A stretch of 42,455 nucleotides of DNA from Rhodospirillales bacterium (GTDB lineage Bacteria > Pseudomonadota > Gammaproteobacteria > Nevskiales > Nevskiaceae), in assembly GCA_903970615.1 (NCBI GenBank), contig CAJCJH010000064.1, positions 1 to 42,455 of the forward strand, given 5' to 3'. The translations under genes and the position numbers were made by a program. The notes beneath the pieces were generated by a model, which saw nothing but the letters and a program-made list of their open reading frames with translations, did not search any database and was not told the DNA's origin. Below, piece by piece: positions 1 to 42,455 of this stretch; the stretch's first letter is position 1, and each line of letters starts with the position of its first letter.

Positions 1-646
1 CAGGAGTTGCTTCGTCCGCAGGGTCCAAGACCTGCCTGTTCGGCAGATCGGCGATCCATGGAACCCAGACGTTTCGCCAACTTTCCGCGATACCTGAGAG
101 GTCCGAGGCCCACGCCCTATCGAGAGTCTCCGCAATGAGCGACAGGTCATCGAGCCGGGCGATCGCGCTCAGCGCTATTTCCGTCGAACCAGGCACACGC
201 TGCCGATCAAGACCTCGAATGAATGAGCCGAGTTGATCTATCGAGGCAGCGGGAACTTTTCTGCGGCGATGACCAAGGCGCGACCAACAAACTAAAACAA
301 ATAATCCGCGAAGACGTTCATGTTCGGGCGGCGGAATTGGGTGCTGTGTTGCAAGCGTGGCTGATCGCGGGAACAGTTCGGTCCTACCACGAAAATCCAA
401 CCGCCGCCTGTCCAGCGCCGCAAGTTCTCTAAGCCCTTTGCGAATCTCAAATCCGGGAACCGAGGTCGCGCGTTCAAACAGCCATGGGGCTTCCTGCTCG
501 ATACTCAGTAATCTGCTACAAATTGCTGGCACCAGCGAGGTATTGGGTACTTTGAGCGAAAGCAGTAGTTCTCGAATGGCGTCGCGGCCCGGCAATCGGC
601 CTGAAAGCTGGTCTACGACCTTCTGCAAAGCCGGGTCTTTAGTCAT
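1..646 (-). CDS. Unknown island protein, N-terminal 215 residues (gene runs off the left edge)
   Basis: An open frame starts at ATG 646-644 and reads leftwards without a stop to the window edge, so only the N-terminal part is visible. I checked every codon of the frame for stops. A plausible ribosome site, GAGG, lies 8 nt upstream of the ATG. The protein begins MTKDPALQKVVDQLSGRL and is soluble, with no signal peptide or membrane segment. It looks mostly helical, with leucine-rich helices (for example IRELLLSLKV, IRKGLRELAALDRRR, ALSAIARLDDLSLIAETL) that could form a helical-repeat fold. I do not recognise the family. It is the first gene inside the island, reading inwards from the attachment site. 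That position can hold a recombination or maintenance gene, but no catalytic motif is visible in this part. Codon use is less GC-biased than in the core genes. Confidence 0.75.
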   Translation of the reverse strand, partial: MTKDPALQKVVDQLSGRLPGRDAIRELLLSLKVPNTSLVPAICSRLLSIEQEAPWLFERATSVPGFEIRKGLRELAALDRRRLDFRGRTELFPRSATLATQHPIPPPEHERLRGLFVLVCWSRLGHRRRKVPAASIDQLGSFIRGLDRQRVPGSTEIALSAIARLDDLSLIAETLDRAWASDLSGIAESWRNVWVPWIADLPNRQVLDPADEATP

Positions 647-928
647 ACAACAGCCTCAGTTCGATGGGATGGCAATATTAAATTGGACAAGTCCTATCAG
701 TTACCCAGAGGCATCGTCCGATCCAGTCAACGGAGAAAAGGTCATCCCAACCCGTCGAGATGGGCTGCATTTGAGATTCAATCGCCCTTTTCACTGGGCT
801 TAATTAGATAAATACTACCTCGGAACTGTCTTAAAGGACTCGATCCAAGTTAGTGATTACAAGCTTGGAATCGGAAATAGCGTAACTTAGCATCACCCTA
901 AATCGCTATGTATCATTGTTCAGATAAA
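647..928. other. Non-coding island terminus between the unknown gene and the attachment site
   Basis: About 280 bp of AT-rich DNA lies between the start of the inward-reading unknown gene and the tRNA fragment. No supported gene is present. A 44-codon plus-strand frame ending at 803 has no convincing ribosome site. The segment must hold the promoter of the minus-strand gene, but I could not pick convincing -35/-10 boxes. The only structure I see is the imperfect inverted repeat at 841-873. Confidence 0.6.
841..873. repeat. Imperfect inverted repeat near the island boundary
   Basis: CGATCCAAG at 841-849 is the reverse complement of CTTGGAATCG at 864-873 except for one bulged base, with a 14-nt spacer. 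It lies about 55 bp from the tRNA fragment. That is within the range where integrase arm sites or excisionase sites are found in tRNA-targeting elements, but no such role is shown. It could also be chance or a weak hairpin. Confidence 0.35.
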
Positions 929-975
929 CCCTCCGAAGGAAGAAGTCAGAGGTTCGAATCCTCTCGGGCGCACCA
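929..975 (+). other. Attachment site: 3' fragment of tRNA-Arg(CCG)
   Basis: The tRNA-like parts can be read directly. The anticodon loop is at 931-937 with anticodon CCG (933-935), and the 3' anticodon strand GGAAG is at 938-942. A 5-nt variable loop follows at 943-947. A perfect 5-bp T stem (948-952 with 960-964) encloses the TTCGAAT loop. The 3' acceptor strand CGGGCGC is at 965-971, with discriminator A and an encoded CCA at 973-975. Upstream, only C929 and C930 still pair with the 3' anticodon strand. The next three bases (AAA) do not, and there is no D arm or 5' acceptor strand. So this is not a tRNA gene but the 47-nt 3' end duplicated by integration. It marks one att boundary of the island. 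A degenerate tRNA pseudogene is less likely because the retained half is intact. Confidence 0.88.
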
Positions 976-1010
976 TTTATACGTCCATTGATGACCGAAG
1001 ATGTGCAGAT

Positions 1011-1034
1011 AACCGCGCTTTTGCGCGGTTTTTT
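1011..1034 (+). terminator. Rho-independent terminator of the original tRNA-Arg gene
   Basis: AACCGCGC (1011-1018) and GCGCGGTT (1023-1030) form a perfect 8-bp stem with a TTTT loop. The stem is followed on the plus strand by further T residues to 1034. The T tract is only on the plus strand, so it ends transcription coming from the left. It sits 35 nt after the CCA of the tRNA fragment, so it is most simply the terminator of the ancestral tRNA transcript, left on the chromosomal side of the island. No gene is seen between 1035 and 1220. Confidence 0.85.
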
Positions 1035-1220
1035 GTTGGGTTTCGGTTTTTCTCCGTCCACCACCGTTCAAGGGAATCCACGGCTTGAATCGGGTAAGAA
1101 GTCGGGTAACTTGAAGCGTAAGCACTTCTTCCGGACAGAGTTACGCGGCATGCAGTGCTTCGCATATCTCGTCCAGATCAGTCTCCACTACTCCAAACAA
1201 AACAGCATCGACACGACCAC

Positions 1221-2084
1221 TCAACCGAGCGACTGAATCGGAAATCGCTTTGACGGATTGACGATCTGGTTTTGCGCGGCGACCAGCGGCAGATCGCGCG
1301 CGCCGGCCTCAGTGCGTTGGACCAAGCCATACAGTGTAGCGACCGCATGTTCCAGCGCCTGCGGCAAATCGGCGCCGCGCAAACGCGCGCCCAGCAGCAC
1401 GGCGGAAAATACATCGCCCATGCCGTTCGGCAGCGGCTGCAGGTCCAGATAAGGCGTCAACACGCGCCACGCCTGTGTCGCAGTCACCGCCAGCGTTGCC
1501 AGAACTCCGCTGGCGATTTCCGGCGTGCGCAAGCTGGTGATGACGACCGCGCTGAGGCCGCATTGCGCGATCATTGCGCGCGCGGCCGCAATCGCGTCTT
1601 CGGTGGAAGTCAGCTGATGGCCGCAGAGCAACTCGAATTCAAACTGATTCGGCGTGATGATATCGGCGGCAGGCAGCGCCGATGCGCGTAAAAAATCCGG
1701 AATTCCGGCGCGCACAAAAATGCCTCGGCCGACATCACCCATCACCGGATCGCACAGATAAATCGCATCCGGATTGGCGCGTTTGACTCGGCCCACCGCG
1801 TCGACGATCGCCGCACCGGTAGCCGCATCGCCGAGATAGCCGGACAGCACCGCCGCACAACGCGCCAGCACGCCGCGCGCGGCCAGCCCGTTGAGCACGT
1901 CGCGGACATGTTCCGCGCCGAACAGCTGGCCGGTGAATTCGCCGTAACCGGTGTGATTGGAAAATTGCACCGTATGGATCGCCACTACTTCGACGCCGAG
2001 ACATTGCAGCGGAAACACAGCGGCAGCGTTGCCGACATGGCCATAGGCAACGTGCGATTGAATTGACAGGATCAGGGGGATCAT
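1221..2084 (-). CDS. pdxY: Pyridoxal kinase PdxY
   Basis: PdxY phosphorylates pyridoxal with ATP in the vitamin B6 salvage pathway in the cytoplasm. The 287-residue protein starts MIPLILSIQSHVAYGHVGN, the characteristic PdxK/PdxY N terminus. It has TVQFSNHTGYGEFTG, the CDPVMGD segment, and PNGMGDVFSA near the C terminus, which is the ribokinase-family anion hole with its catalytic aspartate. Length is normal for the family. I took ATG 2084; a TTG one codon upstream is possible. No strong Shine-Dalgarno is visible. It is divergent from the DUF4124 gene, sharing a 183-bp intergenic region, and its 3' end faces the tRNA remnant. PdxY rather than PdxK is based on overall resemblance. Confidence 0.93.
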   Translation of the reverse strand: MIPLILSIQSHVAYGHVGNAAAVFPLQCLGVEVVAIHTVQFSNHTGYGEFTGQLFGAEHVRDVLNGLAARGVLARCAAVLSGYLGDAATGAAIVDAVGRVKRANPDAIYLCDPVMGDVGRGIFVRAGIPDFLRASALPAADIITPNQFEFELLCGHQLTSTEDAIAAARAMIAQCGLSAVVITSLRTPEIASGVLATLAVTATQAWRVLTPYLDLQPLPNGMGDVFSAVLLGARLRGADLPQALEHAVATLYGLVQRTEAGARDLPLVAAQNQIVNPSKRFPIQSLG

Positions 2085-2267
2085 CAATCAATAATTTGGC
2101 AGAAGTCTCGATCGAAGCCCGGGCAGGCTTGCGAACTGCAACAGTGTCATTGTGGCCGATCGCGGGTCGGCAGCGGAATGCCGAAAATCATCAGAAATCC
2201 CCATTTCGGTTTTTCGTCGCCCGCCAAGACCATTGCCGGTTAAGACGCCGCAAGTTATCGTTTGCCG

Positions 2268-2753
2268 ATGCGCCGACTCGCCATGCTCAGCCTGCTGCTT
2301 GCCACCGCCGTGCAGGCGGACGTTTATCGCTGGACCGACAAGAACGGCGTGGTTCACTACGCCGACAAGCCGCTGGTGCCCGAAGCCAAGCCGGCCGATT
2401 TGCCGAATCTGCAAACCTATCAGGCTGGCTCGCCGCCGCCGCTGATCGATCTGGCCGCCACGCCGCCGGCGCGCGGGCTCATCAACATCAGCTCGCCGGC
2501 CAGTGGCGCCTCTATCGACGATGCGGATGGCTTGACGATCGAAGTCGCTACCGAAATGGCGGACGGTCAGGGCGTGGTGTATTACCTCGATGGCGCGGCG
2601 CAGAACAAGACCCCGACACCTTCCACTGCGCTGCTCATCAGCAGTCTGAAACCGGGCGCGCATACCGTCACCGCCGCGCTGGTGGATACCAGCGGCCATG
2701 AGCTGGCACGCGCCGCGCCGGTGAAGATTTCCGTCAAGCCGGCGCCGCATTGA
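2268..2753 (+). CDS. DUF4124 domain periplasmic protein
   Basis: This is a small exported protein of 161 residues. A signal peptide (MRRLAMLSLLLATAVQA) is followed by the DUF4124 hallmark DVYRWTDKNGVVHYADKP at about residues 18-35. After it comes a proline-rich linker and an Ig-like beta-sandwich segment (residues about 75-160, containing SPASGASIDDADG and GAHTVTAALVDTSG). DUF4124 proteins are widespread in gamma- and betaproteobacteria and their function is not established. The ATG at 2268 puts the signal peptide at the N terminus; a TTG two codons upstream is less likely. It lies 52 bp before ntrB on the same strand. From memory, a DUF4124 gene next to glnA/ntrBC is a recurring arrangement, so co-transcription with ntrBC is likely, but that does not prove a role in nitrogen control. 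Confidence 0.85.
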   Translation: MRRLAMLSLLLATAVQADVYRWTDKNGVVHYADKPLVPEAKPADLPNLQTYQAGSPPPLIDLAATPPARGLINISSPASGASIDDADGLTIEVATEMADGQGVVYYLDGAAQNKTPTPSTALLISSLKPGAHTVTAALVDTSGHELARAAPVKISVKPAPH

Positions 2754-2805
2754 GCTTGCGCCAAGCCACGGCGCAATCATTACCCAATTTGCGGAAATCC
2801 TGCCG

Positions 2806-3874
2806 ATGAAATTTCCCGGTCTGAAGCGCGTCGCGCCGGCCTCGGTGCTGGATGGCCTCAGCACCGCGGTGATCGCGCTGGATCAATCGCTGCGCGTGGC
2901 CTATCTCAACTCCGCCAGCGAAACGCTGTTCAGCGTCAGCCGCAAGCATGCGTTCGGATTGCCGGTGGCGCAGGCGCTGCCGCACTTCAGCGCGATCGAA
3001 GCGCGACTGCGGCGAGCGCTGGAAAACGGCAGCGGTTTCATCGAACGCGAACTGCGTCTGCGGCGCAGTGGCGAGGAGCCGATCGCGGTCGACTGCACGG
3101 TCACGCCGGTGACTTTGCCCGGCCCCGGCCTGCTGCTGGAAATGCTGCCGGTCGATCGCCACATGCGCATTTCGCGCGATGAATTGCTGCTCGCACAACA
3201 CGAAGTCAGCCGCGAACTCATCCGCGGCATGGCGCACGAAATCAAGAATCCGCTCGGCGGCATTCGCGGCGCGGCGCAACTGCTCGAAGCCGAATTTCCC
3301 GATTCCGAACACCGCGAATATACGCGCGTCATTATCCGCGAAGCCGATCGCCTGAAGAATCTGGTGAACCGCATGCTCGGCCCCAACAAGCTGCCCCAAA
3401 TGGCGCCGGTGAACGTGCATGAAGTGATCGAGCATGTGCGCCAATTGCTCGAAGCCGAGGCCAGCGACAAGATCGCGGTGACGCGCGATTACGATCCCAG
3501 CATTCCGGAAATCGTCGCCGATCGGGAACAGCTGATCCAGGCGCTGCTCAACATCACCCGCAACGCCCTGCAATCGCTCGACGGTCAGGATCAGAGCGGC
3601 AAGATCGTTTTGCGCACCCGCACGCGGCGCCAGTTCACCATCGGCGGGCAGCGTCACCGGCTGGTCGCACAGATCGATATCGAGGACGATGGCCCCGGAA
3701 TTCCCGAATCGCTGATGGAGCGGATATTCTTCCCGATGGTAACCACGCGCGCCGAAGGCACCGGACTTGGCCTGCCGATTGCTCAGTATCTGATTCACGC
3801 ACACGGCGGCTTGGTGGAATGCACCTCGCGTTCCGGGTGTACCGTGTTCTCGATTTTCCTGCCGCTTGATCTCG

Positions 3875-3894
<20 letters not shown>
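2806..3894 (+). CDS. ntrB: Nitrogen regulation sensor kinase NtrB (GlnL)
   Basis: This cytoplasmic histidine kinase/phosphatase sets the phosphorylation state of NtrC and is normally controlled by PII proteins. The 362-residue protein has an N-terminal PAS domain (about 12-120) and no membrane segment. The H-box is GMAHEIKNPLGG with phospho-acceptor His144. An HATPase domain follows with N-box ALLNITRNAL (Asn253), G1 box DDGPGIP (294-300) and G2 box GTGLGLPIAQ. All are classical NtrB features and the length is normal. The stop overlaps the ntrC start by 20 bp, implying translational coupling. The usual upstream partners glnA, glnK and amtB are not in this window. Instead the pair sits behind a DUF4124 gene and pdxY. 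Confidence 0.96.
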
Positions 3895-5329
<1,435 letters not shown>

Positions 5330-5364
5330 AACCTTCGTGATGCGCGATCGATGCCGCCTGGTCG

Positions 5365-6561
5365 ATGTCTGAAATCACCGCAACGATTATCCAACACGAA
5401 GTGACCGGCGCGGCTTCTGGCAAGCAGTCCGGCGAAGAATCCATCGACGCTGAAGGCGCCGTTCGTTTGGCATCGCTCGTTGTGCCTCCTGCCGATTCGA
5501 CCGGTTCAGTCCGGCCCGATTCTCCGCCGATCGGCTTTCTGGAACGGCTGCCGAAATGGCTGATCTGCGTGCCGCTGCTGCTGCAATGGATCGCGCTGGG
5601 CCTGCGCCACCGCAGTTTCATGCTGCCTTCGCTGGCGAATCCGAAGATCACCGCGGGCGGGCTGCTCGGCGAAGGCAAAAGCGAATATTTCGCAGCGATG
5701 GGCCCGCACGGCCGCGCCGCCACTGCGGTCAATGGCGTGTTCGTCGTCAACGCCGGCAGCGCCAGCGACGAAGCGCGCGCCTGCATGCAGCGCTTGGGCC
5801 TGGCTTTCCCGATCATCGCCAAGCCGGACGTCGGCTGGTGCGGCTTCGGCGTACGCAAGATCGAATCGGCTGTCGAACTCGATGCCTATCTGCGCGCATT
5901 TCCGCTCGGCGAGCGCGTGGTGCTGCAGAAATATGTGGCGCAGCCCGGCGAAGCCGGTGCGTTTTATGTGCGACGTCCGGGTGAACAAACCGGCGGCATC
6001 ATCGGCCTGGCGCTGCGCGAATTTCCGCGCGTGATCGGCGACGGCCGCAGTAGCATGGCGCAACTGCTGGCGGCGAATCCCCGCACCGCGCGGCTGACAC
6101 GCGACGGCCTGCACGATTTCCAATACGCTCCCGATGAGGTGCCCGACGCATGCCGCGTAGTGCGGCTGGCGACGATCGGCTCGACGCGCGTCGGCGGCTT
6201 ATACCGCGATGGCGCGCGGCTGATTACGCCTGCGCTGAGCGCCGCGATCGACGCCATTGCCGGCGAAATGGATTTCCACTTCGGCCGCTTCGATCTGCGC
6301 TTTGCCACCGAGGCCGCATTGCAGGCCGGGCAGTTCAGCATCATCGAAGTCAACGGCGCAGGTTCCGAGGCGATCGAGGCTTGGGATCCGGCAACACCAC
6401 CACTGACTGCATTCGGCAAGATTTTCGCCAAGCAGCGCCTGCTGTTCGAGATTAGCGCAGCGCATCGACGGCGTGGCTTGCGGCCGATCGGGATGCTGCA
6501 ATTGCTGCGGCTGCACCTGCGTCAGCAGAAATTGATCCTGCAATATCCGCCATCGAACTGA
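5365..6561 (+). CDS. Membrane-anchored ATP-grasp ligase-like protein
   Basis: The 398-residue protein has a disordered N terminus (1-55). One hydrophobic segment (about 65-80, WLICVPLLLQWIALGL) is followed by the motif RHRSFMLPSLANP and then GGLLGEGKSEYFAAMG. The rest resembles an ATP-grasp domain. It has a lysine in IIAKPDVGWCGFGV (about 151-163), GERVVLQKYV, and near the end GRFDLRF and FSIIEVNGAGSEA, whose Glu and Asn fit the Mg-ATP ligands. ATP-grasp enzymes join a carboxylate to an amine or thiol through an acyl phosphate; the substrate here is unknown. Similar membrane-linked proteins are often labelled D-Ala-D-Ala-ligase-like, which I would not adopt. It starts 35 bp after ntrC on the same strand and ends 20 bp from a convergent methyltransferase gene. 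Confidence 0.8.
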   Translation: MSEITATIIQHEVTGAASGKQSGEESIDAEGAVRLASLVVPPADSTGSVRPDSPPIGFLERLPKWLICVPLLLQWIALGLRHRSFMLPSLANPKITAGGLLGEGKSEYFAAMGPHGRAATAVNGVFVVNAGSASDEARACMQRLGLAFPIIAKPDVGWCGFGVRKIESAVELDAYLRAFPLGERVVLQKYVAQPGEAGAFYVRRPGEQTGGIIGLALREFPRVIGDGRSSMAQLLAANPRTARLTRDGLHDFQYAPDEVPDACRVVRLATIGSTRVGGLYRDGARLITPALSAAIDAIAGEMDFHFGRFDLRFATEAALQAGQFSIIEVNGAGSEAIEAWDPATPPLTAFGKIFAKQRLLFEISAAHRRRGLRPIGMLQLLRLHLRQQKLILQYPPSN

Positions 6562-6580
6562 GCCGGTCGCGGCTGTTATA

Positions 6581-7531
6581 TCAACCGTCTTCCCGGGATT
6601 CTTTTGTCGCCACCAAACCGACCGCCGCGATGCGATCGGCATTGCGATAACACGGCCGGTCGAGTTCTTCGCCAAACACGTCCGGATCGATTTCACGATA
6701 ACGCCAGTCGCAGTTCGACTGCGCCAGCAAAGGTTTCAATGCCTGCAGAAACGGGTCTTCGCCGGCGACGATTGCAACGCCGGTATAGAGCAAAAATCTG
6801 CCGCCGGCATTCAGCCGTTGCAACGCCTGTTCAGCGATGCGCAGACTTAGATCAAAGCCGAGCGCGCCGCCGCCATGCCGGTACGCGCGCTGTTGATCGT
6901 CGTTCAGATACGGCGGATTGGATATCAACAGATCGAACCTGCCAGGTACCTGCGCAAGCACATCACTGCGCAGGGTTTCGACTGCGATATTGGCCGCGCC
7001 TGCGTTGACGCGCGCGAGCAGCAAGGCCGCCGGATTGATGTCGGTGAGCAGCACTTGCGGCTTGACTAAAAACCGCGCAGCGAAGATGCCGCCAGCACCG
7101 CTGCCGCAGCCGATATCCGCCATGCGCAAGCCTTCTTTCAGCTGCGATGACGCACGCAATTCTGCCGCGATGAAGTTGCAGAAACGATAAGTATCCGGCC
7201 CGAAAAAAACCGCGTCCGCCGCCGCGGTGGGATAGGCCGAATGCAGATAAAGCTGATCGTCGAGACTCGACACGCGCACCGTGCTGCGCCAGCCATCGGC
7301 CTGCTCGCACAGCACTTCGGCAGCGCGCATCAGCTGCCAGATTTCGGGATCGACCGCGTCGGCTGCGAACGGCAAGCTCCAGCCGAAAATATCGACGAGC
7401 GACTGCGCGCTGCGCTTGTGCTCGCGCGAGATCACGCGGCCATGCGTCAAGGGTGTGGGCGTGACGAAACGATAGCCGCAGGCGCGCAAGCCCGAGAGCA
7501 GCGCCAGCAGCGCGCGTTCGCGGGGCGTCAT
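6581..7531 (-). CDS. Class I SAM methyltransferase with NPPY motif
   Basis: The 316-residue protein has an N-terminal domain of about 130 residues with the conspicuous stretches FGWSLPF (49-55), SLDDQLYLHSAYPT (89-102) and VFFGPDTYRF (108-117). A Rossmann methyltransferase domain follows with SAM-binding DIGCGSGAGG (139-148), acidic DIN (164-166) and NPPY (205-208). NPPY is typical of enzymes that methylate planar nitrogen, such as adenine N6 or glutamine N5 (PrmC, RlmG-like). It is not PrmC itself, since the N-terminal half differs. Target unknown. It is convergent with the ATP-grasp gene and its leader (7532-7660) contains crossing inverted repeats. Start ATG 7531 gives the longest sensible product; no strong ribosome site is visible. 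Confidence 0.82.
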   Translation of the reverse strand: MTPRERALLALLSGLRACGYRFVTPTPLTHGRVISREHKRSAQSLVDIFGWSLPFAADAVDPEIWQLMRAAEVLCEQADGWRSTVRVSSLDDQLYLHSAYPTAAADAVFFGPDTYRFCNFIAAELRASSQLKEGLRMADIGCGSGAGGIFAARFLVKPQVLLTDINPAALLLARVNAGAANIAVETLRSDVLAQVPGRFDLLISNPPYLNDDQQRAYRHGGGALGFDLSLRIAEQALQRLNAGGRFLLYTGVAIVAGEDPFLQALKPLLAQSNCDWRYREIDPDVFGEELDRPCYRNADRIAAVGLVATKESREDG

Positions 7532-7965
7532 CTTGAGTTCATCGTGTTGAACGGATCGGCATCGTCACGGCTCACAGCTTAAGGTTTCGGATCAGACCTC
7601 GCCGTGCCGGATTTCTTCGATGCCGCCTTGGTCAGAAGCGCGGACCTTAAGCGCGGCGAGTGAACCTAAACAAATTTTCCGGATCGATATTGAGCAGCCG
7701 GATTCGGTGACTTTTCAGCCCATCCGTTTTTTATCCATTCGCTTCTCCATTGGTTGGTCGAAGAACGGCTGCGAAGGTCGGCTGTGAATATTCGGCCAAT
7801 CATCGCAACCCATCGCCGGCCACTTCAATGGGGCGATCGGGCAAGGTCAACAGGGTGCTCATATCAACCAATCCAGAACCATGACTGCAAGTTCGCGCGC
7901 CGGGCAAAGCTGGGTCTCGCGCTCAAAACCTGTGTGGATACCAGCATTTGCAGGGAACCACGACG
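7532..7965. other. 434-bp gene-free gap between divergent methyltransferase and ABC transporter genes
   Basis: No gene is supported here. Frames running through it lack ribosome sites and family resemblance. It must carry both divergent promoters. The notable content is a pair of crossing inverted repeats at 7577-7660, close to the methyltransferase start. A pyrimidine-rich stretch lies around 7710-7745. No terminator or known riboswitch was recognised. Confidence 0.6.
7577..7660 (-). repeat. Two crossing inverted repeats in the methyltransferase leader
   Basis: GCTTAAGGT (7577-7585) is the perfect complement of ACCTTAAGC (7644-7652), extendable by two G-U pairs. CTCGCCG (7598-7604) is the perfect complement of CGGCGAG (7654-7660). 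The arms are ordered A, B, A', B', so the two stems interlock: either alternative pairings or a pseudoknot-like fold. On the minus strand they would lie 46-129 nt upstream of the methyltransferase start codon. A regulatory role is inference. Confidence 0.4.
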
Positions 7966-9732
7966 ATGGCGCTTAGCGGTTTCGCATCCACCAGCGCCAC
8001 CGGCTTCCTGGTGCATTATGTGCGTCGACGCTTCATCAGCCACAGCATCGTGCTTGCGGCAGTGCTCGCAGCCGTCGGCTGCGCGGTCGGCTCGCAATAT
8101 GCGGTGAAACATCTGGTCGACGTGCTCGGCACGCAGCATCCGGCGGCTTATAAACTCTGGGGCGCTGTCGCCGCGCTGTTGATTCTGGTCGCCGGCGACA
8201 ACCTGCTGTGGAGACTGGCCGGCTGGGTTTCGACCTATGCCTTCGTCGCGGTCGGCGGCGACATGCGGCTGGAATTGTTCGATCATCTTTCCGGCCACGG
8301 CACGCGCTATTTTGTCGAGCGATTTCCCGGTGCCTTGGCGGGCCGCATCACCGCGGCCGCGAATGCGGCGTGGACCATCGAAAATTCTCTGACCTGGACC
8401 ACGATCCCGCCCGGTACAGCGGTGCTGGCCAGCATCATGGTGCTCGGCACGATCAACTGGCATCTCACCGCGGTGTTGATGTCGATCGTCGTCGTGCTCG
8501 GCGTCAGCATCGGCTGGCTCGCTTCGCATGGCCGTCATCTGCATCAAAGTTTTGCGGGACATGCCGCGCTGGTCAGCGGCGACATCACCGACATCGTCAG
8601 CAACATCGGCCTGGTGCGCGCCTTCGGTGCCGCGCGCCGCGAGCAGCAGCGCTTGAGCGCCAAGATCAGCGACGAAATGAAAGCGCAGCGTGCGTCCTTG
8701 CGTTCGCTCGAACGTCTGCGGCTGTTTCATGCGTTCACAGTTTTTGGTGTGACTGCCGGCGTACTGATCTGGTCGGTCGAGTTGTGGCGACGCGGCGAAA
8801 TTTCCACCGGCGACGTCGTACTCACCACTACGCTCGGCTTCACTGTACTGCATGCTTCGCGCGATTTTGCGATGGCGCTGGTCGACATGGTGCAGCAATT
8901 CGCAAAACTTACCGAAGCCGTGCAAGTGCTCGGATTGCCGCACGAAATGCAGGATTCGCCGAGCGCCACGCCGCTGATCGTGCGCGGCGGCTCGATCGCA
9001 TTTCAGCACATCAGCTTCAGCTATCCGAGCGGTCAGGGCGTGTTGAACGACTTCCAGCTCGATGTGCCGGCGGGCCAGAAGATCGGTCTGGTCGGACGTT
9101 CCGGCGCGGGCAAGTCGACCATCATCGCCTTGCTGCAGCGGCTCTACGATCCGGATAGCGGCGCGGTCTCGATCGATGGGCAAAACATCGCACAGGTAAC
9201 GCAGGAAAGCTTGCGTCAATCGATCGCGGTAGTGCAGCAGGACATCTCGCTGTTCCATCGTTCGCTGAAGGAAAACCTGCGCTACGGCCGCCCGGATGCA
9301 ACCGACGACGAAGTGTTCCGCGCGGTGGAAGCGGCGCGCTGCACCGAGTTCATCAACCAGTTGCCGGAAGGTTTCGACACGCTGGTCGGCGAGCGCGGCA
9401 TGAAGCTCTCCGGCGGTCAGCGGCAGCGGCTGGCGATTGCGCGCGCATTCCTGATGGATGCGCCGATCGTGCTGCTCGACGAAGCCACCTCCGCGCTGGA
9501 TACCGAATCCGAGCAATCGATCCAGGAAGCGCTGTCGCGGCTGTTCAAGGGCCGCACGGTGGTCGCCATCGCGCATCGCTTGTCCACTCTGGATGCGTTC
9601 GATCGCATCGTCGTGCTCGATCGCGGCCGCATCATCGAAGACGGCGCGCCGCAGGAATTGCTGCAAATGGATGGCCCTTACAGCCGCATGTATGGCCGTC
9701 AACTGAGCGCTGGCGCGGAGGCGGTTTTATGA
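7966..9732 (+). CDS. ABC exporter, fused membrane and ATPase half-transporter
   Basis: The 588-residue protein has an N-terminal exporter-type membrane domain (about 20-310) with several hydrophobic segments, including 28-42, 66-80, 150-185 and 255-272. The ATPase domain (about 343-580) has Walker A GRSGAGKS (377-384), Q-loop VVQQD, signature LSGGQ (481-485), Walker B IVLLDEATSALD (501-512) and switch His537. This is the MsbA/LapB-like half-transporter layout, acting as a homodimer in the inner membrane. Substrate unknown; I see no peptidase domain. The ATG at 7966 has AGGGA about 12 nt upstream; an in-frame TTG at 7948 is less likely. Its last codon and stop overlap the next gene (ATGA), so the three genes to 11730 form an operon. 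Confidence 0.93.
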   Translation: MALSGFASTSATGFLVHYVRRRFISHSIVLAAVLAAVGCAVGSQYAVKHLVDVLGTQHPAAYKLWGAVAALLILVAGDNLLWRLAGWVSTYAFVAVGGDMRLELFDHLSGHGTRYFVERFPGALAGRITAAANAAWTIENSLTWTTIPPGTAVLASIMVLGTINWHLTAVLMSIVVVLGVSIGWLASHGRHLHQSFAGHAALVSGDITDIVSNIGLVRAFGAARREQQRLSAKISDEMKAQRASLRSLERLRLFHAFTVFGVTAGVLIWSVELWRRGEISTGDVVLTTTLGFTVLHASRDFAMALVDMVQQFAKLTEAVQVLGLPHEMQDSPSATPLIVRGGSIAFQHISFSYPSGQGVLNDFQLDVPAGQKIGLVGRSGAGKSTIIALLQRLYDPDSGAVSIDGQNIAQVTQESLRQSIAVVQQDISLFHRSLKENLRYGRPDATDDEVFRAVEAARCTEFINQLPEGFDTLVGERGMKLSGGQRQRLAIARAFLMDAPIVLLDEATSALDTESEQSIQEALSRLFKGRTVVAIAHRLSTLDAFDRIVVLDRGRIIEDGAPQELLQMDGPYSRMYGRQLSAGAEAVL

Positions 9733-10436
9733 ACGGAATCGGATCGGCATCATTACGGTCGAAATGCAGATTCACCATGATTTTGCTGGTATCCACGGCG
9801 ATATTGAGTTTGATGGCCTGTGCTGAAACCCTGCCCGCCGAAACTACGACTACAACTGCGGAACCGGTGACTGAAAGCGCGCCGCCACCCGATGTCGATA
9901 CCCCTGCGATCATCAGGGAACCCTTGCCGAGCGGCAACGAGGCCTTGATAAACCCTTGCGAAACAGCAGTCGAAACGAAACCGAAATCGAAGCCCAAACC
10001 GAAGCCGATCGCCAAGCCCGCGCCGCCACAACCGCAGACCGCGAGCCTCGTTAAAGAAGTTGCACAAGGCAGCGTGATCGACGCGGATGTGAAGCCGATG
10101 AGGGAATCGGTGGTGTCGATTCTCGGCAAGAAAGTGCAAGGTCCGCATGGCGAGGATCTCGGCCGCGTGGTCGACGTGCTGGCGGATGCGAGCGGTCGCG
10201 TGCGGGTGGCCATCATCGATTTCGGCGGCTTTCTCGGCGTGGGCAATCGCCGCATCGCGGTGGACTGGCCGTTGCTGAAATTCAATCCCGAAGACAAGGA
10301 TCGTCCGCTGATCCTCAGCCTCAGCCGCGAGAAATTGCAGAACGCGCCGGAGTACACGGATTCCGCGCATCCGCAAGCCTTGATGGTGCCGCCGTCGACC
10401 GCTGCCGCCGCCACGCACGCCGAAGGAAAGCAGTGA
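9729..10436 (+). CDS. PRC-barrel domain lipoprotein
   Basis: This is a predicted lipoprotein of 235 residues. The hydrophobic segment ILLVSTAILSLMAC ends in lipobox cysteine Cys31. A low-complexity acidic/Thr/Pro linker (35-75) and a Lys-Pro repeat (82-102) follow, which could span periplasm or wall. A PRC-barrel-like domain occupies about 125-190 (SVVSILGKKVQGPHGEDLG, VVDVLAD, VAIIDFGGFLGVGNRRIAV). PRC barrels are small beta domains found in RimM, reaction centre H subunit and many stress proteins, and usually mediate binding. The start overlaps the ABC transporter stop and only 4 nt separate it from the MFS gene, so it belongs to that operon. Its job with the two transporters is unknown. 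If M1 is right the n-region is long (about 16 residues); ATG at residue 17 would give a shorter signal peptide. Confidence 0.82.
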   Translation: MNGIGSASLRSKCRFTMILLVSTAILSLMACAETLPAETTTTTAEPVTESAPPPDVDTPAIIREPLPSGNEALINPCETAVETKPKSKPKPKPIAKPAPPQPQTASLVKEVAQGSVIDADVKPMRESVVSILGKKVQGPHGEDLGRVVDVLADASGRVRVAIIDFGGFLGVGNRRIAVDWPLLKFNPEDKDRPLILSLSREKLQNAPEYTDSAHPQALMVPPSTAAAATHAEGKQ

Positions 10437-10440
10437 GCGG

Positions 10441-11730
10441 ATGCGACCCGGCAACCGCCAAGCACCGCCTGCAGACGCCGAAGCTGCCGGCCGCGGCCTC
10501 GACTGGTTCAACCTGTTCGTCGCCAATATCCAGACCGGCTTCGGGCCGTTCATCGCAGTCTATTTAAGCAGCCGCAGCTGGACTCAAACCTCGATCGGCC
10601 TGGCGCTGAGCATCGGCACCGTCACCGCGATGGCGAGCCAGGTGCCGGCCGGCGCCTGGGTCGATGCGATGTCGAACAAGACGCGCGTGGCGTGTTTCAG
10701 CGTGATGGTGTTCACCGTCAGCGCATTGATGTTTGCGATTTATCCGATTCCGCTATTTGTTTATCTCGCCGAAATCCTCCACGGTGTTTCCAGCTGCACC
10801 TTGGGACCGGCGATCGCGGCCTTGAGCCTGCTGATTGCCGGACGCTTCGGCATGGGTCTGCGACTCGGTCGCAATGCTCGATATGCGGCGATCGGCAACG
10901 GCCTCGGTGCCGCGCTGATGGGTACCTGCGGTCAGTATGTTTCCGAGCGCGCGGTTTTTTTTCTCACCGCGGCGCTGACGCTGCCAGCGCTGGTTGCCCT
11001 GCTGCCGCTGCGCCGCTTCAGCTTCGCGCAAGCGGCTGCGAAATCCGCAATCAATCCGTCGAATCTGCCGCGAAAACCCGGCCAGTTGCTGCGTGTACTC
11101 GCGGATAAACGTCTGCTGATTTTCTGCGTCTGCGCGATGCTGTTCACGTTTGCGAATGCGCCGATGCTGATGCTGATCAGCGGCACCATGACCGCCAAGG
11201 TCGGCAACCCCAGCCTATTGATCGCCGCCTGCATCGTGCTGCCGCAATTGATCGTCGCGCTCGCCTCGCCGGGCATGGGCCGACTCGCTGAACGCCGCGG
11301 CCGCCGCAGTGTGCTGCTGATCGGCTTCATCATGCTGCCGCTGAAAGGCCTGCTGTTCGCCTTGATCACGACGCCCGCGCTGGTGGTCGTCACGCAGGCG
11401 CTCGACGGCATTGCGGCGGCCTGCTTCGGCATCATGGTGCCGTTGATCGTCAGCGATGTCGCCGCACGTTCCGGACACTTCACGCTGTCGCTCGGCGTGG
11501 CTGGTTTCGCCATCGGCATTGGCGGCACCCTGAGCACGCCAGCGGCTGGCTGGCTGGCGGATCACTTCGGTACATCGCTTGCGTTTTCAGGACTCACCGG
11601 CGTCGGCATCGCCGCCGTGCTGCTGGTGCTGTTTGCGATGCCCGAAACCCGGCCCGAGCCGGATGATGATGCCGGCGGCGATGGCGTGCATGCGAAAGGC
11701 ATCACTCAGGAATCGCTGGCTTCGGTTTGA
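10441..11730 (+). CDS. Major facilitator superfamily transporter
   Basis: The 429-residue inner-membrane protein has about 12 hydrophobic segments in two halves and a hydrophilic central loop (about 200-222). The first-half loop motif resembles MFS motif A (AGAWVDAMSNKTRV, about 71-84). A related loop recurs in the second half (MGRLAERRGRRSV). It is likely a proton-coupled exporter of a small molecule, but nothing in the sequence fixes the substrate. The acidic C-terminal tail (EPDDDAGGDG) is cytoplasmic. It starts 4 nt after the PRC-barrel lipoprotein and is the last gene of the operon begun by the ABC exporter. Two different export systems with a shared lipoprotein in one transcript is unusual. 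Confidence 0.9.
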   Translation: MRPGNRQAPPADAEAAGRGLDWFNLFVANIQTGFGPFIAVYLSSRSWTQTSIGLALSIGTVTAMASQVPAGAWVDAMSNKTRVACFSVMVFTVSALMFAIYPIPLFVYLAEILHGVSSCTLGPAIAALSLLIAGRFGMGLRLGRNARYAAIGNGLGAALMGTCGQYVSERAVFFLTAALTLPALVALLPLRRFSFAQAAAKSAINPSNLPRKPGQLLRVLADKRLLIFCVCAMLFTFANAPMLMLISGTMTAKVGNPSLLIAACIVLPQLIVALASPGMGRLAERRGRRSVLLIGFIMLPLKGLLFALITTPALVVVTQALDGIAAACFGIMVPLIVSDVAARSGHFTLSLGVAGFAIGIGGTLSTPAAGWLADHFGTSLAFSGLTGVGIAAVLLVLFAMPETRPEPDDDAGGDGVHAKGITQESLASV

Positions 11731-11799
11731 TCGTGCTGTTTCAGTAATCCGTGCAGACTCCAATATTGGCTGGCATCTAAGAATGGTGTCTATACGAAA

Positions 11800-14040
11800 T
11801 CAATGCCGAACCTGCACCACGAGTTCGCCATCGCGCCGGGTCACCGTTACCGCAACTTCGTCGCCGTAACGGCGCAGCAGCACATCCGCGGAGCCTTTGC
11901 TCAAACGCAGATTGCGCAGATGCAAGGTGTCGAGAAACGCCGGTAGCATCGGCCGGTAGAACGCGATTTCACCGCTGCTCTCACGCAGTTCCAGCCCGAG
12001 ACTCGCCTGCACCAGCGACAGCATCGTCGCACTGGCCCAGGCTTGCGGTGAACAGGCCACCGGATATTGCGTCGGCGCATTGCGCAGGCGCCGCGAGAAG
12101 CCGCAGAACAGCTCCGGTAAACGTCGCAAATCCATATACGTCGCCGCGTCGAACAATGCGGTGAAGACCTGCGCAGCCGCATGTTTGTGCCCATAGCGTG
12201 CAAAGCCGAGCGCGATCAGCGCGTTGTCGTGCGGCCACACCGAACCGTTGTGATACGACATCGGGTTGTAGCGTTGTTCGGACAAACCAATCGTGCGAAT
12301 GCCCCAGCCGCTGAAACAGGCCGGACTCAACAGCGTCTGCATCACACGGCGCGCGCGATCCGCGTTGGCAATGCCGGTGAGCAACACCTGGCCGGCATTC
12401 GACGACACCACGCAGCAGGGTCGCTTGGCTCCATCGAGCGCGATTGCATAAACCGATAATTCCTCGCACCAGAATTTCTCCTCGAATTTCAATCGCAGGG
12501 CTTCCGCCTGTTCGCACAGCTCCTGCGCACGCGGCGCGTGCCCGAGCGCGGCGGCGAGATCGGCCGCATGCCGCTTGGCGCCGAAAACATAAGCCTGCAC
12601 TTCGCACAGCGCGATCGGGCCCTCGGCATAAGCGCCGTTGCGATGGAAGATCGCGTCCTGCGAATCCTTCCAGCCCTGATTGGCAAGGCCCTGCTTTGTC
12701 TTGCGGTAATACTCGACGAAGCCATCGCCATCGTGATCGCCATAGTGGTCGATCCATGCCAGCGCCGCTTCCGCATTCGGCCACAGCTTGCGCACGGTTT
12801 CGAGATCGCCGGTGCGCACGAAATATTCGCCGAGCAGATAAACGAACAAAGGTGTGGCATCAACACTGCCGTAGTAACGGCCGAACGGCACTTCGCCCAG
12901 CGCGGCCATTTCTCCATGCCGCATTTCGTGCAGGATTTTGCCCGGCTCGGCATCACGTTCGGGCTCCACTGCGGTGGCTTGCGTCGCGGCGAGAAATCCG
13001 AGTACACCCTTGGCGATATTGGGGTCCAGCCACAAAGTCATCAGCGCGGTGATGATGCCGTCGCGGCCGAATGGCGTGCTGAACCACGGCGTGCCGGCAT
13101 AGGGATAAGGGCCTTGCGGTGTGTCGGTAATCAGCATGTACAAATCGGAAACGGCACGGCGCGCGATTTCGTTGAACAGGGAATTGGAACCCTCGATGCT
13201 CGCCGCACGTCCGCTCGAATTGCGCAGCGCGCGGCGTGCTGCGCGCATCTGCCGATAAAACTGGCGGCCACCCCATTCGTCGACTTCGTGATCGGGTACG
13301 CCGATGCGTACGAAAATGCGCCGTGCCTCGTGCGGCTTCAGCTGCACTTCGAATGATGCGCGCGCAGTCGTCAGCGTTTTCGGCGCAGGCTCGAATGAAA
13401 GCCGCGTCACGCGCTCGTTGTTGTCGAGCCCCAGATAGCGCAGCGCCACACTGCGATCACTGGTGCGTGCCGCGGACGCCTCGCCTCGACGAGAACGATG
13501 CTCGCCGCGCACTTCAAACAGATCGGCGAAATCGGCAGCAAAGCGCAAGCTCAGGCGAATCTGCAAGGGCTGATCGCTGAAGTTGCGCACCAGCAGGCGC
13601 TCGAAACAGGCGCCGTTCCAGAGGAATTTCAGCCGGTGCAGATGAATCTGCTCGCGGCGCAGCGCCAGCGCATTACCGTCGGCGAGCAGATCGGGATTGC
13701 TCAAGTCCGCGCTGAATACGGCGTTGTCGTCCTGCGTGTTTGAACTCAACAGCAGCGGCCGCGCTTCGTCGAGCAGCAGTTCAAGCTGCGAAAGCATGCG
13801 CGTATCGCGGTGATAAAGCCCTTCGGAATTGCCGGCTTCACCGCCGATATCGCCGCGATGATCGAACACCGCGAAGGTGTCGCCGTGCTTCAGCGTGCGC
13901 GTACGCCGCTCCTGTAAGGAAGCCGTTGCGGAGATATTGAATTGCGGCGCCGGTGCTTCGCCTGCGGATTCGGTTACCGCTCCACCTGCGGCTTGCGCGG
14001 TCGTTGCAGGCGTTTTCGGATCGATGAAAAGTGAAGTCAC
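11800..14040 (-). CDS. Glycogen-debranching-type glucosidase (amylo-alpha-1,6-glucosidase family)
   Basis: The 746-residue protein has an N-terminal beta-rich domain of the glycogen-debranching N-terminal type (about 45-240: LKHGDTFAVFDHRGDI, GLYHRDTRMLSQLEL). An (alpha/alpha)6-barrel catalytic domain follows (about 300-730), with PYPYAGTPWFSTPFGRDG, WIDHYGDHDGDGFVEY, NQGWKDSQDA and SVWPHDNALIA. These acidic clusters hold the probable catalytic residues. Family members cleave or rearrange alpha-glucosidic bonds, and the natural substrate in bacteria is often not known. I chose the GTG start at 14040 because GGAG lies 7 nt upstream. The frame stays open for 67 more codons upstream, without family features. 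It is divergent from a GT4 glycosyltransferase, a pairing that suggests a shared glucan or glucoside pathway. Confidence 0.87.
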   Translation of the reverse strand: MTSLFIDPKTPATTAQAAGGAVTESAGEAPAPQFNISATASLQERRTRTLKHGDTFAVFDHRGDIGGEAGNSEGLYHRDTRMLSQLELLLDEARPLLLSSNTQDDNAVFSADLSNPDLLADGNALALRREQIHLHRLKFLWNGACFERLLVRNFSDQPLQIRLSLRFAADFADLFEVRGEHRSRRGEASAARTSDRSVALRYLGLDNNERVTRLSFEPAPKTLTTARASFEVQLKPHEARRIFVRIGVPDHEVDEWGGRQFYRQMRAARRALRNSSGRAASIEGSNSLFNEIARRAVSDLYMLITDTPQGPYPYAGTPWFSTPFGRDGIITALMTLWLDPNIAKGVLGFLAATQATAVEPERDAEPGKILHEMRHGEMAALGEVPFGRYYGSVDATPLFVYLLGEYFVRTGDLETVRKLWPNAEAALAWIDHYGDHDGDGFVEYYRKTKQGLANQGWKDSQDAIFHRNGAYAEGPIALCEVQAYVFGAKRHAADLAAALGHAPRAQELCEQAEALRLKFEEKFWCEELSVYAIALDGAKRPCCVVSSNAGQVLLTGIANADRARRVMQTLLSPACFSGWGIRTIGLSEQRYNPMSYHNGSVWPHDNALIALGFARYGHKHAAAQVFTALFDAATYMDLRRLPELFCGFSRRLRNAPTQYPVACSPQAWASATMLSLVQASLGLELRESSGEIAFYRPMLPAFLDTLHLRNLRLSKGSADVLLRRYGDEVAVTVTRRDGELVVQVRH

Positions 14041-14290
14041 GACAATCTCCGGGCAACAGGTTGGGGCAGTCGAGGAAACGCTGCGCCGCGATCTCGTCTG
14101 AAACTTTTTCAGCGAGCGTTTCCCAAGCGGCGCCAATGATTTTGATGGCGTGCGGTTCTCCTTAGGAGTCGATTTGCGGCAATCCGTTCCGCAAGCCAGT
14201 TGCTGGAACCGATCGCAATCCGATGCGTCCAAACCACGCACATCAGCCTAAAACTTCCTAAAACTTCCTCAAATTTCGCAGGGATCGATC
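14041..14290. promoter_or_regulatory. Divergent intergenic region with 10-bp tandem repeats before the glycosyltransferase
   Basis: The 250-bp region serves the debranching-type glucosidase (left) and the GT4 gene (right). It contains CCTAAAACTT twice in exact tandem (14247-14256, 14257-14266) plus a related third unit CCTCAAATTT (14267-14276), ending 14 nt before the GT4 ATG. A short odd palindrome, CTCCTTAGGAG, lies at 14158-14168. The GT4 ribosome site AGGGA lies about 8 nt before its ATG. I could not place promoter boxes with confidence. Confidence 0.45.
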
Positions 14291-15337
14291 ATGAAGATTG
14301 CCCAAGTCGCACCGCTGACCGAAGCCGTGCCGCCCAAGCTCTACGGCGGTACCGAGCGCGTGGTCGCCTATCTCACCGATGCACTGGTGGAACTCGGCCA
14401 CGAAGTCACGCTGTTCGCATCCGGCGATAGCCTCACCAAAGCCCAACTCGCGCCGATCTGGCCGCAGGCGCTGCGGCTCGACCCCAGCATCCGCGATCAT
14501 TTGGCGCCGATCTTCATGGAACTCGAAACCGTGGCGCGGCGCGCACATGAATTCGATGTGATTCACGCGCATCTGGATTACTTCGGCTACCCGCTGCTGC
14601 GCCGTCTCAACGTGCCTTCGGTCACCACATTGCATGGCCGCCTCGATCTGCCGGAATTGCAGCCGCTATATGGCTTGTACGGCGATATCCCGGTGGTTTC
14701 GATTTCGGATTCGCAACGCGCGCCGCTGCCGCAGGCGAATTATGTCGCCACCGTGTATCACGGCTTGCCGCAGAACATGCTGCAAAAGGGCGATGGCAAG
14801 GGCGGCTATCTGGCGTTTCTCGGCCGTATTTCGCCGGAAAAAGCGCCGGACGCCGCAATCCGCATCGCGGCCAAAGCCGGCATGCCGCTGAAGATTGCGG
14901 CGAAGGTGGACAAGGTCGATCAGGACTATTTCAAGACGCAGATCGAACCACTGCTATCGCAGGCGCATGTGGAATTCATCGGCGAAATCGGCGAGCACCA
15001 GAAAACCGAATTCCTCGGCAACGCGGCTGCGCTCGTCTTCCCGATCGCCTGGCGCGAGCCTTTCGGGCTGGTGATGATCGAAGCGATGGCCTGCGGCTGC
15101 CCGGTGATCGCATTTGAAAATGGCTCGGTGCCGGAAGTGCTGGAAGACGGCATTACCGGCTTCATCGTGCAGAACGAAAACGAAGCCGCCGATGCCGTGC
15201 GTCGCATTCCGCAGCTCGACCGCGACCGCATCCGCGCCGAGTTCGATCGCCGCTTCACCGCACATCACATGGCGCAAAATTATCTGGCGCTGTATGTGCG
15301 TCTGGCAAAGGCGAAGAAGAACGGCACGCAGATCTAG
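14291..15337 (+). CDS. Glycosyltransferase family 4 protein
   Basis: This 348-residue GT-B fold transferase starts with MKIAQVAPLTEAVPPKLYGGTERVV, the acceptor-side glycine-rich loop of GT4 enzymes. It has FDVIHAHLDYF in the N-terminal domain, GYLAFLGRISPEKAPD opening the donor domain, and EPFGLVMIEAMACG, the EX7E nucleotide-sugar site, at about 257-270. No membrane segment is present; it is cytoplasmic. GT4 enzymes retain anomeric configuration and use UDP-, ADP- or GDP-sugars; donor and acceptor cannot be read from sequence. Divergence from the debranching-type glucosidase suggests both act on the same carbohydrate. AGGGA supports the ATG at 14291. Confidence 0.92.
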   Translation: MKIAQVAPLTEAVPPKLYGGTERVVAYLTDALVELGHEVTLFASGDSLTKAQLAPIWPQALRLDPSIRDHLAPIFMELETVARRAHEFDVIHAHLDYFGYPLLRRLNVPSVTTLHGRLDLPELQPLYGLYGDIPVVSISDSQRAPLPQANYVATVYHGLPQNMLQKGDGKGGYLAFLGRISPEKAPDAAIRIAAKAGMPLKIAAKVDKVDQDYFKTQIEPLLSQAHVEFIGEIGEHQKTEFLGNAAALVFPIAWREPFGLVMIEAMACGCPVIAFENGSVPEVLEDGITGFIVQNENEAADAVRRIPQLDRDRIRAEFDRRFTAHHMAQNYLALYVRLAKAKKNGTQI

Positions 15338-15610
15338 AATTCGTCCCATGAAAATTGCTCTCGAATTTTTGCGATCAGCGGCACGCAGATTTTCTTCGCT
15401 CGCGCTGCGTTGATGAGATGAGTTTTAGTGCCGACGAATGCCTGCGATTCCTTACTGTCGAAAAACTCCCGCGTGAATTCGCAAGCTTCATCGAACACCT
15501 TTTTGACGTATCGACAATCGCATCAGCGCAGCTTTCGTTTGACGCTGACTTTTGCATGCCAGCACAATGCGCCCAGCGCGAAACCAGCGCGCGACGATTC
15601 TGCGATTCGC
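15338..15610. other. Gap between the GT4 gene and thpR
   Basis: The 273-bp segment has no supported gene. The thpR reading frame stays open upstream to 15428, but that stretch (for example FACQHNAPSAKPARDD) has no resemblance to the family, and a good ATG lies at 15611. An 18-codon frame at 15349 lacks a ribosome site. The 12-mer CGGCACGCAGAT at the end of the GT4 gene (15322) recurs at 15377. No promoter was chosen with confidence. Confidence 0.5.
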
Positions 15611-16246
15611 ATGCCGAAAGCGGCCGAGCAGCTCGCCTTGTTTGCGGATTTGCCGCCGGCCGCGCGTCTTCGCAAGAGCGCGGTGCGCGCGCGATTTTTC
15701 TTCGCACTCTGGCCAGGCGACTGGCTGCGATCGCAACTCGCGCAAACGGCTACGAGCATTCCGCCCGGCTCGGCGCGCGTGCTGCGCATCCGGCCCGAGC
15801 GTTATCACCTCACACTGGCGTTTCTCGGCCCGCTGCAAAGCCAGCAGATCGAATCCGCGCAGAAAGCCGCCAGCGCCGTGCGACTCGCAGCGTTCCGTTT
15901 GCAGCTCGATCGCGTCGGCTTTTTCAGCAACTCAGGTATCGCATGGATCGGCGCCGAAACGCCGCCACCCGAGTTGATGCGCCTGAAAGCCGAGCTGGAC
16001 CGCGAACTGCTGCATCTCGGCTTGCCGATCGAACGCGGCATCTTTCAGCCGCATGTTTCCTGTCTGCGCGGCCTCGACACCGCAGCCGACGCACCGGCAT
16101 TCAGTCTGACATGGCCGGTCGACGAATTCGTGCTGATGCGCAGTTCCAGCCGCGAAGGCATCACCACTTACAAACGCATCGGTCGCTGGAAACTCACCTC
16201 GCGCGCCGCCAGTGATGCGAGCGCACTCAAGCTGGCGTTCGCATGA
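15611..16246 (+). CDS. thpR: RNA 2',3'-cyclic phosphodiesterase ThpR (2'-5' RNA ligase family)
   Basis: This is a two-histidine phosphodiesterase that opens 2',3'-cyclic phosphate ends of RNA; bacterial members also show 2'-5' ligase activity in vitro. The 211-residue protein carries the paired motifs HLTL at His66 (RYHLTLAFLG) and HVS at His148 (FQPHVSCLRG), the usual HxTx/HxSx pattern. ARFFFALWP near residue 27 is the typical N-terminal strand. I chose ATG 15611 because homologues begin shortly before this strand; the longer frame from 15428 adds 61 residues without family features. The gene ends 2 bp before the convergent EcsC-like gene. It is probably cytoplasmic; the physiological RNA target is unknown. 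Confidence 0.88.
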   Translation: MPKAAEQLALFADLPPAARLRKSAVRARFFFALWPGDWLRSQLAQTATSIPPGSARVLRIRPERYHLTLAFLGPLQSQQIESAQKAASAVRLAAFRLQLDRVGFFSNSGIAWIGAETPPPELMRLKAELDRELLHLGLPIERGIFQPHVSCLRGLDTAADAPAFSLTWPVDEFVLMRSSSREGITTYKRIGRWKLTSRAASDASALKLAFA

Positions 16247-16248
16247 AC

Positions 16249-17169
16249 TCAATCCGCCGTAGATGCCTGTCGCAGCAGGCTGAATTTGGCATCGGCGCCA
16301 TATTTCTGCCGCAGCCAGCGCAGCTGGAACACACGCTGCGCGCTGCGCGAAACATCGTGCAGATACCAGGCGTTGACCGAGCCGCTGATCAGCGCGCCCG
16401 TCACCGGCACCGCGCCGCCCACCTTGCGCCAGCCCAGATGTTTCGCCAGCTGCTTGGCCAGATTATTCAGGCTCAGCATCGCCGCGTCTTTCGCCAGCTC
16501 GCGTTGTGCGGCGCGCTCAACACCGCCGCGCCATTGCGCCTTATGCCGCTGCGATTCGTATTCGATCGCGTGCAGCGCGGCCTGCTTTTGCTCGAAATCA
16601 TTCGCGGATGCCAGCGCGAAAATGGCGATCGGCAAACGCCGCTGCAAGGTCGCCGAACAATCTTCGCCGTAACTCAAGCCGATGCGATGGATCGTGCGCA
16701 AAGTCTGGATCAGCAAGGTCGGCACGTCGGCGATCAAACCGAAACTGCCAGCAATGCCAAACGCGCTACCGCTGATTCCGGCCAGCACGATCGCGCGGCG
16801 GCTGATGGCATTGGCCACGCGATCGCAGTTTTCCAGCGGCAATGTCAGCAGCTCATCCAGACGCTCGACGCCCGCACGGCGCAGCACCGAGCGGCGATCG
16901 CTGAGCCGCAACGCAGAGGCATGCACCGCATCCAGCGCCAGTTTCAGCGCCGCCGTCGGCAGCGCTTTCTGCACCGTACTGGCGGCAGCGCTGTTGATTC
17001 GGCCGAGAGGCTGCGCCGCCGGCCCCGGCATTTCGTCGAGCCATTCGTCGATCGCGGCGAGCTGCTCGGTTTCGTAAGCTGTCAGGCGGCTCAAATGATC
17101 GGTCTTCAGGATTTCTGTGCTCAAGGCATCGGTACTCGCATCGGCTTGCAGGATTATTTCGCAGCTCAC
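16249..17169 (-). CDS. EcsC-family protein
   Basis: The protein of about 306 residues matches EcsC-like proteins. It has an N-terminal helical region (TAYETEQLAAIDEWLDEMPG), then a long conserved region with SRRAIVLAGISGSAFGIAGSFGLIADVPTL (shared in the family as a hydrophobic hairpin) and IHRIGLSYGED. It ends with VGGAVPVTGALISGSVNAWYLHDVSRSAQRVF. The name comes from a gene next to an ABC transporter in Bacillus; the biochemical role is not known. The start is uncertain. GTG 17169 leaves only 8 bp to the divergent NRDE gene, and TTG 17124 (291 residues) would leave a more normal gap. Neither has a clear ribosome site. It converges on thpR with a 2-bp gap. Confidence 0.8.
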   Translation of the reverse strand: MSCEIILQADASTDALSTEILKTDHLSRLTAYETEQLAAIDEWLDEMPGPAAQPLGRINSAAASTVQKALPTAALKLALDAVHASALRLSDRRSVLRRAGVERLDELLTLPLENCDRVANAISRRAIVLAGISGSAFGIAGSFGLIADVPTLLIQTLRTIHRIGLSYGEDCSATLQRRLPIAIFALASANDFEQKQAALHAIEYESQRHKAQWRGGVERAAQRELAKDAAMLSLNNLAKQLAKHLGWRKVGGAVPVTGALISGSVNAWYLHDVSRSAQRVFQLRWLRQKYGADAKFSLLRQASTAD

Positions 17170-17177
17170 AATAAGCG

Positions 17178-17969
17178 ATGTGTTTGATCGCTTTCGCGTG
17201 GAATGTTCACCCGCATTGGCCCTTGATGCTGGTGGCGAATCGGGATGAGTATCATGCGCGCCCGACGGCGGGTTTGGCGCCATGGACCGCAGCGCCGCAG
17301 ATTATCGGCGGCCGCGATTTGCGCGCAGGCGGCGGTTGGCTCGCGCTGAATCGCGCGCAGGGAAGGCTGGCCGCCGTCACCAACGTGCGGGAACCTGCCG
17401 CACCGCACGCCGATCTGCGCTCACGCGGCGCGCTGGTTGGCGGCTTCGTGCAAGCCGGCGAATGCGCCGCATCGTTCGCCGAACATCTGATGGCCGATGC
17501 ACCCTCGTACGGGCCGTTCAATCTGTTGCTATGGGACAAGTCCGAATTGATCTACGCCAGCAACCGGCCGAGTCTGCGCTGGGAATCGCTGACTGCCGGC
17601 GTGCACGGCTTATCGAATGGTGCGCTGGAATCGCACTGGCCGAAAACGCAGCGTCTGATCGACGCGCTGAATGGCTGGCTGCCGCAATTGCCATCGACCG
17701 GAAAGCTGCCGTCGGCGGAGTCGATTGAACCCCTGCTGCAAGCACTGGCGGATGATCGCGCCGCCAGCGACGCGGAGTTGCCCGACACCGGCGTCGGCCG
17801 TGAAACCGAACGCAGGCTGTCGCCGCCGTTCATTCGCGGCGCGGCCTACGGCACGCGCGCCAGTTCGGTGGTGCTGATCGCGCGCAGCGCTGCGGTGTTG
17901 TTCGTCGAGCGACGTTTTGGCCCGAACGGAATCGAGCTGGGCTTCGATGCGCTGGAATTTCCGGGCTGA
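17178..17969 (+). CDS. NRDE family protein (TANGO2-like)
   Basis: The 263-residue protein begins MCLIAFAWNVHPHWPLMLVANRDEYHARPT, the signature that gives the NRDE family its name, with the invariant Cys at position 2. Family hallmarks continue with GGRDLRAGGGWLALNR, VTNVRE, GPFNLLLWD and LSNG. The domain is related to N-terminal-nucleophile hydrolases, and Cys2 could act as nucleophile after removal of Met1. The eukaryotic homologue TANGO2 has been linked to heme and lipid handling, but the bacterial role is not settled. Length is typical. It is divergent from the EcsC-like gene and convergent with the SDR gene, so it is probably transcribed alone. Confidence 0.9.
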   Translation: MCLIAFAWNVHPHWPLMLVANRDEYHARPTAGLAPWTAAPQIIGGRDLRAGGGWLALNRAQGRLAAVTNVREPAAPHADLRSRGALVGGFVQAGECAASFAEHLMADAPSYGPFNLLLWDKSELIYASNRPSLRWESLTAGVHGLSNGALESHWPKTQRLIDALNGWLPQLPSTGKLPSAESIEPLLQALADDRAASDAELPDTGVGRETERRLSPPFIRGAAYGTRASSVVLIARSAAVLFVERRFGPNGIELGFDALEFPG

Positions 17970-18007
17970 AAAATCGGGTCGTCGAAACCTGTCGCGGAAG
18001 AAAATTT

Positions 18008-18784
18008 TTAGCCGAGCCGTCGGCCGCCATCGACCGGAATCACCACGCCGGTGATGTAGCTCGAGGCAGGTGATGCCAGAAACAGCACCACATTGGCGAT
18101 CTCTTCCGGACTCGCAAACCGCGCCAGCGGAATCCGCGGCAGTTGCTGCTGCTTGTCGGCGAGATCTGCCTGTTCCGCGGCGGTTGGCGGCGTATGCACC
18201 GCGCTCATCACATGGCCGGGCGCGACCCCGTTGCAGCGAATTCCGGGTGCGAGTTCCAGCGCCAGTGTTTCGATCAGGCTCCAGTGCGCGAGCTTCGCCG
18301 CGGCGTAGGCGGAATAGCCCTTGCGCGGCGCATCGCGGGCATGGATGTCGAGCACGCCGACGATCGCGCCCGCGGTTTTTTGCAGATACGGCTGGCAGGC
18401 CTTGGCCAGAAGCAAGGGCGCCTTGAAATTGGTGCCGGCGAGATCGTCGAACTGTTTTTCGGTGAGCTCCGGCAGCGGCGTCGCAAAATAGCTGGAGGCG
18501 TTGTTCACCAGCAGATCGAGCTGTCCCCAGCGCTGCTGCACATTCCGCGCCAATGCCTGCAATTGCTCGACTTTACGCAGATCGGCCTGCAGTACGATAG
18601 CCGAATCCTGCCGCTGCGCATTCAAGTCTTTCGCTAGCGCGCGCGCTTCTGCTCCCGACGCGCGATGATGAATCACAACGCGATATCCGGCGCCATGTAG
18701 CGCCGTCACGATCGCCGCACCAATGCGGCGCGCGCCACCAGTGACGAGCGCCACCGGCGCCGGGCTTGCCGCGGGCAAAACCAT
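18008..18784 (-). CDS. Pteridine-reductase-type short-chain dehydrogenase (FolM-like)
   Basis: The 258-residue SDR has nucleotide-binding TGGARRIG (15-22), whose arginine pair is typical of NADPH-dependent pteridine reductases. It also has LLVNNASSYF and the catalytic pair Tyr/Lys in YSAYAAAKLA, with Asp in GVLDIHARD where classical SDRs have Ser. That Asp-Tyr-Lys arrangement is known from pteridine reductases. The likely reaction is reduction of dihydropterin or dihydromonapterin in the cytoplasm. The start at ATG 18784 is decided by a strong AAAGGAG six nt upstream; a longer frame from 18814 lacks this. It is divergent from uppP with a 132-bp gap. FolM versus a generic pteridine reductase cannot be separated here. 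Confidence 0.85.
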   Translation of the reverse strand: MVLPAASPAPVALVTGGARRIGAAIVTALHGAGYRVVIHHRASGAEARALAKDLNAQRQDSAIVLQADLRKVEQLQALARNVQQRWGQLDLLVNNASSYFATPLPELTEKQFDDLAGTNFKAPLLLAKACQPYLQKTAGAIVGVLDIHARDAPRKGYSAYAAAKLAHWSLIETLALELAPGIRCNGVAPGHVMSAVHTPPTAAEQADLADKQQQLPRIPLARFASPEEIANVVLFLASPASSYITGVVIPVDGGRRLG

Positions 18785-18916
18785 AGTCGCTCCTTTATCC
18801 TGTGTGGAACTCATTTCATCAACTGCTGCGTGCCTTGGGATGAGTTCCAGCCGCTGTTTACGGATGTCGTTGCGCTGCGCAACCTCACCTCGCCATTATT
18901 CACCGGAACCCTTTTC

Positions 18917-19717
18917 GTGAGCGATCTCGTTCAAGTCATCCTGCTCGGCATTGTCGAAGGCATTACTGAATTCCTGCCGATTTCCTCGACCGGCCATTTG
19001 CTGATCGCCGAAAAACTCGGTCTTGGCGAACGCTCGGATGTGTTCAATGTCGTCATCCAAGCCGGCGCGATTCTGGCGGTGACGTTCATCTACTGGCCGC
19101 GCATCTGGAGTTTGCTGACCGGCCTGAAAGATCGCGCCAACCGCGATTATGCCGCCAAGCTCACCGTGGCATTCCTGATCACCGCCGTGCTCGGCCTGAT
19201 CGTCACCAAACTCGGCTTCAAACTGCCGACAGAACTCACACCGGTCGCTTGGGCGCTGGTGATCGGCGGCGTCTGGATGATCGCCGCGGAAGCCTTCGCC
19301 GCCAAGCGGGCAGACACCGCGCGCATCATCTGGTCGGCCGCGATCGTGGTCGGTTTCGCGCAGGTAATCGCGGGCGTTTTCCCTGGCACCTCGCGTTCCG
19401 CCGCGACGATTTTCGCGGCGATGCTGGTCGGCGGCGCCAATCGCGTGGTCGCCACCGAATTCGCGTTCCTGGTCGGCATTCCCACAATGTACGCCGCCAG
19501 CGCGCTGGAGTTATTCAAGGCAATGAAGGCCGGCGCGTTTCACAACGGCAGCGAAAACTGGAGCGATCTCGGCATCGCGTTCTTGGTGTCGACCGTCGTT
19601 GCATTCATCGCAGTGAAGTGGTTGCTGCGTTATATCCAGAGCAACCGCTTCACGGTGTTCGCGGTGTACCGCATCGCGCTTGGCACCGCCTTGCTGCTGT
19701 TCCTGCCGGCCAATTAA
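18917..19717 (+). CDS. uppP: Undecaprenyl-diphosphatase UppP (BacA)
   Basis: UppP removes one phosphate from undecaprenyl diphosphate on the outer face of the inner membrane, recycling the lipid carrier for peptidoglycan and other surface polymers. The 266-residue, strongly hydrophobic protein has both family motifs: EGITEFLPISSTGHL (about 14-28) and PGTSRSAATIFAA. These hold the conserved Glu, Ser/His and Arg residues of the active site. I chose GTG 18917, which puts the first helix (LVQVILLGIVEGITEFLPI) at the N terminus as in homologues. The upstream extension to 18830 has no family match. The gene is probably transcribed alone. Confidence 0.95.
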   Translation: MSDLVQVILLGIVEGITEFLPISSTGHLLIAEKLGLGERSDVFNVVIQAGAILAVTFIYWPRIWSLLTGLKDRANRDYAAKLTVAFLITAVLGLIVTKLGFKLPTELTPVAWALVIGGVWMIAAEAFAAKRADTARIIWSAAIVVGFAQVIAGVFPGTSRSAATIFAAMLVGGANRVVATEFAFLVGIPTMYAASALELFKAMKAGAFHNGSENWSDLGIAFLVSTVVAFIAVKWLLRYIQSNRFTVFAVYRIALGTALLLFLPAN

Positions 19718-19810
19718 CACACGGATCGGTCTGCGTCATCGCTGCGGATGGTTGAATCGTTGCCGCTTGCACTGCGCTGATCCGCTGAAAAAGTTCGGCT
19801 GCTTGAATCC

Positions 19811-19972
19811 TCAGCCGAGCAGATCGTCAAACAATCTGCGGCCGTAATACAGGCCGACGCCGCTGCCGATTGCGCTGGCGATCACTGCCGGCAACAAGGC
19901 CCATTGCGCGCCCAGCCACCAGCCGAACGAACCGAGCAGAAATGCGCCGAGCGATCCGAAGATGAATTTCAT
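19811..19972 (-). CDS. Small membrane protein, 53 residues
   Basis: A short frame from ATG 19972 to TGA 19811 encodes 53 residues, beginning MKFIFGSLGAFLLGSFGWW and ending RRLFDDLLG. Nearly all of it is two hydrophobic, glycine-rich helices (about 3-20 and 26-43) around a GAQWALLP turn, with a positively charged RR and acidic tail. The G-x3-G-like spacing (GSLGAFLLGSFG, IGSGVG) favours helix packing. Similar small integral membrane proteins are common and mostly uncharacterised. It lies 65 nt downstream of cca on the same strand, as the possible last gene of the oxyR-EI24-slt-cca run. No strong ribosome site is seen, so translation is likely but not certain. Confidence 0.7.
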   Translation of the reverse strand: MKFIFGSLGAFLLGSFGWWLGAQWALLPAVIASAIGSGVGLYYGRRLFDDLLG

Positions 19973-20037
19973 CCGGTGAATTTAGCGTAAAACTTCTCGC
20001 GCAAGTCAGTGCGCGCAAGGCGCAGCCATTCGCATCT

Positions 20038-21279
20038 TCACGCCGCTTTCCATTCGCGCAGACGCTCGATCCGCGCGCGGCTCAAGGCTTCGCCCACCGC
20101 AGCACCCGTCACTTCCTTCGACATCACATCGCGCGCTTGCACGGCGCGTGCGATCGCCGCGGCTTCGCGCAGGAATGCGGGCGGCGGATAGTCCGTCTGT
20201 TCAAGGCCGAGTCGTCCCCGGGCATCGCATAAACAGGCATTCAGAGCGGATTCAAAAAAATTGCCACGCTGGAATGCGCGCAGGCGTTCCAGTAATTGCA
20301 GCAGGGTTTGCGGACGCAATTCTTCGGCGCGATGAACGATCAGATGTTCGCGCGTCACCGTCACTGCAAGTTCGCGCTGCGCATTCGGCAAGCGCAGACG
20401 CGCGGCGAAATCCTCCACCCGTGGCACGCCGCGCACATCGTGCATGCGATGGCTCGGCCATTCGGCTTGCGGTGTCGCCGCCTTGCCGAGATCGTGCAGC
20501 AGCGCGGCGACATGCACTTCCAGCGAAAAGCCCAAGCGCGTGGCGGCGTCGATGGACATCAGCGTGTGAATCAAGCTGTCCACTTCCGGATGATAGTCGG
20601 CACGCTGCGGCACGCCATCGAGCGCAGCCAGTTCCGGCATCACGCGCGCGAGCGCGTTGCAGGCGTGCAGTGTTTTGAAAAAAACCGACGGCCGATAATT
20701 CACATCCATGCGGCCATCGGCGGAAAGCGCGCGCTCGGTTTCTTTCCAGACGCGCTCCGGTACCAGATGATCGGCCTCGCCCGCGGCCACCATCTGCCGC
20801 ATCAAGTCCAGCGTTTCATCTGCAACGCTGAACCCGAGCGGCGCGAATCGCGCGGCGAAACGCGCCACGCGCAGAATGCGAACCGGATCTTCCGCGAACG
20901 AGGACGACACATGCCGCAGCACGCGCGCAGCCAGATCGCGCTGGCCGCCATGCGGATCGACAATGCTGCCGTCTTCGTCCTCCGCCATCGCGTTGATCGT
21001 GAGATCGCGCCGGATCAAATCTTCCTCGACGCTGACCTCGACGCCGGTATGAAACGTGAAGCCGTGATAGCCGCGCCCGCTCTTGCGCTCGGTGCGCGCC
21101 AGCGCATGCTCTTCCTTCGTCTGCGGATGCAGGAACACCGGGAAATCCTTGCCGACCGGACGATAGCCTGCGGCCACCATGTCTTCCGGCGTTGCACCGG
21201 TCACGACCCAATCCTTTTCGCGCACCGGCAAGCCGAGCAAGCGGTCACGCACTGCGCCGCCGACGAGATAGCGTTTCAT
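20038..21279 (-). CDS. cca: CCA tRNA nucleotidyltransferase (multifunctional Cca)
   Basis: Cca adds or repairs the 3' CCA of tRNAs without a template. The 413-residue protein starts [16 protein letters not shown], the class II nucleotidyltransferase signature. The metal-binding acidic pair is in the REKDW segment, and [10 protein letters not shown] and [16 protein letters not shown] follow. The C-terminal half contains an HD domain ([17 protein letters not shown] and LLHDLGKA), as in the gammaproteobacterial form with added phosphohydrolase activity. The ATG at 21279 fits the family N terminus; the frame is open to 21330 but that part overlaps the end of slt. It follows slt by 19 nt on the same strand, so co-transcription is likely. 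Confidence 0.96.
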
Positions 21280-21298
21280 CGAGGCGGCCCCAATCGGC

Positions 21299-23290
21299 TC
21301 ACTGATCGTCAGCAGTCGGCGCAACCGCAAGCGGCGTCACTTGCGTCACCCAATCCTGCACATTCTGCGGCTCTCCGCTGTGTCGCCAGCCGAATACGAG
21401 CTGGTGCCAGAGCACGCGCTGTACATAGGTTCGGGTTTCGTTGTAGGGAATGTTTTCGATCCAGATATCAGCATCCATTGGCATCGGCGGCAGCCAGCGT
21501 GCGGCGGCGTTGGGGCCGGCGTTGTAGGAAGCGATGGCTACCGGCAATTGGCCGTTGAACTGATCGAGCCGATCGCGCAGTTCTGCGCTGCCGATGCTGA
21601 TGTTGATATCGGGATCGAACAAGTTATCGCGTGTCGGTGCCGGCTGCTGCCAGCGGCGCGCGGTGTTGCGTGCGGTTTCGAGCAGCAATTGCATCAGGCC
21701 GAGTGCTTTCGCGGGCGAAACCGCGCTGGCGTCGTAAAGACTTTCCTGCCGCAGGATCGCGTAAATAAAATCTTCCGGCAGCTTCGTCAGTTCAGCAGCG
21801 ACATGCACCGGCGCATCATAAGGCCGCGGATACAGCGCGGCGTAATCGGTGTAGATGCCTTGTTTGCTGCAAGCGGCGACGCCCTGGTCGTACCAGCCCC
21901 AGTGCAATGCGAGCGCAGCCGCTTGCGTGCGCGCAGCCGGCTCCAGCGCTTCAAATCCATATTGCCATTCGGCTCCCGCTTGCGGCTTCATGCCGAGCAG
22001 CCAAAGTTCGTGCGCGCGCAGCAATGCGGGGCGATTCGCCAGTTGCGCTTGCAGCTCGGCGTTCTGCGGTATCGCTTGCGGATGCGGCGCGTAGCTTTGA
22101 TTCAGACGCGCAGCGGCGAGCGCGGCGAAATAGCCATCGGTCGCTGCGAGTTGCGCATAAAGTTTTTGCGCGGCCTCGATATCGCCGGTTTTCTCGCGCG
22201 TGCGGGCCAGCCAGTATTGCCAGCGCGGTTGTGCGGCGAGCGTGGCCTGCGGCATCGCGGCGATGACGGCATTGGCATTGGCCCAATCGCCGATCCACAG
22301 CGCGGCGCGCGCCTGCCATTCGCGCGCGAGATCGTCCGCGACATCCGCAGTCATCAACGTGAAATAGCTGCTGGCTTGCGGCAGCCGGCTCCACGCCAGC
22401 CCGAGACCGAGCGCGCGCGCATACGGCGCTGCGTCGGCGGCGTTGAATCCACGCGCTTGCATCAGCGGCTGATACAAAGCGGTTGCGCCTTGCGCATCGC
22501 TGCGCGACAAACGCTGCCAGCCGTCGAGCAGCGCAGCGGGTTCCACCGGTCTGGCCGGTGCGGCGATCAGCAGGTTGATTTCGCTGCGCGGATTATCGAC
22601 GAGCGTGATCCACTGATTGATCGGCGCGGCCATTTCCGGCGGCATCGTCGCAGCCAGCTTGCGCGCCAGTTTCGAGTTGCCGGCGGCGAGCGCGAGCCTT
22701 GCGCGTTGATCGATCAGCGACGGCGGCAGGCCATCGTGCGCACGCAGCCAGGCGAACGCTGGCTCACAGGCGTCCGGCGTGTTCGCGCCGACCAGCCAGG
22801 CTTGCGTGATGTCCGCAGCCAAGCCTTGCTCGCGGCCCAGTTGCGCGCGCGCGCTTAACTGCGCGCAGCGCAAGCTTTCGTTGGCCACGCTATCGCGGTA
22901 CTCGGCGACGAAGCGCGGCCAGTTGCGGCGCGCAGCAAGGCTGCTCAACCAGCTGCGTCTCAGCTCGCGCGCCAACGGCTGTTCGCCGAGCGATTTCAGC
23001 AAGGCGGCGGCGCGTTCGTCCACCATCTCATTCACCTGCGCCGGCGGCCGCGACAAGCTCCATTGAAGCCGCGCGGCTTGCAGATAGGCGTACAGCGGAT
23101 ACGCCTTCAGCGCAGCGCTATCGGTTGTTGCGGGCGAGCCGCTGCTGGCCGCGACGTAAGCTTCGCGGAACTCCGCACGCGCGCCGGCCAGTGCATCGTC
23201 ATCGCCGGCTTCGAGTGCCTGCGCAGCGCCGATGCTGCCGATCAACACGGCGCTCAGCGCAAGGCGATGAAGGGCAGTCTTCAGCGGCAT
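21299..23290 (-). CDS. slt: Soluble lytic murein transglycosylase Slt
   Basis: This periplasmic enzyme cleaves the glycan strand of peptidoglycan with formation of 1,6-anhydro-muramic ends. The 663-residue protein has a signal peptide (about 1-26, ending AAQALEA). A long alpha-helical superhelix of repeated TPR-like segments (about 40-480) follows, then a GH23 domain. There, [16 protein letters not shown] holds catalytic Glu516, followed by ALGLMQLL and [12 protein letters not shown]. This matches the Slt70 doughnut architecture. ATG 23290 was chosen because the signal peptide starts there; 15 codons upstream are open without features. The upstream gene is the EI24 protein (66 nt away) and cca follows after 19 nt. 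Confidence 0.94.
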
Positions 23291-23356
23291 TGAGCAGCGA
23301 AACCCCACGAATGCAATCAGGCGATTGTCGGGCATTGTAGTGAGCTTGTTGCCGAT

Positions 23357-24091
23357 TCAGCGCGCGCTGATCTGCGCCGGAGCAGTACTCGCTGCGCGCA
23401 ATTGCGTGAGCCGTGCGAAGCCGAAATGGATGAAGCTCAAGCCGGAATACACCGGCGAGATCAGGTTCACGATCGGCAGCATCTGGATCAACGCGGCGAT
23501 CACGCCGAGGCCGAACCATTGACTGCGATGTCGCTGCGTGAGCATGCGGAATTCCTCGTGCGTGGTGTAATCGCAGAGCGCGTCGTAGCGGAACAGGCGA
23601 TCGTTGTACCAGCCGTTGATGAGTGCGGGCAGCACGATCGCGGGCACGCCGAAAATCCATAACGGCAGCGTCACGATCCAAAGCAACAGATAGATCAGCG
23701 TTGCGCCCAGCGCATTGAGGATGCTGCCGATCGTGCTTGAACCGCGGCGCGCCAACTGCGGATAATCGCGCGCTGCCACCAACGCAGCCATGATCGGCAT
23801 GGCGATGGTCGCAGTGACGAACAGCGCGGTGGCGTAGGTCAGCGGCAGCAGCGCCAGCAGCATGGCGATGGTGACGATCCATTCGCTGAGGAAATGCGCG
23901 ACCGCCTGGCTGTACCATTCCGCCACAACGCCGAACGCGATCAAGCGGCGCAGCGCTTCCACCAGATCGCTCCAGAAGAACAGGCCAAGCAGCATCCACA
24001 AAGCCAGCGCGCCGAGCAGCGGCAACCATACCAGCCGCAGAATTTTCGACTGCAAAAAACTGCGCGTCGCCGCGTTCAGGGCTTCGGCCAT
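23357..24091 (-). CDS. EI24/CysZ-like integral membrane protein
   Basis: The 244-residue inner-membrane protein belongs by appearance to the EI24 domain family, which includes the sulfate permease CysZ. It has hydrophobic segments near 20-40, 68-98, 128-160 and 195-222, and starts with the family-like amphipathic stretch MAEALNAATRSFLQSKILRL. The motif FRYDALCDYTTHEEF lies in a cytoplasmic loop. CysZ proper imports sulfate, but many EI24-domain proteins are unassigned and this one is somewhat diverged, so I do not name it cysZ. It lies 21 nt downstream of oxyR and 66 nt upstream of slt, all on the minus strand, so it may share the oxyR transcript. Confidence 0.82.
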   Translation of the reverse strand: MAEALNAATRSFLQSKILRLVWLPLLGALALWMLLGLFFWSDLVEALRRLIAFGVVAEWYSQAVAHFLSEWIVTIAMLLALLPLTYATALFVTATIAMPIMAALVAARDYPQLARRGSSTIGSILNALGATLIYLLLWIVTLPLWIFGVPAIVLPALINGWYNDRLFRYDALCDYTTHEEFRMLTQRHRSQWFGLGVIAALIQMLPIVNLISPVYSGLSFIHFGFARLTQLRAASTAPAQISAR

Positions 24092-24112
24092 ACACCGGCC
24101 TTCACGCGATGT

Positions 24113-25060
24113 TCACGCGACTTCCGGCGCCAGTTGCGGCGCGGCCTGCACAAACTTCACGCCAAGCATGCCGCAGCCGAGTATGCCTTCGCGCAGAACG
24201 CGAATCGCCTGCATGCGCGGAAAACTGCGGCGCCAGACCATGCCGATGCGGCGCGTCGGCGCGGGGGCGCTAAGCGATACCGCAACCAGCGGCGAACGAT
24301 CGCTATTGCGATTTTCCACCGAGCCGCGCGGCAGCACGGTAATGCCCAAACCCGAGCCGACCATATAGCGGATCGTATCGAGCGAACTGCCGGTATGCGG
24401 GCGCGGGCCATCGCCTTCGGCATCCACGCATTTCGGGCAGGCCGCGATGACCTGATCACGGAAGCAATGGCCGGGGCCGAGCAGCAGTAAGTGTTCTTCC
24501 GCCAGCTTTTTCGCCGGGATGGTTTTCTCTTTCGCCCAGCGATGATCCGGCGGCATCACCACCACGAAATCCTCGTCGTACAGTGGCCATGCGGAGAAAC
24601 CTTGCAGATCGATCGGCAGCGCGACGAGGGCGACATCCAGCTCGTTATCGCGCAATTGTTCGAGCAGCACCGAGGTGAAATTTTCCTCGATCACCAGCGG
24701 CATTTGCGGCGCGCGTTCGCGCAAGTCCGGCACCAGATTCGGCAGCAGATACGGGCCTACCGTATAGATCGCGCCGAGCCGCAGCGCGCCGACGAGTTCG
24801 TCCTTGCCTTCGCCGGCGATGTCCTCGACACGCTTGGCTTCCGCCAGCACGCGGCGCGCCTGCGCGATGATGCGCTCGCCCACTGGCGTGGGCCGCGCTT
24901 CGCCGCGAATGCGCTCGAACAGCATCACGCCGAGTTCTTCTTCGAGCTTTTTTAGCGCCACGGAAAGTGTCGGCTGCGACACGAACGAACGCTCGGCCGC
25001 ACGCGAGAAATGGCGTTCCTTATCGAGGTTGACGAGATAGCGAAGTTCGGTGAGCGTCAT
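24113..25060 (-). CDS. oxyR: Hydrogen peroxide-sensing regulator OxyR
   Basis: This LysR-family activator of peroxide defence has 315 residues. The N-terminal winged helix (1-60) contains RHFSRAAERSFVSQPTLSVA, and a substrate-like domain follows. The redox cysteines are Cys199 in GPGHCFRD and Cys208 in AACPKC, the same residue numbers as in E. coli OxyR, where they form the peroxide-induced disulfide. A third cysteine, Cys211, is close by. Conserved LGAIYTVGPYLLP and GLGITVLPRGSV agree. No katG or ahpC is in the window; the genes directly downstream are EI24, slt and cca. A 14-bp palindrome lies 40 bp upstream of the start and is a candidate autoregulatory site. Confidence 0.94.
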   Translation of the reverse strand: MTLTELRYLVNLDKERHFSRAAERSFVSQPTLSVALKKLEEELGVMLFERIRGEARPTPVGERIIAQARRVLAEAKRVEDIAGEGKDELVGALRLGAIYTVGPYLLPNLVPDLRERAPQMPLVIEENFTSVLLEQLRDNELDVALVALPIDLQGFSAWPLYDEDFVVVMPPDHRWAKEKTIPAKKLAEEHLLLLGPGHCFRDQVIAACPKCVDAEGDGPRPHTGSSLDTIRYMVGSGLGITVLPRGSVENRNSDRSPLVAVSLSAPAPTRRIGMVWRRSFPRMQAIRVLREGILGCGMLGVKFVQAAPQLAPEVA

Positions 25061-25099
25061 GCCGCCAGTATCGCGTTTTGCGTGGCTGCGAGCTACAGC

Positions 25100-25113
25100 A
25101 GATCAGCTGATCT
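25100..25113. promoter_or_regulatory. 14-bp perfect palindrome upstream of oxyR
   Basis: AGATCAGCTGATCT reads the same on both strands. It is centred about 46 bp before the oxyR start codon, in the 139-bp gap between oxyR and the small secreted protein gene. LysR-type regulators bind dyads of the T-N11-A kind close to their own promoters, so it may be an operator. It does not match the classical four-part OxyR consensus in an obvious way. Confidence 0.4.
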
Positions 25114-25199
25114 AGCGGGCTCCCTTGATCGAGCTTGGCGACCCGAAACCGCCGTACGGGCGATTCCGGGTGCGTTTCAAATGCGATGAAGTTTCTGGA

Positions 25200-25532
25200 T
25201 CAGCGAATATTGATCGGCAGGAACAGGCTGATGCCAGGCGAGGGTTCTGGCGCGTAGACCACCGGCGGCGGAGCGTAGACCACATCCGGGCCGGGGTATC
25301 CATAGCCACGCCGATAGTCGCGCGGCGGCGGGCCGCGATGGCCGCGATCGTAGTGGCCACGGTCTTCACCATGGTCGCGTGGATCGGCTTTGGCAGCTTG
25401 CGGGCTCAGGGCGAGCGCGCCAAGTGCAGCGGCGAGGGCGAGTGTGGCGAACATCGGCATGAGCTTGCGCGGCTGATGCGGCCGGGCAGGATTCGGAATC
25501 GTCGTCGAGCGGTTCACATGGTCGAATTTCAT
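25200..25532 (-). CDS. Small secreted Pro/Tyr/His-rich protein
   Basis: The 110-residue protein has a positively charged n-region (1-24), a hydrophobic stretch MPMFATLALAAALGALALSPQ and a cleavage site near KADP. The mature part is low-complexity. A His/Asp/Arg section (DHGEDRGHYDRGHRG) is followed by PPPRDYRRGYGYPG, then VVYAPPPVVYAPEP and a C-terminal hydrophobic ISLFLPINI that could be a beta strand. Short proteins of this type occur in many proteobacteria without assigned function; metal binding through the His/Asp stretch is only a thought. ATG 25532 has GGA about 9 nt upstream; ATG 25460 would give a more standard signal peptide. It lies 103 bp downstream of the Spy-like gene on the same strand. 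Confidence 0.7.
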   Translation of the reverse strand: MKFDHVNRSTTIPNPARPHQPRKLMPMFATLALAAALGALALSPQAAKADPRDHGEDRGHYDRGHRGPPPRDYRRGYGYPGPDVVYAPPPVVYAPEPSPGISLFLPINIR

Positions 25533-25635
25533 ATTGAGCTTCCGTGTTGATCCGATGGCTTTTGGAGTTGGGTCCAGAAGCTCATCAGAATTGAGAGATG
25601 CCGCGCGGAAATGCACGCCGGCATTCAGGCTAACC

Positions 25636-26145
25636 TCACTTCGCGGCGGCATCGCTGGCGGCAGCTTTGGCGTGATGATGTTTGGCGCCGCGATGGCCGG
25701 CTTTGCGGAACATGGCATCGGCGGTTGTCTTTTGCGCATCCGAGAAGCTGTTGTAGAGCGGCTCGAACGCTGCTGCGAATTTCTTTACGCCATCGGCATG
25801 CACATCGGCAATCTGGGCATAGGATTTGAGGTCTTCCACCGCATTCATGCTTGCGCCGTTGGCTTTGCGCGCTTCGATCAAGGGGCGAATCGCATCCGCG
25901 TTTTCATGCATCACGTCGGTCACATCCTTCCATTTGCTTTCCTGATCGGCGGTGATGCCGAGCTTGCTGTGCAGGCTGGTGATGCGCGCTTCGACACGGC
26001 CATCCATCTTGGTGGTGTCTGTGGACGGCGCCATGCTGGTTTCGGCGGCCATCACCAGAGCAGGCGCGGCGACGGATGCCATCAGCAGCGTGGCGAGCAG
26101 CGAGCGGAGCAGCGTTTTGCGAGTGGCGTATGACTTTCGATTCAT
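25636..26145 (-). CDS. Spy/CpxP-like periplasmic protein (LTxxQ type)
   Basis: The 169-residue exported protein has a signal peptide (about 1-33, ASVAAPALVMA) and a helical core. Its LGITADQESKWKDVTDVM stretch fits the LTxxQ repeat region of Spy/CpxP proteins, and a second related segment is FSDAQKTTADAMFRK. The C-terminal tail HRGAKHHHAKAAASDAAAK is histidine- and alanine-rich. Spy and CpxP are ATP-independent chaperones or stress modulators of the periplasm, induced by envelope stress; that role is assumed here from the motif. GGGAA about 7 nt before the ATG supports the start. Direct repeats with 11-bp period lie about 50 bp upstream, fitting control by an OmpR-family regulator. Confidence 0.8.
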   Translation of the reverse strand: MNRKSYATRKTLLRSLLATLLMASVAAPALVMAAETSMAPSTDTTKMDGRVEARITSLHSKLGITADQESKWKDVTDVMHENADAIRPLIEARKANGASMNAVEDLKSYAQIADVHADGVKKFAAAFEPLYNSFSDAQKTTADAMFRKAGHRGAKHHHAKAAASDAAAK

Positions 26146-26193
26146 GGGTGTTCCCGATAGATGGATGGAGTTTTACTGGAGTGTCTATTGAAC

Positions 26194-26226
26194 TGATTTC
26201 AGCTTGATTTCAGCACGATTTTTGGC
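26194..26226 (-). promoter_or_regulatory. 11-bp tandem direct repeats upstream of the Spy-like gene
   Basis: On the plus strand TGATTTCAGCT (26194-26204), TGATTTCAGCA (26205-26215) and the degenerate CGATTTTTGGC (26216-26226) follow one another exactly. In gene orientation the unit is GCTGAAATCA at 11-bp spacing. OmpR/PhoB-family regulators typically bind such one-helical-turn direct repeats. The first unit ends 48 bp before the ATG, so the array would overlap or abut a -35 region. No exact CpxR or PhoB consensus is present. Confidence 0.5.
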
Positions 26227-26411
26227 ACTTGATCGCGTCTTGTCAGGAGCGAGCCAGGAAAATCGATCTTGCCGCAGGATGTGGTAGCCGCTTGTGGGCC
26301 GGTGCAGCCTGGGTCTCGTTTCGGCGGCAATCGAATGTGGCGTTGTGCTGAAGATCAGGGCTGTGACCGCTGCAAGCCGCAGACGTTCGGCCAGCTTTCT
26401 GTTGCGGAGCG

Positions 26412-27350
26412 TTAAGCAGTCGCCAGCCAGTCGCGCGGCTTGAGATATCGCTCGATCAACGCCGCTTCCGGCGAACCGGTTTCGATTGCGCGCCGATACT
26501 CCCAGGCCACCAGCGGCGGCATCGACATCAGGATGGATTCGGTGCGGCCGCCGGATTGCAGGCCGAACAGCGTGCCGCGATCCCACACCAGATTGAATTC
26601 GACATAACGGCCGCGCCGATACAACTGCCAGCCGCGTTCGCGTTCGCCATACGCAGAATCCTTGCGGCGCTCGACGATCGGCAGATAGGCCTTGAGAAAA
26701 TGATCGCCGACGCTTTGTATCAGCGCAAAGCTTTGCGTGAAGCCGCCGGCATCCCAATCGTCGAAGAACAGTCCGCCGATGCCGCGCGGCTCATTGCGAT
26801 GTTTGAGAAAGAAATAGTCATCGCACCATTTTTTCAGATGCGGATGCGCGGGCACGCCGTCGCGGGTTTTGAAGTTTGCGGCCGCAGCCTGCGCGGTGGC
26901 GTGCCAATGCTGCGCGTCGTCATCAAAACCATAGTATGGCGTGAGATCGAAGCCACCGCCGAACCACCACACCGGCGCTTCGCCGGTTTTTTCGGCGATG
27001 AAAAATCGCACGTTCATGTGGACCGTCGGCGCGTACGGATTGCGCGGATGAAACACCAGCGACACGCCCATCGCGCGATACCCGCGGCCGGCGAGTTCGG
27101 GCCGGTGCGCGCTGGCCGAAGGCGGCAGCTTGCTGCCGAGAATATCGGAGAAACCGACGCCTGCGCGCTCGAATACGGCGCCGTCGTTGAGGATGCGCGT
27201 GACGCCGCCACCGCCCTCGGCGCGCTGCCATTCGTCGCGTGCGAATTGCGCCTTGCCGTCGAGCGTTTCGATTGCGCCGCAGAGGCGATCCTGCAAGCCG
27301 CGCAGATAATGCTCGACTGCGCTGGCGTCGGGAATTTCGGTAGGCATCAT
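26412..27350 (-). CDS. hemF: Oxygen-dependent coproporphyrinogen III oxidase HemF
   Basis: HemF decarboxylates coproporphyrinogen III to protoporphyrinogen IX with O2 in heme synthesis. The 312-residue protein carries the conserved family blocks [81 protein letters not shown] and [20 protein letters not shown]. Histidines of the metal site are among these. Two adjacent ATGs (27350 and 27347) are possible starts. It is the last gene of the minus-strand housekeeping run, 144 bp after tsaC. The 266 bp between it and the Spy-like gene downstream hold no gene I can support apart from the repeats at 26194-26226. Confidence 0.96.
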
Positions 27351-27494
27351 GGCTGGAATGCGAGCAGGAGTGATGCCAGTTTAGCGGCAGTGAATGTGAG
27401 TGCGATCGAGCGGCTGCGCCTCGTCAATCTGATTCATCGAAGCGTCGATCGATGCGTGCTGATCGCCGCCTTGTCAGCGCCCGCAATATGACAA

Positions 27495-28061
27495 TCAGCG
27501 CCGCAAAATCATGCCGCTGACGACGTGGCGGATCGTCGTCGGCTTTTCCAGATTGCCGAGCGCGCCGGGCGCCAGCGCATCGATGCGTTCACCGAACATC
27601 ATGCGCACCTGCGTTGCGCTGCGCGCGGGCGGCTGGCCTTGCCGGTTCGCGCTGGTGGAAACGATCGCACCGCCATACGCACGGCAAAGTGCCGCAGCGA
27701 CGGGATGCGCGGTGACACGAATCGCCACCGTATCCGCGGTCAATTCAGGACTGCCGCTGATCCACGGCGGGCAATAATTGCTCGCCGGAAAAACCCAGGT
27801 GACCGGCCCCGGCCAGGTGGCTTGCGCGCGACGCATCGCGCTGTTCGAGGGCAGCTGCACGTAGGGTTCGAGCTGCGCGAATTCGGCAGCGATAAGGATC
27901 ACGCCCTTGCGCCAGTCGCGCCGCTTCAAGGCCAGAATGCGATTCACCGCTGACGAGTTCGTCGGCTCGCAGCCAAGCCCCCAAACCGCTTCGGTCGGGT
28001 AGGCGACAACGCCGCCGCTGCGCAGCGCGGCAAGGGCATCGCGCAACTGCAACTTCAGCAT
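27495..28061 (-). CDS. tsaC: Threonylcarbamoyl-AMP synthase TsaC (YrdC/Sua5 family)
   Basis: TsaC makes threonylcarbamoyl-AMP from threonine, bicarbonate and ATP, the first step of the t6A37 modification of ANN-decoding tRNAs. The 188-residue single-domain form (TsaC, not the longer Sua5) has GGVVAYPTEAVWGLGCEP, ILALKRRDWRKGVILI with the Lys/Arg ligands of ATP, TWPGPVTWVFPA and GAIVSTSANRQGQ. Length is typical of the gammaproteobacterial enzyme. It starts 4 nt after the topA stop, so it is co-transcribed and perhaps translationally coupled with topA. The aroE gene often found beside tsaC and hemF is not present here. Confidence 0.95.
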   Translation of the reverse strand: MLKLQLRDALAALRSGGVVAYPTEAVWGLGCEPTNSSAVNRILALKRRDWRKGVILIAAEFAQLEPYVQLPSNSAMRRAQATWPGPVTWVFPASNYCPPWISGSPELTADTVAIRVTAHPVAAALCRAYGGAIVSTSANRQGQPPARSATQVRMMFGERIDALAPGALGNLEKPTTIRHVVSGMILRR

Positions 28062-28065
28062 CGCG

Positions 28066-30552
28066 TTACGGCTTGACCTGCGCGGCGATGCCGCTGGCTT
28101 GACCGGTTTTTTTCGTAGCGGATTTTTTGGCGGCTTTCTTCGCCGCTTTTTTTACAGGCTTCTTCGCAACTTTCCCGGCGGATTTTTTAGCCGGTGCTTT
28201 TTTCGCTGCTGCGCTGCCATCGGCCGTTTTGGCGGCGACTTTTTTTCGGCCGCCTTTGGCCGCCTTCGCGGTTTCGGCTTCCACCAGATACGCCTCGCAT
28301 TCGAACACCGAAAGGCTTTCCGGATCGCGCGTGCGCGGAATCGGCGCGCGGCGTTTGCCGTCGCTGATATACGGCCCGAAACGACCTTTGACGATGCGAA
28401 TGCCGGTGTCGCCGAACAGCTTGATCGTCGCCGCTTCGAGCGCGACGTGCTTGGCTTCGATCAGCTCGATCACGCGCGGCAAATCCACCGTGTACGGATC
28501 GTCGTCTTTCTTCAGACTGACGAACTGCGAGTCATAGCGCGCATAAGGCCCGAAGCGGCCGATGTTGACTTCGACTTCTTCGCCGCTCGGCAGATTGCCC
28601 AGCTTGCGGGGCAGTTTGAACAGTTCCAGCGCATCGGCCAGCGTAATCGTATCGATACGCTGCGTGCCGCGCAGACTCGCAAACTTCGGCTTGTCCGCAT
28701 CTTCCCTGGTGCCGATCTGCACGAACGGTCCGAAGCGGCCGAGCCGCGCACTGACCGGCTTGCCGCTGACGGGATCGGTGCCGATCTGCCGCGCTTCCGA
28801 AACTTCCTTGCGCGACAACTCCATTTTCTCGTCGACGGTCGGCTTGAACTGGCCCCAGAATTTCGCCAGCAGCGGCACCCATTCGCCTTCGCCGCGCGAG
28901 ATCGCATCGAGATCGTCTTCGAGCTTGGCGGTGAATTCGTAGTCGACGTAGCGGGTGAAATGCTCGGTGAGAAAGCGGTTGACGATCATGCCGACATCGC
29001 TCGGAATGAAGGCCTTGCCTTCCAGCTGCACGTATTCGCGCGCCTGCAAAGTGGAGATGATCGAAGCATAAGTTGACGGCCGGCCGATGTCGTATTCCTC
29101 CAGCGTTTTCACCAAGGAAGCTTCGGTGTAACGCGGCGGCGGCTGGGTGAAATGCTGCTCCGGCAGCAGTTCCAGCAGGCTGATGATCTCGCCTTCGACC
29201 AGCGGCGGCAGACGCTTCTCGTCGTCTTCGCCCGCATCCGGCGCACCTTCGTCGGCAGCGATGCCATAAGCGGCGAGGAAGCCGGGTTCGATCAACACCT
29301 GACCATTGGCGCGGAACGCGTGCTGTACGCCGGCGCGGAGTTCGGCAGCGACGGTATCGAATACCGCGGGCGTCATCTGGCTGGCGACGGTGCGCTTCCA
29401 GATCAGGTCGTACAGCTTGGCTTGATCCGCCGACAGATATTTTGCGACCTGTTCCGGCGCGCGCGCGGCGGCGGTCGGGCGAATCGCTTCGTGCGCTTCC
29501 TGCGCGTTTTTCGATTTGGTCTTGAAGTGGCGCGCCTCGTCGGGCAGCGATTTCGCACCGTAACGCTTGACGATCATCTCGCGGATTTCGACCAGCGCAT
29601 CCTGCGCCAGACTCACCGAATCGGTACGCATGTAAGTAATCAGGCCGACGGTTTCACCGCCGATTTCGGCGCCTTCATACAACTGCTGCGCGGTGCGCAT
29701 GGTGCGCTGCGCGGTGAAGCCGAGCTTGCGGTTGGCATCCTGCTGCAAGGTCGAGGTGGTGAACGGTGGGCCGGGCGAGCGCTTGCGCTGCTTCTTCTCG
29801 ACCTTGGCGACGCGCAATTTGCCTTGTGCGGCTTGCTCGATGGCGGCGCGCGCGGCTTCCGCGCTGCCGGCATTGCCGAGCGTGAATTGCTCGACTTTTT
29901 CGCCGTTGTATTCGAGCAGGCGCGCGCTGAATGCAGTCTGCGCTTTCTCGGCGCGCGCTTCGAGCGTCCAGTATTCCTGCGGCAGAAATGCGCGGATTTC
30001 CTCTTCGCGTTCGCAGATCAAACGCAGCGCCGGGCTTTGTACGCGGCCGGCGGAAAGTCCCGGCGAAATCTTGCGCCACAACAGCGGCGAGAGATTGAAA
30101 CCGACCAGATAATCCAGCGCGCGCCGCGCCTGCTGCGCATTCACCAGATCGGTTGAAACCTCGCGTGGATTAGCGATGGCCTGCGCCACTTCGCGCGGCG
30201 TGATTTCGTAAAACACCACGCGCTTGACCGGCTTGTTTTTCAGCAGGCCTTTTTCGCGCAGCACTTCGCTCAGGTGCCAGGCGATGGCTTCGCCTTCGCG
30301 GTCCGGATCGGTGGCGAGGAACAGCGCGTCGGATTTTTTCAGCTCGGCGATGATCGCGTTGACATGCTTCACGTTGCGATCGATCAGCTGGTATTTCATC
30401 TCGAAGCCGCGCGTCACATCTACCGCGCCATCCTTCGGCACGAGGTCGCGCACATGCCCGTACGAGGCCATGACCTCGTAATCCTTGCCCAGGTATTTCT
30501 TGATCGTCTTGGCCTTGGCGGGCGATTCGACGATGACCAGATTTCGACTCAT
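28066..30552 (-). CDS. topA: DNA topoisomerase I TopA
   Basis: This type IA topoisomerase relaxes negative supercoils. The 828-residue protein has a Toprim domain (VIVESPAKAKTIKKYLG at 6-22, TDPDREGE at 81-88) and the catalytic tyrosine Tyr307 in GLITYMRTDS, followed by DIGRPSTYASII. The C-terminal part has repeats of the KGRFGPYI / GRFGPYARYDSQ type. The tail (about 760-828) is Lys/Ala-rich, with stretches like KKPVKKAAKKAAKKSATKK, a DNA-binding tail. There are only two cysteines in the whole protein (Cys180 and one in SVFECEAYL), so the tetracysteine zinc ribbons of the E. coli enzyme are absent. ATG 30552 fits the family start; 19 codons upstream are open. Confidence 0.96.
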   Translation of the reverse strand: MSRNLVIVESPAKAKTIKKYLGKDYEVMASYGHVRDLVPKDGAVDVTRGFEMKYQLIDRNVKHVNAIIAELKKSDALFLATDPDREGEAIAWHLSEVLREKGLLKNKPVKRVVFYEITPREVAQAIANPREVSTDLVNAQQARRALDYLVGFNLSPLLWRKISPGLSAGRVQSPALRLICEREEEIRAFLPQEYWTLEARAEKAQTAFSARLLEYNGEKVEQFTLGNAGSAEAARAAIEQAAQGKLRVAKVEKKQRKRSPGPPFTTSTLQQDANRKLGFTAQRTMRTAQQLYEGAEIGGETVGLITYMRTDSVSLAQDALVEIREMIVKRYGAKSLPDEARHFKTKSKNAQEAHEAIRPTAAARAPEQVAKYLSADQAKLYDLIWKRTVASQMTPAVFDTVAAELRAGVQHAFRANGQVLIEPGFLAAYGIAADEGAPDAGEDDEKRLPPLVEGEIISLLELLPEQHFTQPPPRYTEASLVKTLEEYDIGRPSTYASIISTLQAREYVQLEGKAFIPSDVGMIVNRFLTEHFTRYVDYEFTAKLEDDLDAISRGEGEWVPLLAKFWGQFKPTVDEKMELSRKEVSEARQIGTDPVSGKPVSARLGRFGPFVQIGTREDADKPKFASLRGTQRIDTITLADALELFKLPRKLGNLPSGEEVEVNIGRFGPYARYDSQFVSLKKDDDPYTVDLPRVIELIEAKHVALEAATIKLFGDTGIRIVKGRFGPYISDGKRRAPIPRTRDPESLSVFECEAYLVEAETAKAAKGGRKKVAAKTADGSAAAKKAPAKKSAGKVAKKPVKKAAKKAAKKSATKKTGQASGIAAQVKP

Positions 30553-30770
30553 CTCAGCTCGGGAACTCGCGCTCGACTGCGCGTGGGGCGTCAGCTTATA
30601 CGCGGCCATCCGCCGCCGTGTCTAGCGGCAGACATTTCGCAGGGCCTAGCGGCAGGTCATGACGACGCGGCAGCAATGCGCAGGGTGCAAGCCTTCTGCG
30701 GCCGGCACAGGTTCACGATCGTCACCGGTTTCAGCGCAAAAATCGCCCGTAGCAAACTTGCGATTAGCGC
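30553..30770 (-). repeat. smg-topA intergenic region with a repeated 10-mer
   Basis: The 218-bp gap before topA contains CTAGCGGCAG twice (30622-30631 and 30646-30655), starts 24 bp apart, in the same orientation. They lie about 70-103 bp upstream of the topA ATG. No gene is seen. The gap probably carries a topA promoter of its own; the repeats could be a binding site or simply chance. I could not place promoter boxes. Confidence 0.35.
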
Positions 30771-31238
30771 TTAATGCAGAAATTCGCCGTGGTAATACAC
30801 CATGTCTTCGAGGTGAATCGCGGCTTCTTCCTCGCCCGGCTGATTTACCAGCACCAGCAAGCAGACCCACTTGACGCGCTCCAGATCGACGTCGTCTTCG
30901 ATCGCCAGCAAGCGCTCGATCACCAGCTCGCGGCTTTCCGAATTGAGGATGCCGAGCTGTTCCAGATGCAGCAGGAAACCACGGCATTCCGCAGACAGCC
31001 GCGCACATTCCTGCGGCGCGTAAATGCGCAGCGAATCAGTACGTCCGGACAGCGTGGGCGTGTCGCGCTGCGAAGCAAGGTCTTCCAGCCAGGAAAAGGC
31101 GTGATCGACCTGATCTTCGGGGAAGCCAGCGGCAGCGAGTTCAACGCGGAGCGTCTGCTGGTTATCGGAATCTTCGAGTTCACCGTCGTGGTAGTTCTCG
31201 AAGAGGTACATCAGGACATCGAGAAGGGTCTCTTTCAT
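30771..31238 (-). CDS. smg: Smg family protein (DUF494)
   Basis: The 155-residue cytoplasmic protein starts MKETLLDVLMYLFENYHDGEL, the standard Smg N terminus. It continues with LAAAGFPEDQVDHAFSWLEDL and ends VYYHGEFLH. Smg is conserved in gamma- and betaproteobacteria next to dprA, but its function is not established. The very acidic, helical composition is typical. ATG 31238 was chosen because the family begins there; 28 upstream codons overlap the dprA stop. It lies 80 bp after dprA and 218 bp before topA on the same strand. Confidence 0.93.
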   Translation of the reverse strand: MKETLLDVLMYLFENYHDGELEDSDNQQTLRVELAAAGFPEDQVDHAFSWLEDLASQRDTPTLSGRTDSLRIYAPQECARLSAECRGFLLHLEQLGILNSESRELVIERLLAIEDDVDLERVKWVCLLVLVNQPGEEEAAIHLEDMVYYHGEFLH

Positions 31239-31318
31239 CGCTCTCGCATCCAAAGTTACGCAAAAATAACAGATTTGAACGGCGCCGTTAAGCGTGCTGC
31301 AAAAAATTTGCCCGCGCC

Positions 31319-32485
31319 TCAATTGCGCCGATGCAGGCGCGAGAAAACATCGCCTGCTGAAGCCACCACCTGACCTTCCAGTTCGAGCGTCAGCAAGGCC
31401 GCGCCGACCTGCTCGACCGGTGCATTGACGCGCTCGACCAGATGTTCCAGCGACACCAGTTCGTGACCCAGCGCTTCGAGCAGACGGCGCTGCAAATCAT
31501 CCTGTGGTGCATTGGTCGCAGCGCCTGAAGCCGCAGAATCGATGACGGTTGCAACACCCGGTTCAGGCGGTGCGGCGGCCACGCGCAGCTGCGGCGCCAG
31601 CTCGGCGAGGATGTCGTCCACATTTTCGGTGAGGCGCGCGCCTTCGCGGATCAGCGCATGGCAGCCGCGCGCCAGCGGGTTGTGAATCGAACCGGGAATG
31701 GCGAAAACTTCACGACCCTGTTCGGCGGCGAGACGCGCGGTAATCAGCGAGCCGGATTCGCGCGCCGCTTCGATCACCAGCACGCCGAGGCTCAAGCCGC
31801 TGATGATGCGGTTGCGCCGCGGAAAATTCTCCGGCTTCGGCGGCACGCCCGGTGCGAACTCGGAGATCAGCAGGCCGCGCTCGGCGATCGCATGCGCCAG
31901 ATCCTTGTTGCGCGCCGGATAAACGCGGTCGAGACCGTTGCCGCAAACGGCGATCGTCGCGCCCTGCGCCGCCAGCGCACCGCGATGCGCGGCGGCATCG
32001 ATACCGAGCGCCAGCCCGCTGGTGATGGTAAGGCCACGCCGTGCCGCTTCGGCGGCGAAAGCCTGTGCGTTTTCGACGCCCTGCGCGGACGCCGCGCGAG
32101 CGCCGACGATCGCCAGCTGCGGCGTTTGCAGCAGTTCGGCGTGGCCGCGATAGAACAGCGCGAGCGGCGCTTGTGCAATTTCGCGCAGGCTTTGCGGATA
32201 ACGCGCGTCGTCGCGCAGCAGCAGGCCGCGTGGTGAAATCGGCGTAGCACTTTCGATCCAGCGCAGATCGTCGTCGACACCGGCCCAATCGGGCTGGCCC
32301 AGCAAGTCGCAAAGCGTTTCGCTGATGCCGCAACTGCGCCAGCCGGACATCCCCGCGGCGAAGATCGATTCCGGCGTGCCGAAGCGCTGCAACAGGGCCG
32401 CGCCGCGGCTCGGGCCGAGTGTGGGCACGCGCAGCAAGGCCAGCCAGAACCGCAGTACCTCGGGCGTAACCGGTTCGGGTGTCAT
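31319..32485 (-). CDS. dprA: DNA processing protein DprA (Smf)
   Basis: DprA protects incoming single-stranded DNA and loads RecA on it during natural transformation. It is also present in species not known to be competent. The 388-residue protein has an N-terminal helical region (about 1-75) and the Rossmann-like domain with QLAIVGARAAS, ITSGLALGIDAAAH, TIAVCGNGLDRVYPARN, ENFPRRNRIISGLS, GSLITARLAAEQGREVFAIPGS and a C-terminal winged-helix-like part (about 325-385). Length is normal. The gene follows the LysM lipoprotein by 50 nt and precedes smg by 80 nt on the same strand. Confidence 0.95.
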   Translation of the reverse strand: MTPEPVTPEVLRFWLALLRVPTLGPSRGAALLQRFGTPESIFAAGMSGWRSCGISETLCDLLGQPDWAGVDDDLRWIESATPISPRGLLLRDDARYPQSLREIAQAPLALFYRGHAELLQTPQLAIVGARAASAQGVENAQAFAAEAARRGLTITSGLALGIDAAAHRGALAAQGATIAVCGNGLDRVYPARNKDLAHAIAERGLLISEFAPGVPPKPENFPRRNRIISGLSLGVLVIEAARESGSLITARLAAEQGREVFAIPGSIHNPLARGCHALIREGARLTENVDDILAELAPQLRVAAAPPEPGVATVIDSAASGAATNAPQDDLQRRLLEALGHELVSLEHLVERVNAPVEQVGAALLTLELEGQVVASAGDVFSRLHRRN

Positions 32486-32535
32486 CCGCAGATGCGCGCC
32501 CGAATCGAGACCGAAGTCAAACTCAAGGCAAACGG

Positions 32536-33738
32536 CTAGTGATGCTGTTTCACCGATTGCGTTGGCGCATGGACTTTGTCGAGCACATTGGCGGGGCGGA
32601 CTTCGCTCATCACCAGCGCGTAAGACACTTTCGGCGTTACCTTGAACACCATCAACAGGCCGGCGTACTGCTCCGGCAACTGCACCGGCTTGTTGCCGTA
32701 GGGGTCTTGCACGACGCGACCGGCCTGGTAGATCGCCAGCACCGTGCCTGCATCGAGCCCGGCCTTGCTGCCGCGATTCAACGCGACGATGTGGTACTGC
32801 GGCACTTCGATCAGGCTGTCGAACACCGTGAGAATGCGCCCATCGACCGGCTTGGACGGCGGATGCGGGAAGAAGCTGGCGTCGAAAATTTCCTGCTCCA
32901 GCGGCAGCAGGCGATCGCCGATCAGCACTTCGCGGTTCGATTTGGTGATCAGCATTTGCGCCGGATCGCCGGGCGTCACCAGCTCCGCTTCGCCGGCCGG
33001 CAGCGCTTCGTAGCCGAGCAGCTCCCGGGTATCGGGATCACGATATTCGTCGCCGATATGCACGATCGCCCAAGTGCTGGTGGCATCGTCTTTCGGCAGT
33101 TTGCGCACGTAAATGCCGCTATTGGCGCCGCCATCGATGTGCTCGCCGGTGTATTCGATCAGATAAGGCGCTTTCCGGATTTCTTCTGCAGTCACCAGCC
33201 GCGGACCTTTGAGGAAGTTGCGGATCGCTTCGATCGGAATCGCCGGCAAGGCCTGATCCAGCGACAAACTGCGCGCCTCCGGGCTCAAATGCTCCACCAC
33301 TTCCGGCCCGGCGAGCCGCGTGTGGCCATCCACCATGACCAGCGTCAACACTTCGCCTGGATAGATCAGATGCGGGTTTTTAACCTGGCTGTTGGTGTAC
33401 CAGAACTGCGGCCATTCCCAGGGATCGCGCAGGAAGTAGCTGGCGATGCTCCAGAGTGTGTCGCCTTTTTTCACCACGTAACGCAGCGGCGCATCTTCGC
33501 GCAGACTCAGCGTGCCGGCGTTGGCGCTGGCTTCCGCCACGCTGGCGGCCGGCATGATCGGCGTCAGCGGCGCTGCGTCCTCGGCAACCGGTGCGCTGCT
33601 CGCAGCGCCGGCTTGCGGATCGCTGGCGCAGGCCGCGAGCACCGAGCCCAAGGCGCAGGCGAATATCGGGGCGCAAAGCTTCAAGCGCAGCGCAAAAGCG
33701 ATGCGCCGCGCGTGCGGCATGGCGTTATAATTTTGCAT
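32536..33738 (-). CDS. LysM domain lipoprotein
   Basis: This is an outer-membrane or inner-membrane lipoprotein of about 400 residues. The signal region ends in the lipobox LAAC (ALGSVLAACASD). After a short linker comes one LysM domain, YVVKKGDTLWSIASYFLRDPWEWPQFWYTN...NPHLIYPGEVLTL in split form, which binds peptidoglycan. The remaining 250 residues are a conserved unassigned region (RNFLKGPRLVTAEEI, YLIEYTGEHIDGG, SLIEVPQYHIVALNRG). Genes of this type sit directly upstream of dprA in many gammaproteobacteria. ATG 33738 and ATG 33720 are both possible starts, each giving a lipoprotein signal. It is divergent from def with about 120 bp between them. Confidence 0.88.
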   Translation of the reverse strand: MQNYNAMPHARRIAFALRLKLCAPIFACALGSVLAACASDPQAGAASSAPVAEDAAPLTPIMPAASVAEASANAGTLSLREDAPLRYVVKKGDTLWSIASYFLRDPWEWPQFWYTNSQVKNPHLIYPGEVLTLVMVDGHTRLAGPEVVEHLSPEARSLSLDQALPAIPIEAIRNFLKGPRLVTAEEIRKAPYLIEYTGEHIDGGANSGIYVRKLPKDDATSTWAIVHIGDEYRDPDTRELLGYEALPAGEAELVTPGDPAQMLITKSNREVLIGDRLLPLEQEIFDASFFPHPPSKPVDGRILTVFDSLIEVPQYHIVALNRGSKAGLDAGTVLAIYQAGRVVQDPYGNKPVQLPEQYAGLLMVFKVTPKVSYALVMSEVRPANVLDKVHAPTQSVKQHH

Positions 33739-33859
33739 GGGCGGCAGTTTCCCCTTTAGACAGCCCGTGACCACCAGCTTGAATTCTGGCACAAATTCCA
33801 GCTTTGGCGAACCGTTGAAGATACATATCCTAGTGGTTTCTTGAATTGGCGTCGGCGCA

Positions 33860-34357
33860 ATGGCTCTACTCAGCATTCTTCATCATCCCGATCCGCGTCT
33901 GCGCCGCAAGGCCGCATTGGTGACGCGCTTCGACGATGCGCTGCGCGCGCTGATCGAGGACCTGTTTGAAACCATGTATGCCGCGCCGGGCACCGGGCTG
34001 GCTGCGAATCAGGTTGGCATGTCGATGCGGCTGGCAGTGATGGATTGCTCGGAAACGCGTAGCCAGCGCATCGTCATGATCAACCCGGAAATCATCTCCA
34101 GCGACGAGCGCCGCGAAATGGAGGAAGGCTGCCTTTCGGTGCCGGATATTTTTGACAAGGTGCAGCGCTACAACCGCCTGCATCTGCGCGCGCTGAACGA
34201 GTTCGGCGAGCCGTTTGAAGTCTGCGCCTTCGGCCTGATGGCGCAATGCATCCAGCATGAAATCGATCATCTAGACGGCAAGCTGTACATCGATTACCTG
34301 TCGCCGCTGAAGCGCGAGCGCATCAAGAAAAAGCTGCTTAAACGCGAAGCGGCGTGA
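33860..34357 (+). CDS. def: Peptide deformylase Def
   Basis: Def removes the N-formyl group from new proteins. The 165-residue metalloenzyme has all three motifs: GTGLAANQVG (44-53), EGCLSVP with metal ligand Cys91, and QHEIDHL with ligands His133 and His137 and catalytic Glu134. Length is normal. It opens the plus-strand run def-fmt-rsmB, the common translation-start cluster, 54 bp before fmt. Its start at 33860 lies about 120 bp from the divergent LysM gene start, so the promoter must be in that gap. A -35-like TTGAAG occurs near 33817 but no convincing -10 was fixed. Confidence 0.96.
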   Translation: MALLSILHHPDPRLRRKAALVTRFDDALRALIEDLFETMYAAPGTGLAANQVGMSMRLAVMDCSETRSQRIVMINPEIISSDERREMEEGCLSVPDIFDKVQRYNRLHLRALNEFGEPFEVCAFGLMAQCIQHEIDHLDGKLYIDYLSPLKRERIKKKLLKREAA

Positions 34358-34411
34358 CGCTCTTGCGCAGCAGTTAACAGTTGCGATGAACGTAACTGTG
34401 ATCGTGGCGCA

Positions 34412-35350
34412 ATGAAGCTGGTCTTTGCCGGCACGCCGGAATTTTCTGTTGCCGCGCTCGACGCGCTGCATGCGGCGGGTCACGAAATTCTCGCGGTTTA
34501 CACGCAGCCCGATCGGCCGGCCGGCCGCGGTCAGAAACTCACACCTTCGGCCGTCGCGCAGCGCGCACAAGCGCTCGGTCTGGATTGTAAAAAACCCTTG
34601 AAGCTCGACGCCGACGCGCAGGCGAATCTGCGCGCGCTGGCGCCCGAGATCATGGTGGTCGTCGCTTACGGACTGCTGCTGCCGCAGGCGGTGCTGGATA
34701 TTCCGGATCGCGGTTGCCTCAATATCCACGCCAGTCTGCTGCCACGCTGGCGTGGTGCCGCACCGATTGCGCGCGCGATCGAAGCGGGCGACCGCGAAAC
34801 CGGCATCACCATCATGCAGATGGAAGCCGGGCTCGATACCGGGCCGATGCTGCTGAAATCCGCAGTGCCGATCGACGTAAAAATTACAGCGGCAAGCCTG
34901 CACGATGCGCTGGCGCTGCTCGGTGCCGAATTGATCGTCGAGGCGCTGGCGAAAATCGCCATCGGCGAGCTGCCTGCAACGTCGCAGCCCGCCGATGGCG
35001 CAACCTACGCGCGCAAGCTGAGCAAGGACGAAGCGCGGCTCGACTGGTCGCAATCCGCCGAGACACTCGCCCGTAAGGTACGCGCGTTCAATCCGGCGCC
35101 GGTGGCGTGGAGTGCATTGCAAAACGATCGTGGTGATATCGAGCGCGTGCGTTTCTGGAATGCCGAAGTACGCGCGCAGCACAGCGGCCTGGCACCGGGC
35201 AGCGTGATCGAATCCAGCGGCGATGCCTTGCTGATTGCAACCGGCGCAGGTGTACTCGCGGTTACGCAATTGCAGCGGCCGGGCGGCCGCGTGCTTGCCG
35301 CCGCCGAAGCAATGCGCAACTGGAATCTTCTTGGCCGGCAATTCGCTTAA
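34412..35350 (+). CDS. fmt: Methionyl-tRNA formyltransferase Fmt
   Basis: Fmt transfers the formyl group from 10-formyl-tetrahydrofolate to initiator Met-tRNA. The 312-residue protein has MKLVFAGTPEFSVAALDAL, YTQPDRPAGRGQKLTPS, the catalytic block LNIHASLLPRWRGAAPI (Asn and His) and ETGITIMQMEAGLDTGPML with the conserved Asp. The C-terminal tRNA-binding domain (about 205-312) contains VRAFNPAPVAW. The family length matches. It lies 54 bp after def, and its last 20 bp overlap the start of rsmB in another frame, so the three genes form one operon. Confidence 0.96.
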   Translation: MKLVFAGTPEFSVAALDALHAAGHEILAVYTQPDRPAGRGQKLTPSAVAQRAQALGLDCKKPLKLDADAQANLRALAPEIMVVVAYGLLLPQAVLDIPDRGCLNIHASLLPRWRGAAPIARAIEAGDRETGITIMQMEAGLDTGPMLLKSAVPIDVKITAASLHDALALLGAELIVEALAKIAIGELPATSQPADGATYARKLSKDEARLDWSQSAETLARKVRAFNPAPVAWSALQNDRGDIERVRFWNAEVRAQHSGLAPGSVIESSGDALLIATGAGVLAVTQLQRPGGRVLAAAEAMRNWNLLGRQFA

Positions 35351-36650
35351 GCCCGCGAGCGAAATTCGCAATCTGCGTGCGCTCGCCGCGCGCGGATGTG
35401 CGGCCGTATTTGCCGGCAGCAATCTCGACGACGCACTGGAAGACGAGTCGGCACATTTGAGCAGCGCCGATCGCGCCTTGCTGCGCGCCATCGCGTTCGG
35501 CGTGATGCGCGAACGCAGCGCGCTCGAATGGCTGCTGAATCGTCTGCTCGATAAACCACTACGGCAGGAGCCCTTATTGCTTGCGCTGCTGCTGTGCGGC
35601 TTGCAGCAACTGCGCGCGATGCGCGTGCCTGCGCATGCGGCCGTTGCGGAAACGGTGGCCGCCGCAAACGTACTCGAAAAACCTTGGGCAAAAGGTCTGG
35701 TAAACGCGGTGCTGCGGCGTTATCAGCGCGAACAAGCCGCGCTGGAAGCGGCGTTACCGCAGGCTGCGCATATCCGATTGTCGTATCCGCAATGGCTGGT
35801 CGGCGCGATCAAACAGGATTGGCCCGCGCGCTGGCGCGAGGTGCTTGCTGCCGGCAACCAACAAGGGCCGCTGACTTTGCGCGTGAATCGGCGCCTGAAT
35901 TCGCGCGAGGATTATCTTGCGGCGCTGGCCAGAGCCGGTATCGCAGCGCAGGCAATCGACGCCGCCAGCGATGCCGTTGGCCTGCTCGAAGCGACTCCGG
36001 TGGAACTAGTGCCGGGTTTCGGCGAGGGCCGCGTCTCGGTGCAGGATGCGTCGGCGCAGCTCGCGGTGGAATTGCTGCAAGCGCAGGCCGGCATGCGCTT
36101 GCTGGATGCCTGCGCCGCACCCGGCGGCAAAACCGCGCATCTGCTTGAACATCACGATCTCGCGCAGCTGCTTGCGATCGATCGGGATGGCCGACGCTTG
36201 CAGCGCGTGCGCGAAAATCTGCAGCGGCTTGGCCTTGAAGCCACGCTGATCGCCGCCGATGCCACTGCGCCGGAAATCTGGTGGAACGGCATGCCGTTCG
36301 ATCGCATTCTGCTGGATGCGCCCTGCTCCGGTACCGGCGTGATCCGGCGTCATCCGGATATCAAATGGCTGCGCCGCGAAACCGATATCGCCGCGATGGC
36401 GAAGCAGCAATTGAAACTGCTGAAGGCGCTGTGGCCGCTGCTCGTTTCAGACGGCGAGCTGCTTTATGCGACGTGTTCGATTCTGCAAGCCGAAGGCGAA
36501 AATGTGCTACGGGAATTTCTGAGCGCGCAGACCGACGCGAGCGAGTCGGTGATCGACGCCAGCTGGGGCGAGGCTTGCAGCATCGGTCGGCGGCTGCCAC
36601 CGGGCGGACATTTCGATGGCTTTTATTATGCGCGGCTGCGCAAGGGATGA
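35331..36650 (+). CDS. rsmB: 16S rRNA m5C967 methyltransferase RsmB (Sun/Fmu)
   Basis: RsmB methylates C967 of 16S rRNA using SAM. The 439-residue protein has an N-terminal NusB-like domain (about 10-130), then the methyltransferase domain. This has LLDACAAPGGKTAHLLE, LLAIDRDGRRL, DRILLDAPCSGTGVIRRHPDIKW with one catalytic cysteine and LYATCSI with the second. It ends GGHFDGFYYARL, as in homologues. No ATG suits the start. TTG 35331 gives the expected N terminus, with GGA about 9 nt upstream, and overlaps the fmt stop by 20 bp, which favours translational coupling. The frame is open further upstream inside fmt, but that part is not RsmB-like. Confidence 0.94.
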   Translation: MAGNSLKPASEIRNLRALAARGCAAVFAGSNLDDALEDESAHLSSADRALLRAIAFGVMRERSALEWLLNRLLDKPLRQEPLLLALLLCGLQQLRAMRVPAHAAVAETVAAANVLEKPWAKGLVNAVLRRYQREQAALEAALPQAAHIRLSYPQWLVGAIKQDWPARWREVLAAGNQQGPLTLRVNRRLNSREDYLAALARAGIAAQAIDAASDAVGLLEATPVELVPGFGEGRVSVQDASAQLAVELLQAQAGMRLLDACAAPGGKTAHLLEHHDLAQLLAIDRDGRRLQRVRENLQRLGLEATLIAADATAPEIWWNGMPFDRILLDAPCSGTGVIRRHPDIKWLRRETDIAAMAKQQLKLLKALWPLLVSDGELLYATCSILQAEGENVLREFLSAQTDASESVIDASWGEACSIGRRLPPGGHFDGFYYARLRKG

Positions 36651-36750
36651 TCGCGCAGATAGCAGTCGCCATTGGCTCTTTTGATGGGCTGCTGAAAGCT
36701 TGGCTCGCCGGCACCGTGAGATCAGAGCTTCAGCCTTGCCCTGTCCACGA

Positions 36751-37713
36751 TCAAAAAAACTTGCGCCAGCGGAACCAGATGAAGGTTGCCACGCCGACGC
36801 CGAAAATCAGGAACAGTGCGATGAAATAACCGGCCGGCCATTCCAGTTCCGGCATGTTTTTGAAGTTCATGCCCCAGATGCCGGTGAGCAGCATCATCGG
36901 CATGAACACCACCGAAACCACGGTGAAGACTTTCATGATTTCGTTCTGACGCTGCGATTGCGCCGAGAAATGAATCTGCACCGCGGCTTCGAGATCACGT
37001 TCCAAGCCAGACACATGGTTGCGCACGCGGGTAACGTGATCGACCAGATCGCGGACGCGCACCTGCAGCTTGTCGTCCCAATCGAAAATTGTGTTGCGGC
37101 GCCAGCCATCGAGCGCTTCGAGCTGATCTTCGGATAGCGTTTCCAGACGCCGCGCGAAGCGGCGGCCATCGAGCAGCGCACGCCAATCGTCGTGATCGTT
37201 ATTCGGCGAAAGCAGAACGTCCTGCAGCTCGGTCAGGCGCGCATCGAGGACTTCGCGCACTTTCAGGTAGCGATCGACCATCGTATCGAGAATGTAGTAC
37301 GCCAGCCCCACTGCGCCGCGCGGCGACTTGCCTTTCGGGCCGCACATTTTCTGCTTGAGCAGGTGAAAGCTGATGTTGTCCTCGGCGCGCACGGTAACCA
37401 GCAGGCGCTCGAACATGAAGAACGCCGCGGTGCGCGTTTCCAGCGGAAAGGGATCGTCATTCGGCCCCAGCCCTTGAAAAATCAGCATGTCGTATTCGGA
37501 AGTGCCGTCGAAAAAGGACCCGTGCGAGGGCGTCATCGAGTCTTCCAGATGCTGCAAGTCGACCTCTACATTCAACAAACGCCGCGGCCATTCTTCCCAG
37601 CCCTGCGCCTGCTCGCGGGTGAAATCGAGCCAGATGAAACCCTCGTCCGGCATGTGTTCCAGCGCGTTGTGACGAATCGGCGGCTGCCCCGGCAGTAGTT
37701 GGAAAATTTCCAT
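36751..37713 (-). CDS. corA: CorA-family magnesium/divalent cation transporter
   Basis: This 320-residue inner-membrane channel is active as a pentamer. The N-terminal cytoplasmic alpha/beta domain is followed by the long stalk helix (about 150-260). Two C-terminal membrane helices (about 262-282 and 293-313) are joined by a loop carrying the signature GMN (281-283) in GIWGMNFKNMPEL. The end WFRWRKFF is the basic C-terminal cluster. It resembles the CorA/ZntB superfamily; GMN is shared by Mg2+/Co2+ CorA and Zn2+ ZntB, so the cation is not fixed. ATG 37713 gives the family start; 29 upstream codons are open. It is convergent with rsmB, with 100 bp between stops. Confidence 0.92.
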   Translation of the reverse strand: MEIFQLLPGQPPIRHNALEHMPDEGFIWLDFTREQAQGWEEWPRRLLNVEVDLQHLEDSMTPSHGSFFDGTSEYDMLIFQGLGPNDDPFPLETRTAAFFMFERLLVTVRAEDNISFHLLKQKMCGPKGKSPRGAVGLAYYILDTMVDRYLKVREVLDARLTELQDVLLSPNNDHDDWRALLDGRRFARRLETLSEDQLEALDGWRRNTIFDWDDKLQVRVRDLVDHVTRVRNHVSGLERDLEAAVQIHFSAQSQRQNEIMKVFTVVSVVFMPMMLLTGIWGMNFKNMPELEWPAGYFIALFLIFGVGVATFIWFRWRKFF

Positions 37714-37837
37714 TGTCGGAATGATTGTGGCCGGAGTCGATGAGTGCCGATGATCAGGTTGCTTCGATTTTCGCAGCGCGCACTTACGCTTGCCGACCAA
37801 GCACGCGATTCAAGCAGACCCTTGTGTTTGCTGGCGT

Positions 37838-38269
37838 CTACTCGAAGCCTTTTTCCGGATCGACAGTTTTCAGGCGCGTGAAGAATTCATTCAGCAAGTC
37901 ATCCAGCTTGGCCTTGATTTCGGCGGGATCGGCCACGCCGTAACGCTCCACCGTTGCATCCGGTTCGGGCAGCCAGCCGCGATACGGATACGGCGCTGCA
38001 GCGGTAAAAACGCGGCGCAATTCGATACGATGCAGAAACGTGAAGCGACCGGTTTCCGAATTGCTCGGAATCGCCTTGCTGTAGATGCTGACCTTCACCT
38101 TCGGATCGTTCGGGATGTTGTTGCCCACCGCAACCGCGGTCGCATTCACCGCCGCCCGCAGTTCCTGCTCACTGACCACGGGGCTATCCGATTTCACCTT
38201 CAACTCGAACGCCTGCGCGGAAGTTGCAGCGCTCAACAGCAGCACGGCCAACAGCGATAATTTGCTCAT
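37838..38269 (-). CDS. Small periplasmic protein of unknown function
   Basis: The 143-residue protein has a clear signal peptide (MSKLSLLAVLLLSAATSAQA, cleavage near residue 20). The mature part contains ELRAAVNATAVAVGNNI, VKVSIYSKAIPSNSETGRFTFLHRIELRR and a C-terminal helix DPAEIKAKLDDLLNEFFTRL. I do not recognise the family. ATG 38269 is supported by GGAG 9 nt upstream; a GTG three codons earlier is less likely. Between it and mdh upstream on the same strand lie several hairpins (38287-38376). The mature protein has no cysteine and no membrane segment, so it is probably a soluble periplasmic factor. Confidence 0.72.
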   Translation of the reverse strand: MSKLSLLAVLLLSAATSAQAFELKVKSDSPVVSEQELRAAVNATAVAVGNNIPNDPKVKVSIYSKAIPSNSETGRFTFLHRIELRRVFTAAAPYPYRGWLPEPDATVERYGVADPAEIKAKLDDLLNEFFTRLKTVDPEKGFE

Positions 38270-38286
38270 TACGCTCACTCCTCGAT

Positions 38287-38376
38287 GCCCGCTTGCCGCG
38301 GCGGGCTTGACGGTCTCAACCGAAATGGCTCAGACGTGGACGACAGCGCGCATGCGCAAACGTCCACGGCATGGAC
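38287..38376 (-). terminator. Cluster of hairpins after mdh, including competing stems
   Basis: CGTGGAC (38335-38341) pairs perfectly with GTCCACG (38362-38368). The same GTCCA (38362-38366) can instead pair with TGGAC (38372-38376), so the two stems exclude each other. Inside the larger stem lies the palindrome GCGCATGCGC (38348-38357). A GC-rich stem GCCCGC/GCGGGC (38287-38292 with 38301-38306) follows just before the ribosome site of the next gene. None has a T tract, so a classical rho-independent terminator is not shown. The set may instead act as mRNA 3'-end protection for mdh or as a leader for the small gene. Confidence 0.45.
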
Positions 38377-38390
38377 AACGGCTTGCGGAT

Positions 38391-39368
38391 TTATTTCAGC
38401 AGTTCTTCGATCGCGGCGCGCTCTTCGCGCAGTTCCTTGTCGGTCAAATCCATCTTGCCGCGCGAGAACGCATCCACTTCCAAGCCCTGCACGATTTCAT
38501 ACTGGCCATTCTTGGTGATGACCGGATAGCCATACACCACGCCCGGCTTGATGCCGTAGCTGCCATCCGAAGCCACCCCCATGCTGACCCATTTGCCGTT
38601 GCTGCCGAGCGCCCAGTCGCGGATGTGATCCACCGCCGCCGAAGCCGCCGAAGCCGCCGATGACGAGCCGCGCGCCTTGATGATTGCCGCGCCGCGCTGC
38701 TGCACGGTCGGAATGAAATCGGATTCGACCCAGCTCTGCTCGACCAGCGTTTTCGCCGCCTTGCCTTTCACCGTGGCATGCGTGATATCCGGATACTGCG
38801 TCGCGCTGTGGTTACCCCAGATGATGAGCTGATCGACATCGGTCACCGCCGCGTCGGTCTTCGCCGCGAGCTGGCCGGCGGCGCGGTTGTGATCGAGCCG
38901 CACCATCGCGGTGAACTGCTTCGGATCGAGACCCTTGGCGTTTTCGCGCGCGATCAGCGCATTGGTATTGGCCGGGTTGCCGACCACCAGCACGCGCACA
39001 TCCTTGCTCGCCTTCGACGCGAGCGCTTTGCCCTGCACCGAGAAGATCGCGGCGTTTGCAGTAAGCAAATCCTTTCGCTCCATGCCGGGGCCGCGCGGCC
39101 GCGCGCCAACCAGCAGCGCGTAGTCGGTGCCTTCAAAGGCTTCTTCGGGTTTGTCGGTGGCGACGATGCCGGCCACCAGCGGGAACGCGCAGTCCACCAG
39201 TTCCATCACCACGCCGCCGAGCGCGCCCAGCGCAGGCGTGATTTCCAGCAGCTGCAGAATCACCGGCTGATCCTGGCCGAGCATCGAGCCGCTGGCGATG
39301 CGGAACAGCAGCGAGTAGGAAATCTGGCCGGCGGCGCCGGTGATGGTGACGCGAACAGGCTTCTTCAT
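38391..39368 (-). CDS. mdh: Malate dehydrogenase (NAD-dependent)
   Basis: Mdh interconverts malate and oxaloacetate in the TCA cycle. The 325-residue protein has the dinucleotide motif GAAGQI (11-16), substrate arginines in [15 protein letters not shown] (Arg90/Arg92/Arg98 region) and [13 protein letters not shown]. Catalytic Asp/His are in VRLDHNRA and [12 protein letters not shown] (His187). It is the cytosolic-MDH-like type of about 325-330 residues found in xanthomonads and many other proteobacteria, not the 312-residue E. coli type. GGAG 8 nt before ATG 39368 fixes the start. Its 3' side carries the hairpin cluster, and 131 bp separate its start from the upstream lipoprotein gene. Confidence 0.95.
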
Positions 39369-39499
39369 GCTGAACTCCGTGAATGACATTGAGGTTTACG
39401 CCGGGCATCGATGCGCGAATCCCGGCAGCTTTGCCCGACACTTTAATTGGGGCACTTTTCGAGCGGGCGAGATTTTAGCCTGTCCGAGCGGGTCCGGCC

Positions 39500-39829
39500 T
39501 CAAAACTTCAAACTCGCCGCATGGATTCCCGCGATGCGTACATCGCAGGTCTTGGCTTCCCGATCGCAAAGTGCATCGATCGGTAATTGCTCGAACGTGC
39601 TGGACATTGTGATCGTGTTCGACCAGAAGAACGCGCTGCCGCGCAGCACTTCCTGACCGTTCACCGAGATCACCGCTTCGCGTGTCAGCAGACCGGCGTT
39701 GAGGCGCGCGGAGATCAGGTAGTGGCCCATGCCGGCGGGCAGTTTCCATTCGCGCTCTTTTGAATAGAGCGTGACGCAGGCGCTCAAGCTGAGCGCGAGA
39801 ACGGCGATCGCTGCATTTCTGAAAATCAT
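39500..39829 (-). CDS. Small lipoprotein of unknown function
   Basis: The 109-residue protein starts MIFRNAAIAVLALSLSACVTL, a lipoprotein signal with lipobox LSAC (Cys18). The mature part is a compact beta-looking domain (EREWKLPAGMGHYLISARLN, EAVISVNGQEVLRGSAFFW, TCDVRIAGIHAASLKF) with two further cysteines that could form a disulfide (CDREAKTC). I do not recognise the family. It lies upstream of mdh on the same strand, but the 131-bp gap argues for separate transcription. ATG 39829 directly precedes the signal peptide. Confidence 0.75.
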   Translation of the reverse strand: MIFRNAAIAVLALSLSACVTLYSKEREWKLPAGMGHYLISARLNAGLLTREAVISVNGQEVLRGSAFFWSNTITMSSTFEQLPIDALCDREAKTCDVRIAGIHAASLKF

Positions 39830-40309
39830 CGATGGCTGCCAATGGTGTTTGATCCGGCGGAAAGTTTACCCGCGCGACAGGCATGCGAACCGCGCGGCGC
39901 CTATGAGCTCACTTCAGCAATGAGTTCGAGTTCATCCAACACGCCGGCACCCCACGGACGCACGCAATGGATGGCGCCGCTGAAAACGATGGGTGTGATC
40001 GGTGTGGAACTGTTCTTTGGCTATGGGTGCCGCTGGACACGCCTGCGGTTATGGCTGTCGCTGTACAGGCTCGGCTTGTGATCGTGCAGCGTTTATCTGT
40101 AACAGCAGCTTTTCTTCAGGCTGGCGAATATCTACCAGCAGGCCTGCATTCCGAGTCGATCGCCTTACAAACTCGCTGCGGCGTCGATCTGCGGTGCGCT
40201 CAGTTACGTCGTGATCGAACGCGGCGGCCGCCTTTTGAAGTCGGCTTCCAAGCTGGACGGAAATTCAACGCAACACACGCTGCTGATTGCGCTGCAAAGC
40301 GCGCAGTTT
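39830..40309. other. 480-bp gap without a supported gene
   Basis: Several short frames cross this gap but none has family resemblance. One plus-strand frame, ATG 39919 to TGA 40081 (53 residues, ending WTRLRLWLSLYRLGL), is followed in the same frame by two stops. It then opens again from about 40106 to beyond 40340 (with LAAASICGALSYVVIERGG). That pattern could be a decayed gene, but I cannot name a parent. A short hairpin CTGGCA/TGCCAG lies just inside the next gene at about 40320-40334. Confidence 0.4.
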
Positions 40310-40858
40310 TCAAAGCCGCCTGGCAGGATGCCAGCACCAATGCCAAGGCTCGTATAGAAAACCTTCCGCATTGCCGCGCGGGTACGACAGCCAGAAACCG
40401 AAGCGTGCGGCGTGCGTGCAGAGCCAAGTAAATGCAGGGGTCTGCTCGAAATCCTGTTCCAGCGGCGATGAATCGTGGCTGCCGATGTCGACCGCGCGGC
40501 CACTGTGATGTTCGCTGCATCCGGGCGCCGCGTTGACGGTGAGAATCTCGTCGATCGTGCGGCCTTTCGCCAGCTTGGCCTGAATCAATTGCACCTGAAA
40601 ATCGAAGCTACGAAACGCCGACACCAGCAACAGTTCGACACCATCGGCCAGCGCCGCATCGCGCATCGCGGCCCAGGCATTGGCGGCGCGCGGAGCGAGA
40701 AATTTGTCGCGGCCATCGGTGCCGAGTCCGGCGAAATGCAGGCTGCGCGCTTCGGCGTGAATCGGCAGCCGGCGCGATTCAAGAATGTCGTGATGCACAC
40801 CCCATTGCGCGAGTGTTTCGCGGATGCGGGCACGGGTGATGGCGCGCGCGTTGCTCAT
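40310..40858 (-). CDS. M15-family carboxypeptidase (VanY/LdcB-like)
   Basis: This peptidase of peptidoglycan stem peptides belongs to the D,D- or L,D-carboxypeptidase group of family M15. The 182-residue protein has the zinc motif SEHHSGRAVD (115-124: His117, Asp124) and EPWHW (170-174: catalytic Glu170 and ligand His173). SAFRSFDFQ (80-88) is the conserved segment before them. No signal peptide is visible, unlike many VanY-type enzymes. It may be cytoplasmic like LdcA-type recyclers, or the start may be wrong. ATG 40858 was chosen as it follows the cysQ stop by 4 nt; the frame extends 13 codons into cysQ. Co-transcription with cysQ is very likely. Confidence 0.88.
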   Translation of the reverse strand: MSNARAITRARIRETLAQWGVHHDILESRRLPIHAEARSLHFAGLGTDGRDKFLAPRAANAWAAMRDAALADGVELLLVSAFRSFDFQVQLIQAKLAKGRTIDEILTVNAAPGCSEHHSGRAVDIGSHDSSPLEQDFEQTPAFTWLCTHAARFGFWLSYPRGNAEGFLYEPWHWCWHPARRL

Positions 40859-40862
40859 GATT

Positions 40863-41675
40863 TCACGCCGTGCTCTGCAACTTTTCGCGCCAGCCATAAG
40901 CGGTGTCGCCGATGACGACGAAGCCCGGATTCAGCAACGAGGCCTTGCGGTTGTAATGCAGCGGCGCCCAGTGCGGCAGTGTCAGCACGGTCGCCCCGGC
41001 AACCTCGGCAACGCACTGGCCGGCGCCGGTATCCCACTCGGAAGTTGGCCCGGTGCGCGGATAAAAATCCGCCGAGCCTTCGGCGATCAAACAGAATTTG
41101 AGCGAGCTGCCGCGGCTCGCTTCGTCGTGCGCGGGCGCGTGCGCGAGGAACGCATCGAGTGCTGCGTCCCGATGCGATTTGCTCACCACCAGGCAAGGCC
41201 GCGCTGGCGTCCGCCGCGTGCGGATAGCTTCGCGTTCGCCGTTGCGAAGACGAAATGCGCCGAGGCCTTTTGCGGCGAAGTAACTCACTTGCAAGGCTGG
41301 TGCGTGGACGATGCCGAGGATTGGAATGCCATCGTCGATCAAGGCGATATTCACTGTGAATTCGTCGTTGCGCTTGACGAATTCCTTGGTGCCGTCGAGC
41401 GGATCCACCAGCCAGTAACGCGGCCAGCTTGCGCGGCTTGCAAACGGCAGTTCGGCGCCTTCTTCGGAGAGCAAGGGCAAGTGCGGTTCGAGTTGCGCCA
41501 AGCCGGCGGCGATGATGCGGTGCGCGGCGAGATCGGCTTGCGTCAACGGCGAATGATCGTCTTTTTGCGTCACCGAAAAATCCGAAGCGTAAATCTGCAT
41601 GATGGCGTCGCCGGCTTCGCGCGCAAGGCGCAAAGTCTGTTCGAGCAGGGCGGGCAAGGGCAGCGGAGACGTCAT
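40863..41675 (-). CDS. cysQ: 3'(2'),5'-bisphosphate nucleotidase CysQ
   Basis: CysQ hydrolyses 3'-phosphoadenosine 5'-phosphate, a by-product of sulfate assimilation, to AMP. The 270-residue protein is an inositol-monophosphatase-fold enzyme. It has metal ligands in LLSEEGAE (Glu71/Glu72), WLVDPLDGTKEF (Asp91, Asp94) and SEWDTGAGQCVAE (the last Asp). ITLADLA-like TQADLAAHRII is also conserved. ATG 41675 fits the family start; 31 upstream codons are open and overlap the divergent nucleotidase gene. It precedes the M15 peptidase by 4 nt and is divergent from the yrfG-type gene with 37 bp between the starts. Confidence 0.93.
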   Translation of the reverse strand: MTSPLPLPALLEQTLRLAREAGDAIMQIYASDFSVTQKDDHSPLTQADLAAHRIIAAGLAQLEPHLPLLSEEGAELPFASRASWPRYWLVDPLDGTKEFVKRNDEFTVNIALIDDGIPILGIVHAPALQVSYFAAKGLGAFRLRNGEREAIRTRRTPARPCLVVSKSHRDAALDAFLAHAPAHDEASRGSSLKFCLIAEGSADFYPRTGPTSEWDTGAGQCVAEVAGATVLTLPHWAPLHYNRKASLLNPGFVVIGDTAYGWREKLQSTA

Positions 41676-41712
41676 CACGAAACTCGCAAAATCGAGCCGG
41701 TATGATAGCGGC

Positions 41713-42435
41713 ATGTCCGCCGCAATCCCGCATGCTTCGATCGATTCGACCGCCACTCCGAAAGGCAAAACTGCGGCGATCGTCGACTGGCCGCAGATCG
41801 ATCATGTGCTGCTGGACATGGACGGCACCATTCTCGATCTGGCGTTCGATAACTACTTCTGGAGCGAGCTGGTGCCGCAGCGCTATGCGCGCCTGCATGG
41901 CATCAGCATCGATGAGTCGAGGGCAACGCTGGCGCCTCGTTTTGAAGCTGCGCGCGGCCGGCTCGACTGGTATTGCCTGGATTACTGGAGCGAACTCACC
42001 GGCCTCGACATCGCCGGTTTGAAGCGCGAAATCCGCACGCGGATCGCACCCTTGCCCGGCTCGGCGGAGTTCATGCAGGCCGTGCGCGACAGCGGCCGCC
42101 AGCTATGGCTGGTGACCAACGCGCATCGTCACAGCTGGCAGTTGAAAATGGCGCAGACCGGCTTCGATGTGCATTTCCATCGCATTCTGTCGTCGCACGA
42201 TTTCGGCGCGCCGAAGGAAGATCCGCGCTTCTGGCCGAGCTTGCGCGCGAAGCATCTGTTCGATCCGGCGCGCACGATTTTCGTCGACGACAGCCTGCCC
42301 GTTTTGCGCGAAGCGCTGAACCACGGCTTCGCGCAGGTGATTGCGATCCGGCATCCGGATTCACAAATGCCGAAGCGCGAGATGACGGAATTTGCGGCAG
42401 TCGATCGAGTCAGCGATCTTTTACCGATCGGTTGA
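41713..42435 (+). CDS. yrfG: HAD-family GMP/IMP nucleotidase (YrfG-like)
   Basis: The 240-residue HAD hydrolase has motif I LLDMDGTILDL (nucleophile Asp35, acid/base Asp37), with YFWSELVPQRYA in the cap. Motif II lies in WLVTNAHRHSW, the motif III lysine in FGAPKEDPRFW and motif IV in IFVDDSLPVLREA. Fixed stretches such as TNAHRHS and SSHDFGAPKE are typical of YrfG, which dephosphorylates GMP and IMP. From memory yrfG, nudE and cysQ are often neighbours; here nudE is missing and cysQ is divergent. ATG 41713 starts 37 bp from cysQ, so both promoters share that short gap or overlap the coding regions. Confidence 0.9.
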   Translation: MSAAIPHASIDSTATPKGKTAAIVDWPQIDHVLLDMDGTILDLAFDNYFWSELVPQRYARLHGISIDESRATLAPRFEAARGRLDWYCLDYWSELTGLDIAGLKREIRTRIAPLPGSAEFMQAVRDSGRQLWLVTNAHRHSWQLKMAQTGFDVHFHRILSSHDFGAPKEDPRFWPSLRAKHLFDPARTIFVDDSLPVLREALNHGFAQVIAIRHPDSQMPKREMTEFAAVDRVSDLLPIG

Positions 42436-42455
42436 AGCCGGGCGCATTCTTCGAT

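Follow-up and report, generated by a model that had tools for sequence, protein, structure and literature searches.

We studied a 42,455-nucleotide stretch of DNA (the window), which forms the left end of contig C64 in a 3.17-Mb draft genome of 126 contigs (G000). Its positions 1-975 are very probably the distal junction of an element with a tyrosine integrase that splits the host tRNA-Arg(CCG) gene in the anticodon loop and carries a complete replacement tRNA. By the textbook rule, an element that enters a tRNA gene brings no more of it than is needed to repair the break. To a broader proposition we give somewhat better than even chances, namely that such elements form a family that destroys an apparently single-copy host tRNA gene and replaces its function, in a layout that arose at least twice (in a Nevskia-like clade and in Pseudomonas defluvii) and is hidden from island finders that search for nothing beyond an intact tRNA and a single fragment.

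Junctions on contigs C64 and C24

The left end of the window contained the 3' part of a tRNA-Arg(CCG) gene (CCCTCCGAAGGAAGAAGTCAGAGGTTCGAATCCTCTCGGGCGCACCA, read directly; Table 1), with T arm, acceptor strand and CCA present and the 5' part absent. ARAGORN called no tRNA in the window, and the clean 47-nt 3' half reported in a preliminary description of this DNA was confirmed by both sequence and ARAGORN. These 47 nt recurred with 100% identity as the last part of an intact tRNA-Arg(CCG) in the same genome (C24:22887-22963), so the fragment is not a chance resemblance. A terminator-like hairpin and T run (AACCGCGCTTTTGCGCGGTTTTTTG, read directly) followed at 1011-1035, where a terminator had been described at 1011-1034, and the earlier impression of different DNA to the left of the junction also held: G+C content was 58% in 1-500, 47-48% in 501-1250 and 60-66% in 500-base intervals from 1251 to 6000. 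Among the loci compared, DNA of positions 1-928 matched only its own copies, and its 215-aa ORF had no relative in 40 related genomes, the viral contigs or the plasmids.

Table 1 Features at the left end of the window
Feature	Position	Strand	Remarks
Probable right-hand (distal) end of integrated element, accessory DNA	1..928	.	Lower G+C; junction 929-938 as boundary
ORF of 215+ aa, runs off contig start	2..646	-	Without Pfam, PHROGs or PADLOC match
10-bp direct repeat CCCTCCGAAG	929..938	+	Common to orphan 5' half junction C24:22834-22843
Anticodon loop CTCCGAA, 7 bases; putative overlap region of strand exchange	931..937	+	
Probable displaced 3' part of host tRNA-Arg(CCG), attR side	929..975	+	Joined in script to the C24 orphan: ARAGORN tRNA-Arg(CCG)
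Host tRNA tail with terminator (1011-1035)	976..1153	+	
First chromosomal gene right of junction, pyridoxal kinase-like (pdxY)	1221..2087	-	Pfam Phos_pyr_kin 2.8e-17

The break point on the window side lies inside the anticodon loop. The window junction and the junction of an orphan 5' half on contig C24 (see below) had only the 10-bp repeat of Table 1 in common, which was also the longest string shared by the orphan junction and window positions 851-1000 when the intact copy was excluded. We therefore read the 47-nt repeat as not being the recombination core, and its earlier designation as an att repeat was not supported. The tail of the window fragment resembled those of two other tRNA-Arg genes of the genome, at 82% for tRNA-Arg(ACG) on C86 and at 81% (over 984-1097) for tRNA-Arg(TCT) on C93. 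The tail of the intact CCG copy on C24 was unlike it and was partly common to carriers of the layout described below and to some non-carriers. The 3' tail with its terminator was 80-83% identical among three tRNA-Arg genes of this genome (window 976-1153, C86:80125-80302 and C93:761-870), and the tRNA-Arg(ACG) tails of the same-genus genomes G006 and G017, the two looked at, differed from this three-gene tail.

The preliminary description had interpreted this point as the distal junction of an element integrated at tRNA-Arg(CCG) and had proposed a search for a tyrosine recombinase and for an intact tRNA-Arg(CCG) with these 47 nt at its end; both were found on C24, in agreement with that interpretation. 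Contig C24 stops 1,242 bases after the intact tRNA, and this stretch contained, in order, a repressor-like HTH gene of the Cro/C1 type (PF13443, 2.6e-12), a 78-aa ORF that matched nothing in Pfam or PHROGs and is called excisionase-like by its size and position only, and the start of an integrase. The contig end cuts the latter after 142 aa, which matched Arm-DNA-bind_2 (PF12167, 2.9e-24) and PF14659 (1.2e-4). The element body and the catalytic part of this integrase are unassembled in G000. The missing half was not among nine integrase-domain matches in the genome, nor could the C24 end be linked through them, their best alignments being at ≤36% identity to family members, and to other subfamilies. 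The nine integrase-domain genes of this 3.2-Mb genome include some at the ends of C118, C18 and C86. One of them (C18:24281-24700) is less than 1 kb from tRNA-Pro(TGG) (C18:23416-23492), and C92:130-1107 (L015), near its contig start, encodes a 325-aa integron-type tyrosine recombinase, IntI-like by eye, which possibly belongs to a chromosomal integron.

At C24:22804-22843 the same tRNA was present a second time, as an orphan 5' half that breaks off at the anticodon loop. From its start to that of the intact tRNA there are 83 bp, including a spacer of 43 nt of other sequence. The 3'-half pattern had two matches only in the genome, one in the intact tRNA and one in the window half. The intact tRNA had earlier been taken for the host gene; this was not supported, as the window fragment probably belongs with the orphan, and the intact copy was most likely brought by the element. 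The orphan is preceded by waaA-, gfa- and rarD-like genes and promoter-like DNA, which in the close relatives G006 and G017 precede a single tRNA-Arg(CCG), but the genes to the right of this single tRNA differ from those of the window. An empty site joining the intact tRNA directly to position 976, as envisaged earlier, was not seen in that form: pdxY lies elsewhere in G006 and G017, next to a glnA-like gene (recognised by eye) and not next to the tRNA. Since gene order differs in these two genomes, the comparison yielded no clean empty site with the window's right flank for G000. The window pdxY-like gene had homologues 88% and 78% identical in two same-genus genomes. The pdxY, DUF4124 and ntrBC-like genes (window 1221-5329) adjoin the glnA-like gene in two relatives (L082 and L083); the homologue of the latter in G000 is on another contig (C58:3840-5246) with other genes after it, a rearrangement.

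Recurrence of the layout and associated integrases

An extended query run against 61 genomes (the own genome and 60 relatives) revealed the double layout, besides G000, in G013, G005, G039, G035 and G029; G037, with a weak match to the query region and none to the exact pattern, was left out of the counts. A gapped-pattern scan of the genome contigs returned 22 stretches. Nine contained two complete tRNAs and were used as controls (seven Caulobacter, one Sphingomonas and one Klebsiella MAG), and 13 presented an orphan 5' half, a spacer and an intact tRNA-Arg(CCG). The latter came from Wenzhouxiangella (three), Algiphilus, Hydrocarboniphaga (two), Rhodanobacteraceae, Panacagrimonas, Nevskia, Burkholderiaceae, Pseudomonas defluvii and Gammaproteobacteria (two, by label only). 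These 13 records together with G000 and G039 make the 15 carriers considered here, some records being the same genomes as relatives numbered with G. Most carriers are MAGs or draft contigs, and two are isolates, Hydrocarboniphaga effusa AP103 (2.6-Mb contig) and P. defluvii WCHP16. Within the order the pattern was present in 8 of 85 genomes and 5 of 21 genera, and there were no matches to the orphan layout in the viral contigs.

Across the 15 carriers the orphan and the intact copy were 98% identical at positions 1-40 and 31% at positions 43-77, and all 15 loci agreed up to position 40 and diverged beyond it. The T-loop motif was present in none of the 15 first copies, as against 9 of 9 controls. 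Copy spacing was 83 in ten carriers, with a full range of 81-102. Past the break, positions 42 and 47-49 were still 80-87% alike across carriers, possibly reflecting a core-binding constraint or the remains of an earlier 3' half. As far as the pattern used could show, there was a single intact tRNA-Arg(CCG) in each of 12 carrier genomes.

In six genomes (G000, G072, G013, G069, G071 and G070) the tRNA is followed, in the same orientation, by the module of HTH gene, small ORF and integrase. The usable integrases of the module carriers (the truncated G000 copy was left out) grouped with those of G016 and G039 in one clade with 100/100 support, and that of P. defluvii, which is in the opposite orientation, grouped elsewhere in the integrase tree. 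Other carriers deviate. The module is on the other side of the tRNA in L098, and G039 has a related integrase with a stop about 57 kb from the tRNA. No adjoining integrase was seen in L101 and L109, where the contig ends at the tRNA or within 20 bases of it, or in L110, L113 and L115, where it ends within 2 kb; in H. effusa no ORF of at least 120 aa in about 82 kb downstream matched an integrase. Note that G016 fits no explanation offered here: its orphan 5' half and intact tRNA are 118 kb apart and its integrase module reads away from the tRNA. The positions of the tRNA with module (G016:C4:97875-99500) and of the orphan (215773-215819) may reflect inversion of such an element.

One element was complete on a single contig, in G072 (C25, from about 24963 to 54241, ~29.3 kb), and contained a complete relative of the integrase (PF00589, 5.8e-18). 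It had 27 listed ORFs, ten of which were scanned with Pfam and gave metabolic and integrase-type matches only: integrase and ketopantoate reductase-, aldehyde dehydrogenase-, alcohol dehydrogenase-, Rieske/ring-hydroxylase- and fatty acid desaturase-like proteins. PADLOC found no match for the five proteins submitted to it. The right end of the element holds an ORF of 981 aa that has an integrase domain, beside ORFs of 881 and 176 aa without matches; this trio, at L137:12990-19107 (negative strand), is a possible second recombinase set.

At E ≤ 1e-90, 11 of 369 genomes were positive in a class-wide integrase search. At four of its 12 loci a single tRNA-Arg(ACG) lies upstream of the integrase, and the 1.4 kb examined, or as much flank as there was, contained no second 5' half; this resembles the ordinary arrangement. 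Phage relatives of the integrase were all below 60% identity (about 29% in the best rows) and the best plasmid relative was at 46%; an Acinetobacter plasmid relative had an apparently ordinary 3' tRNA fragment upstream of its integrase.

Origin of the intact tRNA

Because the orphan, the intact copy and the window half of G000 are identical in sequence, this locus alone cannot separate the two mechanisms, i.e., restoration of the host gene and its replacement. Of the 15 carriers, five yielded a displaced 3' half, namely G000 (the window), G072 (on the same contig), Algiphilus (G070), P. defluvii (G067) and Panacagrimonas (G065); none was found in the other ten. In all five genomes with both halves, the orphan 5' acceptor strand formed 7 of 7 pairs with the displaced 3' half. 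The host stem was GCGCTCG/CGAGCGC in G072 and GCGCCTG/CAGGCGC in G070, and the intact tRNA, with GCGCCCG in both, had one mismatch to the displaced half; in G067 a host stem of GCACTCG/CGAGTGC stood against GCACCAG in the intact tRNA, with two mismatches. The orphan and intact stems are equal in G000 and G065 and are uninformative there. ARAGORN called the joined host halves a tRNA-Arg(CCG) in G000, G070 and G067 and an unassigned tRNA in G065; in G072, where the 3' half carries a deletion, the joined halves gave no tRNA. Among the 14 carriers whose first copy pair was scorable for acceptor match, supply of a 3' half alone would give an acceptor mismatch in three (L101, L104 and L114). On the simplest and most likely reading, the host gene was split into the two fragments and the intact gene is the element's. 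Loss of tRNA-Arg(CCG) should matter, given that 13 window ORFs, selected from the mechanical list, had CGG at 72 of 473 arginine codons; the ICG anticodon is not known to read CGG.

An ordinary tRNA island would explain the window fragment as a displaced half, with a 47-nt 3' half in attP restoring the host tRNA and the orphan as unrelated debris. The intact tRNA, downstream 3' fragment and integrase do stand in the ordinary order, sister integrases occur without any orphan half at the four tRNA-Arg(ACG) loci, and the Islander islands, whose attP is described as restoring the gene with the fragment it holds, include 3760 entries with a 3' fragment and 159 with a 5' one (PMC4383910, in the sections available). 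Such restoration is contradicted in the three genomes with distinguishable stems, G000 being undecidable, and a stem of the intact tRNA that differs from that of the host halves is a strong argument against it. Together with the recurrence in 15 genomes of orphan halves with the same break point and spacing, the three acceptor-stem mismatches led us to reject ordinary restoration, which we regard as unlikely.

Two further explanations have very little probability. In one, tRNA-Arg(CCG) was duplicated in tandem and its first copy then decayed, independently of any mobile element; the complete tRNA-Arg pairs in the control stretches and the carriers that have no nearby integrase speak for it. 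However, the break is always at the anticodon loop, the T loop is never kept in the first copies, the missing 3' halves were located elsewhere, at element ends, and pair with the orphan, and the integrase module adjoins in six genomes; duplication with decay was rejected. That the window half tRNA and the two-copy region of C24 arose from misjoined repeats during assembly or binning is scarcely credible: G000 is a draft of many contigs and its integrase breaks at a contig end, but the same layout occurs in unrelated assemblies, including those of the isolates H. effusa AP103 and P. defluvii WCHP16.

Proposed mechanism and relation to known elements

We propose that the element inserts between the host 5' half on C24 and the 3' half in the window, and that its replacement tRNA lies 43 nt inside its left end, before the HTH, excisionase-like and integrase genes. 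The integrase would swap strands across the seven bases CTCCGAA, with the anticodon stem providing inverted core sites. In the joined host site this loop is flanked by the inverted repeat CTTCC/GGAAG of the anticodon stem, and CTTCC-CTCCGAA-GGAAG is built like a classical tyrosine-recombinase site whose overlap is 7 bp, judged against the general form given in the available part of PMC8371274. Both host halves would then be non-functional, as suggested by ARAGORN calling neither junction a tRNA. The tRNA of the element would take over, with transcription either starting at the host promoter and running through the orphan half or starting at a promoter within the spacer. The host gene would be rejoined if the element were excised precisely, as the joined sequences suggest.

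The elements resemble Islander-type tRNA islands, as presented in the accessible sections of PMC4383910, in having a tyrosine integrase inside and an anticodon-loop target, and in having similarly oriented tRNA sequences at the two ends, one intact and the other a 3' fragment. In G000 the integrase is the 142-aa start on C24, with its complete relative in G072, and the tRNA and displaced fragment occupy, in the same orientation, two ends on C24 and C64 in G000 and on one contig in G072. Unlike in those islands, the host 5' half is here also orphaned, the intact tRNA is probably the element's and the host-junction repeat is 10 bp. By the Islander rules, in the same portion of that source, the intact tRNA and 3' fragment could let carrier elements pass as ordinary islands, and the orphan 5' half would escape notice since it would fail the 2-kb length and integrase filters. 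In the 5'-fragment islands of the same catalogue, as far as the sections at hand describe them, a 5' tRNA fragment likewise remains, whereas here host 5' and 3' fragments both flank the element. The accessible text of a review of archaeal recombinases gives the same rule of restoration by an attP fragment (PMC8371274).

The integrase relatives share with the IntBPP-1 subgroup (DUF3596/PF12167), in the part available of PMC8138268, the Arm-DNA-bind_2, SAM-like core-binding and catalytic domains; PF12167 was found in the G000 copy, which ends at the contig end, and the catalytic domain in its relatives. Unlike these elements, no carried tRNA is mentioned for that subgroup in the same pages. Tycheposons, compared by description only through the sections accessible of PMC10872708, are similar in having a tRNA at the border, a tyrosine recombinase and variable cargo, and differ in that an orphan 5' half is not described there. 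An element flanked by both host halves and carrying a complete tRNA was not found described in the open-licence PMC literature.

If the proposed replacement is true, the element need not match the host acceptor stem and can enter hosts with differing tRNAs. Short of precise excision of the element, the host would depend on it for CGG codons and possibly be captive. Ends and host genes may then be wrongly assigned in some of the catalogued tRNA islands. The carried tRNA would also be a fresh target, renewed for further insertions, on which later elements could stack. Stacked orphans, as expected from repeated insertion into such a target, were seen in two genomes: a Panacagrimonas contig (L110) has two consecutive orphan halves ahead of the intact tRNA, and a Burkholderiaceae contig (L117) has one degenerate and one clear orphan with related spacers.
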